From assembly GCF_000724545.1 (NCBI RefSeq), contig NZ_JHBV01000016.1, forward strand, positions 310,001 to 374,000: a stretch of 64,000 nucleotides of DNA, in the 5' to 3' direction. Position numbers and translations under genes: made by a program. This DNA comes from Aureispira sp. CCB-QB1. Its GTDB lineage: Bacteria > Bacteroidota > Bacteroidia > Chitinophagales > Saprospiraceae. Below, one piece after another: positions 1 to 64,000 of this stretch. The notes beneath the pieces were generated by a model, which saw nothing but the letters and a program-made list of their open reading frames with translations, had not been told where the DNA came from and ran no database searches. The first letter of the stretch is position 1. The number at the start of each line of letters is the position of its first letter.

Positions 1-2
1 GA

Positions 3-491
3 GATTCTAGCCAAAGAATAACAGCACTTCAACAAATAAAGCGTCAATTAGTTCCTCTACATGAATTGAGAAAAAATCTAGTACACAATCAACAATCTCA
101 ACAAAATGCTCTTCTTCAGTTGAGTCACCTTCAACATCAAATAAAGCAAAATGAATATGCATTTATTCACTTCTTAGCGCATCAAACAAAATACGTAAGA
201 ATTTGTGGTGGTTCCCCTTATTCTATCTTAGTCACTAGTCCTAAACCTTGTATACGACTAGGTGAAACCTACAAGGCAGCAATAACCCTAAAAACGTTCC
301 ATTCTCCTCAATTACTAGCTGCTCAAATTAATCAAGATAACCTTTCAATTACAAATAACTCCTGTATCTACCAAACTAAAGCTGCCAAAGTAGGAGAAGC
401 AGCTTATCATGTTACTCTAACCTTTACCCATCCTAATTCAACCCAAACCATTACCCAAACACAAGCCTTTTATTTTGAAACAACTCCCTAA
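3..491 (+). CDS. GldM D1-D2-like protein, 3' part only (5' end outside window)
   Basis: The reading frame is open from base 3 to the TAA at 489-491, so the gene begins before the window. About 162 residues are visible. A helical stretch is followed by a beta-rich domain carrying VRLGETY-like (IRLGETYKA) and NPNSTQ-type segments that align with the D2 domain of the GldM at 25855-27492. It ends with FYFETTP, which matches the D2 end of that protein (FSYEVG). It therefore stops at the D2/D3 boundary. The N-terminus is not visible; by analogy with the next three genes it is probably a lipoprotein. The next gene starts 9 bp downstream on the same strand, so this is the first visible member of a tandem paralogue array. 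Function is inferred from homology inside the window only. Confidence 0.75.
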   Translation, partial: DSSQRITALQQIKRQLVPLHELRKNLVHNQQSQQNALLQLSHLQHQIKQNEYAFIHFLAHQTKYVRICGGSPYSILVTSPKPCIRLGETYKAAITLKTFHSPQLLAAQINQDNLSITNNSCIYQTKAAKVGEAAYHVTLTFTHPNSTQTITQTQAFYFETTP

Positions 492-500
492 TTCACAACA

Positions 501-1556
501 ATGAAATCTTTCTGTTTACAATACTTGATAATTATTATTTGTTGCTTGAGTAGTTGTCAAAACAACAATTCAGACGCCTTTGTTCTCCATTACCACCAAC
601 TTAATCAAAGCTTGCATTATAGTAACCAACTACTTAGCTATGAGACGACTCATTCTTTGATAAATATGGAAGAAATTGCCCACGTAGCAACGCAATACAT
701 ACCGTTCGTTGAAAAAGTAAAATCAGCTCATCGACAAAAAGAAACATTGGATCAGTTCATTCGTTCCATTAAAGCGAAATTAATATCCGAAACAGGTGGT
801 GTTTATAATAAAGAAGAAGCGCTGGCAATTCAAGAAGATTCTTCTTGGGAAGGAATCCCAAAAGGAGCAAAAACGACTCGTTCTATTGAGAAAATATTAC
901 TTATGGAAAAGTATGATGATAAGATGAACTTACCTCTTGCAGAATTATTAGATCAAAAAATACAAGCATTTGTCTTATACAACACTAATTGGCTAGATTC
1001 TCTCTTACAAAATTCAACGTTCAACACTCCTACATTTGAAAAGGAGACAAGGAATTGTTTGCGACAATTTAAAAATAATATAGCTCTCAAAACTTCTCTA
1101 ATTTATTCCAATCAGAAAAATTCATCAAAAGTTTGGGCAGAAGTAAATTTTCAAAACAAACCGTTGATTGCTATCTTAAACGATCTAATAAGCATACAAA
1201 ATACGATTGAAATAGCGCAATACACCATCATAAACCTCTTTACGAATTATCTTTATTCTATAAACAATGATTCTTACAATCAAGTCGAAATAATATCTCA
1301 TAGCACGACTCCTCATGTACAAGTTGGAAAAGATTATGAAGCAACCATCTCCCTAGCAACTTATTCAGCTAACGCTACTTTTGATGTTGTTATAAAAGGA
1401 GATACCATTGCTGCTATTAATGGCAAAGCAACTTGCCGTATACGCCCTCAAAAAACTGGTAAACAAGAACATGCAGCAACTATTCTTATTACCAATCCTA
1501 TAACAGGCGAACGTACAAGCATTAACAAAAAACTTTCTTTTGAAGTCATCCCTTAA
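501..1556 (+). CDS. Lipoprotein with GldM D1-D2 periplasmic domains
   Basis: 351 residues. A type II signal peptide ends in LSSC (Cys19), so the product is a lipid-anchored periplasmic or outer-membrane protein. Residues 55-250 match GldM D1: VEKxKxA, then ExGGxYxxEEA (96-107), then a helical segment. Residues 260-350 match D2: a (V/L)G-x-Y-E-A-x-I-x-L-x-(T/A)YS segment, an NPxTGE turn, and an end in FEVIP where GldM ends D2 with FSYEVG. The GldM transmembrane helix is replaced by the lipobox, and D3-D4 are absent. It probably belongs to the operon at 3-3626 (gaps of 8-10 bp). Known: GldM D1-D4 spans the periplasm and links the GldL motor to the GldK/N ring. Inferred: this protein may pair with GldM or act as an alternative shaft segment. 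Confidence 0.8.
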   Translation: MKSFCLQYLIIIICCLSSCQNNNSDAFVLHYHQLNQSLHYSNQLLSYETTHSLINMEEIAHVATQYIPFVEKVKSAHRQKETLDQFIRSIKAKLISETGGVYNKEEALAIQEDSSWEGIPKGAKTTRSIEKILLMEKYDDKMNLPLAELLDQKIQAFVLYNTNWLDSLLQNSTFNTPTFEKETRNCLRQFKNNIALKTSLIYSNQKNSSKVWAEVNFQNKPLIAILNDLISIQNTIEIAQYTIINLFTNYLYSINNDSYNQVEIISHSTTPHVQVGKDYEATISLATYSANATFDVVIKGDTIAAINGKATCRIRPQKTGKQEHAATILITNPITGERTSINKKLSFEVIP

Positions 1557-1566
1557 TTCCATTTCT

Positions 1567-2586
1567 ATGAAAAGCACCTTGATTTATATTCTTATAACTC
1601 TTGCCTGTTGTACAATGAGTTGCCAAACAAGTTCCTCCGATACAATGATTCTACAAACGTTGCTTCAAAACAAGCATCGGCAAAAAAATACGCTAATAAT
1701 ACAAGACAATACCTCCTCCATGTTAAAATCATTGCAAGAAATCACTGAATATAAAACACAATGTCGCCCTTTGTATTCAAAATGTTATGAAATTCGCCAA
1801 TTAGCAGACAGTCTTTCAGAATACATCGACCATCTAAAAATAGACCTCATTAATTCTTCTGGAGGTTATTCCAACTCAGACGCCCCCTTACCTATGATGT
1901 TAACTAAAATTCCTAAAAATGCCCAAGCAACAGAAATTGTTCAGCAAATGCTGCTCACCGATAAGCAGCAAGTTGCTCCAACTCAAATCATAACTCGTAA
2001 GATTCAATTCTTCTATCAGTTCTGTATAAACTTGCTCAACGACTCTTGGGAAAATGGAGGTATTAAAGGGACCATTTTTGCAGACATTACCAAAAAAGAG
2101 GCTTCTATCCAATCCATAAAAAAAGTATTAAATAGTCCATTTCTTTATAAAGTTAGAACAATCCCCGATCAATTAGATCAACAACTTCAAGGCAAATCAT
2201 TGGCAGTAGCTTTATCACTGCTAAGTCTCATTCAAAACGACATTTATCTTCAAGCACATTATATTACAAACTTCTTTTCTGCTCAAATATCATATATGCA
2301 TCACTACACCTTCTTGCCTGGCTGTATCTCAGCAGCTAAACAAAGTGTCCGTTTGGGCGAAACCTATCATGCTAAGATTTTGTGTGGAATACCTACCAAT
2401 GTTGATATAAAATCTGCCCGTATAAATGGAAAACATACAACTATTGATAATAACAAAGTACTCTATTCTACCCCTGTTACTCATGTTGGAGGGCATAGTT
2501 ATCAAGTTAATTTGACGTTCTCAAATCCTTACACCAATACGATTGATAGTCTGGAAAAGAGCTTTTATTTTAATGCCAATCACTAA
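1567..2586 (+). CDS. Lipoprotein with GldM D1-D2 periplasmic domains (paralogue)
   Basis: 339 residues from the ATG at 1567, chosen over an upstream GTG- or TTG-type start because it gives a clean lipoprotein signal peptide with MSC (Cys19) and starts 10 bp after the previous stop. This copy keeps the strongest D1 signature: NGGIKGTIFAD (about residues 161-171) is identical to an 11-residue stretch of the GldM at 25855-27492 (175-185), and both continue with a lysine-rich helix. D2 carries VRLGETYHA and NPYTN, and the protein ends in FYFNANH at the D2 boundary. No transmembrane helix and no D3-D4. It lies in the same tandem array and is probably co-transcribed. The retained D1 motif makes homology to GldM secure; the molecular role is inferred. 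Confidence 0.82.
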   Translation: MKSTLIYILITLACCTMSCQTSSSDTMILQTLLQNKHRQKNTLIIQDNTSSMLKSLQEITEYKTQCRPLYSKCYEIRQLADSLSEYIDHLKIDLINSSGGYSNSDAPLPMMLTKIPKNAQATEIVQQMLLTDKQQVAPTQIITRKIQFFYQFCINLLNDSWENGGIKGTIFADITKKEASIQSIKKVLNSPFLYKVRTIPDQLDQQLQGKSLAVALSLLSLIQNDIYLQAHYITNFFSAQISYMHHYTFLPGCISAAKQSVRLGETYHAKILCGIPTNVDIKSARINGKHTTIDNNKVLYSTPVTHVGGHSYQVNLTFSNPYTNTIDSLEKSFYFNANH

Positions 2587-2594
2587 TATCCATC

Positions 2595-3626
2595 ATGAAA
2601 ACATTATCATTTAGTTTAATAATTATAATAGGCTTGCTCACAACGGGTTGTCAACCCTCTTTTGACAATCACACAATTATCGAATATTTAGATTCTACTC
2701 AGAGCATGGAAGAAAGCAATGCATTGTTAGAGCAATCTAGTCGTCGATTAGTGTGGGACATTGCTGAAATGGCTAGAGAAAATTTGGAATTAAAACCCTT
2801 GGAGGACAAAGCTAAAGCATTTTTAGAAATAGGAAAAACATTGGATACATACATTGAACAACTGAAAGACTCTTTACTTGGTCCAACAAACCATCTATTT
2901 TTAAAAGATAAAGTATCTGTCTCTCAACAAATATCCATGTCTCAACTACAACTTGCTAAAGACAAAGCTATTGTAGAAGCACTATTTTTCAGCAACCTGT
3001 TTAATGGAACATCACAATTACCACAGGCGACCATTTTAGATTCAACCATTCAACATGTTCAGCACTCTTACCTTGACTTACTAGAGTCCTGTTGGGAACG
3101 GGGAGGTCTCCCTAATACTGTGTTCACTCAAGCCCGTCAAAAGGATAGTATGGTTCATTATTTGACACAAGATTTGCATTTTTATGGTGCTCAAGAAGCT
3201 CAGAATTGGGACACATTTTGCTTCAAAAATCAACCTATGGCTGCTGCTCTTTTAACATTAACTACTATTCAAAATAGTATTAAAATTTTTGAATATACAA
3301 TAGTCCGTTTTTTAAAACAACAGACGACTTATGGGGCTCTTGTCTACGATAAGTTTGAGCTTGTTGCTCAAAGCACCTCTCCTAATCCTCGCTTAGGAGA
3401 GCACTATGAAGCTCAGATTAGTCTGGTCACCTATGCTTCTAAAGCGTCTATGCAAGTCGTTATTGACAATGATACAATTCCCGCTATTGATGGAAGCGTC
3501 TATTATAACATCCCAACCTCTAAAGTAGGTTGGCATCGGTATTCTGTTCATTTTATTTTGACCAATCCATTAACTAATGAAAAAGAAACTTGGAACCGAA
3601 ACTTTGCTTTTGAAGTCATCCCTTAA
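2595..3626 (+). CDS. Lipoprotein with GldM D1-D2 periplasmic domains (paralogue)
   Basis: 343 residues. The signal peptide ends in TTGC (Cys19), the same lipid-anchor position as in its two upstream neighbours. D1 shows CWERGGLPNTVF, a diverged version of the GldM WDNGGIKGTIF motif, and the QPMAAALLTLTTIQN helix that corresponds to GldM HMPVAAIYPMLRKFQN. D2 contains RLGEHYEAQISL, a TNPLTNE turn, and ends FEVIP. It is the last gene of the array: 168 bp follow before hemC and contain an independent promoter. Sequence divergence among the copies is high while the domain boundaries are constant, which argues for functional divergence after old duplications rather than recent amplification. Confidence 0.8.
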   Translation: MKTLSFSLIIIIGLLTTGCQPSFDNHTIIEYLDSTQSMEESNALLEQSSRRLVWDIAEMARENLELKPLEDKAKAFLEIGKTLDTYIEQLKDSLLGPTNHLFLKDKVSVSQQISMSQLQLAKDKAIVEALFFSNLFNGTSQLPQATILDSTIQHVQHSYLDLLESCWERGGLPNTVFTQARQKDSMVHYLTQDLHFYGAQEAQNWDTFCFKNQPMAAALLTLTTIQNSIKIFEYTIVRFLKQQTTYGALVYDKFELVAQSTSPNPRLGEHYEAQISLVTYASKASMQVVIDNDTIPAIDGSVYYNIPTSKVGWHRYSVHFILTNPLTNEKETWNRNFAFEVIP

Positions 3627-3689
3627 CCCTCAAAATGTCATCAAATTTCCATTAAATAAAGAAAAAAAACTTTTAGCTATCAATTTTCC

Positions 3690-3718
3690 TTTGAAGTCGT
3701 GAAATAAAGATAAATTTG
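3690..3718 (+). promoter_or_regulatory. Candidate Bacteroidota primary promoter for hemC
   Basis: TTTG at 3690-3693 and TAAATTTG at 3711-3718 fit the Bacteroidota primary-sigma pattern (TTTG, then TAnnTTTG). The spacing of 17 is slightly shorter than the usual 19-20. It lies 77 bp upstream of hemC. Confidence 0.45.
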
Positions 3719-3794
3719 TAGTGGAAACATCCATTATACAATAGCAATTGTAAATTTAGCAACTGCTTTTTTACAACTTGACAGATTTTATACA

Positions 3795-4700
3795 ATGAAT
3801 AAACTAATCATAGGAACTAGAGGGAGCAAACTCGCTCTTTGGCAAGCATACTATACTCAAGACCGTTTAAAAGAAATTGGCGTTGAATCAGAGTTGAAAA
3901 TTATTAAAACCAAAGGAGATAAAATTCAACACCTGAGCTTTGATAAAATTGAAGGCAAGGGCTTTTTCACAAAGGAGATTGAAGATGAACTGTTAGCAGG
4001 AACAATTGATTTGGCAGTACATTCTATGAAAGATATGCCTACAACACAACCAGAAGGACTTTCTTTGGCGGCAATCTCTTACAGAGAAGACCCCGCAGAC
4101 TGTTTGGTCATTCGCAAAGACGCAGCTACACAAGGTAAAATACTTCAATTGCCAGACAATCCCATAGTTGGTACTTCTTCTGCCCGACGCAAAGCGTTGA
4201 TCAAATCCATTCGCCCCGATGTTGTACTCAACGATATTCGAGGCAATGTTCCTACCCGCTTACAAAAACTAAAAGAAGGTCAATTTGACGCTATTCTATT
4301 AGCAATGGCTGGCATCAAACGTTTGCAGCTGGATATGAGTGCCTTTGAAACCATTCGCTTAAACCCTAAAGAATTTGTCCCAGCTCCAGCACAAGGGGTC
4401 TTAACATGGCAAACGAAAACAGACAACATGGAGGTACGTAGAATTTTGCGTAAAATTCATCGTTCTGACGTGTTGCAATGTACCAATGTAGAACGCAAAG
4501 TTTTAAAATTATTAGATGGAGGTTGCCACTTACCACTGGGCGTATATTGTGAAACAGATGATATGGGCTACTATCATGTTTCTGCGATTCTTTCTGGAGG
4601 TTTGGATCAAGAACTAAATGTTGTCAATCTTTCTTCTAGTACAACTAATAATTTGGCGGAAACTATTTTTGAGCAATTGAAGCAAGGAGTAAACTTATAA
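3795..4700 (+). CDS. hemC: Porphobilinogen deaminase (hydroxymethylbilane synthase)
   Basis: 301 residues, usual length. It condenses four porphobilinogen molecules into hydroxymethylbilane in cytoplasmic tetrapyrrole synthesis. Visible: the N-terminal IGTRGSKLALWQ, HSMKDMP with the catalytic Asp80, GTSSARRKA, DIRGNVPTRL, and DGGCHLPLG, whose Cys244 carries the dipyrromethane cofactor. It is the first gene of a tight operon: its TAA (4698-4700) overlaps the ATG of hemD by one base. The upstream promoter at 3690-3718 probably serves the whole hemC-hemD-dehydratase-rsmG unit. Nothing unusual is visible. Confidence 0.97.
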   Translation: MNKLIIGTRGSKLALWQAYYTQDRLKEIGVESELKIIKTKGDKIQHLSFDKIEGKGFFTKEIEDELLAGTIDLAVHSMKDMPTTQPEGLSLAAISYREDPADCLVIRKDAATQGKILQLPDNPIVGTSSARRKALIKSIRPDVVLNDIRGNVPTRLQKLKEGQFDAILLAMAGIKRLQLDMSAFETIRLNPKEFVPAPAQGVLTWQTKTDNMEVRRILRKIHRSDVLQCTNVERKVLKLLDGGCHLPLGVYCETDDMGYYHVSAILSGGLDQELNVVNLSSSTTNNLAETIFEQLKQGVNL

Positions 4701-5386
4701 TGCAACCGACCGAACAACCAACCATTTTTATCTCTAGAGATTTAGAGCAAGACAGTGTTTTCGCCCAATACGTTGCTCCCAAGGCAACAATTATTGGAAG
4801 CTCTCTCATCGAATTTAAAGCGGTACATTTTGATAAGTTACCTACTTGTGATTGGTTGTTTTTTTATAGTAAAAAAGGGATTCATTATTGTTTATCTCAG
4901 CTAGAGGAGAAAGCGTCACTCCCACCTATTGGTGTGATTGGACAAGCTTCTGCTGATTTCCTGTACTCCAAATATCAAATTCAAGCCCAGTTTGTAGGAA
5001 CAGGACATCCAGAAGAAACGGCTCTAGCTTTTTCAAAATTAGTACAGGGCAAGAAGGTTGTATTTGCACAAGCATTACATTCTAACCAGTCTGTACAACA
5101 ATTGTTGGATAAAAATGTTATTTGTTATAATATGATAACGTATCAAAACGAGGTAAAAATTGACTTCAAACTCCCTCCTGTTGATGTATTGGTTTTTACA
5201 AGTCCTTTAAATGTAAAAGCTTATTTTGACCAATACACTTATCATACTTCGCAAAAAATAATTAGTATTGGTCGTGTTACAGCCAAAGCACTAAAGGCAA
5301 TTGGAATTACGACTTTCACCATAGCAACAGCGCCCAACGAACGTGCTTTGGCAGTTGCTTGCTTACAAGCTATCCAACAAAAATGA
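4700..5386 (+). CDS. hemD: Uroporphyrinogen-III synthase
   Basis: 228 residues. It should cyclise hydroxymethylbilane to uroporphyrinogen III with inversion of ring D, the step after HemC. The family has little sequence conservation. Support comes from the position directly after hemC with a 1-bp overlap, the length, the two-domain alternating alpha/beta character, [14 protein letters not shown] (the typical xxFTSxxxVxxF motif) and [15 protein letters not shown] near the end (the typical IGxxTAxAL motif). The stop TGA overlaps the ATG of the next gene (ATGA), indicating translational coupling. Confidence 0.92.
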
Positions 5387-5628
5387 TGTTTAAAGAAGAA
5401 AATAATTGCTTAAAAGCTAGTTTTAAATTTAATGATTTTATTACTGCTTTTTCTTTCATGACAGAAGTTGCCTTTTGGGCAGAAAAACAAGCCCACCATC
5501 CTAACTGGAGTAATGTTTATGATACAGTTGAGATTGAATTGACGACACATGACGCAGGCAATACGGTTACAGAAAAAGACCATCAGTTAGCTAAAAAAAT
5601 AGCTCAACTTTACGAAAAATATAACTAA
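5383..5628 (+). CDS. 4a-hydroxytetrahydrobiopterin (pterin-4a-carbinolamine) dehydratase family protein
   Basis: 81 residues from the ATG that overlaps the hemD stop (ATGA). A second ATG follows at 5386; a longer TTG start would lie inside hemD and is less likely. Visible: the PCD/DCoH signature [17 protein letters not shown] with His38-His39, then [21 protein letters not shown] with the third conserved His58. Known family activity: dehydration of 4a-hydroxytetrahydropterin, or a moonlighting partner role. Its placement between hemD and rsmG does not point to aromatic amino-acid hydroxylation, and no hydroxylase gene is in the window. Confidence 0.9.
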
Positions 5629-5632
5629 ATAT

Positions 5633-6262
5633 ATGGATACTATTTTAAAGTACTTTCCTGATTTAAGCCCTACTCAAATTGAACAGCTGAGTCAATTAGG
5701 AGATTTGTATACCGACTGGAATAGCAAAATTAATGTTATTTCTCGCAAAGATATTGAGAATATTTACCCACATCATGTCTTACATTCTATGGGCTTAGCC
5801 AAGGTTTTTCAATTCAAAGATGGTAGCAAAGTGATGGACTTGGGTACTGGTGGTGGTTTTCCTGGTATCCCTTTAGCTATCCTATTTCCAAAGGTCGATT
5901 TCTTATTAGTTGATTCTATTGGTAAAAAGGTTCGTGTGACACAAGAAGTTGCAGATGCGATTGGCTTGGAAAATGTACGCACTCAACAAGCTAGAGCTGA
6001 AGAACTAAAAGAAAAATTTGACTTTGTCGTTACGCGTGCCGTAGCAGTATTACCTAAATTGGTCGCATGGACACGTCGAATAATTAGTGACAAACACCAA
6101 CATGGCGTACCGAATGGAATTTGGGCACTCAAAGGGATTGATCGTGCTACTGAAGAAGCAAAAGCATTGGGAAAAGGTGCTTACTCAGAAATATATCCAA
6201 TGAGTGATTTTTTTGATGAGGAATTTTTTGGAACAAAATGTGTAATCTATACTCAAAAGTAA
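5633..6262 (+). CDS. rsmG: 16S rRNA (guanine527-N7)-methyltransferase
   Basis: 209 residues, typical length. It methylates N7 of G527 in 16S rRNA using S-adenosylmethionine. Visible: the N-terminal helical segment with YTDWNSKINVISRKD, the SAM-binding motif DLGTGGGFPGIPLAI (starting Asp69), LLVDSIGKKV, a VVTRAVAVLPKL motif and a C-terminal beta-strand. It starts 4 bp after the dehydratase stop, so it closes the hemC operon. The 237 bp downstream hold an inverted repeat at 6383-6411 and no gene. Confidence 0.96.
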   Translation: MDTILKYFPDLSPTQIEQLSQLGDLYTDWNSKINVISRKDIENIYPHHVLHSMGLAKVFQFKDGSKVMDLGTGGGFPGIPLAILFPKVDFLLVDSIGKKVRVTQEVADAIGLENVRTQQARAEELKEKFDFVVTRAVAVLPKLVAWTRRIISDKHQHGVPNGIWALKGIDRATEEAKALGKGAYSEIYPMSDFFDEEFFGTKCVIYTQK

Positions 6263-6382
6263 ATATAGTTTCGTGCCTTTCTAGCGGACTATTGTAAAAC
6301 GTAATGGTCTATTCCCCCGATTTTAGTTGTCTTGCCAGTTGTATAGTAACATCATCGGAGACTTTTATTTTTTGCGAACTTT

Positions 6383-6411
6383 GTTTGGCAGCGACATACC
6401 TTCTGCCAAAC
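6383..6411. other. Hairpin in the rsmG downstream region
   Basis: GTTTGGCAG (6383-6391) and CTGCCAAAC (6403-6411) form a perfect 9-bp stem with an 11-base loop. There is no following T tract, so it is not a clear intrinsic terminator. It lies 121 bp after rsmG and 89 bp before the next gene, and could act in the leader of that gene or stabilise an mRNA end. Confidence 0.45.
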
Positions 6412-6499
6412 TCCAAGGTTTCATTTACGCTTGATTAGATAAACATCCATTTTATAGACCTACTCGTCATAAAAGGATACGACAGAATGGAAGATCGAC

Positions 6500-7972
6500 A
6501 TGAACAAAGAAATAAAACACCTCTACCAAGAACTTACCCCTGCTCACAAAGAAGCACTGCAACTCACATTCAAAAAGTCACCTAGAATGCTTCGTTATAT
6601 CCAAGCTTTGGATGATTTAGGTTATGTTTCCACTCAAAAAGCCATACAGCTGATTTACTCGGACGATACAAGGCATATTGATGATGCAACCTTAATGAAT
6701 CGTTTCTACAAATTGAGGCGAAATTTGCACCTGCACTTGCTTCAAGTCTGCCAAAACAATTTAAAAAGTTCGACAGATGAAGAGATAGAGTTAAAGTTTT
6801 TGCAATTGTTATCACAAAAAAATGAGCATGCTTACCTTTTAGAAAGAGCCCAAAAATTAGAAAAAAAGTGTTGGGAAGATAACCTCTTTGAGTTATTACC
6901 AGATTTACTAAATCTCATTATTTCTGCCTTGCATTTTTATCAACCTGAAAACATAAAAAAGATAGCTGCTTATATAGAAAAACTAGATCAGGCCAATGAT
7001 CTACTTTCTGCTCTCCATAAGTTCAAAAATTATATTAATACATTTCGATTACAAACAATAACTGCCAATAATTATGAAGAACTCGCAACACATTACTCTT
7101 CTATTATTAATAAAATGCGACGCAAAGCAAACCTACTAAAACCATATGCTAGGTTTAATTTAATTTATCATTATACTGGATTTCTTGTTGGTAGTCAACT
7201 ATACAATATCGTTTACAAAACAGGTAATGTACTCTCTCGTCATTTGAACCAATTGGAAAAGCTGCTTGCACAACATCCTCATATGCCCATCGTCAGTTAT
7301 ATTCCCAACCATCGAGTATATAGCCTTAATTCTATTCTTATTAATCGTGCTGTTTACTGGTATCAAAAAGGAAATTCTACTAAAAGTTATGAATCTATTC
7401 TCCAATATGAGCAACTAATTGACCAGCACCCCGATGTTTACATTAGGAATACCGTCAACGAATTTCACAATATTCTGCTCTGTTGTTGGGGAGCCAAAGA
7501 GTACAATGCTGTTTTAAAATACGCTCAAGAGTTAAAAACATTTCAATCCATCAACTCCTCTATTGAACGAGAGATGCCCTATTATATTTATGAAATGATG
7601 GCGTATACTGGCTTATATCCTAAAAAGAAACATACCAATCCTCTAAAATTGATTGCCTTGGGGGGCAAATTTCTTAAAAAAAGTGACCAAAGTTGCGTAT
7701 GGATGTATGAAGCTGTCGGTTCTTTTGCCTTAGTATATGGCTTTTTTGAACAAAGCAGGTATTATCTGGAACATCCATTATTATTAGAATTCCAAGCAAA
7801 AATTCCTAAAGACTTGCGTACTGTTGAGTTGTTAAATTTGGCTGAAGCAGATGACAAACGAGGACTTCATAGCTTCTTACTCAAGATCAAGGCAAAGAAA
7901 AAAGAAGTATATCCTCGTACACTCTTGACCCACTTTAATGAATTAGAAATGCTTACAAAGTTATTTTTATGA
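6500..7972 (+). CDS. Hypothetical, all-helical (TPR-like) cytoplasmic protein
   Basis: 490 residues; not recognised. No signal peptide or membrane segment. The sequence is rich in amphipathic helices with aromatic and leucine repeats of about 35-40 residues (for example the regions around 180-220, 300-350 and 380-430), suggesting a TPR-like solenoid. The N-terminal 70 residues (KEALQLTFKKSPRMLRYIQALDD ... MNRFYKLRRNLHLHL, in two parts) look like a compact basic helical domain that could be a helix-turn-helix-like head. It stands alone between the hem operon and convergent polA. Function unknown. Confidence 0.7.
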   Translation: MNKEIKHLYQELTPAHKEALQLTFKKSPRMLRYIQALDDLGYVSTQKAIQLIYSDDTRHIDDATLMNRFYKLRRNLHLHLLQVCQNNLKSSTDEEIELKFLQLLSQKNEHAYLLERAQKLEKKCWEDNLFELLPDLLNLIISALHFYQPENIKKIAAYIEKLDQANDLLSALHKFKNYINTFRLQTITANNYEELATHYSSIINKMRRKANLLKPYARFNLIYHYTGFLVGSQLYNIVYKTGNVLSRHLNQLEKLLAQHPHMPIVSYIPNHRVYSLNSILINRAVYWYQKGNSTKSYESILQYEQLIDQHPDVYIRNTVNEFHNILLCCWGAKEYNAVLKYAQELKTFQSINSSIEREMPYYIYEMMAYTGLYPKKKHTNPLKLIALGGKFLKKSDQSCVWMYEAVGSFALVYGFFEQSRYYLEHPLLLEFQAKIPKDLRTVELLNLAEADDKRGLHSFLLKIKAKKKEVYPRTLLTHFNELEMLTKLFL

Positions 7973-8011
7973 TAACTTTATAAGCATTTTGTTTTGTTCT
8001 CTTTTATTGGA

Positions 8012-10798
8012 TTAATGCGCTTCAAGCCAATTGGCACCAGTATCCATTCCAACCAAAATAGGTACTTCTAATCCTGGCAATGCATTTTTCATATGCTCAT
8101 CAATCAAGGCTTTGGCTTGCTCTAACTCGTTGAGTGGAACATCAAAAATCAACTCATCGTGTACTTGTGAGGTCATCTTAGTTTTTAAACCTGCGTCTTG
8201 TATTGCTTTATGAATTTTGATCATTGCCAATTTAATCATATCTGCCGCAGATCCTTGAATTGGCGTATTAATAGCATTTCGTTCGGCATGAGAACGCATC
8301 ATAGAATTTTGAGAATTCAAGTCTCTCAAGGTACGGCGTCTACCTTTTAACGTTGTTACATAACCGTCTATTCTAGCTTGGGCCACGACGTTTTCCATAT
8401 AATTTTTCAGCCCTTCGTACTCATTAAAATACTGACTAATCAAAGCCTGTGCCTCGGAGCGTTTGATGCCTAAATTTTTAGACAAGTTCGTTGCTCCTGC
8501 ACCATAAATGATACTAAAGTTAACTGTTTTGGCATTGTAACGCTGCTCTTTGGTTACCTCATCCAATGACACATCATAAATTCTAGCAGCAGTAGCTTGA
8601 TGAATGTCCAAACCATCTTGAAAAGCTTGAATCATAGCCTTATCGCCACTAATTTCGGCAACTAAACGCAATTCAATTTGAGAATAATCCGCTGCCAATA
8701 AAATATGTTGCTGATCTTTAGGAATAAATGCTTTTCGCACCTCTCTTCCTCGTTCAGAACGAATTGGAATATTTTGCAAATTGGGGTTTTGTGAGCTCAA
8801 TCGACCCGTTGCAGTCAAGGCTTGATTGAACGAACTGTGTATCCGTCCTGTTTTCTTGCTCACTAATTTCGGCAACGCATCTACATAAGTAGATTTTAGT
8901 TTTGCCATAGATCGATAAGTCAACAAATCAGCAACAATTTCATGTTCTTGTGCTAGTTCAGACAATTTTTCCTCATTGGTTGAAAACTGTCCTGTTTTTG
9001 TTTTCTTCCAACGGTAAGGAATTTCCAACTTACCAAACAAAACCTCTCCTACTTGTTTGGGAGAATCTAGATTAAATGTATTGAGCCCCGCCGCATCAAA
9101 TATTTTCTTCTTAATATCAGCAATTTCTTGATCTAATACTTTGGAGTAATCTTTTAAAAATGCGACATCCAAATTCACACCATTGTACTCGATTTCAACC
9201 AAAACATCAATTAATGGCTCTTCTATTTCGTTGTACAGCTGAAGCAAGTCTCCTTCCAACAACTTATCCAACTCCAATTTGATTTGTAGGGTAATATCAG
9301 CATCCTCTCCAGCATATTCTTTAATTTTTTCGGGTGCGACATCACGCATAGACAACTGATTTTTGCCTTTTTTACCGATCAATGTCTCAATTGCTACAGG
9401 AGAATAATTTAAGTACGTTTCTGACAAATACGTTAGGTTGTGTCTATTTTCTGGTTCCAATACATAGTGCATCAACATTGTATCCCAGTACTTTCCTTTC
9501 ACCTCTACCCCGTACCATTTCAACATCAAAACATCGTATTTGATATTTTGTCCTATCTTATCAATTTCAGGATTTTCAAAAAGGATTTTAAACTCAGCAA
9601 TAATGCCTCTCGCTTCCTCTTGATTTTCAGGAATAGGTACATAATACGCTTCATGAGGTTTAACCGCAAAAGCAATTCCCACTAATTCTGCTTCACTCAC
9701 ATTCAATCCTGTTGTTTCTGTATCAAAACAAAACCCTTTTTCCGTTCCAAGCAAAGCAATTAATGCAGCACGCTGTTCAGCTGTTTCAACCAAGTGATAT
9801 TGATGTTCTACATTAGCAATATGCTTATCAGCGATACTGCCAACTTTCGCAGGTGCTTTTTTTGTAGATGATTTTTTAGCTACTACATTTCCAAAAAGAT
9901 CCGTTTGTTTTCCTTCTGTACTCGAAGCAGAGGCTCCAATAATACGCTTCATCAATGTTCTAAATTCCAATTCAGCGAATAGTTCTTTTAGAGCATCTCT
10001 ATTAAAGTCTTCTACTTTGTATCGCTCCGCATCAAATTGAATGGGACAGTTCGTGTCAATAGTTGCCAACTGCTTAGACAATAAAGCATCTTCTCTCCCT
10101 GCCTCTACTTTTTCTTTTTGTTTTCCTTTTAATTTATCTGTATTGGCTAAGATACCTTCAATAGAATCAAATTCTGCGAGTAGTTTCACGGCAGTTTTAG
10201 CCCCAACACCTTTAATACCTGGAATATTATCCACAGCATCTCCTTGCAATCCCAAGATATCAATAACTTGATCCACTCGTTTGATTTGCCATTTTTCCAA
10301 GACTTCTTTTTCGCCTAAAACACTCACAGCATTCCCCATTCTGGCAGGTTTGTACAAAAACACCTTGTCCGATACCAATTGGGCATAATCCTTATCTGGC
10401 GTCATCATATACACTTCAAAACCCTCCTTTTCAGCCTGTTTGGCCAACGTCCCAATTACATCGTCTGCCTCGTACCCTTCACAGAATGCCACAGGAATAT
10501 TAAAAGCCTCTATAATTTTTTTGATATAAGGAATAGCTGTTGTAATATCTTCAGGTTGCTTTTCTCGATTGGCTTTATATTCTACATACATTTCATGTCT
10601 AAATGTAGGACCAGGCAAATCAAAGACCACTGCAATATGACTTGGTTTTTCTTTTTTGAGCACATCCCACAATGTATTTGTAAATCCCGTAATAGCGGAA
10701 ACATTCAAACCTTTTGAGTTGATCAATGGTCTGCTAATAAATGCAAAATGAGCTCGGTATATTAATGCAAAAGCATCTAGTAAAAATAATTTTTTCAT
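8012..10798 (-). CDS. polA: DNA polymerase I
   Basis: 928 residues, full length. Domains in order: 5'-3' exonuclease (1 to about 290, with FDLPGPTFRHEMYVEYKANR and GVGAKTAVKLL), 3'-5' proofreading exonuclease (about 335-520, with FDTETTGLN and conserved Asp residues), and family A polymerase (about 560-928, with DYSQIELR near 703, the O-helix region KTVNFSIIYG, and QVHDELIFDVP near 882). It acts in Okazaki fragment processing and repair synthesis. All three active sites look intact. It is convergent with the preceding plus-strand gene and has its own 277-bp upstream region. Confidence 0.98.
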   Translation of the reverse strand: MKKLFLLDAFALIYRAHFAFISRPLINSKGLNVSAITGFTNTLWDVLKKEKPSHIAVVFDLPGPTFRHEMYVEYKANREKQPEDITTAIPYIKKIIEAFNIPVAFCEGYEADDVIGTLAKQAEKEGFEVYMMTPDKDYAQLVSDKVFLYKPARMGNAVSVLGEKEVLEKWQIKRVDQVIDILGLQGDAVDNIPGIKGVGAKTAVKLLAEFDSIEGILANTDKLKGKQKEKVEAGREDALLSKQLATIDTNCPIQFDAERYKVEDFNRDALKELFAELEFRTLMKRIIGASASSTEGKQTDLFGNVVAKKSSTKKAPAKVGSIADKHIANVEHQYHLVETAEQRAALIALLGTEKGFCFDTETTGLNVSEAELVGIAFAVKPHEAYYVPIPENQEEARGIIAEFKILFENPEIDKIGQNIKYDVLMLKWYGVEVKGKYWDTMLMHYVLEPENRHNLTYLSETYLNYSPVAIETLIGKKGKNQLSMRDVAPEKIKEYAGEDADITLQIKLELDKLLEGDLLQLYNEIEEPLIDVLVEIEYNGVNLDVAFLKDYSKVLDQEIADIKKKIFDAAGLNTFNLDSPKQVGEVLFGKLEIPYRWKKTKTGQFSTNEEKLSELAQEHEIVADLLTYRSMAKLKSTYVDALPKLVSKKTGRIHSSFNQALTATGRLSSQNPNLQNIPIRSERGREVRKAFIPKDQQHILLAADYSQIELRLVAEISGDKAMIQAFQDGLDIHQATAARIYDVSLDEVTKEQRYNAKTVNFSIIYGAGATNLSKNLGIKRSEAQALISQYFNEYEGLKNYMENVVAQARIDGYVTTLKGRRRTLRDLNSQNSMMRSHAERNAINTPIQGSAADMIKLAMIKIHKAIQDAGLKTKMTSQVHDELIFDVPLNELEQAKALIDEHMKNALPGLEVPILVGMDTGANWLEAH

Positions 10799-11075
10799 AA
10801 AAATATAGGCATTTTTTTGTTGCCGTAATCTATTCCGTGTCCTTAATAGGATGAAACCTAACGTTTTTAAATTTTAGCAAAAGTACAAAAAAAGTAAGCA
10901 AAGACGCTATTAATTTACAGTCCATTCTTTACGAAAAAGAACAGAGGCTCTATTCAAAGATATTGCTTTAATCTATAAGCAAATTTAATTCTAGCTAGTC
11001 CTTGATTGCTCTTCTGATAAAAGTAATTTTCGATTGCTTATCAATTATTTTAGAATCACTATACTAGATTTCGAT

Positions 11076-13943
11076 CTACCGAACCAAATTAATCAACACT
11101 TGATAATCATCGTATTTTGCATTTCCACCCTTCATTTCCAAAAGATCCATAAATTCAGAAGGATCCATTGCATTTTGGCTAATTAACTCTTCCAATTCTT
11201 CATGTGTTAGTTCGGTTCGAACTTCAATTTCGCCTGCTGCAATTTGCTTCATTCGCCACTGGTATGTTTTCTCGATGCAATCCCAAATCTTTTGATGAAC
11301 CGCTCTAAAATCTACGTCTTGTGCAACTACTTCTGCATTCTTAAAAGCTATGTTATTCCTAGCAATGATTTTTCCAGACTCGATAATAAAATAGGCGGTA
11401 TGCGCCCATCCTTCGTGTCGTTCCAACAATTTTGAATAAATAACCAATTGCAAATCCTCCCCATTTCTCAACTGTTCTTTTCGATAGGTTGCTCCACCCC
11501 ACTTCAAATCAACAATTGCCTTCTCGTAAGACGTTCCTTTTTTTCGTTGCAACACCAAATCAACCACACCTTTTAATTCTTGTGTAGCTACTTTGCCACT
11601 AATTGGAAGTTCTGTATCTACTATTGTCCAACCATTTTCTTGAATAGCAAAAACCAAAGCCCAAGCAGCTTGCTTAATTCGATTCGTCAAACCAATTCGC
11701 TCTGCCTCTTGCCCATACATTAATAAGACCGCTCCTTCTCGTTCAAACAAGTCGGATATATGCCCTTCTACCCACTCTACCACTTCCTCTTTTGACCAAG
11801 TTTTTTCTGAAGTTTTGATGGTATTAAAAAGCCCTTCAAAAACGCTGTGTGCTATATTTCCTTTTAAGATACGATCTTTGACAACGCTAAGCATGGATGA
11901 CTTTTTGAACTTCACTTGATAGCGAAAAATCCATTGATAAGGATAATACAACAAAGAATCCAAGCTAGAGTAGGATTCCGTTTCGGTTTGTTGAATGTTT
12001 TTATCACTTGGGATATAAAAATAAGGCTTGGGATGCCCTAACACATTTGGCATCAAAGAAATAAATCCAGGTAAAGTATAAAACTGTCCTAAAAATTGAA
12101 TATTCTCTTGTGTGTCTAAGTTAACAATGATTCGACTCAAGTCGTTTTCACCCAAAGCAGCACACAAATCCCCCCACAAAGGGTGTGGTAGTTGTTCTTT
12201 ACCTTCTATATATTGAGGCATTACCAAAATCAACCGCCTTTGTGTTCGCAACACGACCTGCATGCGTTGCCAAAGCAACCTAAGATTTTCTTCCGATGGC
12301 GTTTCGATTGGCACATCTTCCTTTTCCAAATACGTGCGTTCCTTTCGATACCATCGTGCAAAACCTGTTTCCCGTTCTATATCTACAAAGTTCCACCAAA
12401 ACACATCTTCTGTCGGTCGAACAACGGCACTTCCCTTGTAAACATAAGGCAAATGCCCAACTTCTTCTGATCGAAATCGAATAGCGGCCGGTTCGTTAAT
12501 TGTTCTGACCAAGCGTTCCAATCTTAGATTGGATAAATGCGTATCATTCTCAGGCAAAGCTTCTAATACCTGTACGATATTATTTGATTGAATTCGCAAG
12601 CCTTCCAAGGCAGGTAGTCCATTCTGTAAATCTTCCTTGTAACGCTCAATTTCTTGAATTTTATTGTGGGGAGTACTAGGACTATCTAGTTTTTTTTGAA
12701 GGCTTTCGATCAATTTTTTGTGTTCATCTTCCTGCTTTCTCGCCCAAATAGACACATATCGGTACAAATCAATTACCTCTGATTTGGGAACAGCTTTAGT
12801 CGTGTCGTAGCGTCGTCTAGTAAACCAAAAGCGATACTCCTCTTGCGCTTTTTCTTTTTCTTCCTCTAAAGCCGCTCGATTTTCTGGATTTTCTTGTATT
12901 TTTTCATCATAATAATCAAAAAATTGACGCACCATGGCATTCCATGCCCCACTAAATAAACCTGGTTTTTGAGCCATAATTTTAGCAATACCTCTTGCTA
13001 AAGCAGGGTGAATAGGTGTATTGGGCAAAGAGACGAACTCCAATATTTTGTAGGGATTAATTGGACGCCACAAGAAGGTGCTTACTAATTTTAAAATTTG
13101 CAAAGTTGGTCGTGCAATAGAAGCAGATAAAATCCCCAAACTTGGTAGCCCTTCTTCAACCAAAGTATTGTCTAAGGTTCTATTTTTATCTGGAATCAAA
13201 CAAACAGGTCGATAAGAAGGATTTTCAACAAAGACTTTCGCCCAATATTCTGCGGCATATGTTTCTCGCTTGGCTTGAATAATAATTAAAGAGCCATCTG
13301 CTTTTACCTGATTTCGCTGGTAAGGTTCTTTTAATAAAGCTTTTTGAAAGGTTTGTAAATCACCTGCCTCTTTTGCTATTGAATGCTTTAACTCTATTAA
13401 ATCAATGCCTGTATTTTGCAGTGTTCCCAACAGTTCTTGCAAATGTGGCGGCAACAAGTACAACGGTTCATTCAAGTAAATTTTATCCACAGGCAAAGGC
13501 AGTATATTTACAAAATGTAAAACTCGACGAAAACGCTCTGCGAAACCATCAAAAAGAGCTGTTGGCTCTCCATTTTGGACTAAGTTTTCAATCTCCACTA
13601 ATGTCCGAAGTCGAGTGGGCATATCTTTTTGATATGCAAAGTCCCACCCATTTATCAATAATTCATCCCGCCGTTGCAACAAAGCAATGGCTGTTGCCAT
13701 ATTATCTGCTTCAAAAGAAGCTCGGTAAAAAGCATTTGGGTTTAATTCCAGATGCACCGTCAATATTTGGCGATATTGCTCATACCTCAAATAGTCGTGA
13801 CGTTCTGGATAACTAATTCCTAAATGTTTTTCTAGATAAGTAATTAGACTATTACTATTACAACACAAGTCGACCTCTTCCGGTATTTTGATATAAGTTG
13901 GAAAGGTTCTTTCCTCTATTTCTAATCCAAATTGTATAATCAT
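11076..13943 (-). CDS. AddB-like protein with C-terminal PD-(D/E)XK (RecB-family) nuclease domain
   Basis: 955 residues. The C-terminal part shows a RecB-type nuclease: GNIAHSVFEG near residue 688 (the GxxxH motif), KGVVDLVLQ followed by AIVDLKWGG near 809 (D and DxK), and LQLVIYSKLL (QxxxY). The long N-terminal region lacks a recognisable Walker A and looks like the degenerate helicase-like part of AddB/RexB proteins, which work with an AddA helicase-nuclease in double-strand-break resection. No AddA partner lies in this window. It could also be a stand-alone PD-(D/E)XK protein. Transcribed alone; the region upstream holds a MITE-like element. Confidence 0.8.
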   Translation of the reverse strand: MIIQFGLEIEERTFPTYIKIPEEVDLCCNSNSLITYLEKHLGISYPERHDYLRYEQYRQILTVHLELNPNAFYRASFEADNMATAIALLQRRDELLINGWDFAYQKDMPTRLRTLVEIENLVQNGEPTALFDGFAERFRRVLHFVNILPLPVDKIYLNEPLYLLPPHLQELLGTLQNTGIDLIELKHSIAKEAGDLQTFQKALLKEPYQRNQVKADGSLIIIQAKRETYAAEYWAKVFVENPSYRPVCLIPDKNRTLDNTLVEEGLPSLGILSASIARPTLQILKLVSTFLWRPINPYKILEFVSLPNTPIHPALARGIAKIMAQKPGLFSGAWNAMVRQFFDYYDEKIQENPENRAALEEEKEKAQEEYRFWFTRRRYDTTKAVPKSEVIDLYRYVSIWARKQEDEHKKLIESLQKKLDSPSTPHNKIQEIERYKEDLQNGLPALEGLRIQSNNIVQVLEALPENDTHLSNLRLERLVRTINEPAAIRFRSEEVGHLPYVYKGSAVVRPTEDVFWWNFVDIERETGFARWYRKERTYLEKEDVPIETPSEENLRLLWQRMQVVLRTQRRLILVMPQYIEGKEQLPHPLWGDLCAALGENDLSRIIVNLDTQENIQFLGQFYTLPGFISLMPNVLGHPKPYFYIPSDKNIQQTETESYSSLDSLLYYPYQWIFRYQVKFKKSSMLSVVKDRILKGNIAHSVFEGLFNTIKTSEKTWSKEEVVEWVEGHISDLFEREGAVLLMYGQEAERIGLTNRIKQAAWALVFAIQENGWTIVDTELPISGKVATQELKGVVDLVLQRKKGTSYEKAIVDLKWGGATYRKEQLRNGEDLQLVIYSKLLERHEGWAHTAYFIIESGKIIARNNIAFKNAEVVAQDVDFRAVHQKIWDCIEKTYQWRMKQIAAGEIEVRTELTHEELEELISQNAMDPSEFMDLLEMKGGNAKYDDYQVLINLVR

Positions 13944-14023
13944 GTTGAATATTTACTCTAATCTGCCGAAATCACGTTTAATTCTAATTGAATGTTTATT
14001 GTTTTTGAACGATTACTTAATAT

Positions 14024-14224
14024 AGTAGTTCGTTGATTAGTTCGCTACGCTCATGAGGGCGCAAGCTTAGTTTTTTACTTTTTTACCAAAAAGATAAAAA
14101 AGCACATTTATATTAGTTTGATAATCAAAATTTTAACATAAAACACAACAAAGACACAACTTGCTGATTATCAAACTAATAAAGTTTAGCTTCGCTGCTA
14201 CTGCGTGGTTTCAACGAACTATTG
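14024..14224. mobile_element. MITE-like dispersed element, copy 1
   Basis: About 201 bp, non-coding. It has near-terminal inverted repeats TAGTTCGTTGA (14026-14036) and TCAACGAACTA (14211-14221), a perfect match of 11 bp. An internal 17-bp perfect inverted repeat (14111-14127 with 14165-14181) is built on TATTAGTTTGATAATCA. The flanks carry a possible 7-bp target duplication TTAATAT (14017-14023 and 14225-14231). A second copy lies at 40129-40308 and is nearly identical over the first 105 bp. No transposase is encoded. Confidence 0.7.
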
Positions 14225-14728
14225 TTAATATCAATAGACTCATTTCATTAGACTACAAAACAAAAGTCTTTTGATTCTTATCCAACTACATTACTCCATT
14301 AAAAAATCAACGGAGTATTACAACTAGAAACACCCAATAAATTTAAGCACAAATAACTTGTACTTTAGCTGTTAACTTCTCCAAACAGTTTGAAGAATGT
14401 TTCTCAAACCTCTATACATCACATTTGCCAAACATGAAGGTAAACAATCCTACTTCATTCTCCAATCAAGTTTCTATTTTTGAGTATTCTGATTATAGAC
14501 TGTTGTCTAATTCATCAAAGAACTAACCTTCCAATGCCTCAAAAATAAGTTGAAGCTATTAAAATAACAAAGGCGCAAGCCTCCTTAACTTGCGCCATTT
14601 AACTGGGTTAATAGATCATTTTTAGTAGAGAAGTAAGTAAAAATGGCTAACAGTTAGCAAAGTAGCACGGAAAATTAATAACTGTTGACCATTTTAGTCT
14701 TATTCCGTTAGTATACTATAGCATACTA
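14225..14728. other. Gene-free interval after the MITE
   Basis: About 500 bp without a convincing gene in any frame. It holds a rho-independent terminator (14572-14596) and a short palindrome GCTAAC-A-GTTAGC at 14646-14658. It may be the remnant of a lost gene; nothing recognisable remains. Confidence 0.5.
14572..14596 (-). terminator. Intrinsic terminator for the 14729-15343 gene
   Basis: GGCGCAAG (14572-14579) and CTTGCGCC (14589-14596) form an 8-bp GC-rich stem with a 9-base loop. On the minus strand it is followed by TTTGTTATTTT. Confidence 0.65.
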
Positions 14729-15343
14729 TCAAGAACACTTTCTATTGTGAAATCCAATGGGCAGTACTTCCGTTTCAACTTGTTGAAACATTTCGTCCTT
14801 TAGGTATTTAAACTCATCTATGTTCACAATATTTTGGTTCTTTAGCCAATCTAGATTATGCATTTTTTGGTCGTAACAGTCTACGCAATCCCAATATTTT
14901 TCAACTAAAAATATTTTGCGTTGCTCTAACAATTCAGTAATAAATTCATCTGCTTGTTTTTTATAATTGGCATCTCTAAAAAAGCCAATAGAGCCATTTT
15001 CTATCGTATCTAAGTATAAAATTTCTTGTGCATTTCTATAAACAATATAAAATAAGAGACTAGACATAGCTACTCCTAGAATTGGTGCAAAAAGATTCGT
15101 AACGCTGCCTGTTCCATAACCTATAAAATTTGCCATAGACAACCAAAACAAAATAGAAGCCGCTACAAACAAAATATAATTAGGTTGGCGCCTAGTCCTT
15201 CGTTCGCCAATAATATCTTCATACCTCAACTCTACTTCATAACCACTCAATAAACCCATCTCCTTAAAATGTAGAATTCCATCATCTAATCTAAATTCTT
15301 TTTCTTTCCATAATCTTTTTTGAACCATTTTACGAGTCTCCAT
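14729..15343 (-). CDS. Hypothetical membrane protein with two transmembrane helices
   Basis: 204 residues from the ATG at 15343; a TTG six bases upstream is the only alternative. Not recognised. An N-terminal cytoplasmic-like segment (1-60, with a beta-rich DDGILHFKE / YEDIIGERR part resembling a PH-like fold) is followed by two adjacent transmembrane helices (about 61-80 and 88-108). The soluble tail (110-204) has Cys-x2-Cys (WDCVDCYD) and ends in KCS. The arrangement resembles small bacterial PH-domain membrane proteins, but this is only a guess. It is monocistronic, with a terminator downstream. Confidence 0.65.
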   Translation of the reverse strand: METRKMVQKRLWKEKEFRLDDGILHFKEMGLLSGYEVELRYEDIIGERRTRRQPNYILFVAASILFWLSMANFIGYGTGSVTNLFAPILGVAMSSLLFYIVYRNAQEILYLDTIENGSIGFFRDANYKKQADEFITELLEQRKIFLVEKYWDCVDCYDQKMHNLDWLKNQNIVNIDEFKYLKDEMFQQVETEVLPIGFHNRKCS

Positions 15344-15541
15344 TGTCAAGATTTTTATTTGTAGTAATAGATAGTATCTCTGCCAATATTTCTATTTGTT
15401 TATTGTTAGTATAGTATACGTTTTTTGAAAAATTTTGTTTCAACAAAAAGATGCAAAATTTAACAAAATAAAACTTTTTTGTTTACAAAAAAAACAAAAA
15501 TCTATCAACCACCTCATTAAAACACTTTCTTGTTTTAAAAA

Positions 15542-15574
15542 AAAGTGAGCCAACACAATCTGTTGACTCACTTT
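15542..15574 (-). terminator. Intrinsic terminator after the second gldN
   Basis: AAAGTGAG-C-CAACA (15542-15555) pairs with TGTTG-A-CTCACTTT (15561-15574), with a 5-base loop and one mismatch. On the minus strand a run of eight T follows. It lies 44 bp after the stop of the gldN paralogue. Confidence 0.85.
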
Positions 15575-15617
15575 AATAATAAAAACGCTAATTTTTATGT
15601 AAGAGGTTATTTTACTT

Positions 15618-16484
15618 TTAGTACGTCCAAAGATCGTGTTCAAAATGAAAAATCCCTTCTTTTATTTTATCAGACTCCAATAATACAGCCATTGGTTCGT
15701 TCTTATAATCTTTAATTCTACGATCGTATACGTTAGACTCTTTGGTAATGTAGCCTGAGAACATACGAGCTTCAAAAATATCTTCCCAACTCATACGAGC
15801 AGCGTCATTTTCTGTATTAAACGCCTCTGTGCGTGCTAAGGTCTCTCTTAATTCTGGGTAATATGCCCAAAACATAGGTCCTGAATTTAAATAGTTTCCA
15901 TTGTCATCTCTACGATCTATAATTGGAGCAATTCCCAAAATTCGAACATCCATACTTGAGGTTTCTTCATCAAAGAAATAAACTTCCTTGATACGATATT
16001 TCGTGATGTCTTCCCAATTTAATTCATTGCGAACAATTACGGTTTCTTCTGTAAAATCTTCTGGTCTAAAAATAATTGTTGTATCAATAGAAACGCCTAT
16101 TGTTTCTGCTTCGGCTTGAGTCATTGGTGTAGAAAATTCACTACCAAAAGAATGGTGATACAAGGTGATGTCTCCTGATTTTCCTGCTTCAATCAAGATA
16201 TTGATAAATGGAGCTTGTTCATTTCTAAAAATATGGTTTCGCTTTTCACGTGTATCAATCAATCTCCAAACACGTTTTTCCCAAAATACATCCTTTTCAT
16301 GGATATAGTCGTATGGCAACACTTGTTTTTCTTTGTGCAGGTAACGATCATAAAAACCATCTCTAGGACTTGCTTTTTCTATATTTCCTGATTCTGTTAC
16401 ATTGTTATTCTGCGCAAAAGTTGTTGTCCCAACTAAAAAACAAAAGCTCCATACAAAAGCAGACATTATTTTTTTCGTCATCAT
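15618..16484 (-). CDS. GldN/PorN family protein, second copy
   Basis: 288 residues with a Sec signal peptide (cleavage near TTFAQ). It is homologous over its whole length to the GldN at 24857-25738. Shared blocks include KASPRDGFYDRYL, EKDVFWEKRVWRLIDTREK, YRIKEVYFFDEETS, ILGIAPIIDRR, NSGPMFWAYYPELR and the C-terminal FHFEHDLW. GldN/PorN forms the outer-membrane-associated periplasmic ring with the lipoprotein GldK/PorK in the T9SS. The paralogue has its own promoter (16563-16590) of the T9SS type and its own terminator, and lies 8 kb from the main locus, separated by the oppositely oriented photolyase cassette. It may form an alternative ring with GldM2. Confidence 0.92.
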   Translation of the reverse strand: MMTKKIMSAFVWSFCFLVGTTTFAQNNNVTESGNIEKASPRDGFYDRYLHKEKQVLPYDYIHEKDVFWEKRVWRLIDTREKRNHIFRNEQAPFINILIEAGKSGDITLYHHSFGSEFSTPMTQAEAETIGVSIDTTIIFRPEDFTEETVIVRNELNWEDITKYRIKEVYFFDEETSSMDVRILGIAPIIDRRDDNGNYLNSGPMFWAYYPELRETLARTEAFNTENDAARMSWEDIFEARMFSGYITKESNVYDRRIKDYKNEPMAVLLESDKIKEGIFHFEHDLWTY

Positions 16485-16562
16485 TTTTTTTCAATTTTAA
16501 TTATTAACTAATCAAAAGTGTTGGAGTAAAAGGCAAAGAAACTCGTTAGCACTCTTTGTAGT

Positions 16563-16590
16563 CATAATTACCAAGCTTCAAAAGGTTACA
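16563..16590 (-). promoter_or_regulatory. Shared T9SS-type promoter motif upstream of gldN2
   Basis: On the minus strand: TGTAAC (16590-16585), 16 bases, then ATTATG (16568-16563). It lies 78 bp upstream of the gldN2 start. Same TGTAACCTTT core and same spacing as at 24723-24750, 27580-27607 (TGTAACTTTA there), 28361-28388 and 31576-31603. Confidence 0.6.
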
Positions 16591-16806
16591 ATTATTCAAT
16601 TTATTTTTTTTAGTTTTTAAAATAAAACGCTTAGTGACAACTCTATTTCTTGATTCTGAATACGTTCTATTTCTTCAAGCCTTAATCTATTAAAGCTTTA
16701 TAGGCATATATATAGTATTGTGATAATCAAAATCAATGAGCATCTTTAAATTGATTGATTTTTAATTCGGTAATTAAAAAATTAGTGTGAACATTATTGT
16801 ACAACA

Positions 16807-18321
16807 ATGGTTAAAATTATACTTATGAAAAAGGAAATTAACATAGTATGGTTAAAAAGAGACGTTCGTTTGCACGACCACTTACCACTTCACAATGCAA
16901 TATTGGATGGGGTTCCTATTCTGTTGGTCTATTGTTTTGAACCTCCATTAATAGATATGCCTTTATACAGCCAACGGCATTGGCAATTTGTTGTAGAAGG
17001 ACTTAGAGACTTGCACCTTCAACTCAGAACACTACACCCACACAACCTTCAAGTTATTAAAGGTGATTTTTTACGTTTTTTAATCGCTTGTCAAAAACAC
17101 TTTAGAATAAAAGCGCTCTACTCTAGTCAAGAATCAGGCATACAATGGACATTTGACAGAGATAAGAGGATTAAAAAATTTTTAGAAAGTAAAAAAATAC
17201 CTTGGTACGATTATGCTACAGAAGGCGTTAGGCGTGCCGTTTTTAATCGAGACAATTGGTTTAAAGATTGGTATATCTATATGGAAACAAGCATTCCAGT
17301 TACAGATTATACCCAAGCGGAATTTATAGCTCTGCCTAGTAATTTATCAACGACTTTTGATGCTACCCATTTTACCAAACAATTTCCTACTATCAATAAA
17401 AAACAAGCTTTTCAAATAGGCGGTGAACGACTTGGATTAAAAATCTTGAAAAGTTTTTTAGATAAGCGTTACGAGCACTATAGGTGGCATATTTCTAAAC
17501 CACTAGAAAGCAGAACAAGTTGCAGTAGGTTATCGCCATATTTGGCTTGGGGACATATCAGCCTCCGAAAAGTTTATCAAGCAACCAAAATAAGACAAGC
17601 ACAACATACCAATGGAAAATTATTGCGTGGTTTTATAGATCGATTGACTTGGAGAAGTCACTTTATTCAAAAGTTTGAAGATGAAATTACCATGGAGTCT
17701 TTACCTTTAAATCGAGGCTATACTGCTCTAACAATAGACCATAATCCATCTTACATAAAACGTTGGAAAGAAGGTCAAACAGGATATCCTTTAGTAGATG
17801 CGTGTATGCGTTGTTTGATTCGAACAGGTTATATTAATTTTAGAATGCGAGCCATGCTTGTTTCCTTTTTCACCCAACATCTTTTGCAAGATTGGAAGAT
17901 TGCAGCAGAATATTTAGGCGCATTGTTTTTGGATTTTGAGCCAGGAATTCATTTCCCTCAAATTCAAATGCAAGCGAGCATTACAGGAATTAACATCGTT
18001 CGCATATACAATCCTATAAAACAATCATTGGAACACGACCCCAAAGGTTTATTCATAAAACAATGGGTGCCTGAGTTGCAATCCATTTCTCATGAGTACA
18101 TTCATATGCCCTGGACATTGCCTCCCTTAGAAGCATCTAGAATCAACTTTGTACTCGGCAAGCATTATCCGCTGCCTATTGTTGATACCGCCCAAACAGG
18201 CAAACGAGCAAGAGATTTATTTTGGTCTATAAAAAAAGACCCTATTGTTAAACAGGAAACAAAAAGAATATTAAAAATTCATGCAAATCCAAGAAAAACA
18301 GCTAAAAGAACTGAGTCCTAG
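16807..18321 (+). CDS. Cryptochrome/photolyase family FAD protein
   Basis: 504 residues (or 498 if the ATG at 16825 is used). N-terminal alpha/beta photolyase domain (INIVWLKRDVRLHDHLPL) and C-terminal FAD-binding domain with SRLSPYLAWGHISLR, LTWRSHF, TGYPLVDACMRCLIRTGYINFRMRAML, PGIHFPQIQMQ and YNPIKQSLEHDP. The INFRMRAM segment, in place of MHNRxRM, fits the prokaryotic clade of photolyase/cryptochrome proteins that may be DNA photolyases or blue-light sensors; which of the two cannot be told from sequence. First gene of a plus-strand cassette with TIGR03643, PhrB-like and Cry-DASH genes; it overlaps the next gene by 41 bp. Confidence 0.88.
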   Translation: MVKIILMKKEINIVWLKRDVRLHDHLPLHNAILDGVPILLVYCFEPPLIDMPLYSQRHWQFVVEGLRDLHLQLRTLHPHNLQVIKGDFLRFLIACQKHFRIKALYSSQESGIQWTFDRDKRIKKFLESKKIPWYDYATEGVRRAVFNRDNWFKDWYIYMETSIPVTDYTQAEFIALPSNLSTTFDATHFTKQFPTINKKQAFQIGGERLGLKILKSFLDKRYEHYRWHISKPLESRTSCSRLSPYLAWGHISLRKVYQATKIRQAQHTNGKLLRGFIDRLTWRSHFIQKFEDEITMESLPLNRGYTALTIDHNPSYIKRWKEGQTGYPLVDACMRCLIRTGYINFRMRAMLVSFFTQHLLQDWKIAAEYLGALFLDFEPGIHFPQIQMQASITGINIVRIYNPIKQSLEHDPKGLFIKQWVPELQSISHEYIHMPWTLPPLEASRINFVLGKHYPLPIVDTAQTGKRARDLFWSIKKDPIVKQETKRILKIHANPRKTAKRTES

Positions 18322-18577
18322 AGAAAAGGATAGAATTATAGAAATGGCTTGGGAAGATCGCACTACTTTTGATGCAATTGAATTTCAGTTTGGACTCTCA
18401 GAAGCTCAAGTTATTCAATTGATGCGCCAACAAATGAAGCCTTCTAGTTTTAAAATGTGGCGCAAACGAGTTTCTGGTAGAAAAACGAAACATGCCAATA
18501 AAAGAAATTTTGAAGCAGGACGCTTTAAATGTTCTCGGCAACGCTCTGTCTCCAACAATAAAATTTCTAAACGATAA
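18281..18577 (+). CDS. TIGR03643-type small basic protein (DUF2805-like)
   Basis: 98 residues. The core LSPREKDRIIEMAWEDRTTF, AIEFQFGLSEAQVIQLMR and MKPSSFKMWRKRVSGR matches the TIGR03643/DUF2805 family, a short helix-turn-helix-like protein often encoded next to photolyases. The C-terminal 35 residues are Lys/Arg/Asn-rich and probably flexible. It starts inside the end of the upstream photolyase gene (41-bp overlap), so it is co-translated. A DNA-binding role in light-dependent repair or its control is plausible but unproved. Confidence 0.85.
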   Translation: MQIQEKQLKELSPREKDRIIEMAWEDRTTFDAIEFQFGLSEAQVIQLMRQQMKPSSFKMWRKRVSGRKTKHANKRNFEAGRFKCSRQRSVSNNKISKR

Positions 18578-18582
18578 ATCAA

Positions 18583-18604
18583 TAGTTAGCTGTGCTGCTA
18601 CTAA
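18583..18604. repeat. Short dispersed hairpin repeat, truncated copy
   Basis: TAGTTAGC-TGT-GCTGCTACTA lies in the 37-bp gap between the TIGR03643 gene and the PhrB-like gene. It belongs to the family seen more completely at 34194-34234 and 43059-43099. Confidence 0.45.
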
Positions 18605-18614
18605 TAAATAATAC

Positions 18615-20153
18615 ATGAGGACTTATACTACTTTGCGGTTAATATTAGGTGATCAACTGAACGAACAACATTCATGGTTCAAACAAGTAGATAATCAGGT
18701 ACTTTATGTCATGATGGAAATTGAGCCCGAAAGTGCTTACGTGACCCATCACATACAGAAAATTGTTGGCATTTTTGGAGCAATGCGTCAATTCAATACT
18801 CAGCTGAAGGCAAACGGGCATGCTGTCTGTTATTACAAAATATCTGATCAGAATAACCAACAATCGTTTGCTGATAATGTTGATACATTAATACACCAAT
18901 ATCAAATTCAACATTTTGAATATCAACTACCTGATGAGTATCGTCTAGATCAACTGCTTCGCACTTATTGCAATCAACTAAATATTACCTCCCTAGCAGT
19001 AGATTCCGAACATTTTTATACTCAAAGAGAAGACTTAACGCTCTTTTTCAAACAGAAGAAAGCAACCATTATGGAGTCTTTTTATAGAGCCATGCGCAAA
19101 AAGCACGACATCTTAATGGAGGATACCGAACCCGTTGGAGGAATTTGGAATTATGATAAAGAAAATCGCAAAAAAATCCCTCGAAAGCATTCTATCGAAG
19201 CACCATACCTGCTAAAGCATGATGTTGGTTCTATTTATAAAGACATCCAAACTGCTAACTTAAAATATATTGGGCATATTGATCCCAAAGCATTTATATG
19301 GCCCTTAAATAGACAAGAATCCCTAAATCTTTTAGACGATTTCCTACAACGAATGCTTCCTTTTTTTGGTCTTTACCAAGATGCAATGCATCAAGAACAT
19401 TGGAGTTTGTACCATAGTCGATTATCTTTTTCACTTAATATTAAACTTATTTCGCCTAAAGAGGTTATAGTAGCTGTAGAAAAAGTTTATCGACATAACA
19501 AGGTGGTTGATATTGCTCAAGCAGAAGGTTTTATTCGCCAAATATTAGGATGGAGAGAATTTATGCGAGGAATCTATTGGAGAGAAATGCCCGGCTATCA
19601 ACAGCTTAATAAATTAGATGCTCAAAGGGATTTGCCAGCTTTTTTTTGGACAGGCAACACAAAAATGAATTGCCTACAAAAAGCGATTCAACAATCCCTA
19701 GATTATGGATATGCTCATCATATTCAAAGGTTGATGATAACAGGTAACTTTTGCCTGATTTCTGGCATCAATCCTACGGATGTGGACAATTGGTACTTGG
19801 GTATCTATATGGATGCTTTTGAGTGGGTAGAAATTACCAACACTAGGGGAATGAGTCAATTTGCTGATGGTGGTATTGTTGGCACCAAGCCGTATTGTGC
19901 TTCTGCTAATTATATCAACAAGATGAGCAATTATTGCCAAAATTGTCATTACAATAAAAAAGAAAAAACAGGAGATAAAGCCTGTCCTTTTAACGCCTTG
20001 TACTGGAACTTTATTCATCAACACAAAAACCTACTAAAATCTAATCCTAGAATGAGTATGGTATATCATATCTGGGAAAAATTTGGCTCAAAAGAGCAGG
20101 ATATTATATTACAACAAGCTTCTAAATATTTAAATAACATTGAACAACTGTAA
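18615..20153 (+). CDS. Iron-sulfur (6-4) photolyase/cryptochrome, PhrB-type (deoxyribodipyrimidine photolyase-related)
   Basis: 512 residues, the usual length of the FeS-BCP/PhrB group. N-terminus TLRLILGDQLNEQHSW is diagnostic of the DPRP family. The [4Fe-4S] ligands are visible as C-x2-C-x12-C (Cys441, Cys444, Cys457) plus an upstream Cys near 353 in MNCLQKA; the spacing equals that known for PhrB. FAD-site segments LGWREFMRGIYW and ITNTRGMSQFADGG are intact. Known family activity: repair of (6-4) photoproducts. It sits third in the photolyase cassette, and the start of the next gene overlaps its last 14 bases. Confidence 0.93.
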   Translation: MRTYTTLRLILGDQLNEQHSWFKQVDNQVLYVMMEIEPESAYVTHHIQKIVGIFGAMRQFNTQLKANGHAVCYYKISDQNNQQSFADNVDTLIHQYQIQHFEYQLPDEYRLDQLLRTYCNQLNITSLAVDSEHFYTQREDLTLFFKQKKATIMESFYRAMRKKHDILMEDTEPVGGIWNYDKENRKKIPRKHSIEAPYLLKHDVGSIYKDIQTANLKYIGHIDPKAFIWPLNRQESLNLLDDFLQRMLPFFGLYQDAMHQEHWSLYHSRLSFSLNIKLISPKEVIVAVEKVYRHNKVVDIAQAEGFIRQILGWREFMRGIYWREMPGYQQLNKLDAQRDLPAFFWTGNTKMNCLQKAIQQSLDYGYAHHIQRLMITGNFCLISGINPTDVDNWYLGIYMDAFEWVEITNTRGMSQFADGGIVGTKPYCASANYINKMSNYCQNCHYNKKEKTGDKACPFNALYWNFIHQHKNLLKSNPRMSMVYHIWEKFGSKEQDIILQQASKYLNNIEQL

Positions 20154-21414
20154 TCTAAATACTTGTCTATACCTCTTTCAAAACAACTTGCGTTTACAAG
20201 ATAACCCATCTTTGTACTACGCCTACTTCCATTTTTGGAATGTAGTCCCTGTACTTGTTATTCCCGAAAAAGCAAATACTCATTTGAATGAAATTGGTCA
20301 AGAAATGGGCACATTTAGACGGCAATTTTTAATAGAAGCTGCTCTCGATTTAAAAGCATCTCTGGCAAAAGAAAAGATTGATTTAATCATTCTAAAAGAA
20401 GATAAAAATCTAGTTTCTAGACTCAAAACTATTTGCAAAACTTATGACATAGAATACACGGTTACTTCCTATCCTAGAGGAACCTATGAAGGAAACTTGT
20501 TAGGGGCTTTGTGTGAGTTCACGGCTGTTTTTACTTGTGAAGATGATAATTTGGTAGCTATGGAAGAATTACCTTTCACAGAATTGCCCAAAGTATTCAC
20601 CCCTTTTCGCAAAGAAATGGAAGCCAACTTGGATATCCGTGACAAAACTCAAAAACCATTGTTAAAAAAATTCAAAGACAGTCATAAATTTTCAGATACC
20701 CTAGAACTGATTCAACACCCCAAGCATCCTAATTCTGCTTATCCTTTTATGGGTGGAGAAACGGCTGCTCATGAACGACTTAATTATTATTTGTGGGAAT
20801 CTAAAGCTATCACGGATTATAAAGAGACTCGAAACGAATTGATTGGCGAAAACTATTCCTCCAAACTTTCGGCTTATTTGGCTTTAGGCAATTTATCTCC
20901 CGTACAAGTATATTATGCGATTAAAGACTTTGAGGCACAAGTAGAAAAAAATGATAGCACCTATTGGTTATTATTTGAATTGCTTTGGCGGGAATATTTC
21001 TTGTTAGTAGCTCTTCAAGGACACACCAAAATTTACTCTATCCAAGGAATTCAGGATAAGGAACCTAAGAATTATTCCAACGATATTAAGAAATTTGAGC
21101 AATGGTGTACAGGTAATACCGACCACCCGTTTATTAATGCTAACATGAAAGAATTGGTTGCTACAGGCTATATGAGTAATAGAGGACGCCAAAATGTGGC
21201 GAGCTATCTTGTTCACCATCTAAAAATTGATTGGCGTTGGGGAGCTTCATTTTTTGAGAAACACTTGATTGATTATGATATTTCACTCAATTGGTGCAAT
21301 TGGATGTATGTAGCAGGTGTGGGTAATAATACTCGTAATAAAGTATTTAATCCAACCCTTCAGCAAGAACGCTATGATCCAGATAGTACGTACTGCAACT
21401 TGTGGAATCAATAA
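20140..21414 (+). CDS. Cry-DASH type cryptochrome/photolyase
   Basis: 424 residues from a TTG start at 20140, overlapping the end of the preceding gene by 14 bp; no ATG is available before the conserved N-terminus LYLFQNNLRLQDNPSL. Visible: GGETAAHERLNYYL, YSSKLSAYLALGNLSP, LLFELLWREYF, CTGNTDHPFINANMKEL, TGYMSNRGRQNVASYL and DWRWGASFFEKHLIDYD, all typical of DASH cryptochromes, which repair cyclobutane dimers mainly in single-stranded DNA. Normal C-terminal NWMYVAGVGNNTR and FNPTLQQERYDP. A degenerate copy of a short part of its 3' region follows at 21482-21553. Confidence 0.93.
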   Translation: MNNCNLNTCLYLFQNNLRLQDNPSLYYAYFHFWNVVPVLVIPEKANTHLNEIGQEMGTFRRQFLIEAALDLKASLAKEKIDLIILKEDKNLVSRLKTICKTYDIEYTVTSYPRGTYEGNLLGALCEFTAVFTCEDDNLVAMEELPFTELPKVFTPFRKEMEANLDIRDKTQKPLLKKFKDSHKFSDTLELIQHPKHPNSAYPFMGGETAAHERLNYYLWESKAITDYKETRNELIGENYSSKLSAYLALGNLSPVQVYYAIKDFEAQVEKNDSTYWLLFELLWREYFLLVALQGHTKIYSIQGIQDKEPKNYSNDIKKFEQWCTGNTDHPFINANMKELVATGYMSNRGRQNVASYLVHHLKIDWRWGASFFEKHLIDYDISLNWCNWMYVAGVGNNTRNKVFNPTLQQERYDPDSTYCNLWNQ

Positions 21415-21481
21415 TATATTTATAGGATCAAAAATCTATTTTGAATGCCCTACTACAATGGGCATTCAAAAGTAGTATCAT

Positions 21482-21553
21482 TCATTTTTTGAGAAGCATT
21501 TGATTGATTATTATAAAGATATTTCTTTTGTAAAAATATCGACAGCGTATTAA
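21482..21553 (+). pseudogene. Remnant duplicating part of the Cry-DASH 3' end
   Basis: The frame reads SFFEKHLIDYYKDIS then runs to a stop at 21551-21553. The first ten residues repeat SFFEKHLIDY encoded at about 21249-21278 in the upstream gene, with synonymous changes and then divergence. It is a decayed partial duplication or the end of a lost fourth photolyase gene. Confidence 0.6.
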
Positions 21554-21569
21554 GTTTTGTCAGCTTCTG

Positions 21570-22301
21570 CTATTTAATCTGAAATGCCAAGCCATTGATT
21601 TTTCTCCCAATAATATCTCCAGGGCAACGTACTTTTATATCTGCAAACGCGTATTGATCTCCTGGTTTGGCTTTTTTGATTACATCTGCAATAGTTCCCG
21701 TAAAACGTCCGCCAATCCCTTTATATTCCAGCACATCACAACTTTTACAAGCGTAATACAACGTATAGGATTGTATGGCACATCTTAGGTCCATATCAAA
21801 ATTATTCAACCTTGCTACCAAACCTGGTTGAGCTTTAAATTCGCCCGACCCAATTAAGCCATTCATTTTATTTGCTAAAACAACAACAGGATCAGGGATT
21901 CGTTTTACTCTGAAATTAGCGGTTTGAGACTGACCAGTACTTTTATTAGTAACGGTTATGGTTGCTTGCCCAGGCTTCTGACAAGTTACGGTATAATGCC
22001 CGTTTCCTTGTTGGGTAATTATCGCTCCTTCTGATTTGATAGATAAGTTATTATGATCCAATCCTGATGCAGCTACCGTAATAGGGTTTTCAACACCGAT
22101 ATAAAATACATTCATCTTGTCTGCTGCTACCGCTAATGTTCCCATTCCTGAATTAGGGTCTTGCACACTAGTTTCCCCTATAAAACTATAATCATTACTA
22201 GGCGGAAAGACGCACAATAGCCCCTCCATAAAAACACTTAAATTACTAGCAAGCAAAATCATAAAAAAAGCTGTAACCCCTATTGATTTGATTGTGTTCA
22301 T
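21570..22301 (-). CDS. Secreted GldM D3-D4-only protein
   Basis: 243 residues from the ATG at 22301 (a TTG six bases upstream is less likely). An N-terminal hydrophobic segment (about 5-30) acts as signal peptide or membrane anchor. From about residue 55 it matches GldM D3: VAADKMNVFYIGVENPITVAASG. From about 140 it matches D4: VKRIPDPVVVLANKMNGLIGSGEFKAQPG (in two overlapping halves), then SYTLYY, DIKVRCPGD and GRKINGLAFQIK. D1, D2 and the motor-contacting transmembrane helix are absent. It follows the D4-only gene by 12 bp and is probably in one operon with gldM2. Known: D4 of GldM is the end that reaches the GldK/N ring. Inferred: a ring adaptor or partner of the D1-D2 lipoproteins at 3-3626. 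Confidence 0.85.
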   Translation of the reverse strand: MNTIKSIGVTAFFMILLASNLSVFMEGLLCVFPPSNDYSFIGETSVQDPNSGMGTLAVAADKMNVFYIGVENPITVAASGLDHNNLSIKSEGAIITQQGNGHYTVTCQKPGQATITVTNKSTGQSQTANFRVKRIPDPVVVLANKMNGLIGSGEFKAQPGLVARLNNFDMDLRCAIQSYTLYYACKSCDVLEYKGIGGRFTGTIADVIKKAKPGDQYAFADIKVRCPGDIIGRKINGLAFQIK

Positions 22302-22313
22302 AAGCAAATCATT

Positions 22314-22709
22314 TTATCGTATTTTGAAATATAGGCTATTGGCAGGACGCCCAACCGTATCGCCTGGGCATTTTACTTTTACATCGGTAAAGGTATATTG
22401 GTCACCCGAAGCAGCTTGTTTGATAATTTTGTTCACCATCCCTTTGAATTTTCCTCCTTTCGCTTTTAGAACAATGGGATCTTTTCTTTTTGCTGTATAA
22501 TACAAAGTATAAGAATCAATAAGGCATTTGGCATCAAAATCAAAGTTATCTAGCCAAGCAATTAAACCAAGTTGTGCCTTAAATTCAGCCGCAGTAATAT
22601 TTCCAGTTTTATTAAAATTTGCAGTAGCAGGTACAGTACTCGTGCTAGACATCAATACAGTGCTCAATACCACTAAAGGTAAAAGCATCCTTCTTTTTGT
22701 GAATATCAT
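22314..22709 (-). CDS. Secreted GldM D4-only protein
   Basis: 131 residues. Signal peptide in the first about 30 residues (basic start, LLPLVVLSTVL, cleavage near PATA). The mature part is a single GldM D4 domain: EFKAQLGLIAWLDNFDFDAKC, SYTLYYTAKRKDP, FTDVKVKCPGDTVGR and a FKIR end identical to the end of GldM. The two Cys conserved in D4 of all four paralogues are present and may form a disulfide. The gene lies between gldM2 and the D3-D4 gene on the same strand. The smallest GldM module seen here; a competitor, cap or adaptor at the GldK/N ring is a possible role. Confidence 0.85.
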   Translation of the reverse strand: MIFTKRRMLLPLVVLSTVLMSSTSTVPATANFNKTGNITAAEFKAQLGLIAWLDNFDFDAKCLIDSYTLYYTAKRKDPIVLKAKGGKFKGMVNKIIKQAASGDQYTFTDVKVKCPGDTVGRPANSLYFKIR

Positions 22710-22830
22710 AATTTTTCAGTTTAGGCAAAAGAAGGGCTATGCTGTTTTGGGCAGCACAATCTTCTCTCGATTCATTATTTAAAGGGTGGGCAGAATGAAC
22801 TCCCCAATTGGAATAAGCAACAATCTTTTA

Positions 22831-24444
22831 TTATCGAATTGTAAACGACAAACCATTGACACGGCGCCCCACAGTATCTCCAGGACATTTTGCTTTTACT
22901 TCTGTAAACATATAGGTATCACCAGGCTTTGCTTGGCGCACTACTTGAAGCACTTGTCCTGAAAATCTAGTTCCAGAACCTATTATTTCAACTGGATCTT
23001 GACGCTTTCTAGTATAGTACAATTTGTAACTTTGAATAGTACACTTAGCATTAAAATCAAAGTTTTCTAAATTAGGTATCAATCCTAATTGAGCTTTAAA
23101 CGTTCCAGATTTAATGGGACCATCTACCTTGCCAGCACATTTAACCACAGGATCAGGAATTCGTTTTACTCTAAACTCAAAATCTGTTTTTGCCAAACCG
23201 CCTCCAGAAAGTGTGATTTTAGCCATTCCAGTTCTTTTAGCCGTCACTATACGTTTTGCACCTGAGCCCTTCATTGTAACCCCAGTACTCGTTACTTTTA
23301 GCTGAGAAGATGGCACCCCTGCTGCCGTAACAGTAATTGGATTTTCCACTCCTACATAAAACACATTCATTTGATCTGCCGAAACTGTTGCCGAACGCAT
23401 CCCAACCTCATACTCAAATGTACTCGTTCCTGTTTTCACTTCACCTGTCAAAGGATTTCTAACTTTACAACCCAAAGTAAGTTTTTTACTACCTGCAGAA
23501 GTGGTGTTTTGAGTTAGAATAGCCTTTCCATCTGCTCCAATTTTCAACGGAGAACCATTAACGGTAAGTTGTATATTGGCAGGATCCAATTGAGAACTAT
23601 AAGATCCCAATGAAATTTCTGCTTTAAAAGGTTCTCCTTTTATGACATAAGATTTTTCGGCATTGATAACAGGAAAAAACTGATCAATTACGATCGTTTT
23701 GCCTCCTGCAATCGCTGTCAAATCATTAACCATGGTAGCTTCTGCACTTCGGGCATTAGATTGAATTTGGCTCAACAAAGGCAACACAGCAGCCAAAGGC
23801 ATTTGTCTAAATTTAAAATCTGCCCAACTTTTCTTATCACTATGTGTCCACTCATCGTCAATATTAAGCGTTATGTTTTTTTCTAAGCCTTTAATTTTCA
23901 GCTCTATTTCTTCTTCTTTGAGATCAAATGCTTTTCCATGCTCTCGCAATAAATTGGTATATAACTCCAACAAATGCTGTTTGGATGTTATAATCTTTTG
24001 CTCCAACTCATTGCCTTTGCCACCGTCTACTAAAATTCGAGTGGTGATGTCTTTATTTTTTTTGCCTTTAGGAACCATTTCCCCATGGCTCTCTATAAAG
24101 TCTCCATCATCTTTTTGACCATTTATATTTCCACCTTCATCAATCAATTGATCTCTGATTTCTTCAATATAGGTAATCAAAGCTTTGGTAGTGTTTCGAA
24201 TGTCTTTTACAGCAGGTACAATTGGTTTAAAGTTCTGCTTTGATTCATCTGCTAACAATTCCTCTAAACCCTTTGCGGTCGCATCCAATTGCTTATTAAC
24301 AATATTCATAGAGTCCTGATTTCCTTTATCTAAGGCAAAAAAAGCATTAATAATCTCCGCAGAAACATTTAAAGCTAACATAGCCGTTAACACTAAGTAC
24401 ATCAAATTAATCATTAACTGTCTCGGTTCTTTAGGTATTGACAT
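22831..24444 (-). CDS. Second full-length GldM/PorM homologue
   Basis: 537 residues. The first 41 residues, containing the single transmembrane helix, are identical to the GldM at 25855-27492 except residue 37 (Ala for Met). Beyond that the two diverge strongly, most in D1, where the NGGIKGTIFAD motif is lost. D2 ends near FEYEVG, D3 begins with VSADQMNVFYVGVENPITV, and D4 ends in GRRVNGLSFTIR. GldM dimers bundle with GldL in the inner membrane and carry torque through the periplasm. Identity limited to the motor-contact helix implies both share GldL while presenting different shafts. Transcribed from its own promoter at 24723-24750 and followed by the D4 and D3-D4 genes. Confidence 0.93.
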   Translation of the reverse strand: MSIPKEPRQLMINLMYLVLTAMLALNVSAEIINAFFALDKGNQDSMNIVNKQLDATAKGLEELLADESKQNFKPIVPAVKDIRNTTKALITYIEEIRDQLIDEGGNINGQKDDGDFIESHGEMVPKGKKNKDITTRILVDGGKGNELEQKIITSKQHLLELYTNLLREHGKAFDLKEEEIELKIKGLEKNITLNIDDEWTHSDKKSWADFKFRQMPLAAVLPLLSQIQSNARSAEATMVNDLTAIAGGKTIVIDQFFPVINAEKSYVIKGEPFKAEISLGSYSSQLDPANIQLTVNGSPLKIGADGKAILTQNTTSAGSKKLTLGCKVRNPLTGEVKTGTSTFEYEVGMRSATVSADQMNVFYVGVENPITVTAAGVPSSQLKVTSTGVTMKGSGAKRIVTAKRTGMAKITLSGGGLAKTDFEFRVKRIPDPVVKCAGKVDGPIKSGTFKAQLGLIPNLENFDFNAKCTIQSYKLYYTRKRQDPVEIIGSGTRFSGQVLQVVRQAKPGDTYMFTEVKAKCPGDTVGRRVNGLSFTIR

Positions 24445-24722
24445 AGTTTTATTTTTTCTAATTAATAAATAAACCCATGACAGCTAAATTTTTCTTTATA
24501 CAACCCACCTTTTGTAGGCATATCTATTGCTTTTTTGTTAATCCATCATTTTAATGAAACAGATACATGATGTTATACTTGACACTAAACATAAATAGTA
24601 ATTATCAAGTCAATAGGATCTATTTTAACCAATCACTAAATGCAATAATTAGCAGGATAACGGTAGGGGGTTATACTACAAAATTATTGTTAAAGAGCAA
24701 TGATGAATAACTTGTATATCCT

Positions 24723-24750
24723 TATAATTCTACTTTTACGAAAGGTTACA
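24723..24750 (-). promoter_or_regulatory. Shared T9SS-type promoter motif upstream of gldM2
   Basis: On the minus strand: TGTAAC (24750-24745), 16 bases, ATTATA (24728-24723). The core extends to TGTAACCTTT. It lies 278 bp upstream of the gldM2 start and just downstream of the gldN terminator. Confidence 0.6.
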
Positions 24751-24784
24751 GTTTGGAACAGCATAATTGTATTTTTATAAAAAA

Positions 24785-24819
24785 AAAATTGCCAACCCGC
24801 TACGCAGATTGGCAATTTT
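24785..24819 (-). terminator. Intrinsic terminator after gldN
   Basis: AAAATTGCCAA (24785-24795) and TTGGCAATTTT (24809-24819) form an 11-bp perfect stem with a 13-base loop. On the minus strand a T-rich tract follows. It ends the gldN transcript and insulates gldM2. Confidence 0.85.
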
Positions 24820-24856
24820 CATCAATATCAACTCTTAAAGAGTACTTTATCCGATT

Positions 24857-25738
24857 TTAATAAGACCAAAGATCATGCTCAAAATGGAAGATTTGTTCTT
24901 TAAGTTTATCAGATTCTAATAACATATCCATCGGATTTGTTTTGTAATCCTTGATTCTTCTATCATACACGTTAGATTCTTTGATAATATAAGAAGCAAA
25001 CATTCTCGCTTCAAAAATATTTTCCCAACTCATACGTGCAGCATCATTATGAGGATTAAATGCCTCATGACGCGCTAGGATACTACGCAACTCAGGATAA
25101 TAAGCCCAGAACATTGGTCCTGAATTTAAGAAGTTACCATTATTATCAACACGATCAATAATTGGCGCTAAACCTAAAATACGTACATCCAATGTAGAGG
25201 TTTCTTCATCAAAGAAGTACACCTCTTTGATACGATATTTTTTGATATCCTCTGGGTTCAAATCATTTACTACTACCTGTACAATTTCTTCGAATGTTTC
25301 AGGGTCAAAGGTAATGATTGTATCTACTGAGCTACCCAAGTTTTGCATTTCTTCTTGTGTCATAGCTTGAGAGAACTCATCATCAAAAGTATGATAAAGC
25401 GTAATATCTCCTGCTTTGGCATGTTGTAGAAGGATGTTAATAAATGGCTCCTTCTCATTTTTGAAAGGATGATTCATTTTCTCACGAATATCTATCAGAC
25501 GCCAAATTCTTCTTTCCCAGAATACATCTTTTTCGTGGATGAAATCATAAGGGATAACTTGTTTCTCTGTATATAAATATCTGTCGTAGAAATTATCTCT
25601 TGGTTTAACTTGATCTGTGTTACCAGATTCTGTTACATTAGGATTGTTTTCAGGTTGAGCCCAAACAAATGCAGGCGTTATCACTGTTAGAACCAGTCCT
25701 AAAACGAAGAATCGTAAAAATTTATGATTCACATTCAT
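24857..25738 (-). CDS. gldN: T9SS ring protein GldN (PorN)
   Basis: 293 residues with a Sec signal peptide (cleavage after PAFVWA). Full-length GldN family protein with KPRDNFYDRYL, HEKDVFWERRIWRLIDIREK, YRIKEVYFFDEETS, LGLAPIIDR, SGPMFWAYYPELR and FEARMFASYIIKESN. It is the last gene of the canonical gldK-L-M-N order. GldN joins GldK in the large periplasmic ring below the outer membrane that anchors the T9SS translocon and is contacted by GldM D4. A hairpin terminator separates it from gldM, so it probably has its own promoter, although none of the shared type is visible in the 116-bp gap. Confidence 0.96.
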   Translation of the reverse strand: MNVNHKFLRFFVLGLVLTVITPAFVWAQPENNPNVTESGNTDQVKPRDNFYDRYLYTEKQVIPYDFIHEKDVFWERRIWRLIDIREKMNHPFKNEKEPFINILLQHAKAGDITLYHTFDDEFSQAMTQEEMQNLGSSVDTIITFDPETFEEIVQVVVNDLNPEDIKKYRIKEVYFFDEETSTLDVRILGLAPIIDRVDNNGNFLNSGPMFWAYYPELRSILARHEAFNPHNDAARMSWENIFEARMFASYIIKESNVYDRRIKDYKTNPMDMLLESDKLKEQIFHFEHDLWSY

Positions 25739-25781
25739 TAGTTTAATCGTTTTGAGTATTACCGAATAATAAAATTACAAA

Positions 25782-25824
25782 AAGTTGGTTGCTTACGTTA
25801 TTAATAACGCAAAACAACCAACTT
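25782..25824 (-). terminator. Intrinsic terminator between gldM and gldN
   Basis: AAGTTGGTTG (25782-25791) and CAACCAACTT (25815-25824) form a perfect 10-bp stem. An inner palindrome CGTTA-TTAA-TAACG (25796-25809) extends the structure. On the minus strand TTTTT follows. Strong enough to terminate or attenuate after gldM. Confidence 0.75.
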
Positions 25825-25854
25825 GTATTTTATCAATCTCAAAAAAATTTGAAA

Positions 25855-27492
25855 TTATCTAATCTTGAAAGTCAAACCGTTTACACGACGACCAGCACTA
25901 TCACCTGGACATCTAGCTTTTACGTCTGTAAATGCATATTGATCACCTGGTTTTGCTTGTCTAACAGCAGAAGCAATTTGACCAGAGAAACGACCTCCTT
26001 TTCCTTTTAGTTCTACTGCATCTTGACGTTTACGTGTATAGTACATAGTATATGATTGTACTTGACATCTCGCATCAAAGTCAAAGTTTTCTAACCATGC
26101 AGCCAAACCTGGTTGAGCTTTGAACTCACCAGATCCCATTAAACCATCCACTTTCTTACCTAACTTTACGATAGGATCTGGAATACGTTTAACACGGAAC
26201 TTAAATGGAAACTTCTTACCGTTTTTAGTATCAGTTACAGTAATTGTTGCTTCACCTGGTTTTTTAGCTGTTACGATATAGCTAGTTTTTCCTTTAGATT
26301 TCAAAGTACCACCAGTCATAGAAACTTTCATAGCTGAAGTTGTGATACCAGCAGCAGCAACTGTTACTGGGTTGTCAACACCAACATAGAATACATTCAT
26401 CTTGTCAGCAGCAACGTTCACAGAAGGTTGACCTACTTCGTAAGAGAATTCTTTTTTGAATGTTTCTACCTCACCTGTTTGTGGATTTTTTACAGAGATA
26501 GTAGCTGTATATTTCTTCTCACCTACACTAGATCCAGAAGCTGTATACTTTGCTTTACCATCTACTACATTTAATCTGCTACCACCAACAGAAACAGAGA
26601 AATCAGCTTGAGAAGAGTACGCTCCCAATGCAATTTCTGATTCGTACTTTTCACCTAATAAGATGTAAGGCTTAGAAGACTGGGAAAATACGTCAAACTT
26701 ATCGTAAGTCAACTCCATTTTACCCATTTGACTAGCCAAGAAGTTAATCACAGCAGCCTCAGAAGTTCTTGCATCGTTTTGGAATTTACGCAACATTGGA
26801 TAAATCGCAGCTACTGGCATGTGCCCAAAAGTAAATTCTTCCCATGATTTACCTTCGTGTTGTTCTGGATTATATTTTTCGTCTGCAACTAAAGTCATTT
26901 CAGACTCCAAACGCTTCAATGTTTCGTCTTTTTTGTTTTTATCAGCAAAGATAGTTCCTTTGATACCACCATTGTCCCAAAGACCACCTACGAAATCAAG
27001 ATAAGCTTGTTTTAGCTTTTTAATTTCAGCAGCAAGAATTTGACCTTGAGGTTCTTTTTTCTCACTACCATAGTCTCCAGATACAAAGATACGTTGAGGA
27101 GTATCTTTATCTTTTTTACCAATAGGTTTTCCTGCCAATTCAGGATGACCTTGTGACTCAGCCTCTTCAGCAGTATAAGCTCCACCAGACTCTTCTACCA
27201 TACGCTCTCTCAAACCAGTAACGAAAGTATTGAATCCAACAGTAATATTTTTAGCCTCTTTTGCTTTTTCTACTAAAGGTTGGTATTGTGTTTTAGTTTT
27301 TGCAGTTTCCGCCATACTCTCAATAACACTGGTTACGGAGGCCTCTACAATTTGATTATTTTTCTTTATACCCTTATCGAGCATAAAAAACGCATTTATG
27401 ATTTCAGCTGATACATTCAACGCTAACATAGCTGTCAAAACCAGATACATCAGGTTAATCATCAGCTGTCTTGGTTCCTTAGGAATTGACAT
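25855..27492 (-). CDS. gldM: T9SS/gliding motor protein GldM (PorM)
   Basis: 545 residues. Cytoplasmic start MSIPKEPRQ with Arg8, one transmembrane helix (about 12-35), then periplasmic D1 (about 40-225, with WDNGGIKGTIFAD), D2 (about 255-353), D3 (from VNVAADKMNVFYVG, about 358-435) and D4 (from RIPDPIVK, about 438-545). GldM dimers insert into the GldL pentamer and transmit proton-driven rotation to the GldK/N ring. Two Cys in D4 (ARCQVQ, ARCPGD) are shared with the other D4 proteins here. Own promoter motif at 27580-27607, own terminator after it. It is the reference for the dispersed GldM modules in this window. Confidence 0.97.
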   Translation of the reverse strand: MSIPKEPRQLMINLMYLVLTAMLALNVSAEIINAFFMLDKGIKKNNQIVEASVTSVIESMAETAKTKTQYQPLVEKAKEAKNITVGFNTFVTGLRERMVEESGGAYTAEEAESQGHPELAGKPIGKKDKDTPQRIFVSGDYGSEKKEPQGQILAAEIKKLKQAYLDFVGGLWDNGGIKGTIFADKNKKDETLKRLESEMTLVADEKYNPEQHEGKSWEEFTFGHMPVAAIYPMLRKFQNDARTSEAAVINFLASQMGKMELTYDKFDVFSQSSKPYILLGEKYESEIALGAYSSQADFSVSVGGSRLNVVDGKAKYTASGSSVGEKKYTATISVKNPQTGEVETFKKEFSYEVGQPSVNVAADKMNVFYVGVDNPVTVAAAGITTSAMKVSMTGGTLKSKGKTSYIVTAKKPGEATITVTDTKNGKKFPFKFRVKRIPDPIVKLGKKVDGLMGSGEFKAQPGLAAWLENFDFDARCQVQSYTMYYTRKRQDAVELKGKGGRFSGQIASAVRQAKPGDQYAFTDVKARCPGDSAGRRVNGLTFKIR

Positions 27493-27579
27493 GCTTCTTT
27501 TTTTTTTGTCTAATTAATGTTTTTTCTTCTGTTTTCTCCAATCAGATTAAATGGTTTCCATACTGAAATCAACTATGGT

Positions 27580-27607
27580 TATAACGCATCAATCTATTAA
27601 AGTTACA
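27580..27607 (-). promoter_or_regulatory. Shared T9SS-type promoter motif upstream of gldM
   Basis: On the minus strand: TGTAAC (27607-27602), 16 bases, GTTATA (27585-27580). It lies in the 143-bp gap between gldL and gldM, 87 bp before the gldM start. Confidence 0.6.
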
Positions 27608-27635
27608 GTTTTTTGCCTCTTAAAAAAGAAAGATA

Positions 27636-28244
27636 TTATCCTTTCATAGCAGTTAGCATACCACCGTATACTTTGTTCATGCTAGATAAGTTACCATTTA
27701 ATTTCTTAAGCTCTTCTCTGTAAACATTTACGTCTTCAGCAGAATCCGCAACATTTTGAATAGCGTTAGAAAGAACAGATACAAATTTACCAGTCTCTTT
27801 AGTTAATTTTCCTACATCGTCAAAATCAAGACCAGCAAAGATATCCAAGCTCTTCATAGTTTTAGACATAGTTTGTAACTCTGCTACCATTTGGCTTTGT
27901 TGAGACTCCAATGGAGTAACAGCAGTTTTCATTCCGTTCATTGCCTCAATTAAAGCTTCTGGATTTGCAGATCCACCACCACCGTTACCAGCTTGGTCGC
28001 TAATATCTACACCTGCTTTATCCAACCCTGGGTACAATTGCTCCCAGTAGTAATCTTTGTGTGGAGGAAGTACTCCTAGCATTAAGAATAGGCATGCCTC
28101 TGTAATTAGCCCAACAGTTAACATCTCAGATGCAAAAGGCCAACTTTGAATCTTAAAAAGAGCACCGACAAGTACAACAGCTGCACCCACACCGATGATA
28201 AGATTCTTTACATAAGCAAACGTTGAAGAATGTATGAAACTCAT
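27636..28244 (-). CDS. gldL: T9SS/gliding motor protein GldL (PorL)
   Basis: 202 residues. Two N-terminal transmembrane helices (about 12-31 and 40-58) with Glu49 in the second (GLITEACLFL), at the same number as the proton-channel glutamate known in Flavobacterium johnsoniae GldL. A Gly/Asn-rich linker (NGGGGSANP) and a long cytoplasmic coiled-coil tail (about 95-202) follow. GldL forms the pentameric proton-powered stator-like ring around the GldM dimer helix. Upstream gene of gldM; own promoter motif at 28361-28388. Only one gldL is visible for two gldM genes with almost identical helices. Confidence 0.96.
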   Translation of the reverse strand: MSFIHSSTFAYVKNLIIGVGAAVVLVGALFKIQSWPFASEMLTVGLITEACLFLMLGVLPPHKDYYWEQLYPGLDKAGVDISDQAGNGGGGSANPEALIEAMNGMKTAVTPLESQQSQMVAELQTMSKTMKSLDIFAGLDFDDVGKLTKETGKFVSVLSNAIQNVADSAEDVNVYREELKKLNGNLSSMNKVYGGMLTAMKG

Positions 28245-28360
28245 GATTTAAAAAAGTTTAAAAAGGTTATATAAAATATAAAATAAAGGGTCTCTAGAAA
28301 GAATTCGGATGGTGTTTTTGTTGATAAAGCAAAACATCACTTTCCAAAAACTTTCGTAAG

Positions 28361-28388
28361 TATAACACTATTTTATATAAAGGTTACA
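28361..28388 (-). promoter_or_regulatory. Shared T9SS-type promoter motif upstream of gldL
   Basis: On the minus strand: TGTAAC (28388-28383), 16 bases, GTTATA (28366-28361), with the TGTAACCTTT core. It lies 116 bp upstream of the gldL start. Confidence 0.62.
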
Positions 28389-28985
28389 CTTTTTGAAAAA
28401 AAAAAAGTTTTTTTTTTCAAAAAAAATGCGTCTTAAACAGTTTACACCTTCGATTCATAAACAGATAAAGCAATTTATCCAAACTAAATTTTGTCTTTTT
28501 TTTCATCCTCAAAGTTTCCTTTCTATTTGCCTGTTTTTTGTTTTATCAAATGCTATTTTTAGCACCTCCTACAACAATAAGCTAATCAACAAAATACACA
28601 TAAATATTTTGATTTTTAAAATTATTTTTTTTAAAGTAGAACACTTACTTTTATTTTTTTTGAAACGATAAGAATGTACACCAAACGATTGCAATTAAAA
28701 TCTTATTTGGTCTTTGCTAAAAGACATGTTTCTAACCTTTTATTTTGATAAAAAAAGGAAATTCTATTTTTTCGACTATTTTGTCAAATTTTTGACATAA
28801 AATGCTGTTTCTAAATTTTGGCATTTCTCCTATTTTGGATTCAAACGAGGAAATTTATTTATAAAAGACAAGATTTTGTGTCTAAAGAATCGAAACAACT
28901 AGCAACAATAATTCCTACTCTAGATTACTAAATAAACATACAAGAGCAATATAAATTTGACCTGTAAGTAACCTTCATAGAATAG
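28389..28985. other. Very AT-rich gene-free stretch between gldK and gldL
   Basis: About 600 bp rich in A and T runs (for example 28394-28427). No supported gene: a plus-strand frame at 28393-28671 is a low-complexity Lys/Phe product. Together with a strong terminator it separates gldK from gldL, which are usually adjacent. Confidence 0.5.
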
Positions 28986-29025
28986 AAAAAGTCGTATTAC
29001 TCATTCGTGAGCAATACGACTTTTT
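28986..29025 (-). terminator. Intrinsic terminator after gldK
   Basis: GTCGTATT-A-CTC (28991-29002) pairs with GAG-C-AATACGAC (29009-29020), flanked by A5 and T6 runs. Very strong and bidirectional in form. It lies 22 bp after the gldK stop. Confidence 0.9.
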
Positions 29026-29047
29026 TATTAGAATCAAACGGACTAGT

Positions 29048-30310
29048 TTAGTTAAAATCATTCATTGAACGTCCCAAGAATGTCAATACATTACGGAAAC
29101 CGATGTATGATTTTGTTGTATCTTGGAATTCCCAGTGACGAGTTCCTGTTTGAATATAATACATAATATCTTTCCAAGAACCACCGCGAATTACTTTACG
29201 CTTCCAAGCTGTAGGATCTTCTTCTTGAGCATCAAAACGAATATCTGGTTGCAAATCGTGCAAGAAAGCATAAGCATTCTCATAATAAGCAGAAGAAGTC
29301 CACTCTGCTACGTTTCCAGACATATTGTATAATCCATAATCGTTTGCAAAGTAAGCATCTGCACGTACTGTGTACAATCCACCATCTGCAGGATAATCTC
29401 CACGACCTGGTTTGAAGTTAGCTAACAAACATCCTTTGGCATTACGCACATAGTAACCTCCCCATGGGTAAGGTGCCATATCATGCCCACCTCTTGCAGC
29501 GTATTCCCACTCATGCTCTGTTGGCAAACGGAAATCTTCTGTATTTACTTCTTCAAAGTTGTTCCAAAGGTTTGTTCTCCAGTAAGAGAAAGCATTTGCT
29601 TGTTTCCATGCAATACCTACAACAGGATAATCATCAAAAGCAGGATGCCAGAAGTAGTTACGCGTCATTGGCTCATTATAAGAGTAAGAGAAATCGCGAA
29701 TCCATACTAAGGTATCTGGATAAATTCTTGTTGCATCTTTTTTGATATAATCTGAACGATTGTGTTTTTCTTTAGAATGTCTGTTATAGTCATCAGACCA
29801 AGAGAAATCTTGTGCCGCTCCTTTCCAATCGTACCATTGGTAATCAAATACCAATTGACGAATATCTAAGTTACGAGAGCTACCAAATTGTTCATCTCCT
29901 TGATAGAACATTCCGTCTAGTTCTCCACCAGCAGAATAATCTAACTCTTGTTCCCAATCTACTCCTTGGATTCCTCCAGGATAATCTCTAGTATGGCCCA
30001 ATTGAATGTGAGCAATAGAATCGCGTACCCATTCTACAAATTGACGATACTCATTGTTTGTAATTTCGGTATCATCCATAAAAAATCCTTGAATAGAGAT
30101 TTGTTTTGGACGTTGTACTAAAGAAGAATTTACATCTTGATCACTTGGTCCTATATGTAAAGTTCCAGAAGGAACATACTGCATACCATAAGGTTGGATA
30201 GGCTTCCATGTTGGTCGTTCTAATATCCCCGTCAATTGACCAGATTCTACTTTTGCACATGAAGCAAAAAGTAAAGTGATGAATAAAATAGCTAAAATTT
30301 GTTTTTTCAT
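29048..30310 (-). CDS. gldK: T9SS ring lipoprotein GldK (PorK)
   Basis: 420 residues. Lipoprotein signal peptide ending FASC (Cys18). The rest is a formylglycine-generating-enzyme-like (FGE-sulfatase) fold: MDDTEITNNEYRQFVEWV, FRLPTEHEWEYAARGG, YNMSGNVAEWTSSAY, VIRGGSWKD and YIGFRNVL. This is the typical GldK/PorK architecture, anchored in the outer membrane and forming the ring with GldN. The enzyme fold is considered structural in this family. Preceded by porP/sprF with a 231-bp gap and followed by a strong terminator, so it is transcribed apart from gldLMN. Confidence 0.96.
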   Translation of the reverse strand: MKKQILAILFITLLFASCAKVESGQLTGILERPTWKPIQPYGMQYVPSGTLHIGPSDQDVNSSLVQRPKQISIQGFFMDDTEITNNEYRQFVEWVRDSIAHIQLGHTRDYPGGIQGVDWEQELDYSAGGELDGMFYQGDEQFGSSRNLDIRQLVFDYQWYDWKGAAQDFSWSDDYNRHSKEKHNRSDYIKKDATRIYPDTLVWIRDFSYSYNEPMTRNYFWHPAFDDYPVVGIAWKQANAFSYWRTNLWNNFEEVNTEDFRLPTEHEWEYAARGGHDMAPYPWGGYYVRNAKGCLLANFKPGRGDYPADGGLYTVRADAYFANDYGLYNMSGNVAEWTSSAYYENAYAFLHDLQPDIRFDAQEEDPTAWKRKVIRGGSWKDIMYYIQTGTRHWEFQDTTKSYIGFRNVLTFLGRSMNDFN

Positions 30311-30541
30311 GTTCGCACCCGAGTTTAAAACCGTTTTTCTTAAAAAAGCACTAACTATATTTTATTGGAAAGGCGACCGCAAATATAGCTGTAAAAAAGT
30401 TAGTTATCAAATAAAAGGCTTGTTTCTTATCAGACAAGGCAACATCTGATGATAATATTAGAAACGTGTTTTGATTACTAACGGTAATAATGGTCTTCTT
30501 ATTATCTACTTTCGTAAACTTTCAAAGTTTTTTTTGTGAAA

Positions 30542-31513
30542 TTATAAAAATCTAGGGTTATAGATAATTTTTGAAGGTATTTCTTTCCCAATTTTTTTAT
30601 TAAGATTGTAATTTAACACTACTTCATGAGATCCACTGTTGTAAGATTGAAGACTTCCTACAGACAAATCATAGGAGTAGGCTAACATTATATTTTTGGT
30701 AATTTGCATTCCTACAAGAAAGACAACAGCATCTGTCGAAGTATTATCATACCCTCTAAACGCTACTCCTCCAAAAATATTGTTGTTCCATTTTAAAATA
30801 ACGGCAATTTCTGGTTGAAATTTTATAAAATCTGTTTTTAAGAGAAAAGAAGGGTGCAAATAGAACTTGTCTGTCAACTTGATATTTCCAGCAGCACTAA
30901 AGAAATAGCCTCTATTGTAAGTTACAGAAGCATCTGTTGCCAAATCTAATGTAGGCTGGGTCAGATTAATAGCAGCTACTCCTATTTCAAAAAAACGATG
31001 TTTGTAATAAGCCGCGGCATCCATACTAAAAGACATTCCTGTTTCATTCGCTATTGGCACATTAGGATCGTTGTGGTCAATTCCTAGTTCGTAGTTTCCT
31101 TCGGGTGTAAGCAACTTAGAACCGTCCAAACTTTTTTGCAAAAATCGCCCTGCCACTCCCAACGACAGCTTTCCACTTTTGCCTAAGTCTACAATATAAC
31201 TGTAAGAGCCTCTAATGGATAAGTTTTGATAAGCTCCTATGGCATCGTATTCAAATCCCAATCCAACTCCACTACTGATATATTCAATTGGCAAATGCGC
31301 ATTAAAATTGATATTAAGAGGACTACCAGGAAATCCGACCCACTGTTTTCTAAATACGCCTGTTATACTAAGCGATTCATCTAAGCCATTATAGGCATTA
31401 TTATAAGCATACTTATTTAGCATGTACATAGAATATTGAGTCGGTTGCTGCGCCCAACTTTTTGTTGTGATAAACAATAAACAACCAAACAGTATATAGT
31501 TAAGTCTTTTCAT
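30542..31513 (-). CDS. PorP/SprF family outer-membrane protein
   Basis: 323 residues with a Sec signal peptide (cleavage after KSWA). Outer-membrane beta-barrel of the PorP/SprF family: QPTQYSMYMLNKYAYNNAYNG at the mature N-terminus (shown in part: QYSMYMLNKYAYNNAYNG), FRKQWVGFPGSPLN, an IDLGKSGKLSLGVAGRF-like segment and a C-terminal HEVVLNYNL strand. In Porphyromonas the gene order is porP-porK-porL-porM-porN, the same as here. PorP/SprF proteins are needed for T9SS or for surface display of adhesins such as SprB. T9SS-type promoter motif 62 bp upstream. Confidence 0.93.
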   Translation of the reverse strand: MKRLNYILFGCLLFITTKSWAQQPTQYSMYMLNKYAYNNAYNGLDESLSITGVFRKQWVGFPGSPLNINFNAHLPIEYISSGVGLGFEYDAIGAYQNLSIRGSYSYIVDLGKSGKLSLGVAGRFLQKSLDGSKLLTPEGNYELGIDHNDPNVPIANETGMSFSMDAAAYYKHRFFEIGVAAINLTQPTLDLATDASVTYNRGYFFSAAGNIKLTDKFYLHPSFLLKTDFIKFQPEIAVILKWNNNIFGGVAFRGYDNTSTDAVVFLVGMQITKNIMLAYSYDLSVGSLQSYNSGSHEVVLNYNLNKKIGKEIPSKIIYNPRFL

Positions 31514-31575
31514 AAGTAAAATTATAATAAGTGTTTGCTGATCTATTTTAACAAACCACCAACAAACCAGTGATA

Positions 31576-31603
31576 ATTAACAGTTTTTTTTAGTTTGGTT
31601 ACA
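31576..31603 (-). promoter_or_regulatory. Shared T9SS-type promoter motif upstream of porP/sprF
   Basis: On the minus strand: TGTAAC (31603-31598), 16 bases, GTTAAT (31581-31576). It lies 62 bp upstream of the start. It is the weakest of the five in the second half. Confidence 0.5.
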
Positions 31604-31684
31604 CTAATTCCCTAAAACTATACTAGCAGACTCAATTTCCCAAGACTAATTTTAAGCAAGGTACCTTTTATAAAGAAGCTCTCT

Positions 31685-32638
31685 TTATCCCAAATAATAG
31701 CCTAGTATTGCTGCTAAGATAAATAGTAGAACAACCTGCCACCAGACTACAGGTCGATTGGGTTTTCGCAAAAATCGTCTCGTCTCAATTGTCTCCTCTT
31801 CTTCCAAAACTAAAGGCACATGAGTTGGTGGTTCCCAGTTTTTTATGACCGCAATAATTTCTCCACAATTGCCCCAGCGCATTTCTTTTTCTCTTTTAAG
31901 GCACTTTTCGACAATTTTTTGATAAGGTTGCGGGATTTCATCCAACAAACCTAATTCCCAATCCTCCTCTCCCACAATTCTATCTTGTATTTTAGCATTG
32001 GTTAAACTGGCGCTTTTCTCACCAAAAGGCAAACGTCCTGTCCACAATTTATACAACAATACACCATATGCCCAGATATCGGTTTGCTCACTAACTTCTG
32101 CCGTCTGCTCAAACTGCTCAGGTGCTAGGTATTCGTAGTCTGAAAAAAACGCTAATGGAACTTTATTTTTGTTGCCATAATTGATAAACACAGGAACATA
32201 ATTACCAAACTCTTTTTGCAATAGAATATGCCTAGCAGATAAATTTTGCCACACAATTCCTTGGGCATGCAGATAATAAAGTCCATCTAAAACTTGATCT
32301 GCAATCAACTTCTTGTCTGCGTTTTCTAAGTACAGTTGTTGGTTTAAATCTCCTAAATTTAACAATGGCATCAAGGCAATTGTTGTTATAATCCCCTCTG
32401 CAAAACGATAATTTTCCGAATAAGGCATTAAGTTGGGATGTTCCAACTCCTTAGCTGCGTGATATCGCTCCTCAAAAATCCCTTGATCAAAGTTAGGATG
32501 TACTTCACTAATTTTGGCTGCCCAAACCTTATTTGTTTCTTTATCTATAGTCTTATAAACGCTCCCAAAGTTTTTTTGGTCCAGTGAGGCGGTTTGATCT
32601 ACCTCGTATTTTTCAAAAAAATCCTTTAAAGTTTTCAT
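31685..32638 (-). CDS. Membrane-anchored protein kinase-like protein, probable pseudokinase
   Basis: 317 residues from the ATG at 32638, chosen because AAGGAAG precedes it by 7 bases; a GTG start 21 bases upstream is possible. Kinase fold with a glycine-loop remnant (QKNFGSVYK), the beta3 lysine (AAKIS, Lys42), LAPEQF (172-174) and DIWAYGVLLYKLWTGRLPFG. The catalytic HRD motif is replaced by WQN (130-132) and DFG by NYG (153-155), so both the catalytic base and the metal-binding Asp are missing. A single C-terminal transmembrane helix (about 296-314) anchors it with the kinase-like domain in the cytoplasm. Next to the T9SS locus; a scaffold or regulatory role is inferred. Confidence 0.88.
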   Translation of the reverse strand: MKTLKDFFEKYEVDQTASLDQKNFGSVYKTIDKETNKVWAAKISEVHPNFDQGIFEERYHAAKELEHPNLMPYSENYRFAEGIITTIALMPLLNLGDLNQQLYLENADKKLIADQVLDGLYYLHAQGIVWQNLSARHILLQKEFGNYVPVFINYGNKNKVPLAFFSDYEYLAPEQFEQTAEVSEQTDIWAYGVLLYKLWTGRLPFGEKSASLTNAKIQDRIVGEEDWELGLLDEIPQPYQKIVEKCLKREKEMRWGNCGEIIAVIKNWEPPTHVPLVLEEEETIETRRFLRKPNRPVVWWQVVLLFILAAILGYYLG

Positions 32639-32803
32639 TGGTATTTCTTCCTTCGTCACGATATTAACGATATGCTATACAATTTTGGGACAATCATGGT
32701 TCAATTCTTATTGTTTGTTCTCAACCTTTCAACAAAGCTCTTCTATTTTATTAGATTTGTCAAGTCCCCTTTTGTTTTTGTATAGAAGTTATAAAAAACG
32801 GTA

Positions 32804-34177
32804 CTATTCATGCCATTTACTCCAATCACCTGTAATTGCTAAGGTCAAGCCAGGCACTTGAATATTTACAAATAGCGTTTTTCCCGATGGAGAAAAACAA
32901 ACACCTGCAAATTCGGATTGATAACCTATGTTTTCAGCAATTTGATAAAATTTTCCTTTGGGAGTAATTCCAAAAATTCTCGGCTTAATCCCATCCTCAC
33001 AAAACACCACATCGCCCCAAGGGGCAACTGTTAAGTTATCACAATACCTAAGAACAGAAGTATCGTTGGGTTCTGCGTACAACTCTAATCTACATTCATT
33101 CCCTTTTCGTTCCTCCTTATACGTACCCTCGTATTGGCTTGGTATATACTTAAAAATTTGCCCTGTTTTTAGTTGACCACCATTGGTACAGGCAAAGTAC
33201 AGTTCTTTTTCACCAAACCAAATCCCCTCTCCTCGTGCAAAAATAGCACTGCCTGCGGCATGTCCACGAATCCTCAGATCATCTTTGTCTGTATCTACAT
33301 CTTCCATATCAATCCACTTAACAGCATACTTTATTCCTGGTTTTAGCCGAGCTTCGTCCCAATTGCGCGTATCCATTCCTGATTTCCAAACAAATGCCAA
33401 TGCTTGCAACTTACCACGCTTGTGCAATTCTCCTTTTACATTTGGAATAAAACGATAAAACAGACCTTCGTGTCTATCTTCTGTTAAATAAACAATACCT
33501 GTACGAGGATCGACCGCAACAGCCTCGTGATTAAAACGCCCCATAGCTTTGAGAGGCACAGGGTATTTTAATCCTATTTTTTCGGTTGCAGGCACTTCAA
33601 ATACGTAGCCATGCCTTTTTTCATGTACGTCATCTTTAATATAAACGTATTCCTCACAAGTCAGCCACGATCCCCAAGGTGTCACCCCTCCAGCACAATT
33701 TCGCCCAGTTCCTGCCAAGCTCATAAACACTTTTTCTACTTGTTGTGTTTTTTCATTATAAATACTAGTAGTAGTCCCTCCCAAATGAGGATACTTATTA
33801 TATCCCATGTCATAAATTCGTTTTGAATTTGCTCGGTGCAAATATTGATTGCTATATCCAAAGGGCGAATCGGTCAAATAGCCTGGTGAGTTTTCATGAT
33901 TTCGAATTAAAATGACTCGACCATTTTTTCCTTCAAAAGTTCCCATTCCATCCCCTCTTCCTGGCAACAATAAGCCATCGTGCATGGTTGAGCCTTTCTC
34001 TGCAATAATCTTAAAAGAAAACCCTTTGGGTAATTTCAATATTCCTTGATCTTCTAAAGGTCCATACCCATTTACCAACAAATCGTGTTTGAGTTCATGT
34101 GCAAAAGTTTGCAATCCAGAAAACCCTAAACTGACAGCCCCCATCATTTTTAAAAAACTTCTACGCGTTGATTTCAT
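32804..34177 (-). CDS. PhoX-family phosphatase (DUF839)
   Basis: 457 residues. Twin-arginine signal TRRSFLKMMG followed by a hydrophobic core, so it is exported folded. Then a beta-propeller-type PhoX protein: ILKLPKGFSFKII, GRGDGMGTF, IRNHENSPG, CAGGVTPWGSWLTCEEYV, GRFNHEAVAVDPRTGIVYLTEDR, and FACTNGGQ and FCEDGI segments with acidic metal ligands. PhoX enzymes are calcium/iron phosphomonoesterases. It may instead be one of the related PhoX-like proteins without proven activity. Downstream of the 34291-36629 operon by 113 bp, with a short hairpin repeat in the gap. Confidence 0.9.
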   Translation of the reverse strand: MKSTRRSFLKMMGAVSLGFSGLQTFAHELKHDLLVNGYGPLEDQGILKLPKGFSFKIIAEKGSTMHDGLLLPGRGDGMGTFEGKNGRVILIRNHENSPGYLTDSPFGYSNQYLHRANSKRIYDMGYNKYPHLGGTTTSIYNEKTQQVEKVFMSLAGTGRNCAGGVTPWGSWLTCEEYVYIKDDVHEKRHGYVFEVPATEKIGLKYPVPLKAMGRFNHEAVAVDPRTGIVYLTEDRHEGLFYRFIPNVKGELHKRGKLQALAFVWKSGMDTRNWDEARLKPGIKYAVKWIDMEDVDTDKDDLRIRGHAAGSAIFARGEGIWFGEKELYFACTNGGQLKTGQIFKYIPSQYEGTYKEERKGNECRLELYAEPNDTSVLRYCDNLTVAPWGDVVFCEDGIKPRIFGITPKGKFYQIAENIGYQSEFAGVCFSPSGKTLFVNIQVPGLTLAITGDWSKWHE

Positions 34178-34193
34178 ATTGTTTATTTTAAGA

Positions 34194-34234
34194 AGTAGTT
34201 AGCGATGCTGCTACTTCGTGGTCGTTGATTTTTT
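34194..34234. repeat. Short dispersed hairpin repeat
   Basis: About 41 bp. GTAG-TT-AGC-GAT-GCTGCTAC can fold back, followed by TTCGTGGTCGTTGATTTTTT. It is nearly identical to 43059-43099. Intergenic. Confidence 0.6.
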
Positions 34235-34290
34235 AAGCTATACCAAAGATGGCATCTCCAACCATGGCAATAGCATTTCGTTCTTTAGGC

Positions 34291-35565
34291 TTACTCCTCA
34301 AAACCATGTTTCTTTTTTTTGTAACAAATGACTGCAAGGAATACTAATATTGTTAAAGATAATAATTGAAACGTCCATCGCCAATTACCAACTCGTTTTT
34401 CTGCTGCTTGGATAGGAACAACATTCGCCCATGCAATAAATGCATCTGCAATGGGTTCCATTCCTAGTACATATCTTTTCTCTTCATTAGAAGTATAAGC
34501 AACACCAAAACTCTCTATACAATTTCTCAAACCTACTGCTGTTTCTGTTTGGTTGTATAGTGCCATTATTCGTTGCCCTACTAATGATGCCGCTCCCCCT
34601 ATCTCTAAAATAATTGGTCCTGAATCAACATCTTCCATCCCTTTCTTTCCTTTAGGATATTCTCGAATCCCAGGCAAGCCAAAACGATAATCTAAAAATT
34701 GCTTTTGGTATTTTTCAAATTGTTTGCGAGCAAAAGTAGTATCTAAATCCAATAAGAAATTAAGCATTAAACTTTGTGATGACCCCTTAGCTCCTTCGAT
34801 CACTTCTCCTGTTTCAAAATCAACTTCATGAGGAATTAGTCCCGTTGTTGTATCCAAATGCTGTTCTACTTGTCGCAACCATTCTTCAACAAAGTTTTGA
34901 TAAATGGGAGTATCTAGTTGATTGTATAACCTCAACGATGCTATTGCAACAACATTATCAGCAGGCCAAGCCAAACCTTTGTAGGACTCCAAATAAGTTT
35001 TGCCGCTTGTTTTATATGCCGTATAAATCTGCTTTGATTGTTCTTTGAATTGTTCATACTGTTCAGAAGGAGGATCTAAAGGGGCATGAAGTAACAACTT
35101 CTGACCCAACAAGTAGTTTTTCCAGCCCAAGTAAAAAATACCACGTTTAGGAGTTAATGCATACGGAAAGTTCATTCGTGCATATTGACTATCCAGCTCG
35201 TCCAACACCCAATTTATTTTTTTGAGCCCCAAAACTCTTGTTGGGTGTGTAGAAGGGAGTTCTGCTATAAAATCTGCCCACGTTAAGCCATATAACACAT
35301 TGAGAAAAATAAATCCTTCAGGATATTTTTCCTGCGCTAACTTACCTCCTCCCTTTTCTAACATAGTTCCAAGGTAATTGAGTTGATAATGCACATCTTT
35401 ATTAATCCCCTCTGTATAAGTTGGCTGATAAAACAACCGAACATTAAGGTAAATTAACAATAGGCATACTAAAAAGATTAGTAGGTAAAGTATAAAACTA
35501 ACGACAAGCTTTAACATGCCTTTAAAAAAGTGCATCAATGACTGAATTTTACGGAGATGTTTCAT
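34291..35565 (-). CDS. Hypothetical membrane protein, possible alpha/alpha-toroid domain between two transmembrane helices
   Basis: 424 residues. Transmembrane helices at about 15-42 and 396-415 enclose a large helical domain. Motifs YKGLAWPADNVVAIASLRLY, GLIPHEVDF, GSSQSLMLNFLLDLD and DVDSGPIILEIGGAAS are spaced as in (alpha/alpha)n-toroid enzymes of the linalool dehydratase-like and related groups, with several acidic residues that could be catalytic. Family membership is uncertain. Its start overlaps the stop of the upstream DUF3089 gene by 4 bp (ATGA), so the two are co-translated and probably work at the cell envelope. Confidence 0.7.
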   Translation of the reverse strand: MKHLRKIQSLMHFFKGMLKLVVSFILYLLIFLVCLLLIYLNVRLFYQPTYTEGINKDVHYQLNYLGTMLEKGGGKLAQEKYPEGFIFLNVLYGLTWADFIAELPSTHPTRVLGLKKINWVLDELDSQYARMNFPYALTPKRGIFYLGWKNYLLGQKLLLHAPLDPPSEQYEQFKEQSKQIYTAYKTSGKTYLESYKGLAWPADNVVAIASLRLYNQLDTPIYQNFVEEWLRQVEQHLDTTTGLIPHEVDFETGEVIEGAKGSSQSLMLNFLLDLDTTFARKQFEKYQKQFLDYRFGLPGIREYPKGKKGMEDVDSGPIILEIGGAASLVGQRIMALYNQTETAVGLRNCIESFGVAYTSNEEKRYVLGMEPIADAFIAWANVVPIQAAEKRVGNWRWTFQLLSLTILVFLAVICYKKKKHGFEE

Positions 35566-36629
35566 TCTTGCAAATTAAGTCTCGATTGAGCTTCTGAGTG
35601 ACGTTTGCTCTGTTCATAAGCTTGGATTCTATCTCTTGCATTTTCTCTAATATTCTGAAAAAAGAAACTATAATCGTACAAGTGATAATTTCCTTTTCCC
35701 ATTGGCATTTGCAACGTAGACTGATTGGCTGGAGGCGTAATTTTCAAAGCATCATTTTCTATTTTTGCATCACAATAATCTAAAATAATTTCATCTATTT
35801 TTGTCTTTTTGTTGGGTTGTAGCGCCCCTAAATTTTCTGTTTTGGAAACGTATGTCGTATCTAGATTCCAAGACAAAGGATTGACACACACAATCGGTTC
35901 TCCTTCTCCAATTTTTTCAACCAAACTCAATTTGGGATTCCCACTTTCCGTGTTCCACGAAACAAGGCAGCCCGTTTGGGTTGCCGTAGAACAAACGCCA
36001 ATGGGTAAACTTTCCTTTACATAATGTTCTTTGATGGGCCAACCTAGTACATAGGCAACGATCAATTTGGATTTTATCAAAGAATCTTGCAATACTTCTG
36101 CTAACAAGCGTTGACTGTGGTAAGAACCTTGACTATGAGCAGCTAAAATAAAAGGTCTACCTTCGTTCAGGTGTTCTATATAATAGTAAAACGCTTTTCG
36201 AACATCTTGATAAGCTACTTCCAAAGCTTTTTTGCCATTCTCTTTTTTATCAACAAAAGAATAAAAAATAGCTTGTCGGTACTTCGGTATAAACATTCTA
36301 CAATCTTTATAAAATGTGGCAGCTTGATAATTTAACGGCAATACCCTCGTCCTCCAATTAACATGCTCATCGTCCAACGCTTGATTCCATCCTTTGCCTG
36401 TAATATATGTGGTAGGGTGCACATAAAATACATCTGTTGTTTTATCTTCTCCTCTTAGATGGGGTTTGTGCCAATTGTTATGATCCGAATAATCGGGCGC
36501 TGGCGGAACCTTCTCCGTCTGAAACTTAACTGGTGGTTTGATAAACACCATCAACGACAAACGACTGCAAGAAGTTAACAAGGTGCAGTTGATTATTAGT
36601 ATAGATAATTTTAAGAGACTAGTTTTCAT
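35562..36629 (-). CDS. DUF3089 lipoprotein, alpha/beta-hydrolase-like
   Basis: 355 residues. Lipoprotein signal LLTSC (Cys21). DUF3089 features: TTDVFYVHPTTY, WNQALDDEHVNW, CRMFIPKYRQAI, and the nucleophile elbow AAHSQGSY with Ser166. Proteins of this family are predicted serine hydrolases (esterase or lipase type) and substrates are unknown. First gene of an operon with the membrane protein at 34291-35565. The 326 bp upstream (36630-36955) separate it from a divergent gene and hold no gene. Confidence 0.85.
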   Translation of the reverse strand: MKTSLLKLSILIINCTLLTSCSRLSLMVFIKPPVKFQTEKVPPAPDYSDHNNWHKPHLRGEDKTTDVFYVHPTTYITGKGWNQALDDEHVNWRTRVLPLNYQAATFYKDCRMFIPKYRQAIFYSFVDKKENGKKALEVAYQDVRKAFYYYIEHLNEGRPFILAAHSQGSYHSQRLLAEVLQDSLIKSKLIVAYVLGWPIKEHYVKESLPIGVCSTATQTGCLVSWNTESGNPKLSLVEKIGEGEPIVCVNPLSWNLDTTYVSKTENLGALQPNKKTKIDEIILDYCDAKIENDALKITPPANQSTLQMPMGKGNYHLYDYSFFFQNIRENARDRIQAYEQSKRHSEAQSRLNLQE

Positions 36630-36955
36630 CGTTGGTATATTTTGATTAGAAGAAGGTAAGATATTTATTATTATTTTTTTTTATTTTAACAATTTTTAAT
36701 TCTATCTAGTTTATCACAAGAGTTTTAACTGTTTCATCAATCTAATTAACCAACTTCCTGCACTAAGGATCATCCCCCATAGATTTTATGTAAAAAAATA
36801 CTATAGCGCACCATATAACCCTATTTGCGATAATCATTGCTATATCTAAAATAAATTTAGTTGAGAAAAGTCAATTATTTTTTGTACCTTTCCGAGTGTA
36901 TATTTTTTTAAGAATTCACTTTGTTTTGTTGTCAACAAATTAACTTCCTTCCAAT
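36630..36955. other. Divergent intergenic region
   Basis: 326 AT-rich bases between divergent genes. It must contain promoters for both sides. A TATTTTTTG box at about 36867-36875 resembles the Bacteroidota -7 element (TAnnTTTG) for the plus-strand gene. No gene is seen. Confidence 0.35.
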
Positions 36956-38020
36956 ATGAGTTTCCATTCTGCATTTGATGCTTTTGTTCGTTCTTGCAAA
37001 CAATACCAAAAACAGGTTGATGAAAAAGGACTTCATTTTAATGAGCCTTATCAATCCATCTATTTGGATATTAATAAAGTATTAAAGATTCATACCGAAC
37101 AGAAACTTGAATTAGAAGCCATGGCAGCAGGGGAACAAAGCGCTCCTGGTTTTCCTACCTTGACACCTGCTAGAAGGGAGTATTATGAGCTAGAAGCAGA
37201 GGTTCCTTCTTTTTTGGCTAATGGAGGTACAGCATATTACTACCTGCAACGTTACAAAATCGCCTGTACCTACTTGGTCAAAACGTTTAGTTATTCGACT
37301 TATAAAGGTGACTGGGAAAAAATGCGTCATTTGGGAAGCTGGTTAGCAGCTATTTATAACCAACAACAACAAAGCAACTCTAAAGACTCTTTAGAAAATA
37401 GCTTGGAAATCATTAAAGATTTAGGTGACTTTGATAATTTGGATATCAAAGAATTGCAACGCTTGGAGGAAGAGGTTCGCAATATTCAAGCTTTATTGGT
37501 AGAAAACTCTAACCTACAAGAAGAGTTGACAGCTGAGGATGCCAAGTTGTTGCAAGAAGCTGCAGATTATATCAAAACCAAAGAAGATGTATTAAAAGGA
37601 CTGCCTGAAATAGATGATAGTTTTAAATACGACGAACCGCCTGTGATCGAAGTGGTTGCTTATCGTTGTAAACAACTAACTGTTTTGCTTGACCATTTTC
37701 ATGAAAACCACCCTAAAGAAACGCTTGTCACCGAACTAACAGCCTTCAAACAAGAATTGCGAGATAGCTTTGATTTGCACGTTGGCATTTGTGCTGATAT
37801 TTACAATTCGCTTATCGATGCCTTGGGATCATTACAATCGTTAGACATTAAAAAGCTTTGTACAATACTCCACAAGGGATTAGAACAATTTCTGAACGAA
37901 GAATTTTTGTACGAACGTTATGGTTCTACAATCTCCGTGAATCACATTGTCGCTACCCAAGGTATCCCCGATACGATTCACTTGGAAGTCTTATTACTAA
38001 TCGCTATAGGGGCTATTTAA
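36956..38020 (+). CDS. Hypothetical helical/coiled-coil protein
   Basis: 354 residues; not recognised. No signal peptide or membrane helix. Long charged helices (about 150-230, rich in Glu, Leu and Lys) suggest a coiled coil. The first 60 residues carry FDAFVRSCKQYQKQVDEKG and a FNEPYQSIYLDINKVLKIH segment. It stands alone, convergent with the porin gene 25 bp downstream. No function can be assigned. Confidence 0.65.
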   Translation: MSFHSAFDAFVRSCKQYQKQVDEKGLHFNEPYQSIYLDINKVLKIHTEQKLELEAMAAGEQSAPGFPTLTPARREYYELEAEVPSFLANGGTAYYYLQRYKIACTYLVKTFSYSTYKGDWEKMRHLGSWLAAIYNQQQQSNSKDSLENSLEIIKDLGDFDNLDIKELQRLEEEVRNIQALLVENSNLQEELTAEDAKLLQEAADYIKTKEDVLKGLPEIDDSFKYDEPPVIEVVAYRCKQLTVLLDHFHENHPKETLVTELTAFKQELRDSFDLHVGICADIYNSLIDALGSLQSLDIKKLCTILHKGLEQFLNEEFLYERYGSTISVNHIVATQGIPDTIHLEVLLLIAIGAI

Positions 38021-38045
38021 ATAAGAAGTCGTTCAACAATGGGTT

Positions 38046-39986
38046 CTAATCAAACAAACGCCAAGAAATGCCAAAACGCACCACAAAATTTGTCACAGGA
38101 TGACGATAGGCAGTTGCATAATTTCGTTCGTAAACAAAATACAGCAAATTTTCAGCCCGTGCAAAAAATCGGAATTGCCAAATTCGGAAACTAGCATAAA
38201 AATCTAAACGAGGATCAATGCTTGTTGTAAAACTGTTTTGATTGTAAAAAGCCCCTGTTAGAGGAGCGTATCCATCTGCCTTATAAGGCGTATGATAATA
38301 AAACAAAACTCCAACTTTTGCCAACATCGCACGTTTAAATATATAACTTTGGAAATACAAATTATGCTTTAGCAACAGCTCTGGCAATCGAACATACTCT
38401 TCCCCTGCCAAAACAGGCTGCCAAATGACTTGATTGTCTAAGTTCAACTTCCAAATTCTAAAATTCCCCTGTGCTTTTACTTGTAAAATATTGACAGATT
38501 CTGTCGCTTGATGTACCTGACTAGAGTCATAATAAATCCAATTGCTCAAGGTGTGATTGAGTACCTCGCCTTTAAAATCTAATCCCCAGTTTTTCCGATC
38601 TAACTTGTAAGTATAAGTTCCTCCAAAATTAATTTCTTGAACCTGTTTGAATAATAAATTATTATCCCAAATTTGATCCCAAGATACATACAGTTGTCGA
38701 TCTATCAAACTAGGCTGGTAGCGCTGAAACAAGGCACTCCCTTCTAAATAACCCAATACCCCCAAGTCATATCCAACACGACCTTTAGCAAAAAAGTCCA
38801 ACTGTCTTTCTGCCCAAGTCAAACGCCCTTCTAACCTATATTTAAATTTAAACTGAGGATTGTTTTGGGCAATCAGCCCGGCTGTTATATTGTGAATATC
38901 AAACGTGATTGGCTCTTGATATACAGCATTCCAACTATGGCGGACATAGGCTTTTACCCAAAGTGGTGCTGAAGTAAGACTACCTCCCAATGCTTGCCTA
39001 AAACTCAATTCGTTTTCTAATAATTGATGCCTTATAAACTGCCTTATGCCTCTAGGATTGACATAAGCGATTCCATAGATTGCGCCATTGGTTGGAGGCA
39101 ATTTATCAAAAAATTTATATCGGTTAAATTGGTAGGTTATTCGATGACTCCACTCATTTGTAGCAGCTGTTTTAGCTTTTATAGAGTCTGTTTTATTGTT
39201 GTACAAAAAATGCGTATAACTAACTTCGGTAAGGTTATATTGTGTTTGAGCGGTTGTACTGTTAACATTGACATTTGCCAAAAAATCTGTTCCTAAACCA
39301 ATAACAGTATCTTGCAATACACCTCCATTATTTTCATGTTTAATGGCATTGGTAAAAAAGTTGAGATAACCATGGTACTTAAAGTCATTGGAAAAAAAAC
39401 GAAGGGTTGCCCCTACATTTTGATTTCGTAGTCGTTGATGGCTAAAAAAACCTGTTTGGTTCGCCAAACTATATTGTAATGCTAGATAAAAATTTTCGCT
39501 AAATTTATGGGCAAAATCTGCTTTTACAAAGTTGTTCTTTTGATTTATTTGCGAATAATACAAATCTGTATAAGGGCGGTTATCTTTTATTTGATAATAC
39601 TTTATATCGTTGCGTCCTAATTGATATAACTTAAATTGGTCTAAGCCCACTCTAAATCCTCCTTTTAGTTCAGGCTGATAGACTAGATCAAAACTTGGTG
39701 TTGCCAACAACCCTGTTAAACTTACGTACCATTTTCTTTCGTTCCAAGTTGCATTTACCTCTTCAAATTCATATAAACTTGAATCTACTAGTAGTCTTTC
39801 CGTAGGATTGGATAAGTAAGTGTAATAAACCTTTGTGGTATCTCCTATAATTTTTATTTTCTTACTCTTTCTAGAAGCAACTCTCTGCTGTGCTTGCAAA
39901 TCAGACGTTTCAGCAAATAGACCAATGAAGCAAATCAACCTGAGTATTAATCTACCTTTGGTTATATAATCGTTATAATTGACCAA
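38046..39986 (-). CDS. Putative outer-membrane porin (Porin_10-like)
   Basis: 646 residues from a TTG start; no ATG precedes the signal peptide (hydrophobic LILRLICFIGLFA, cleavage near LQAQ). The mature protein is rich in alternating aromatic strands and ends in VVRFGISWRLFD, a typical barrel C-terminus with terminal aromatic residue. Length and motifs (YYTYLSNPTERLLVDSSLY, NVGATLRFFSNDFKYHGYLN) match the 'putative porin' group of Bacteroidota. Likely a 20-plus-strand barrel for small solutes. Single gene; a MITE-like element lies upstream. Confidence 0.85.
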   Translation of the reverse strand: MVNYNDYITKGRLILRLICFIGLFAETSDLQAQQRVASRKSKKIKIIGDTTKVYYTYLSNPTERLLVDSSLYEFEEVNATWNERKWYVSLTGLLATPSFDLVYQPELKGGFRVGLDQFKLYQLGRNDIKYYQIKDNRPYTDLYYSQINQKNNFVKADFAHKFSENFYLALQYSLANQTGFFSHQRLRNQNVGATLRFFSNDFKYHGYLNFFTNAIKHENNGGVLQDTVIGLGTDFLANVNVNSTTAQTQYNLTEVSYTHFLYNNKTDSIKAKTAATNEWSHRITYQFNRYKFFDKLPPTNGAIYGIAYVNPRGIRQFIRHQLLENELSFRQALGGSLTSAPLWVKAYVRHSWNAVYQEPITFDIHNITAGLIAQNNPQFKFKYRLEGRLTWAERQLDFFAKGRVGYDLGVLGYLEGSALFQRYQPSLIDRQLYVSWDQIWDNNLLFKQVQEINFGGTYTYKLDRKNWGLDFKGEVLNHTLSNWIYYDSSQVHQATESVNILQVKAQGNFRIWKLNLDNQVIWQPVLAGEEYVRLPELLLKHNLYFQSYIFKRAMLAKVGVLFYYHTPYKADGYAPLTGAFYNQNSFTTSIDPRLDFYASFRIWQFRFFARAENLLYFVYERNYATAYRHPVTNFVVRFGISWRLFD

Positions 39987-40128
39987 TGTAATTTAAATTT
40001 ATAGTTAGGACTCAAATTCCAAAATTACACAGTTTTCAAGAAAGTTCAGCTTTTTTCGGAAATAGCTAACATTACTTTATTAGATTTTAACATTACATTC
40101 CTAATAATTAATAGTTGGTTATGTTGCT

Positions 40129-40308
40129 TAGTAGTTCGTTGATTAGTTCGCTACGCTCATGAGGGCGCAAGCTTAGTTTTTTACTTTTTTACCAAAAAGA
40201 CAAAAAAGCACATTTATATTAGTTTGATAATCAATTTTTTAACGAAAAACACAATAAAGCTATAACTTGTTAATTATCAAGCTAATAAGGTTTTTTAACG
40301 AACTTTTG
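40129..40308. mobile_element. MITE-like dispersed element, copy 2
   Basis: About 180 bp. The first 105 bp are identical to the copy at 14024-14224 except one base. It begins TAGTAGTTCGTTGA and ends TTAACGAACTTTTG. The internal inverted repeat is 40217-40233 with 40271-40287 (two mismatches). Possible target duplication GTTGCT at 40123-40128 and 40309-40314. It is about 20 bp shorter than copy 1 near the 3' end. Non-coding. Confidence 0.68.
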
Positions 40309-40358
40309 GTTGCTAGTCTATGTTTTTTACAAACTAGTGTATAACTTTAGTAAAAAAA

Positions 40359-40385
40359 AGCGAAGCCTTTCTAGAAGACTTCGCT
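40359..40385 (-). terminator. Intrinsic terminator for the 40445-40996 gene
   Basis: AGCGAAG (40359-40365) and CTTCGCT (40379-40385) form a 7-bp stem with a 13-base loop. On the minus strand a run of eight T follows. Confidence 0.8.
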
Positions 40386-40444
40386 ATCAAGTTTTATTTA
40401 TAATTGGTTCGTTTGCTTTGTTTAATGCTATTCTCTGTTAGAAT

Positions 40445-40996
40445 CTAAAACGCATAGCGTGCTGTAATAGCAGCCTCGTCGTACCAGACGCCCAAGTACT
40501 CAAAAAAGTGGAAACTAGGCTTTATATCTGCTTGCAAGGTTAATGGAATTTTCTCAAAAGTATACTCAACACCTGCAACAAAATCAAGCCCTGTTAAAAC
40601 ATAGGGTCGAGTATCATCATCAAAATAAGGATGATCTACATAGCCTCCCCATACACCGACATGTCCACCACCACCAATAAACCAATTAAACCCTCTTACC
40701 CTTCCTATGGGAAAATGCCATTCGAATAAAGCGGTAAGGTTAACGCCTGGTGTAGTATTCCAATGTCCATAAGCATATCCTCTTGGGACAGGACCTCTTC
40801 TATAAGGTCCAAAATAGCGGCTGGTTACTAAGCCTTCAAATGCGACACGCTCTGCAAAAAAATGCTTTAAAGAAAATCCATAGCTAGGTCCTAATCGACC
40901 ACCTATTGACGTATTGTAATTTTTTTGGGCATGCGCCTGTTCTGTACTCACTAACAATAAAATGGTAGCAAGCAATGTACTAATTGCATATTTCAT
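40445..40996 (-). CDS. Small outer-membrane beta-barrel protein, hypothetical
   Basis: 183 residues with a clear Sec signal peptide (cleavage after EQAHA). The mature part is Gly/Tyr/Phe-rich with alternating strands (GGRLGPSYGFSLKHFF, FNWFIGGGGHVGVWGGY) and ends in ARYAF, a C-terminal aromatic barrel signature. An 8-strand OmpA/OmpW-like barrel is likely. Monocistronic with a strong terminator. Confidence 0.75.
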   Translation of the reverse strand: MKYAISTLLATILLLVSTEQAHAQKNYNTSIGGRLGPSYGFSLKHFFAERVAFEGLVTSRYFGPYRRGPVPRGYAYGHWNTTPGVNLTALFEWHFPIGRVRGFNWFIGGGGHVGVWGGYVDHPYFDDDTRPYVLTGLDFVAGVEYTFEKIPLTLQADIKPSFHFFEYLGVWYDEAAITARYAF

Positions 40997-41180
40997 AAAC
41001 TAAAAATTTGTTTTGTTCTATGAACGATTATTATCTATAAATTCGTGTGTTTGGATGTATAATTTTATCATTAAAAATTATACTGATAACAATCATCACT
41101 GAGTATCTGATTAGACCTGTAAATAAAACACTTTTTTAGTCTTTTTGTTTAAAATCAAAAGTTTTTTTTAATGACAGCAG

Positions 41181-42665
41181 TTATCTATCCGCTCTAAAAC
41201 GACCTTCTTTTTTGAGTCTCTCTACCTCCTTATTGGCAATTGAAACATAGGAAGCATCTATCTTATCAGCCTGTTCTTTTGACATCAATGCACGAGTGGC
41301 CACTAAACGTGCTAAATCTTTTTCTTCAAGTCTTTTTTCTTCGTTTGGTTGAGCATTATAATGTCTTATAATAGCATTAAATTCTTCCATCATTCCTACG
41401 GTTGCCTTCCTTTTAGGAAACTTTTTAGGTTGAGCTTTAGGTGATGGATAAGCCTCTGGGAATGGCTTTGGACTTGGTGGTGGTGGTGGCGCTAGCGGAG
41501 TTGGAGGGCAAGGTGGTGGTGGTGGCGGCGGTGGAATGTCTCCATTAGCAGCCATACTAATTCGTACTTTATTATCTTGATCTAAATACACCAATGTTCC
41601 TTCAGGAAGAGGTTTTAGTTCCTTCGATTGATCTTGCATTGGTGGCGGTGGTGGCAACATACGCTTCTTTTCCTCAGTTAAGGTATTATAAGATTTATAT
41701 ACCTTCTGATCCTTGTTTCTAGAAATTACAAAGGTTGCATGTTGAAAATACATCTCTTTCAACTCTAGTTCTTTTTTTATCTCCGTTTTACTTGGAGTTA
41801 TTTGGGCTTCTACTTTGTTGCTAAACAAAACTAGTAACCCACAAAATAGCGGTATGGTCATTGAAGCAAGGGAATACGCCTTTAACCATGAAGTGTTTTT
41901 TGTCATCATTGTTAAACGTTTTTTAGTTGATAAAAAATTAAAATTACTGGTTAGTGATACAGATTGTTTTTGTGCTATTTTATCTAGTAAAAGATGTTGG
42001 TAGGAGGCTATTGTGGGGAACTCTTGAATCACTTGGCTGTCTGCTAAAAATTCGTGATTGAGTTGAATTGCTTTTTTATACAGTATTAAAATAGGATTAA
42101 ACCAAAAGAATACTTGAAGCACTTCTACCACTAGTACATCTATGGAATGCCATTGACGCACATGAGCGAGTTCGTGTAAGTACAACTCTTCTTCTATCTT
42201 TCCCATCCGATATAACTCTTCAGAAACAAAGATGTATCGACCAAACGTATATGGCAGATTATTCCCATGCAACAAAACTAATTGGGCACCTCTAAAATTT
42301 ACCTGCTGGTGCTTTTTAATTGTTTGCCACAAATTATTCAAGTGATAGCTCAACCGAATCATCAAAATAAATACAACTATGCCATACCCCATTGTCAGAT
42401 AATACATCCAATTCCAACTTTTTTCTTGAGGTACATGATTCGCTGTCATTATATTTTCATCGAACAAGTACACAGGTATAGACTCTATTTCTGAAACAAT
42501 TACAGTGTATTCAATACTAATAAGTGGTACTATAAAAGAATACAGCAATCCAAATAACAAAAACCACCGATTAAATACAGCCATTTTTTCTCGTTCTAAA
42601 AACAATCGATAGCCCCCTAAAATAAGTCCTAGGCACAATCCTGATTTTAAAATATAAAGCATCAT
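41181..42665 (-). CDS. BlaR1/MecR1-like M56 membrane metallopeptidase with proline-rich tail
   Basis: 494 residues. Transmembrane helices at about 1-20, 30-50, 88-106 and 262-282. Zinc-peptidase motif HELAH (164-168) with NHEFLAD supplying Glu205 as third ligand, as in M56 peptidases that cleave BlaI-type repressors. After the fourth helix there is no penicillin-binding sensor domain. The C-terminal 210 residues instead hold a low-complexity proline-rich region (several PPPPPP runs, about 345-415) and a basic helical end. Its start overlaps the end of the blaI gene by 4 bp. The inducing signal is unknown and need not be a beta-lactam. Confidence 0.9.
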   Translation of the reverse strand: MMLYILKSGLCLGLILGGYRLFLEREKMAVFNRWFLLFGLLYSFIVPLISIEYTVIVSEIESIPVYLFDENIMTANHVPQEKSWNWMYYLTMGYGIVVFILMIRLSYHLNNLWQTIKKHQQVNFRGAQLVLLHGNNLPYTFGRYIFVSEELYRMGKIEEELYLHELAHVRQWHSIDVLVVEVLQVFFWFNPILILYKKAIQLNHEFLADSQVIQEFPTIASYQHLLLDKIAQKQSVSLTSNFNFLSTKKRLTMMTKNTSWLKAYSLASMTIPLFCGLLVLFSNKVEAQITPSKTEIKKELELKEMYFQHATFVISRNKDQKVYKSYNTLTEEKKRMLPPPPPMQDQSKELKPLPEGTLVYLDQDNKVRISMAANGDIPPPPPPPPCPPTPLAPPPPPSPKPFPEAYPSPKAQPKKFPKRKATVGMMEEFNAIIRHYNAQPNEEKRLEEKDLARLVATRALMSKEQADKIDASYVSIANKEVERLKKEGRFRADR

Positions 42666-43033
42666 TCGTCTTTCTTTTTAATCTCTTCATCAATGACTGC
42701 TCTTAAGGCTTCCAATTCGTCTTTTGTCAAATCTGTTGATTGTGTAAAAAAAGAAGCAAATCGACTGGCAGAGTTTCCAAAAAAATTTTGAAGCAAGCCT
42801 CTAAAGTGCTTTCCAAAATAATCCGACTTACTAACTAGAGGATAGTACTTTCTAGACTTTCCAAACGTTTTATAATCTATAAATCCTTTGTCTCGAATTC
42901 TCTTTAGCAAAGTAGCTATAGTTGTTGTTGCTGGCTTAGGCTCCTCATAGGCTTCTAGAATGTCTTTCATAAACGCATTTTCCAATCGCCAAATATGCTG
43001 CATTAGTTCTTCTTCTGTCTTTGATAATTTCAT
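42662..43033 (-). CDS. BlaI/MecI/CopY family transcriptional repressor
   Basis: 123 residues, usual length. Winged helix-turn-helix N-terminus (KLSKTEEELMQHIWRLENAF, ATTTIATLLKRIRDKGFIDY, GKSRKYYPLVSK) and a C-terminal dimerisation helix region (TKDELEALRAVIDEE). It is translated just ahead of its partner peptidase. Two perfect TCTACA-N2-TGTAGA palindromes at 43152-43165 and 43180-43193 match the TACA/TGTA operator dyad of this family, so autoregulation of the pair is well supported. Confidence 0.94.
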   Translation of the reverse strand: MKLSKTEEELMQHIWRLENAFMKDILEAYEEPKPATTTIATLLKRIRDKGFIDYKTFGKSRKYYPLVSKSDYFGKHFRGLLQNFFGNSASRFASFFTQSTDLTKDELEALRAVIDEEIKKKDE

Positions 43034-43058
43034 AACTAGTTGTTCTTATTCTATAATT

Positions 43059-43099
43059 TAGTAGTTAGCTGCGCTGCTACTTCGTGGTCGTTGATTTTT
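43059..43099. repeat. Short dispersed hairpin repeat
   Basis: About 41 bp: GTAG-TT-AGC-TGC-GCTGCTAC fold-back followed by TTCGTGGTCGTTGATTTTT. Sister copy at 34194-34234. It lies in the leader between the BlaI operators and blaI. Confidence 0.6.
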
Positions 43100-43151
43100 C
43101 ACGAAGTATTGATTAAGTATCGTAATTGTTCCTTCTCATTTCAAAACTTAC

Positions 43152-43165
43152 TCTACAAATGTAGA
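43152..43165. promoter_or_regulatory. BlaI-type operator 1
   Basis: TCTACA-AA-TGTAGA, a perfect 6-bp dyad containing the TACA/TGTA core. It lies 119 bp upstream of the blaI start. Confidence 0.85.
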
Positions 43166-43179
43166 ATAAAAAATTTAAT

Positions 43180-43193
43180 TCTACAAGTGTAGA
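43180..43193. promoter_or_regulatory. BlaI-type operator 2
   Basis: TCTACA-AG-TGTAGA, the same dyad as operator 1, with centres 28 bp apart. A tandem pair is typical of bla/mec-type control regions. Confidence 0.85.
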
Positions 43194-43547
43194 GCTAAAA
43201 ATAACATTTCAACTAAAAAAAAGTCCCCAACCTCTAAATAAAACTCATGCATAGTATTAGGTTATTACAGCACTAACAAGCAATTAATTTTCAGTACATT
43301 ACCATAATTTAGATCTTTTTATATTCTATGAAAATAAATTCTTATTTTTCTAATGATCAGACTTTTACAACAGTAAAGACACTAAGCCTACATTACTGAT
43401 AATCAATACTATGAAACTTTCACAAAAAGTAATATGAGGTCAAAATAAAAAAACAAATAAGATAGGGAACTAAATAAACTTATTCTTAGTTTAAAAAACA
43501 AACTAAGCAAAAAATAACTTTTAAATAGACAACAAAATCAACACATT
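43194..43547. other. Divergent intergenic region upstream of the SPFH gene
   Basis: About 350 AT-rich bases without a gene. It must carry the promoter of the SPFH-NAD-kinase-like pair; no clear box was recognised. Confidence 0.35.
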
Positions 43548-44549
43548 ATGTTTGGATTTAAATTTATCAAATTCGATGCAATGACTTATGTCCTTCAGTA
43601 TAAAAATGGAGGTATTAAACAAGAAGGCAGAGGGCTTTCATTTTGGTATTATCAGCCAACAACTTCCATTGCTGCGATTCCAATGGGTAGTGATGATGCT
43701 CCCTTCATTTTTGAAGACTCTACCAAGGATTTTCAAACGGTTACCGTGCAAGGGGAAATCACTTATCAAATCACAGATCCCAAACGATTGGCGGATTTAC
43801 TCGATTTCACAGTCAATTCCAAAGGGAAAAGAATATCCGACGATTATCAAAAATTATCACAACGTATTATTAATGAAGCACAAGCCGCAGCTAGTGTTTT
43901 TCTAGGTAATAACACCTTAAAAGATGCGATGGCAGGTTCTAAAGTTCTAGAAAAAGCCATTCTAACACAACTTCAAAACTCAGAAGCCATCCAATCAATA
44001 GGTATTCAGCCACTAAGTATCATTGTACTATCTGTAAAACCTACTCCTGAAATGGCTCGTGCATTAGAGGCTGAAACTCGTGAAGCGCTGCAAATTGAAT
44101 CGGATGAAGCAATTTATAAACGTCGCAATTTTGCGGTAGAACAAGAACGTGCCATCAAAGAATCAGAGCTGAATACAGAAATTGCCGTAGAGGAAAAGAA
44201 GAAGCAAATTGCCGACAAAAAAATGGAGGCAGAAATCAAAAAGGCAGAAAATGATAGAGCACTCCGAGAAATGAAACTCAATGCAGATATTGCCGTAGAG
44301 GAAAGTCGCAAACAGCTTATTGAATTGCAATCAGAAAACAAACGAAAAGCAGCTGATGCAGAAGCCTACCGACTAGAAAAAATGCTTGCTCTATACAAAG
44401 GTATGGATTGGAAAACCATCATGGCTTTGAATGGCAAAAGTGATCCCAAATTAAATGTGGCACTTGCCTTTAGAGAACTAGCCGAAAACTCAGGCAATAT
44501 ACAGAATCTCAACATCAGCCCTGATTTACTCAGCGATCTAATCAAGTAA
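43548..44549 (+). CDS. SPFH/band 7 domain protein
   Basis: 333 residues. SPFH domain in the first about 190 residues (FGFKFIKFDAMTYVLQYK, VTVQGEITYQITDP, LSVKPTPEMARALEAETRE), then a long Ala/Glu/Lys coiled coil (about 190-270) with a duplicated segment, AIKESELNTEIAVEE and MKLNADIAVEES. No N-terminal transmembrane helix or signal peptide, so it is cytoplasmic or membrane-associated by oligomerisation. SPFH proteins build ring-shaped scaffolds. 20 bp upstream of an NAD-kinase-like gene, so it is an operon. Confidence 0.88.
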   Translation: MFGFKFIKFDAMTYVLQYKNGGIKQEGRGLSFWYYQPTTSIAAIPMGSDDAPFIFEDSTKDFQTVTVQGEITYQITDPKRLADLLDFTVNSKGKRISDDYQKLSQRIINEAQAAASVFLGNNTLKDAMAGSKVLEKAILTQLQNSEAIQSIGIQPLSIIVLSVKPTPEMARALEAETREALQIESDEAIYKRRNFAVEQERAIKESELNTEIAVEEKKKQIADKKMEAEIKKAENDRALREMKLNADIAVEESRKQLIELQSENKRKAADAEAYRLEKMLALYKGMDWKTIMALNGKSDPKLNVALAFRELAENSGNIQNLNISPDLLSDLIK

Positions 44550-44569
44550 TATAAATTAAACAACAAATC

Positions 44570-45502
44570 ATGGGTTTACAAAAAGATAACTTAATCATTA
44601 TTAAGGGCGAATCTAGAATGAAGCAACTCAAAAAACGCTTCAATACCAAGAAGCAGGCTAAGTTCTATATGAGTAGCAAAGGTATCAATATAGATCAGGT
44701 AGAAAGTGAAGATGAGGCCATAGAGCGTTCGGTCGAAGCAGCTCAAAAAATATCCACCAACATGATGCGGACGCAAGTGGTCGAGCAAAACTTTTTGCCT
44801 AATTTCTCATTTGGAGAGGATGATGTTGTTGTTGTTATTGGGCACGATGGATTAGTTGCCAATACCGCCAAGTATGTGCACAACAAACCAATCTTGGGGG
44901 TCAATCCTGATCCCGAATTATACGATGGCATTTTGCTGCCTTTCACATTAAACAACTATCAAAAAGCGGTTGAAAATGTCAAAAAAAACAACTACCTGTC
45001 CAAGAAAGTGACGATGGCAGAAGCAAAACTCAACGATGGGCAAAGGCTACTGGCGTTTAATGATTTTTTTATTGGGCACCAGTCTCATAAATCGGCACGA
45101 TACAAAGTCCATTTTCAAAATAAAGAAGAAAATCAATCTTCTAGTGGCATCATAGTTTCCACTGGTGCAGGGTCAACGGGTTGGCTGAGTTCTTTGATTA
45201 ATATGGCCAACTGCATTTCTGCCCAATTTGGAAATAGCACCTCGGTACAGCAACAACGACTATCATGGGAAACCGATCGGCTTGTTTTTATTGTTCGAGA
45301 ACCGTTTTTGAGCCGTGCTTCTAATATCCAATTAACGACTGGTTTTATCACCCATCAACATCAGTTACAACTAGAATCAAGTATGCCTAAAGAAGGTGTT
45401 ATTTTTAGTGATGGTGTGATGGATGATTTTATAGAATTCAATTCTGGTGCCATTGTGCAAATTGGCATTGCTAAAGAGAAAGCGATTTTGGTAACGGGCT
45501 AA
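44570..45502 (+). CDS. Diverged NAD kinase-like (ATP-NAD kinase superfamily) protein
   Basis: 310 residues. NAD-kinase-type signatures are recognisable but altered: VVVIGHDGLVANTAKY replaces the GGDG motif by GHDG, GVNPDP corresponds to the G-x-N substrate turn, FNDFFIGH replaces the NE motif by ND, and STGAGSTGW corresponds to STPTGSTAY. An extra N-terminal segment of about 80 residues is present. It could be a sugar or lipid kinase-like relative rather than a true NAD kinase. Co-transcribed with the SPFH gene. Confidence 0.75.
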   Translation: MGLQKDNLIIIKGESRMKQLKKRFNTKKQAKFYMSSKGINIDQVESEDEAIERSVEAAQKISTNMMRTQVVEQNFLPNFSFGEDDVVVVIGHDGLVANTAKYVHNKPILGVNPDPELYDGILLPFTLNNYQKAVENVKKNNYLSKKVTMAEAKLNDGQRLLAFNDFFIGHQSHKSARYKVHFQNKEENQSSSGIIVSTGAGSTGWLSSLINMANCISAQFGNSTSVQQQRLSWETDRLVFIVREPFLSRASNIQLTTGFITHQHQLQLESSMPKEGVIFSDGVMDDFIEFNSGAIVQIGIAKEKAILVTG

Positions 45503-45559
45503 TATGGGTACAAAGAGTTGATGCCTAACTAGTATTGGATAGTAAGTTATTCTTTATCA

Positions 45560-46165
45560 TCAAGATATTTCTAAGAACTTTACTTCCCATACTGTTTCAT
45601 TCGTCCGTCCAAATTGCTTGGTTACTCTCTTGAGTAAAAACTTGATTCGAACAAGTACTTCTTTCTCTTTTTTAAACTGTGTTGCACCTTTCTTTTTTAT
45701 TTGAATTTGTTGGTAATAAGCTAATTCTCCTTGATAAGTTTCTCTTGATAATGGATGTAGTTTTTGCTGTATTTTCACTTTCCTACTTCCTACTTTCAAC
45801 TCATAAGGAGCTTGTTTTAATAAGTCGCTTAATAGACGTTGGGGCACACACTTTTGCGGCTCAATAGAAGTGGCATTAGACAACCAGTTACAAGACAAAC
45901 TAGCATTGGCATCAAAATTAGACAGGGCAGCTTCCATCGCTGCTTTACGTAATTCTAAGTTGTATTGAGAGCTGCTTATAATCTCTATATAATCCAATAC
46001 ATCCTGAAGTTTTAAGACCGCTTGTTCTTCATAAACGGCTAAATTTTCCCGTTCCAATTGTACAGATTTCAAATCAGACAAAGCATGGTCAGGTACAGCA
46101 ACCGACTGCCCAAAAGAAAATACTGTTGCCCCAATCAACACGATAGTTACCAATATCTTTTTCAT
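45560..46165 (-). CDS. Hypothetical secreted protein
   Basis: 201 residues from the ATG at 46165, which gives a clean Sec signal peptide (cleavage after FSFGQ). Two in-frame upstream ATGs inside the preceding gene are possible. Mature part: helical region with Gln/Glu/Leu (about 20-100), one Cys pair (SCNW, KCVP), then a basic beta-rich end. Not recognised. It overlaps the end of the gene upstream, so the two are translationally coupled and probably functionally linked. Confidence 0.65.
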   Translation of the reverse strand: MKKILVTIVLIGATVFSFGQSVAVPDHALSDLKSVQLERENLAVYEEQAVLKLQDVLDYIEIISSSQYNLELRKAAMEAALSNFDANASLSCNWLSNATSIEPQKCVPQRLLSDLLKQAPYELKVGSRKVKIQQKLHPLSRETYQGELAYYQQIQIKKKGATQFKKEKEVLVRIKFLLKRVTKQFGRTNETVWEVKFLEIS

Positions 46166-46166
46166 C

Positions 46167-47222
46167 TTATTTTTCATTTTGTACAAATCGGATTTCAATG
46201 ATTTTTTTGCCTTTGTATTTGGTTTCTAGAATATTGATATTTTGCAAGCTTTTAATTGGCATGGTCATTTTATTGATAAATTCCTCTTTATTATACAAAG
46301 CCATGCCTCCACCTGTTTGACTGTGAATTTGAATAATTTGCGCTTCGTCACTCAACATTACATCCAATTGCGCCCGTCTTTCCTTCCAATCTTTCATTTT
46401 ATTCATCGAGAAATAATGAATCATCAAAGCATAATCGTCTTTTTTTAGCGCAATTCTCTCTTGCTTCTTGGCACTACTAATAGAACGATGAATCAACAAC
46501 GGCTGGTAATAAAGTGCTTCGATCTTTAATTTTATTACCTCCCCTCCTACATTTTCTACCCGCAAGCAGCTCAAGCTATCTACGGTTAAAGCAAGCGGTG
46601 ATTCCCCTTTCTTTAACAAGAAAGCCTCAATATTCTTAGCTGCAATTGGCATTCCGTCATCCTGATCAACAATGCAGAACTGATAAGTTGTTTCTTTATA
46701 AAAAAATGAGCCCAATAAAAATACTCCTCCTATTACTAATGCAAGCAATGGTAGTAAAATAGTTGTTAATTTAGAGGAAGGTCTTGGAGTATCATCAAGC
46801 CACTCTTCCTTCACAACAGGCTCTAGTTCTAGATTACTCAAAAAAGCTTGCCAATCTGCAACACCAACATAACGAGATAATAAATTGAGCATATCTATTC
46901 GAGGAAGCTTTTCATTTTTCTTTACTTTCAAATGAGTATAAAACCACTTCTCACTAACATAGCCACCTACTGTTTCACTTAAAGTATCTTGGAACAATTT
47001 AATTTGCTTTCCTTTCCACTCGTGAATGGATTCTTGACAAGAAATCACTTGCTGCCGAAACGTTGCTTCTACCTCTTGCTTTAGCAACTCAAAGCCTCTT
47101 AATTGTTTTTCGGTCATGTTGTATAAATTTCTAATCTCATAATCGCCTGTTTTCTTCAACTCTACACCATTTTTTCTTTGCAAAACCCTTGTAAAATAGT
47201 TTACAAAGCGTTTACAAAGCAT
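46167..47222 (-). CDS. Hypothetical single-pass membrane protein with N-terminal cytoplasmic domain
   Basis: 351 residues; an internal ATG at 47117 (316 residues) is an equally good start. N-terminal domain with LFQDTLSETVGGYVSEKWFYTHLK and LPRIDMLNLLSRYVGVADWQAF, a pattern that looks like a compact helical regulatory domain. One transmembrane helix (about 152-172), then an extracytoplasmic beta-rich domain (about 180-351). The topology resembles anti-sigma or membrane-sensor proteins, but no family was recognised. Divergent from the 47290 gene and coupled to the secreted protein downstream. Confidence 0.65.
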   Translation of the reverse strand: MLCKRFVNYFTRVLQRKNGVELKKTGDYEIRNLYNMTEKQLRGFELLKQEVEATFRQQVISCQESIHEWKGKQIKLFQDTLSETVGGYVSEKWFYTHLKVKKNEKLPRIDMLNLLSRYVGVADWQAFLSNLELEPVVKEEWLDDTPRPSSKLTTILLPLLALVIGGVFLLGSFFYKETTYQFCIVDQDDGMPIAAKNIEAFLLKKGESPLALTVDSLSCLRVENVGGEVIKLKIEALYYQPLLIHRSISSAKKQERIALKKDDYALMIHYFSMNKMKDWKERRAQLDVMLSDEAQIIQIHSQTGGGMALYNKEEFINKMTMPIKSLQNINILETKYKGKKIIEIRFVQNEK

Positions 47223-47289
47223 TTTTTAGCCGTTTTTGGGTGCGAATACTACTTTTGGTTTATTCTTTTACAAAATAAATAATTATTCC

Positions 47290-47832
47290 ATGAAATCAGT
47301 TTTCTTAAGTTTTGGGCTTCTATTTATTGGCTTCAGTTTATGTTCTGCTCAAACCAAAAAAATTGCTTTGCGCAGCCACAGTGGCGCCAACTCAAGTTTT
47401 ACAATTTATGTTCCAGATGAATTTGGTTTAGGACCTATTGACTATCGGATTCCGTCCCAAGTTAAAAAGAAAAAATGTCCGATTAACATCAAACCAATTA
47501 CATCCAATAAGATTCCTTTAGAGGATTCTTTGGAGAAAATTCAACCTTGTAATCCTCCAAAATTTAACAAAAAATCCCAACAACGTCCTATTCATTCCAA
47601 ACCTAAACCAAACCTCCTCCCCAAAAAATCACATCAAACCCTACAAAAAGATTCAACAGTAGATAAAACAGAAACTGTCTCTTCCTCCAACGACACCACT
47701 TCTATAAAACTAACTACTGTTCCACCTCAAAAATCTAGGGCTCTTATTTTAATCCTCCTCTTATCTACAATTTCACTGATAGGTTTCTTTTCTATTCTGA
47801 TGAAACCGACAGTTTCTAATACGACTCACTAG
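47290..47832 (+). CDS. Hypothetical secreted protein with C-terminal transmembrane helix
   Basis: 180 residues from the ATG at 47290 that opens a signal peptide (SVFLSFGLLFIGFSLCSAQ); 18 extra upstream codons are less likely. The short conserved-looking domain IALRSHSGANSSFTIYVPDEFGLG is followed by a Pro/Lys/Ser/Thr-rich linker (about 65-145) and a C-terminal transmembrane helix (about 150-170). The architecture resembles a short surface or periplasmic linker protein tethered to a membrane. Not recognised. Confidence 0.55.
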   Translation: MKSVFLSFGLLFIGFSLCSAQTKKIALRSHSGANSSFTIYVPDEFGLGPIDYRIPSQVKKKKCPINIKPITSNKIPLEDSLEKIQPCNPPKFNKKSQQRPIHSKPKPNLLPKKSHQTLQKDSTVDKTETVSSSNDTTSIKLTTVPPQKSRALILILLLSTISLIGFFSILMKPTVSNTTH

Positions 47833-48005
47833 CTTTATCGGTAGCCATTCAGACCATTACAAAGCCCCCCTTTCACTACGGATTATAAGCAGGTAATCTA
47901 AAAATCATGTATTAATCTAAGATTAAAATAGCACTTTATTCATTGTACTGCTTTGCGGTTTCTGTCATTTTTTCTGAATGGCTACTACTTATCAAAAAAC
48001 ATACT

Positions 48006-49271
48006 ATGTCTATTAAATCTGCCCTTGGTAATAAGTCTTCAATAAAACAATATACATGGAGAAGCACCATCTTATTTGTTTTATTATTTACCATTAGTTT
48101 TTCCACCCCTACTAATTATATTCCTACCTTTCGAACGTACTCTGACCCTTTTTTTGAGCAGCTTATCTTGTGGACAGGGCTTTTTATTTTTAATCTCCAA
48201 GAGCCATTTATTTATCAATTAACATCAGATTCGACAGGAGCATATCTTCATACCTTTAACTTATTGATTATTTCGGTTGTTATAGCTTATTGCTGGAAAC
48301 AACGACAACCCAAACTTAATGAGGCTAAATTAGCCTATGCATTCTATACATATGTTCGGTACTACTTGGCATTGCAGTTATTTTTATATGGATTTAACAA
48401 AGTATTCAAATGCCAATTTTTCCTACCAGAACCGAATACATTATACACATTTGTTGGGGACACTCCTAAAGACTTGTTGTTTTGGTCTACTATGGGGAGT
48501 TCCTATATTTATACATTTTGGGGAGGCGCGTTGGAAGTTCTTGCAGCCAGCCTGCTGTTATTTAGAAAAACCTATTTGATTGGTAGTTTATTTGCCCTAG
48601 GAATTTTGAGCAATGTTCTTGCTATCAATATAGGATTTAATATTTCTGTAAAACTCTATGCTAGTTTTTTTCTCTTCCTCTCGTTTATTTTGATTCTACC
48701 TTACCTCCCTTCACTACATGCTTTTTTTATTCATCAAAAATTAGTCCCTCCTAAGATTTGGTGGCCTGCATTTGAACAGCATCCCAAACGACTTGTATAT
48801 GCTACGGTCAAAACCCTTTCAATTTGGCTTATCTTATTTGAATGTCTTATTCCTTATTTTGAAGCGAATAACTTCAACGACGACATCCAAACTCGCCCTC
48901 CTTTTCATGGTGCTTATGAAGTCAACTCTTTTTTAGAAAATGATGTTCCTATACCTGCCCTATCTAACTTCACCAAACGCTGGAAAAGGGTATTTGTACA
49001 TCGTCGCAATTATTTTATTGTTCAAACCATGGATGATAAGATGCAAGATTACAAATTTCAATACAATGCAGAAGAACAACTATTCTATTTGACTCATACA
49101 GGCACTTTAGTTGAATATCCTTTCAGATATCAAGTGACCAATACGGGGGATTTAATATTGATTGGAAAGCAAGAAGGACAATCTATAGAAGTACGGTTAA
49201 AAGAGTTAAATTGGAGAAAAATGCCCCTTTTAGCTCCTAATTTTAGTTGGACAATTGATGCCATTCAATAA
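48006..49271 (+). CDS. Polytopic membrane protein, DoxX/HTTM-like
   Basis: 421 residues from the ATG at 48006. Around eight transmembrane helices, with short polar motifs (YVRYYLALQLFLYGFNKVFK, WTGLFIFN, SSYIYTFWGGALEVLAASLLLFRK in parts) resembling DoxX-like and HTTM-type membrane proteins. A soluble C-terminal domain (about 300-421) with beta character follows. Function unknown. A hairpin at 49280-49301 may end the transcript. Confidence 0.65.
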   Translation: MSIKSALGNKSSIKQYTWRSTILFVLLFTISFSTPTNYIPTFRTYSDPFFEQLILWTGLFIFNLQEPFIYQLTSDSTGAYLHTFNLLIISVVIAYCWKQRQPKLNEAKLAYAFYTYVRYYLALQLFLYGFNKVFKCQFFLPEPNTLYTFVGDTPKDLLFWSTMGSSYIYTFWGGALEVLAASLLLFRKTYLIGSLFALGILSNVLAINIGFNISVKLYASFFLFLSFILILPYLPSLHAFFIHQKLVPPKIWWPAFEQHPKRLVYATVKTLSIWLILFECLIPYFEANNFNDDIQTRPPFHGAYEVNSFLENDVPIPALSNFTKRWKRVFVHRRNYFIVQTMDDKMQDYKFQYNAEEQLFYLTHTGTLVEYPFRYQVTNTGDLILIGKQEGQSIEVRLKELNWRKMPLLAPNFSWTIDAIQ

Positions 49272-49279
49272 AAAAAGGC

Positions 49280-49301
49280 TAGAGTACCTTGCAGTACTCT
49301 A
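49280..49301. terminator. Probable terminator after the DoxX/HTTM-like gene
   Basis: TAGAGTAC (49280-49287) and GTACTCTA (49294-49301) form a perfect 8-bp stem with a 6-base loop, 8 bp after the stop. The A run lies upstream, so it terminates better on the minus strand. Confidence 0.5.
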
Positions 49302-49592
49302 ACCTTAGAAAACTAAACCCTAAAACCCATGAGCTACAAATATAGTAATATTTTTTTCTTTTACAGCTATTCTCTCATTTTTTTTATAAAAAATAATTAC
49401 TAAGGCACAAAAAGACACTTAAACAACTAAAAATAAATGACTTACCAAGATATTAATGTTGTTTTATAACCTACTTTGTTATTTTTTTAATTATATTGTA
49501 TAATAATTCTTCTAGCAAGAGTTCCATTTACCATCAATGAAGGTGTAGGATTCCCCCTAATAGCTTCACTGGAAAATTAACACACATAAGGT
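49302..49592. other. Intergenic region before the LRR gene
   Basis: About 290 bp, AT-rich, no gene seen. It is presumed to hold the promoter of the LRR gene. Confidence 0.4.
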
Positions 49593-51659
49593 ATGCGTGA
49601 TTATTTATATTGCTGTGTAAAATGGTTAATTATTGTTTGTTTGCTTTTAAGATCTACCACCTCCTTAATAATATCTCAAACATTATTACCCCAAAATCTT
49701 CTAGCTTCACAACTAGAGTATACTTCTATTGCCCAAATAGAAGCTGCATTGTCGAAAGGTAAAAACATCTATCGCGTCAATCTGAGTAATCAAACCCCTA
49801 AATTAACAAGCATTCCAACCATTATCTTTACGCTTCAACACTTGCAAGCACTCAATTTGGAGGGAAATTATATCTCTATACTGCCTAACGAGCTAACAAA
49901 CTTAAGCCATCTCCAATATTTAAACTTATCTAATAATGGCGTACAAGGTTTTCCAAAAGATCTAAAACCTTTAAAAAATTTACAAAAACTCCATTTAGAA
50001 AAAAATGGTTTACAAAAACTACCAACTGTTATAGGGCAGCTTGAGCATTTACAAGTATTACTATTAAAAGATAATGAATTAGAATCCTTGCCTTCAGAAA
50101 TTGGCACACTAAAACAGTTGCAAACACTCAACCTAAAACGCAATCGATTGCACTCTATCCCCAAAGAAATTGGTCAAATCGAGACTTTAGAGGTACTTAA
50201 TTTGAGTTCTAACCAACTACAAGCTATTCCTCTACTACATTTGCCTGCCTTAAAAATATTGGATATAAGCTACAATAGGCTAGATACGCTTTCTGATGTT
50301 ATTAACAATCTTCAGCAATTGCACACACTCAATTTATCCAACAATCGCCTCAATTCTTTTCCTAAACAGATTTTGAGCTTAGAACAATTACAAATTTTGG
50401 ATGTTTCTTCCAATCAAATTCTAAGTCTCCCCGAAACACTTCATCAACTGCAAACATTAAAGCACTTGTATGTCGAACGCAACCGATTAAAAGAACTTCC
50501 GTTGACGATTGGGAACTTACAACAACTTGAACACTTAGGATTAAAAAGCAATCGGCTACAAAATCTTCCTGCTTCTATTGGTCGGTTGACCTTACTCCAA
50601 AATTTAAACTTGACGAATAATCAACTTCAAGAGCTGCCCTCAACAGTAGCTCAACTAACCTCACTCACGAGCTTAAAAATAAGCAATAACTCCATAAACA
50701 CCTTTCCTGAAGTCTTAGTTGCCTTACAAAAACTAGCAAGCTTAGACCTCTCCTTTAATAAAATCGAAATTATTTCTGATAAAATCCTAGCTTTAAAATC
50801 GTTAAAGACACTCAATTTGAGAGGCAATCAACTCACTTTATTACCACAAAATATAGCTTACTTCAATCAGTTACAAAATTTGAATTTAGCTGAAAATAAG
50901 TTAACTCATCTTCCTTCAAGCATTGGAAAATTACCCCAACTTCAAGTATTAACCCTTGAAAAGAATCAACTAAGTCACCTTCCTAATGAAATTGGTACCG
51001 CAAGCAGCTTAACTCACTTAATGGCGAGAAACAACCAACTTCAAAATATCCCCGCCACCATTGGGCAGCTAAAACAACTACAACTACTTGACCTTAGTAA
51101 AAATCTTTTATCCGAACTACCACAAGAATTTAAGCACTTAAAAACCTTGCAAAGCTTAGATCTTAGCAAAAATCAATTCGCATCCTTTCCTACTGTGTTG
51201 TTTCATTTAAGCAACTTGGTTGAATTGGATTTAAGTAGAAATACAATTTTAAGTATCCATGGAAATCTTGCCAATTGGAAAAAGTTAGAAAAATTAGATT
51301 TGCATGCGAATAATATCAATAAAATTTCCACAGACCTTAGCCCCTTAGAATATTTAAGGGAAATCAATCTTGAACGCAATGAATTGAGTGATTGGCCGAT
51401 AGGTTTTGATCAACTAAAACGATTAGAAATTATTGAAGTGACCAACAATCAGTTGACAACAATCCCTGAAAGTTTCAAAAATCTAACGCATTTAACAGCA
51501 CTCTATATCAACAACAATAGGTTAACGCAAATACCTGAAAGTTTGGCCCAGTTAAAAACATTAAAGATGCTCTACCTAATGGGCAATCCCTTAGACACTT
51601 CAACTGTGACCATCGAAAAAATCCACCAATGGTTACCAGAAACGAATACCGATTTATAA
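49593..51659 (+). CDS. Secreted leucine-rich repeat protein
   Basis: 688 residues. N-terminal signal peptide or anchor (WLIIVCLLLRSTTS). From about residue 60 to 670 it consists of about 26 tandem 23-residue leucine-rich repeats of the type LxxLxxLNLxxNxLxxLPxxI, the 'bacterial/SDS22-like' form. The repeats are divergent in DNA and protein, so the array is old. No C-terminal T9SS sorting domain is visible. LRR solenoids bind proteins; a surface adhesion or recognition role is plausible for a gliding bacterium but is inference. 69 bp before the tail-collar-like gene on the same strand. Confidence 0.88.
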   Translation: MRDYLYCCVKWLIIVCLLLRSTTSLIISQTLLPQNLLASQLEYTSIAQIEAALSKGKNIYRVNLSNQTPKLTSIPTIIFTLQHLQALNLEGNYISILPNELTNLSHLQYLNLSNNGVQGFPKDLKPLKNLQKLHLEKNGLQKLPTVIGQLEHLQVLLLKDNELESLPSEIGTLKQLQTLNLKRNRLHSIPKEIGQIETLEVLNLSSNQLQAIPLLHLPALKILDISYNRLDTLSDVINNLQQLHTLNLSNNRLNSFPKQILSLEQLQILDVSSNQILSLPETLHQLQTLKHLYVERNRLKELPLTIGNLQQLEHLGLKSNRLQNLPASIGRLTLLQNLNLTNNQLQELPSTVAQLTSLTSLKISNNSINTFPEVLVALQKLASLDLSFNKIEIISDKILALKSLKTLNLRGNQLTLLPQNIAYFNQLQNLNLAENKLTHLPSSIGKLPQLQVLTLEKNQLSHLPNEIGTASSLTHLMARNNQLQNIPATIGQLKQLQLLDLSKNLLSELPQEFKHLKTLQSLDLSKNQFASFPTVLFHLSNLVELDLSRNTILSIHGNLANWKKLEKLDLHANNINKISTDLSPLEYLREINLERNELSDWPIGFDQLKRLEIIEVTNNQLTTIPESFKNLTHLTALYINNNRLTQIPESLAQLKTLKMLYLMGNPLDTSTVTIEKIHQWLPETNTDL

Positions 51660-51728
51660 ACTATTTAATACACCTTGATTTGTACTTTAATGAATCTATA
51701 AAGTATCAAATTGAATAAACCTCTAATT

Positions 51729-53267
51729 ATGATAAAAAAACTATTACTTTTTTCTACACTAGGCTTCTGGGCTGTTCAAACCAACCTACAAGCGCAAAAT
51801 GTGGGAATTGGAACCAATGCTCCCACTGAAAAACTGCATGTCGTAGGAAATGCTAGAATTACGGTGCTTGGGGGCACTGGAACTCGTATGGTTGTTGCCG
51901 ACCCCAATGGCGTTCTTGCAACTCAGGCAATCCCAGCAGGAGGAGATATTACAAGCGTTACAGCAGGCGCAGGTCTCGTCGGTGGAGGAACTACGGGGGC
52001 AGTTACCTTAACAGCTAGTGCCGACAATGGATTGTATGTCAATGCTGGTGCTGACCGCATTCGTATGGGGGGTGCTTTAGTTGAAAATACTACTATTACA
52101 CAAGGCAATTTTAATTTAACATACAACCTTTCTGGATCGGGTGATTTTGTCGTTCAAGATAATGGAATCAATAAATTTACAGTTCTAGATAACGGCACCT
52201 CTCGATTTGGGGGCGATGTAGAGTGGCGAGACGAAAACACAGGAGGTACCTTGTTAGCTAACTTATTTGACGATGGTGATGATGGTCGCTTCATTATTAG
52301 AGAAAACGGTGCTACATCTATTGATTTGGATGCCAACACACAAGTTATTTTCAATGAACAAGGACTAGATCGTAACTTTAGAATAGAATCTGACGGGATT
52401 GCGAATATGTTTTTTGTCGATGCAGGCACCAACCGAGTTGGTATTGGTACAGGCACGCCTGTTGATCGTTTGGAAGTAGCTGGTGGTCGAGTAGAATTTA
52501 CCGCAACAACTGATGCAACAGGTACTGCTGGCTCTGGTGTTTTAGAAATTGGGAACACCTTAAGAATTGATGGCAATGAAATGATTACCAATGCCAACAC
52601 ACCTCTCTATTTGCAAAGTGATAATGGTGGAGACTTAATTGTAGATGGCAATAGTCTGATGGTAGATGCTAGTACCAATCGAGTCGGTATTGGAACAGGT
52701 GCTCCTAGTAGAACACTGGATGTTAATGGTACAGTTCGTATTCGTGGTGGTGGTGCCACTGCTGGTGATGTCCTACTATGTCAAGATAATGCAGGTAATG
52801 CTATTTGGTCTAATGCAGGTTATGGAATGGTTCCAATCGGATCCATTGTTGCTTGGCATGGAAATATCGGTGGGGGACTTCCTGGTTTACCTGCTGGTTG
52901 GGTGGAATGTGTCGGGGGAACTGTTGTAGATGCAGCTAGTCCTATCAATGGTCGTCCTATTCCAAACCTAAACAACAATACAACTTCAGTCTCTGGTGAT
53001 GTATCTAGGGGTCGTTTTTTGAGAGGAAGTACTGTCAGTGGACAATTTCAAAATGATGATGCCAATAATTTTGAACAGGTACAAGCCGATGACTCGGATC
53101 AAGGGATAATCAATGGTGTTAGCACAATAGATGATGATGGAAACTGGGGTAGTTATATGGCAACGTCTAGAGATGGTGGCGATAGAGATCCTTTGCGGTT
53201 TAGAGTAGCAGGTATTGAAAACCGAGTAACGAATATGAGTGTTCGTTGGATTATGCGAATTAAATAA
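51729..53267 (+). CDS. Secreted tail-fibre-like protein with C-terminal tail-collar domain
   Basis: 512 residues from the ATG at 51729 (a TTG six codons upstream is less likely). Sec signal peptide (cleavage after LQAQ). Three copies of a VGIGT-x2-P-x2-(K/R)L-x-V-x-G motif (starts of stem repeats, at about 27, 240 and 325) lie in a Gly/Asp/Asn-rich stem. The C-terminal part GSIVAWHGN, GWVECVGGTVVD, PNLNNNTTS and RGRFLRGS is the phage tail-collar domain. Known as trimeric knob-like fibres in Bacteroidota and phages. It likely forms a secreted or surface fibre. Strong terminator follows. Confidence 0.82.
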   Translation: MIKKLLLFSTLGFWAVQTNLQAQNVGIGTNAPTEKLHVVGNARITVLGGTGTRMVVADPNGVLATQAIPAGGDITSVTAGAGLVGGGTTGAVTLTASADNGLYVNAGADRIRMGGALVENTTITQGNFNLTYNLSGSGDFVVQDNGINKFTVLDNGTSRFGGDVEWRDENTGGTLLANLFDDGDDGRFIIRENGATSIDLDANTQVIFNEQGLDRNFRIESDGIANMFFVDAGTNRVGIGTGTPVDRLEVAGGRVEFTATTDATGTAGSGVLEIGNTLRIDGNEMITNANTPLYLQSDNGGDLIVDGNSLMVDASTNRVGIGTGAPSRTLDVNGTVRIRGGGATAGDVLLCQDNAGNAIWSNAGYGMVPIGSIVAWHGNIGGGLPGLPAGWVECVGGTVVDAASPINGRPIPNLNNNTTSVSGDVSRGRFLRGSTVSGQFQNDDANNFEQVQADDSDQGIINGVSTIDDDGNWGSYMATSRDGGDRDPLRFRVAGIENRVTNMSVRWIMRIK

Positions 53268-53329
53268 ACAGCTCTCACTCTATATCATGTGTTCGTAGCC
53301 TAATATTAATTCTAACACCAACTTTTAAG

Positions 53330-53364
53330 ATGCGCCTAGATGAAACATTACGTTTTAGGCGCAT
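53330..53364 (+). terminator. Intrinsic terminator after the tail-collar gene
   Basis: ATGCGCCTA (53330-53338) and TAGGCGCAT (53356-53364) form a 9-bp stem; T6 follows. On the minus side it also serves the convergent gene at 53375. Confidence 0.85.
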
Positions 53365-53374
53365 TTTTTATTTG

Positions 53375-54079
53375 TTACTGAATGGTTGTTTTTTGCTGCA
53401 TCAATTGTAATAATATTTGATAGTTTTGTTGAGCTAGAATAAACGAAGTATTATCCTGAAATAATTTTTTATACGTTCTTTGAGCCGCTTCCAAATCGTT
53501 TGCTTGTATTTGTATTGCCCCTATAAAATTTAAGCTAGCATGATAATAAGTAACGAGTTCGCTTTCTCCATTTTCTAAAATGATTTCTCGTTGTAACAAT
53601 TTAGCCAAAGGATCATCAAGGTTCTTCTCCATTTGCAAGACGGCATTCCCAAAATCACCATGTGCTTTATATAAAACTGCCATCTCATAACGATACTCTA
53701 AGGCTCTTTTAGGTTCTACCTCAATCAAAGCCATATAAGCAGCCACAGCATCAACATAATTTGTTTGTTCAACCAATGATTTTGCTTTTAACAACAATAG
53801 TTTTCGTTGTTCTAATTCATTAGCCTCTTTTAGAGCTATATCTACGGCTTTTATAGCGGAGTCGTAAGCTCCTACTTTGAAGTAACAATCGGCTAACCTT
53901 TTGTACACGCTGTTGTTGTTAGGATCTAAATCTTCGATTTCATGCAAGTACACAATAGCGGTATGATAATCGTCTAAACTGAGTGCTCTATTGTATTTGT
54001 TCTCAATATGAGAAACTGTTTCTGGTGCCACACAAGCCCATAGCAGCAAAAAAAATGAACAATATATCAAGTATTTCAT
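53375..54079 (-). CDS. TPR lipoprotein (paralogue of 55635-56345)
   Basis: 234 residues from the ATG at 54079, the start that opens a lipoprotein signal (LLLWAC, Cys16). TPR-like helical repeats follow: NKYNRALSLDDYHTAIVYLHEIEDLDP (in parts), YKRLADCYFKVGAYDSAIKAVDIAL, RALEYRYEMAVLYKAHGDFGNA and YHASLNFIGAIQIQANDLEAA. It is homologous to the lipoprotein at 55635-56345 in layout and in the LEYxYE and NFIGxIxI motifs. The two flank the HTTM membrane protein gene. Periplasmic or outer-membrane adaptor; function unknown. Confidence 0.78.
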   Translation of the reverse strand: MKYLIYCSFFLLLWACVAPETVSHIENKYNRALSLDDYHTAIVYLHEIEDLDPNNNSVYKRLADCYFKVGAYDSAIKAVDIALKEANELEQRKLLLLKAKSLVEQTNYVDAVAAYMALIEVEPKRALEYRYEMAVLYKAHGDFGNAVLQMEKNLDDPLAKLLQREIILENGESELVTYYHASLNFIGAIQIQANDLEAAQRTYKKLFQDNTSFILAQQNYQILLQLMQQKTTIQ

Positions 54080-54166
54080 AACTCTATTTTTGGGGTATAT
54101 AATCATGCTCGTCCAATACATTATTCCTATAATGTAACGAACCGTTTATTCTTCTTTATTCTTCCT

Positions 54167-54196
54167 TAGTAGTTAGCTAAGGTGCTACTTCCTAGG
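54167..54196. repeat. Short dispersed hairpin repeat, divergent copy
   Basis: TAGTAGTTAGCTAAGGTGCTACTT: GTAG-TT-AGC can pair with GTGCTAC. Family of 34194-34234 and 43059-43099, but without the TTCGTGGTCGTTGA part. Confidence 0.4.
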
Positions 54197-54215
54197 ACAG
54201 CCTTAAATTATCAGA

Positions 54216-55625
54216 TTACTTAAAATAACCATCTTCATCTGAATAGCGTAAAATCCAATCGTTGTGTTTCCAGTAATGCGTCTCGACACTTGCTAAATCA
54301 ACATCGGGATGAACAATGGGCACAAAAGGGCGCTTATTTCTTGAGACAAGTATTTCACCTCTAATTTCAACATTCTTAAAACCTGCCAACTCGGCTTCCT
54401 TTTTTAAAAATCGAGCAAACTGAGGCACTAAAGTCGGCCAGATTCCTAAACTCTTAACCTGTCTAGGGGATAAAAAATTCTCAGGTACTAATTCAGAATA
54501 ACCCAACTCTACTGTTTTTGTATCGTCCATTTCGACAACACTCATTTTAGCATAAACATCACTACTACCAGACATCATATGCCAGCTGTATAATTTTCCT
54601 TCCTTCGTCCAAAAAACACTTCCATCTATTGCCCAACTTCTAAAAGGGAATAACAACTGAAAAACAACAAATACTCCCAAGCTTATCATTACGACTGATT
54701 GATATACCAGTGACGCTGTTTGTTTCTCTACGACTTCGGCTTGTCCTTCGAGCTGTTTGTTTCTAAAACGTTTGTTAATAAATGCAGCTAATTCAACAGG
54801 AGGAATAAATAAAACAAATGACAGCAACATGGTATAAGGAAACGTTCCTATTCTCAAAAACAAAGCATTCGTCATATTAAAACTAACGACAAGAATAAAC
54901 GCCAGCCACAATGTTCTTCGACATAATAAAAGTCCTCCTATGAATAGGTCAAAAAATATTCCTCCCCAAGTAATTAACATCGAGCAAGGATAAATAATGT
55001 GATGTTTGACCGACCAACCTTTTAACGCAAAACTATTCTCTACCAAAGAATAACCTGCCATATTATCAATCCAATCTTTATTTTGCAACTTAGAAAGTCC
55101 TCCATAAAAGTAGATCACCAGAAACTGGAATCGAAACAAATACAACTGCCACCTAGGAATTTTTCCACTCAAGCCCAAACGCCACTTATCAATTGAAAAT
55201 GCCTGATGTGCATCGGTTGTAGCAAAAAAAATAGCTACTAGTGCGTAGGCATAATAATGATTGTTCCAATACGAAACGTCAATTAAAAATACATAGATGT
55301 AGACAACTGCCATTGCAATACTAGCAAACCGATAATAAACTCCTAACAGTAACATAACAGCCAAAATACAGCCAAGATACAAGGTAAAATTCATGAGTCC
55401 TGGCGGAAGAATTTCTAGCCATTCAAAACCAGGGTATCTAAAATGAAAAATAGGATCAATATAGCGCAGTTTGCCAAGATTCGTCCACAAAATGAGCTTC
55501 CCAAAAAAGTAAAACATAATCACGCCCCAAGCCATTCTAAAAAGAGCTAAAGACTCAGCAGGAACAGACTCAAAAAGGTGTGCTCTTAAACCAACTTTTT
55601 TATCGATGTTAGCTACTTCTGTCAT
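54216..55625 (-). CDS. HTTM-domain membrane protein (vitamin K-dependent gamma-carboxylase-like)
   Basis: 469 residues from the ATG at 55625. About nine transmembrane helices, with HTTM motifs LALFRMAWGVIMFY, SYWNNHYYAYALVAIFF, FRFQFLVIYFYGGLSKLQNKDWI and SFNMTNALFLRIGTFPYTML, then a soluble C-terminal domain (about 335-469). HTTM proteins are distant relatives of vitamin K-dependent gamma-carboxylase; the bacterial substrate is unknown. It lies between two paralogous TPR lipoprotein genes, 9 bp after the upstream one, so a three-gene functional unit is likely. Confidence 0.85.
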   Translation of the reverse strand: MTEVANIDKKVGLRAHLFESVPAESLALFRMAWGVIMFYFFGKLILWTNLGKLRYIDPIFHFRYPGFEWLEILPPGLMNFTLYLGCILAVMLLLGVYYRFASIAMAVVYIYVFLIDVSYWNNHYYAYALVAIFFATTDAHQAFSIDKWRLGLSGKIPRWQLYLFRFQFLVIYFYGGLSKLQNKDWIDNMAGYSLVENSFALKGWSVKHHIIYPCSMLITWGGIFFDLFIGGLLLCRRTLWLAFILVVSFNMTNALFLRIGTFPYTMLLSFVLFIPPVELAAFINKRFRNKQLEGQAEVVEKQTASLVYQSVVMISLGVFVVFQLLFPFRSWAIDGSVFWTKEGKLYSWHMMSGSSDVYAKMSVVEMDDTKTVELGYSELVPENFLSPRQVKSLGIWPTLVPQFARFLKKEAELAGFKNVEIRGEILVSRNKRPFVPIVHPDVDLASVETHYWKHNDWILRYSDEDGYFK

Positions 55626-55634
55626 ATACAAGTT

Positions 55635-56345
55635 TTATTTCTTGGCAGTACTTGCTTTTAATTGTTCCAACAATTTTTTGTTTCCTGCGGCCAACTTAAA
55701 GGGAACCCCCAAGCGAGTAATTTCATCATAAATAGCGGTGGCAGCATCAAAATCATTGGTTTCAATTTTTATATATCCGATATAATTGAGAGCCGCTAAA
55801 TAATAAGAGACATTATCTTCTCCCCAATCCGAATGAATTTTAGTTAAAGTTGTTTTACTCGCTGGCAAATCCCGCACCTGTTCCATTGTTTGAATACCAT
55901 TCTGAATATCTCTTGCTTGAAAATACAGGACACCAATTTCATACAAATACTCCAACGCCTTCGTTTTATCTAGCCCTTTGAGTACATTGTAGGCAGCTAT
56001 TGCTTCTGGATAGTTTCGAGATGCTGTCAATGATTCTGCTTTTAATGTCCATAAAACTAGCTGTTCTTCTAGAGTTACTTTAGGTATTAACTCCTCTGCA
56101 ACTTTGATTGCACCAGCATAGTTTTTAGTTACCTTGTATAATTCTGCTAATTGTATCGCTGTAGAATCAAGATTGGGGTTGATTGCTAATAGCTCGTGGG
56201 CATAGTAAATAGCCGTGTAATAATCATTATAACCAATTGCTTTGTCCAATTGTACTTGCAACTGTTCTGTAGATGTAGTATTATTGTTGGTACACGAAAC
56301 AAAGAGACCAAACAGAATGCTGTATAAGGTTATTTTGAGGTTCAT
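55635..56345 (-). CDS. TPR lipoprotein (paralogue of 53375-54079)
   Basis: 236 residues. Lipoprotein signal FVSC (Cys18). TPR repeats: LDKAIGYNDYYTAIYYAHELLAINP (in parts), LAELYKVTKNYAGAIKVAEEL, KALEYLYEIGVLYFQARD and YLAALNYIGYIKIETNDFDAA. Matches its paralogue across the length. It precedes the HTTM gene and is first in the operon. Confidence 0.8.
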   Translation of the reverse strand: MNLKITLYSILFGLFVSCTNNNTTSTEQLQVQLDKAIGYNDYYTAIYYAHELLAINPNLDSTAIQLAELYKVTKNYAGAIKVAEELIPKVTLEEQLVLWTLKAESLTASRNYPEAIAAYNVLKGLDKTKALEYLYEIGVLYFQARDIQNGIQTMEQVRDLPASKTTLTKIHSDWGEDNVSYYLAALNYIGYIKIETNDFDAATAIYDEITRLGVPFKLAAGNKKLLEQLKASTAKK

Positions 56346-56738
56346 AGACTTTTTTGTATTAATTTAGTAGAGATTATCAATAGCTCGGGTTTTAATACGC
56401 TCTAGTTTTTGAAGGAGTTGTTATTAGTTAGTCATTCGCACTCCACGCCCTCACAAAACCACTAACTATCAACAAAATACACCTTCAATCAGATTAATAT
56501 TTTGTCATCCTAATGGTGCTAATAGATAATTTCAACGACCACAAAGTAGTCGTGCAGTTAACTAACTATTGTATTAAGAGAATCCTAACAAATATAACAT
56601 TATTACGCAATTTTCCTTCTATAAAATTTATAACAATCTTATTTCTCATAAATCGACATTAACAAAATAAAATATCGCCCAATACACATTCCTTAATAAA
56701 CCACTAATACGAATCAACTACAAAAAACCAATATATTC
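56346..56738. other. Divergent intergenic region upstream of recD2
   Basis: 393 bp without a gene. Contains the repeat at 56532-56568 and a TAGTTAG ... CTAACTA inverted pair at about 56428-56464. It must hold promoters for both flanking genes. Confidence 0.45.
56532..56568. repeat. Short dispersed hairpin repeat, inverted copy
   Basis: TCAACGACCACAAAGTAG-TCGTGCAGTTAACTAACTA is the reverse complement form of the family at 34194-34234 (GTAGTTAGC ... CTACTTCGTGGTCGTTGA). Its end has about three substitutions and a short insertion. Confidence 0.5.
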
Positions 56739-59249
56739 ATGGAAACTTTTATTGGAATTATACACCGAGTAACTTATCACAATACAGAAACGGGGTGGAC
56801 TGTTTTAAAAGTTAATCCAATGCAAAGTTTGCACGAGTTAAGAACGGTTACAGTCCATCAAGCCAATGTTTTTGCGGGGGCAACGATGGAATTTGAAGGA
56901 GAATGGGTACAACACCCTAAATTTGGCGAGCAGTTCAAAGCTCATAAAATTATTGAACGAAAGCCCGCTACTGCCTCTGCTTTAGAAAAGTACTTAGGTT
57001 CAGGGATGATTCGTGGAGTAGGTCCCAAAATTGCAAAGCGCATTGTCAACTATTTTGGAGCAGATACCTTAGATATTTTTGAATATAAAATTGAACGGTT
57101 AACGGAAGTTCCTGGAATTGCCAGTACAAAATTGCAGCAAATTACCAATTCATGGGTCGAGCATCGAGAAATTCGAAATGTGATGCTATTTCTTCAAAGT
57201 TATGGCATTAGCACCCTATTTGCAGTGAAGATTTTTAAGCAATATGGCAACGATGCGATCCGTATTGTTCAAGAAAATCCTTATCAATTATCCAAAGATA
57301 TTTATGGCATTGGTTTCTTTTCTGCTGATAAAATTGCCTTGAATATTGGTTTGGAAAAAGACAGCCCTCAACGAATACGAGCAGCAATTAGTCACGTTTT
57401 GGCAGCTAGTAGAGAGCAAGGACATTGTTATTTGGAGTTAGCAAATATTCAATTAGAAGTAAAAAAATTATTACAACAGGATTTTACAACATTGGTTCTT
57501 CAAGAAATTGTAGGTATGGAGGCTGATAACGAGCTAAAAACAAGACAACAAGATACCTTAACGTGCTACTACTCCAAGAGCTTATACTATGACGAACTCA
57601 ATACCGCTCATTTAACCAAACAACTACGCCAACAAAAAATCCAAATTGATCTAAAAAGAGTAAACAATTGGCTAGGACGTTATAATCAGCGTCAAAAATT
57701 TCCGCTTAGCCAAGAGCAATATCACGCTGTACTAGGTGCTGTAGCGCAGCCTTTTTCTATCTTAACAGGAGGTCCTGGTTGTGGAAAGACCACCACCACA
57801 AAAGCCTTGGTTCAACTCCTTCGTGCTATGAAAAAGCGTATTTTATTAGCCGCACCAACTGGTCGAGCTGCACAACGCATGGCTGAAGTTATTGGTATGG
57901 AAGCTCAAACCATCCATCGTTTATTGGTTTGGCAACCTGGCTCTGGGCAGTTTCAAAAAAACGAAGAAGAGCCTTTGGAATGTGATTTCATTATTATTGA
58001 CGAATCGTCTATGTTAGATATTTCTCTGGCTGCTTCCTTACTCAAAGCCATTCCAACTAAAGCCCAAGTCTTGTTGATTGGAGATGCCGACCAATTACCT
58101 TCGGTAGGCGCAGGAAATGTTCTAAAAGACTTGATAGATAGTCAAGTTGTTCCTACGTACCAGCTCTTGAAAATTTTTCGCCAAGCACAAGAAAGTCGCA
58201 TCATTCAATACGCACACCAAATTAATAAAGGACAAGTACCTAAAATTGAGTCGCCAATTCACCAAACTAATGCATGGGAACAAGGTATTGATTGCCTATT
58301 CATTGATTCGGACGAAGCGACCAAAGATCAATTGAAATTCATCCAGAAAATCAACAAAACGATGAAAGAGGTGCTTGAAAACAATAATATTGCCTTTGTC
58401 AAGGAATCGGATGAAACCTACAAATCTGTTCAAATGAAAAAAGATTTCTACATCCAAGAAACTTCAGAAAAAGAAATAGATGCAATTCGACGCAAAGGAG
58501 TTCGTTCTTATGTTTTTAATATTCCTGATAAATATTTAAATGCTGATTTGAATGCGCTTTTAAAATCGTCAAGTGAAGCAACAGCTTTAAAACAAGTTTT
58601 GCAAAATATTCATCCGTGGTCTTCGCTTCATTATGGTTTGACCGCAGCAGAAATGATCGTTCGTTTATACACCAAAACAATTCCTAACAAATTCTCTACT
58701 CTATTAGAAACACAGATTTTAGCTCCCATGAAAGTAGGCAGCATGGGAACCAACAATCTCAATCAGTTGATTCAAGCAATGGCAAACCCCGCTCAACAAG
58801 GCAAAGCGTCCATCGAGATGGGGAGCCGTGTCTTTAGAATAGGCGATCGAGTTATTCAACGCCGAAACAATTACGATTTAGAAGTTTTTAATGGTGATAT
58901 TGGAATTATTACGTCCATCAATTCTTTAGATATGGTATTAGCTGTTCAATATCAAAATGGCTCTGAAACTAGAATTGTTGAATATCAAAAACAAGACATT
59001 ATTGACCTAGAGTTAGCCTATGCCATTACCATTCACAAATCTCAAGGAAGTGAATTTGATATTGTTATCATTCCATTGGTTTTACAACACTTTAGCATGT
59101 TGTATCGCAACTTGATTTATACAGCATTGACCCGAGCTAAAAAAATGGCTATTTTTGTAGGTACTCGAAAAGCATTGGGTATTGCGGTTCGGAATATTGA
59201 CAATCGTCAACGAAAGACCATGCTAAAAGAACTTTTGCTACAATCATGA
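56739..59249 (+). CDS. recD2: RecD2-like SF1 DNA helicase with an internal insertion
   Basis: 836 residues; typical RecD2 has about 740. N-terminal OB-like and helix-hairpin-helix region (YLGSGMIRGVGPKIAKRIV, TEVPGIASTKLQQI), Walker A GGPGCGKTTTT (about 344-354), LLAAPTGRAAQRM, Walker B IIIDESSM (about 417), GDADQLPSVGAG, and C-terminal UvrD_C_2 with YAITIHKSQGSEFD (about 757). A segment of about 100 residues (about 530-632) has no counterpart in usual RecD2; it sits after DCLFIDSDEA and before the LYTKTIPNKF strand. 5'-3' helicase of repair or recombination. Convergent with the next gene by 4 bp. Confidence 0.92.
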   Translation: METFIGIIHRVTYHNTETGWTVLKVNPMQSLHELRTVTVHQANVFAGATMEFEGEWVQHPKFGEQFKAHKIIERKPATASALEKYLGSGMIRGVGPKIAKRIVNYFGADTLDIFEYKIERLTEVPGIASTKLQQITNSWVEHREIRNVMLFLQSYGISTLFAVKIFKQYGNDAIRIVQENPYQLSKDIYGIGFFSADKIALNIGLEKDSPQRIRAAISHVLAASREQGHCYLELANIQLEVKKLLQQDFTTLVLQEIVGMEADNELKTRQQDTLTCYYSKSLYYDELNTAHLTKQLRQQKIQIDLKRVNNWLGRYNQRQKFPLSQEQYHAVLGAVAQPFSILTGGPGCGKTTTTKALVQLLRAMKKRILLAAPTGRAAQRMAEVIGMEAQTIHRLLVWQPGSGQFQKNEEEPLECDFIIIDESSMLDISLAASLLKAIPTKAQVLLIGDADQLPSVGAGNVLKDLIDSQVVPTYQLLKIFRQAQESRIIQYAHQINKGQVPKIESPIHQTNAWEQGIDCLFIDSDEATKDQLKFIQKINKTMKEVLENNNIAFVKESDETYKSVQMKKDFYIQETSEKEIDAIRRKGVRSYVFNIPDKYLNADLNALLKSSSEATALKQVLQNIHPWSSLHYGLTAAEMIVRLYTKTIPNKFSTLLETQILAPMKVGSMGTNNLNQLIQAMANPAQQGKASIEMGSRVFRIGDRVIQRRNNYDLEVFNGDIGIITSINSLDMVLAVQYQNGSETRIVEYQKQDIIDLELAYAITIHKSQGSEFDIVIIPLVLQHFSMLYRNLIYTALTRAKKMAIFVGTRKALGIAVRNIDNRQRKTMLKELLLQS

Positions 59250-59253
59250 CCAA

Positions 59254-59814
59254 TTACTGAATGGCTGCTATCAATATTTCCCATTCATCTGTCTGTGCCT
59301 TATCCAAAACAACGGCTTTGTTCTCTAAATCAACCACCTTATCAAAACTTCTTAAATCGCCATCTTTAAAATACAACTTCACCTGACGCTTTTTTGTTTT
59401 GTCTGCCTCGTAAGCCGCTAAGTTTGCAGGGGAAGCATTGTACTCTTCCAAAGTGTAGAGTGCCGCTATTGGTTTTCCTTCATGGTAATAAAAAACAGCT
59501 TCTTGTGCTTTCATTCCTCCTGCAAAACAGAACACATATTTTTTTAGATCCTTATAATCTTTAACTGCACACTCATGTATTTCTTGAATAGTAATATTAC
59601 GCTCAATCGGTTTAAATTCCGCTGTTTCTTGATCAATTTTTTGAATTAGTTGATCTACATTTAATGTTGTAGTAGCAACAGTAGGCTTTGAAGGGGCAAC
59701 TTCTACCTTGACATTCACCTCTTGCGGATTGGTTGTTCTGTCCTTCGTTTTCTTGGTTCCACAACCAATTAAAATAAAAAGCCCTGTGCCGAATAGTAGT
59801 TTGTATACTTGCAT
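59254..59814 (-). CDS. Hypothetical lipoprotein
   Basis: 186 residues. Lipobox LIGC (Cys18). A low-complexity Thr/Lys/Val linker (about 20-50) is followed by a compact alpha/beta domain with a conserved-looking ECAVKDYKDLKKYVFCFAGG (Cys-x16-Cys) and EAVFYYHEGKPIAALYTLEEY, a PepSY-like beta-hairpin character. Not recognised. It ends 4 bp from the recD2 stop. Confidence 0.6.
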   Translation of the reverse strand: MQVYKLLFGTGLFILIGCGTKKTKDRTTNPQEVNVKVEVAPSKPTVATTTLNVDQLIQKIDQETAEFKPIERNITIQEIHECAVKDYKDLKKYVFCFAGGMKAQEAVFYYHEGKPIAALYTLEEYNASPANLAAYEADKTKKRQVKLYFKDGDLRSFDKVVDLENKAVVLDKAQTDEWEILIAAIQ

Positions 59815-59908
59815 GTTACGTTATTTATAAATTAAGTCGGTTTATTTTCATAGAAAAATCAAACATCTACGAAATCTTCGGTTGTAATACAACGATTAAC
59901 AAATTTCA

Positions 59909-60499
59909 TTACAACATCTTAACCTTTATAGTGTGTGTTTTGTTTTTCATTGAATTGACTTCTTCTATCAAAGCATTGGCACTAAATATATTATTATCCG
60001 AAGACGTTCTACTACTATAAAAATTAATTGTAATCATATAATTAGGATTCTGCAAGGCATCCAAAGCTTCCTTACTAATGTTTAAGTTTTCAATGTGCAT
60101 GGTTTGGGTCTCATTCTGTTCATATAACAATGCGATACTTTTAAGGTATATTTGTTCATCCTCTTCATTATAATAATCTTTACCAGCAACATTTGACACA
60201 TCTTTGGGCAATCCGCTTAAAGCAATATCAACAACCAAACGCTCTTTACCACTATCCAATATCTTTTGTACACCTTCTGAAAAATCAAAATGAATGGCAA
60301 AAGATGGCACAGGAATGCTATCTGGAGGATTCGGAGTTGCTTGGTTCTCATCAGACACTGTTGTATTTTCTTCCACCTCTCGCAACACTTCTGTATTGGT
60401 TGCTAAAGTATCCGTTACTGTCTCTACATTAGTCGATGGGCTTGTTTCATTAGCGCAAGCAGTTAATAAAAATAAGAAAATTAGATAGTAAAATTTCAT
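59909..60499 (-). CDS. Hypothetical lipoprotein
   Basis: 196 residues. Lipobox LTAC (Cys15). A Thr/Glu-rich linker (about 16-65) is followed by a beta-rich domain (66-196) without recognisable motif. Single gene, divergent from the 60659 gene. Not recognised; the similarity in layout to the preceding lipoprotein is only in the linker. Confidence 0.6.
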   Translation of the reverse strand: MKFYYLIFLFLLTACANETSPSTNVETVTDTLATNTEVLREVEENTTVSDENQATPNPPDSIPVPSFAIHFDFSEGVQKILDSGKERLVVDIALSGLPKDVSNVAGKDYYNEEDEQIYLKSIALLYEQNETQTMHIENLNISKEALDALQNPNYMITINFYSSRTSSDNNIFSANALIEEVNSMKNKTHTIKVKML

Positions 60500-60658
60500 G
60501 ACTTAGTTTTGTGTAAAAAAGTTATTTAATATCGCTACGAATACAATTTTTAAGCATTGTAACCACCTCTTTTTGTAGCAAACAGAGGTAAATCTCCAAT
60601 TAAAATGGCACTATTAATGTACGATTAACTATCATTATTAAATACAAAATCAAATATT

Positions 60659-61450
60659 ATGCATCAGTCCATTTTAAGCCTCTTTTTTAGTTGCTTTTTA
60701 GCACTTTATGCTCAAGCTCAACTCCAAAACACAGGTTCTCAAAAACCTCCTTTTGAAATTTTGCATGACCAAACAAAGGAATACTGGTTTAATCAAATAG
60801 AAAAGAGGCTACAAGAAAACGAGCTCTCTAATGAAGAAAATTTCACATTTAGTTTTGTAGATTTAGATGGCAATAAACAAGTTGAACTAATTACTTTTTC
60901 TGGAGATGAACATTATAAAATTACTAGAGTTTTTAATCTTGTTTTTTTAGAAAATGGGAATATACAATTAAAAAAAATTCATCAGTGTAATGATGCCTAT
61001 TCTTTAATTCTTGACTTGGATAAAGATGGCATTCCTGAATTATTGGAACCAGCAGTTACCCCCCAATTTTTAGCTCAGTTTGACAGTCCGTTATCCCCAG
61101 AAAATGCTTCCATTCAAGACTATATCGAGACGATTTTTAGTACAAGTCCTTCCTCCTATTCTGATGTACAGGCAATCCATCAAAAAGCAGAGCATGAATT
61201 CTCAAAAATTATTAATGATCAAGATCAAAAAGCAAACTACTTCCAAAACTCTAGGTTGTTTTTTCGAATGCCCATCCAAATTCTCACATACCAAGATGGA
61301 AAATTTGTTAACGCAACTTCGTTTTATAAAAATCATCTAGAATGGAAAGCAGCCATACTCGAACAACTAAAAAATAAAACGACAACACTACAAGCGAAGC
61401 AGTTTCTTGATTTGGTTCTTAAAGACACTCAATTGATGTTAGAAAAATGA
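60659..61450 (+). CDS. Hypothetical secreted protein with VCBS/EF-hand-like calcium loops
   Basis: 263 residues with a Sec signal peptide (cleavage after LYAQA). Two FxDLDGNKQVE and LDLDKDGIPELLE segments (about 68-78 and 119-131) look like VCBS/FG-GAP-like calcium loops of a small beta domain. C-terminal helices follow. Not further recognised. Convergent with the lysin-like gene. Confidence 0.65.
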   Translation: MHQSILSLFFSCFLALYAQAQLQNTGSQKPPFEILHDQTKEYWFNQIEKRLQENELSNEENFTFSFVDLDGNKQVELITFSGDEHYKITRVFNLVFLENGNIQLKKIHQCNDAYSLILDLDKDGIPELLEPAVTPQFLAQFDSPLSPENASIQDYIETIFSTSPSSYSDVQAIHQKAEHEFSKIINDQDQKANYFQNSRLFFRMPIQILTYQDGKFVNATSFYKNHLEWKAAILEQLKNKTTTLQAKQFLDLVLKDTQLMLEK

Positions 61451-61525
61451 CTTTACTCTAAAGTACAACGTACTATTTGTTTTAGACAAATAGTACGCTG
61501 CCGACCAAGCCTTAATAAAAGAACC

Positions 61526-63232
61526 TTAATCTAAGTAGTTTTGTTCAGGAATATTCCAACTAGAAGGTACTTTATAAGCAATTACTTGCCTTCTCTCCTT
61601 TTTGATATTAACAGAATTGTTCTGGTTACCTCCCAACATTGTAATTACCTTAGTTTTCTTGTTGTATCCTACAACAAAACCAATATGCCCTGCACCACCT
61701 CTTTTAACAATTGCCAAGGCTCCATAAACAGGTCTGGAGACTTCTTTTCCATATTTGGCGGCATATGTTTTGGCTCTCATGCCATCAAATCCAGATAAAG
61801 GAGATTGTCCTGTTTGTTTAAAACAATAAGAGACAAAAGCAGCACACCAATTGGCATCGCGCACTGTTTGAGTTTTTGCCCAATCATACGCCCCTAAGCT
61901 TTCAAACAACATTTTAACCCATGGATCATCTTTTACCATTCTAGCAGTTTCTTTTTTTCCCAAATGCTTTTCTGCCTCTCTAATCCACGATGGTTTAATG
62001 TAGCCACCTTCTGCCAATTCGGTCTCTTCCCCTTCACTGGTTTTGCCATCATCTGAAACATTACCACCAGAGGAACTACCTCCTTTTATCATAATCGTCT
62101 CCCCAGCATTAAAGCCTTGCTCTCCATTGCCATAAGTTTTTAATTTGTCTGCATTCCATTCCTTCAACTGCTCTACTGTCACCCCATGCTCCTTTGCAAT
62201 TCGCAACAAGCCCCAACCCGAAGGCACCTCAAAGGTATTTCCTGAATTAGACTCAGTATTAGATTCTGTATTCTTAGTTTCTTGCTCACCACCTTTAAAT
62301 CCAGTCAATCGAGCTGTTCTATTTTTCCACCCTTTGATATACTTACCAAACTTGGTAGGATTCTTTTTGACCAATCCATCGTAGTACTCATTTTGGTACA
62401 CTACAAATTTTTCAACCAATTGATTAGCATTACTAGCATTGATTGCAGCAATTTCAGCTGTTGTAAATTCGGAATTATTCACAGGGAATTTATTGTTAGA
62501 ATCTAATGTATTTAAGGCTCTTTTGATGTTCTTTTTAACAATTCCTGGCGTCAAAATACTTTGGTCAAAAATAGCATTGATAACCTTGGTACTCTTAATT
62601 TTATCCAAGCCATTTTGCTCAAATCTAGTCTTGATATAATATTCGTCTACCTGTTGTTTCGTAATATCCTTAATCAAGGAGGGATTATTAACATCTAAAC
62701 CAAACATTTTTGCAAAAGCAGGCCATTCTCTTTTTTCAGCAATTCCATATTTGGTTTTTCCTCCTGGATCATTAGGATCATCCACATAACCACCTTCTGA
62801 TTTATGAATACCAGTTAAAAACTCTTTTACAGCGGGGGTTTCGGCAATTGCAGCATATTTATCCTGACCTTCTTGTATTGAAGAATTATCATTTGGACTA
62901 GGTTGATCATCAACTCGTGGGGTAGGATTTTCTTCTTGGTTGACAAGAGAATGATCTACTATATCATCTCTTTTGCTCAGCGAATCACCAATATTTTCTG
63001 TCGTTTCATTAACCTTATTGACAATCTTTCCACCAAGTTTCAATTTTTGCTGCCTTTGAATAACATTATCTTCTATTTTTTGAATAGCAGCGTTCAACCG
63101 ATCCAATTTAGAACGTTCTTGATCGTCAATAACGCCATCTTCATTAAATAGTTTTTCATAATAAGCCAGTGTATCTTTGTATTTTCGAACTTGACCTCTT
63201 AACGTTTTTAGTTGTTTTAATAACTTAGACAT
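61526..63232 (-). CDS. Multi-domain peptidoglycan hydrolase: GH108-like lysozyme, LysM, CHAP/TIGR02594-like amidase
   Basis: 568 residues. Residues 1-95: charged helices with a partial EF-hand-like loop (NEDGVIDDQE), no signal peptide. 135-310: glycoside hydrolase 108-type muramidase, SEGGYVDDPNDPGG with Glu145 as catalytic residue, KTKYGI and YYDGLVKKNP. 333-383: LysM domain (FEVPSGWGLLRIAKEHGVTVEQLKEWN, in part). 410-568: TIGR02594/CHAP-like cysteine amidase, NWCAAFVSYCF with Cys463, GHIGFVVG with His516 and GGNQNNSV. Two cell-wall activities in one protein without a Sec signal fit an injected effector or a lysin delivered by other means; this part is inference. Confidence 0.88.
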   Translation of the reverse strand: MSKLLKQLKTLRGQVRKYKDTLAYYEKLFNEDGVIDDQERSKLDRLNAAIQKIEDNVIQRQQKLKLGGKIVNKVNETTENIGDSLSKRDDIVDHSLVNQEENPTPRVDDQPSPNDNSSIQEGQDKYAAIAETPAVKEFLTGIHKSEGGYVDDPNDPGGKTKYGIAEKREWPAFAKMFGLDVNNPSLIKDITKQQVDEYYIKTRFEQNGLDKIKSTKVINAIFDQSILTPGIVKKNIKRALNTLDSNNKFPVNNSEFTTAEIAAINASNANQLVEKFVVYQNEYYDGLVKKNPTKFGKYIKGWKNRTARLTGFKGGEQETKNTESNTESNSGNTFEVPSGWGLLRIAKEHGVTVEQLKEWNADKLKTYGNGEQGFNAGETIMIKGGSSSGGNVSDDGKTSEGEETELAEGGYIKPSWIREAEKHLGKKETARMVKDDPWVKMLFESLGAYDWAKTQTVRDANWCAAFVSYCFKQTGQSPLSGFDGMRAKTYAAKYGKEVSRPVYGALAIVKRGGAGHIGFVVGYNKKTKVITMLGGNQNNSVNIKKERRQVIAYKVPSSWNIPEQNYLD

Positions 63233-63498
63233 AATAGTGTGTTTTATTAGGTGTAATGGTTTTATAGCAATGAATTCAAGAGATTTATAATCTCAAAAAA
63301 ACAATATACAACTATTAAATCTAGTATTTTTTTACCAAAAAAACAAACAAAAATATCTTTTGATCAAGAGTCTAATGTTTTATTATAGATAAATTAACCT
63401 ATAATTCATCTATGCAGGGCATTGTAGATAAACAATTAAAAATCAAATTGAAGCATAAAAGCGCATAAACATAACATAAAAATTAACCTATATATGCT

Positions 63499-63999
63499 TT
63501 AACGCCTTCCTTCTATTTCCTTAATAAGCTTAATATTTCGTTTCTCCAAGGAGGTTAAAAACTTGGTAACATCTGAATGTTGAGGTCTATACCAATCTTG
63601 CTGCCTAAAATAAGTATCCATTTCCCCCCCCTCGATAAATTGATATCCGTATCGAGCAAAGATTTCGTTTCTCATAATTTGAAGTGCTTTAGAAGACATC
63701 TTTTCAAGGTTTTCAGGAATTAGATTTTCAAACGAAGCATTTGCATACTCTCCATAAAACTCTTCTGATATCTTACTATTTACCCTACGCCCAAGCTCGT
63801 ATTCTTCTTCTTTCTCCGATAGATTACTCCAAGAATCATAAATTTTCAAACACTTTATTCGTTTTCCATTATTTGTATAAATAACAAATTCCCCTTGATA
63901 CTTATCTGATTGGAAGCGCCCATTTTTATCAATTGTAACATTAGTTAAATTTTTATAGACACAAATCCTCTCGGCTGTTTTAGCATCAACGTCCCATAG
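63499..63999 (-). CDS. YARHG-domain protein, 3' part only (5' end outside window)
   Basis: The frame is open from the TAA at 63499 to the window end, at least 167 residues; the gene continues beyond. The C-terminal 75 residues contain a YARHG domain: LQIMRNEIFARYGYQF, YFRQQDWYRPQ and LEKRNIKLIKEIE. This extracellular domain often lies next to peptidase or peptidoglycan-related parts. The upstream part is beta-rich (WDVDAKTAER, NVTIDKNGRFQSDKYQGEF). On the same strand as the lysin-like gene, 266 bp upstream. Confidence 0.75.
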   Translation of the reverse strand, partial: LWDVDAKTAERICVYKNLTNVTIDKNGRFQSDKYQGEFVIYTNNGKRIKCLKIYDSWSNLSEKEEEYELGRRVNSKISEEFYGEYANASFENLIPENLEKMSSKALQIMRNEIFARYGYQFIEGGEMDTYFRQQDWYRPQHSDVTKFLTSLEKRNIKLIKEIEGRR

Positions 64000-64000
64000 T

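Follow-up and report, generated by a model that had tools for sequence, protein, structure and literature searches.

The window analysed here is a stretch of 64,000 nucleotides from Aureispira sp. CCB-QB1, a marine gliding bacterium. At its beginning lie GldM-type genes arranged head to tail on the forward strand, three complete open reading frames and one cut at its 5' end; a preliminary description of this DNA had read them in the same way, and both the frames and their Pfam matches bear it out. They are the last four genes (L2 to L5) of an array that comprises five in an Aureispira-type genome, the window edge falling within L2 and leaving L1 outside. L1 (L009:11813-13513, upstream of L2) encodes a protein of 566 aa with a lipobox and all four GldM domains (D1-D4). 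Only the 3' part of L2 is found in the window (3-491, + strand): the gene first described as partial is truly cut by the window edge, but as a whole (L009:13619-14491) it is a lipobox gene encoding 290 aa, with the lipobox cysteine at residue 17, in which D2 is clear and D1 is not. The complete genes L3 (501-1556, +; 351 aa), L4 (1567-2586, +; 339 aa) and L5 (2595-3626, +; 343 aa) code for predicted D1-D2 lipoproteins, all with the cysteine at residue 19, as had been noted. For L4, a start at TTG 1540, which gives a 17-base overlap with the upstream L3, was rejected and ATG 1567 was preferred; an origin of the array from chance or spurious reading frames was rejected on the Pfam matches of the window genes and the fold comparison of L5.

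The downstream syntenic border of the array is a hemC-like gene (3795-4700, +), whose product we take to be a hydroxymethylbilane synthase. The array lies outside the gldKLMN cluster; it ends about 22 kb away from gldM, the nearest D3-D4 gene being at 18 kb. The other GldM-type genes of the window are on the reverse strand and comprise the canonical GldM (25855-27492; 545 aa, transmembrane helix present), a second transmembrane GldM, named GldM2 (22831-24444; 537 aa), a stand-alone D4 protein (22314-22709; 131 aa) and a stand-alone D3-D4 protein whose N-terminus has a hydrophobic segment (21570-22307; 245 aa). No neighbour of the array stood out as indicative of function, as judged by sequence and not by family search. 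A hairpin and T-run in the gap between L1 and L2 fit the terminator pattern, which was found twice against 1.9 times expected in shuffles, i.e. with no excess; the promoter scan gave no excess over chance either (14 found, 14.7 expected).

Domain content, predicted folds and lipobox

The Pfam model of D1 (GldM_1st, PF12081) is matched above its cut-off of 25 by L3, L4 and L5 (34.8-46.4 bits) and also by L1; L2 is without a Pfam match for D1, its one D1 match being to a profile that contains L2 itself. The D2 model (GldM_2nd, PF21601; cut-off 24.4) is passed by all five proteins, with 29.3-36.3 bits for L3-L5 and 32.5 bits for the window-cut L2. The Pfam models of D3 and D4 gave no match at E up to 1 in the four window proteins, and within the array both domains are present in L1 only. 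The earlier statement that all the genes stop at the D2/D3 boundary is correct for L2-L5, four of the five, which end no more than a few residues from the last D2 strand, but does not extend to the array, since L1 has D1-D4. The GldM/PorM equivalog TIGR03517 scores 146.0 bits in L1, 48.9 in L3, 39.4 in L5 and 31.1 in L4, all below 180, and has no match in L2; the positives, GldM and GldM2, reach 262.7 and 236. These profiles confirm L2-L5 as GldM D1-D2 homologs devoid of D3-D4, although D1 of L2 is not clear, and the D1-D2 identity originally proposed is upheld by the Pfam scores.

The AlphaFold models of L5 and L1 have a pLDDT of 84.2 and 87.6, respectively, the latter with residues 1-49 below 50, and in both cases the first seven PDB matches are all GldM/PorM. 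The query TM-scores against the listed GldM/PorM chains are 0.41-0.46 for L5, at an rmsd near 10-15 Å, and 0.28-0.33 for L1, and three of the 12 PDB matches of L5 at E up to 0.001 belong to the unrelated Integrator complex; these low scores, the high rmsd and the Integrator matches leave the domain arrangement not established. A phmmer search of PDB sequences with L5 alone returned three matches, all PorM/GldM, at E of 0.34-0.54, so that the structural link to GldM/PorM rests on Pfam and the fold comparison together. The profile searches and single-chain structure predictions that the preliminary description had proposed lead to the same family: the GldM D1 and/or D2 models pass their cut-offs in all five array proteins and the best PDB matches of both models are GldM/PorM, rather than an absence of profile matches and a different fold.

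By sequence, a lipobox replaces the GldL-contacting transmembrane helix in all five array proteins, in agreement with the initial reading. It was recognized with a sequence rule devised for this analysis, and lipidation is predicted from sequence only. The rule is satisfied by 13 of the 15 D1-D2 or L1-type members of the genus with a readable N-terminus; as background, it is satisfied by 11 of the 69 ORFs of ten loci, array genes among them. L4 and L5 were scored on their G040 copies, and in L4 the rule fires first at Cys14, before Cys19; for one G006 row (L065:1170-2144) the inner start was used in this test and the upstream start in the alignments. A member from G002 fails the rule, with Glu at -2 of the Cys, and one member of the genus begins with a signal peptide of the ordinary type. 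Twelve proteins were aligned, with 21-36% identity to the first row; four columns do not vary, and the lipobox Cys is among them. The acidic signal for lipoprotein export is a consensus from other Bacteroidota families and may not hold for Aureispira; in all 13 rule-positive genus members residues +2 to +6 after the Cys include 0-1 acidic ones, short of that signal. From sequence, we infer that the array proteins are probably tethered to the outer membrane and face the periplasm; Bacteroidota are described as making many outer-membrane lipoproteins (PMC11885536).

Relationship to GldM and distribution of the array

The motif NGGIKGTIFAD, reported at first as common to one array protein and the canonical GldM, is indeed exact in L4 and in that GldM, and GldM2 is without it; motif and tree place the array nearest to the canonical GldM lineage. 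L1 is 34% identical to GldM in D1, about 70-71% in D2, 51% in D3 and 61% in D4. Fourfold sites gave no clear sign that L1 and GldM have recently undergone gene conversion, D3 in G006 excepted, in a comparison where the GldM2 row was that of G003 and G001 GldM was absent.

Within the genus the array, of one to five copies, is found repeatedly between a nitroreductase gene and hemC: this arrangement is present in G000, G040, G003 and G001, and G004 is consistent with it, split over contigs. In G040, a second strain, L2 and most of L3 are deleted and a scar is left behind; G001 has L1 only and G007 has no array member. D1-D2 forms are present with no detected L1 in G003, G005, G002 and G136, suggesting that they do not need L1. 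Divergence is fast, since D1-D2 forms are 19-31% identical between species, versus 68-83% for GldM; over three array genes pN/pS is 0.50, from 14 changes, of which 5 are synonymous and 9 nonsynonymous; the corresponding counts in three neighbour genes are 6 and 1. The survey of related genomes suggested at the outset thus finds that lipobox D1-D2 genes recur in the genus, in an array larger than had been noted.

A lipobox pair in another genus has an origin separate from the Aureispira array. A single origin of all truncated or lipobox forms was rejected (AU p 0.009, 19 rows); with the G136 pair set aside, a common origin of the remaining 17 rows (15 from Aureispira and two from G012) was not (AU p 0.41); the tree leaves out two G040 near-copies (L061). 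The family survey covered 120 genomes by best matches only, 25 of which were re-searched, mostly chosen for at least three matches; nine family regions were checked, eight from the re-searched genomes plus G087, and prevalence in the family is a lower bound. G090 has a D2-D3-D4 protein and G087 a contig-cut GldM; a weak match in G140 (14 bits) was dropped. Six further regions were examined. Those of G165 and G178, from another Saprospirales family, contain ten tandem genes for proteins of 279-324 aa with a hydrophobic N-terminus, whose C-terminal part matches the GldM D2 profile in eight cases (17-50 bits); there was no D1 profile match in the ten proteins, and neither of the two members tested has a lipobox. 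The remaining regions hold a D1-only protein (G146), a contig-cut GldM (G034) and, in G156 and G143, no profile match among ATG ORFs. Outside the order, 84 Bacteroidota genomes yielded no truncated form, but 71 of them also yielded no match to GldM.

Possible roles of the array

GldM is regarded as a motor-bound shaft of the inner membrane. In the favoured, though tentative, explanation, suggested by sequences and models, the array may be a lineage-specific family of GldM duplicates that are uncoupled from the motor, lipid-anchored and probably tethered to the outer membrane, where they would be accessory parts of the T9SS or of gliding. L1 (D1-D4), with a disordered tether of roughly 28 residues after the Cys, would derive from a duplicate of the Aureispira GldM in which the transmembrane helix was lost and a type II signal acquired; shorter D1-D2 copies would then have arisen, or lost D3-D4. 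Contact between GldL and GldM is reported to depend on the transmembrane helices (PMC8986121), and without the GldL-binding helix the array proteins would not be directly turned by the motor, remaining static. PorM D4 is described as binding PorN (PMC12421860); L1, with D4 (61%) and D2 (71%) close to those of GldM, has probably retained its contact with GldN. Proteins of the D1-D2 form would probably pair with themselves or with each other through D2, and serve next to the core as a diversified set of spacers or adaptors in the periplasm.

It is unlikely, instead, that the lipoproteins stay at the inner membrane and combine with GldM or GldM2 into heterodimers, altering shaft length or torque. 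GldM is reported to act as a dimer with swapped D2 strands, and in two-hybrid assays of PorM oligomers formed with a D2-D3 construct but not with D1 alone (PMC5790014); as D2 is also the part best conserved with respect to GldM in nine of 11 lipobox-type proteins, pairing with GldM through D2 is conceivable. However, helix alpha-1, the packing element of the D1 dimer in GldM according to the same source, resembles GldM less than any other part does in each of the 11 lipobox-type proteins compared from Aureispira, with an identity of 4-29%, below the rest of D1 (in L4 by only two points), against 39% in GldM2, the sole control; the mixed dimers with GldM envisaged in the preliminary description are weakened as regards the D1 route, while the alternative shafts or connectors that it also envisaged are conceivable. 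Moreover, at the outer membrane, where many Bacteroidota lipoproteins are described (PMC11885536), the D1-D2 forms would be antiparallel to GldM.

Decay of the duplicates, leaving fast-evolving remnants of a GldM amplification with little or no function, seems improbable: it would fit the G040 deletion, the pN/pS value and the low identity between species, but none of the five array ORFs is interrupted, the Cys of the lipobox does not vary in the twelve rows, the fold is retained in the L5 model, and both the second independent origin and the recurrent arrays of a second family oppose it. Predatory Aureispira bear grappling hooks, and fast divergence, tandem duplication and copy-number change would also suit diversifying lipoproteins that receive, retain or display T9SS cargo, such as adhesins or these hooks. 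The T9SS is reported to take part in Aureispira predation (PMC12421860), but such surface or cargo adaptors are quite improbable, considering that the acidic export signal known from other Bacteroidota families does not follow the Cys in the 13 rule-positive members and that no cargo-like or PorP-like gene was seen directly beside the array. Inhibitory decoys, competing with GldM for a partner and tuning the number of active motors, are highly improbable: L1, with GldM-like D2-D4 and no motor helix, would fit this role, but the known GldN-binding domain is absent from the D1-D2 forms.

Returning to motor-uncoupled duplicates, a wider and rather doubtful proposal is that Saprospirales repeatedly turn GldM into motor-less half-shafts, encoded in tandem and anchored in the membrane by a lipid or by a new transmembrane segment, as an undescribed class of T9SS/gliding components that would re-route or stop torque at chosen stations, for instance in filamentous gliding or predatory cells. 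Recurrent shaft halves with other anchors would mean that the shaft is modular, with parts working without the motor, and the array would offer natural constructs for asking what D1-D2 does alone and which contacts carry torque to the GldKN ring.

Comparison with known systems

No described family with the lipobox-D1-D2 architecture was found in the open-licence papers searched, as the preliminary description had supposed. The outer-membrane T9SS lipoproteins GldK/PorK, PorE and PorW/SprE are not known to share GldM domains. They are comparable to the predicted array lipoproteins in that they are described as lipoproteins that belong to the T9SS and are found on the side of the periplasm (PMC12421860, PMC8754138, PMC9127263; for PorE also PMC7192894). 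The array resembles GldM/PorM (TIGR03517; PF12081, PF21601, PF21602, PF12080) in the succession of a D1 helical bundle and a D2 beta domain, and L1 in all four domains, but differs from it by the lipobox in place of the GldL-contacting helix, by the lack of D3-D4 in L2-L5, by its position outside the gldKLMN cluster and by scores below the TIGR03517 cut-off. GldM2 is a GldM paralogue in the same genome but, unlike L2-L5, it has kept the transmembrane helix and D1-D4. The half-shaft arrays of G165 and G178 are tandem, like the Aureispira array, and have a D2-type C-terminal part, while their N-terminus is hydrophobic and, in both members tested, non-lipobox.

Organization and domain content of the array

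Positions 3-3626 (+) of the window (G000:C16:310001-374000, in source genome G000) contain one cut ORF and three complete ORFs. The tandem GldM-module genes of the preliminary description are real and, read upstream, the array reaches past the window to five genes, L1-L5, with spacers of 105, 9, 10 and 8 bases in order; from their sequences, we take the bordering genes to be nitroreductase-like on one side and hemC on the other. L3 (501-1556, +), L4 (1567-2586, +) and L5 (2595-3626, +) contain D1 and D2 by Pfam, as that description proposed for the complete genes; this architecture does not extend to L1 (L009:11813-13513, 566 aa), which has all four GldM domains. L2 (L009:13619-14491, 290 aa), the partial gene of that description, has D2 as its sole Pfam domain. 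Thus the profiles find D1 in L1 and L3-L5, and D2 in all five. The whole G000 genome has six GldM_1st matches (E up to 1), all on the window's contig: GldM (25855-27492, -), GldM2 (22831-24444, -), L1, L3, L4 and L5. Between L1 and L2 lies a 17-pair hairpin accompanied by a T-run (L009:13555-13594), kept in the second strain, which may split L1 transcription from that of L2-L5; the terminator-pattern count there is not above shuffled sequence.

A stand-alone D3-D4 protein with a hydrophobic N-terminus (21570-22307, -) and a D4-only protein (22314-22709, -) adjoin GldM2; thus, both shaft halves exist as separate proteins in this genome. Another G000 contig, C1, encodes a protein of 359 aa that weakly resembles D2 and D4, under the Pfam cut-off (L010:6913-7992, +). 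Other arrangements are found in related genomes: two tandem D1 domains after an apparent signal peptide in G006 (L067:3777-5207, +; 476 aa); a D1 stretch at the C-terminus only in G003 (L079:2686-3987, +; 433 aa, no Pfam match elsewhere) and in G004 (L078:220-1485, +; 421 aa); and, in G098, a cluster (L075) that packs two full-length GldM genes, four proteins of D3-D4 type and one D4-only protein into about 9 kb.

Predicted lipid anchor, fold and divergence

The claim that a lipobox replaces the motor helix is borne out: an alignment of 12 lipobox-type D1-D2 stretches, which share 21-36% identity with the first one, has Met1, the Cys and two Gly as its sole invariant columns. Lipidation is predicted from an in-house lipobox rule, which 13 of 15 genus members of D1-D2 or L1 type with a readable N-terminus satisfy (including one 83-aa contig-cut start; L4 and L5 were read from their copies in the second strain, G040). 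The two exceptions are a G002 protein, whose Cys has Glu at -2, and a G006 protein that starts with a standard signal peptide. Beyond the genus the rule is satisfied by 4 of 12 proteins tested (G136 twice, G052, G098), the remaining eight having a hydrophobic segment without lipobox; its background is 9/44 window ORFs and 11/69 ORFs of ten other loci, with some array genes in both sets. The export signal of Bacteroidota lipoproteins has an acidic consensus; all 13 rule-positive members have at most one acidic residue from +2 to +6 after the Cys. Since the signal that PMC11885536 describes is missing, the array proteins would be tethered to the outer membrane, facing the periplasm.

Structure prediction on single proteins also places PorM/GldM at the head of the PDB matches. 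The AlphaFold2 model of L5 (55 sequences; mean pLDDT 84.2, pTM 0.65) has PorM/GldM chains as its top seven Foldseek matches (7cmg, 7sb2, 6ey4, 7sau, 7saz; best E 2.3e-8), and at E up to 0.001 nine of 12 are PorM/GldM and three Integrator complex; query TM of 0.42-0.45 and rmsd of 10-15 A for the top seven suggest that the modelled domains match and their arrangement does not. For L1 (pLDDT 87.6, pTM 0.52) the top seven are again PorM/GldM (query TM 0.29-0.33), and many Ig-like proteins come after them. In the L5 model the D1 helix alpha-1 begins at residue 25, five positions past the Cys; in L1 residues 1-49 are disordered and alpha-1 starts at 51, about 28 residues from Cys22.

Identity to the window's GldM is 68-83% in five GldM orthologues; compared among themselves, L1 orthologues are 56-59% identical and D1-D2 forms of different species 19-31%. 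L1 shares with GldM 34, 71, 51 and 61% in D1 to D4, respectively. In 11/11 Aureispira lipobox-type proteins compared, alpha-1 is the part least like GldM of three (4-29%), the sole control being GldM2, 39% identical in alpha-1 and 29% over the remainder of D1; D2 has the highest identity in nine of the 11. A comparison of the two strains counts 5 synonymous and 9 nonsynonymous changes over the three array genes that both have (pN/pS 0.50), against 6 and 1 over three neighbour genes; these small numbers point to weaker constraint on the array genes.

Distribution and origin

The proposed survey of related genomes found relatives in and beyond the genus. Among nine Aureispira genomes, G000 has five array genes and G040 three; G006 has one full-length, two complete D1-D2 and one contig-cut gene, G004 two array genes, one cut, G003 one D1-D2 and G001 one full-length gene, G005 and G002 one D1-D2 gene each at other genome sites, and G007 no array members. 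In G040, which carries the same species label, L2 and the greater part of L3 are gone; the L1-L4 spacer there, 167 bases long, keeps the 3' end of L3, so the difference is a deletion. In seven of 25 family genomes re-searched outside the genus (G012, G044, G052, G098, G136, G137, G138), stand-alone short proteins have a C-terminal D2 as recognisable domain. Tandem arrays occur in two of 60 order genomes, both of another Saprospirales family and with hydrophobic, non-lipobox N-termini: six whole half-shaft-type genes in G165 (L170:2824-8406, -; D2 profile in 6/6) and four in G178 (L171:2862-6365, +; 2/4), where two gene types alternate. A phylum survey of 90 genomes at least 90% complete, six within the order, gave matches in 19; 13 of the 84 outside have frames of 511-594 aa, i.e. 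full GldM, and none a truncated form, an absence seen at low sensitivity only, because 71 of the 84 give no match at all.

In a tree of 53 D1-D2 stretches, leaving out G136's own GldM, the G136 pair groups with the GldM of another genome from G136's genus (100/91), then with that of a second genus (100/99); placement of single rows is unsure, since several have long branches. A single group for all 19 truncated or lipobox rows is rejected by the AU test (p 0.009); the 17 rows without G136 (15 Aureispira and two G012) are not rejected as one group (p 0.41). An in-house motif pattern, NGGI-x-TIF, is present in nine of 15 distinct Aureispira array or truncated rows and, among 55 rows, in six GldM (five Aureispira, one G098); no GldM2 and no other GldM row has it, including the GldM of G003 and the other of G098.

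Possible function and relation to GldM

According to PMC5790014, PMC12421860, PMC8986121 and PMC9127263, GldM is anchored by a helix inside the GldL pentamer, pairs in D1 via alpha-1, swaps strands in D2 and D3 and meets GldN through D4. Mixed dimers with GldM had been proposed: their usual pairing through D1 is disfavoured by the lost resemblance of alpha-1, while a route through D2 would be possible, because in the two-hybrid tests of PMC5790014 PorM D2-D3 paired and D1 alone did not. Retention of D2, and of D4 in L1, suggests that these proteins share partners with GldM, and the array is recurrent enough to count as more than debris; on the likeliest reading, the array proteins would be accessory parts of T9SS/gliding. 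The view that no family of this architecture has been described agrees with searches of open-licence PMC papers, which gave no recognisable description of lipid-anchored or half-length GldM proteins. Whereas GldM has the motor helix, the array proteins are without it, so that the motor could not drive them directly. The array is a new variation on the known GldM family.
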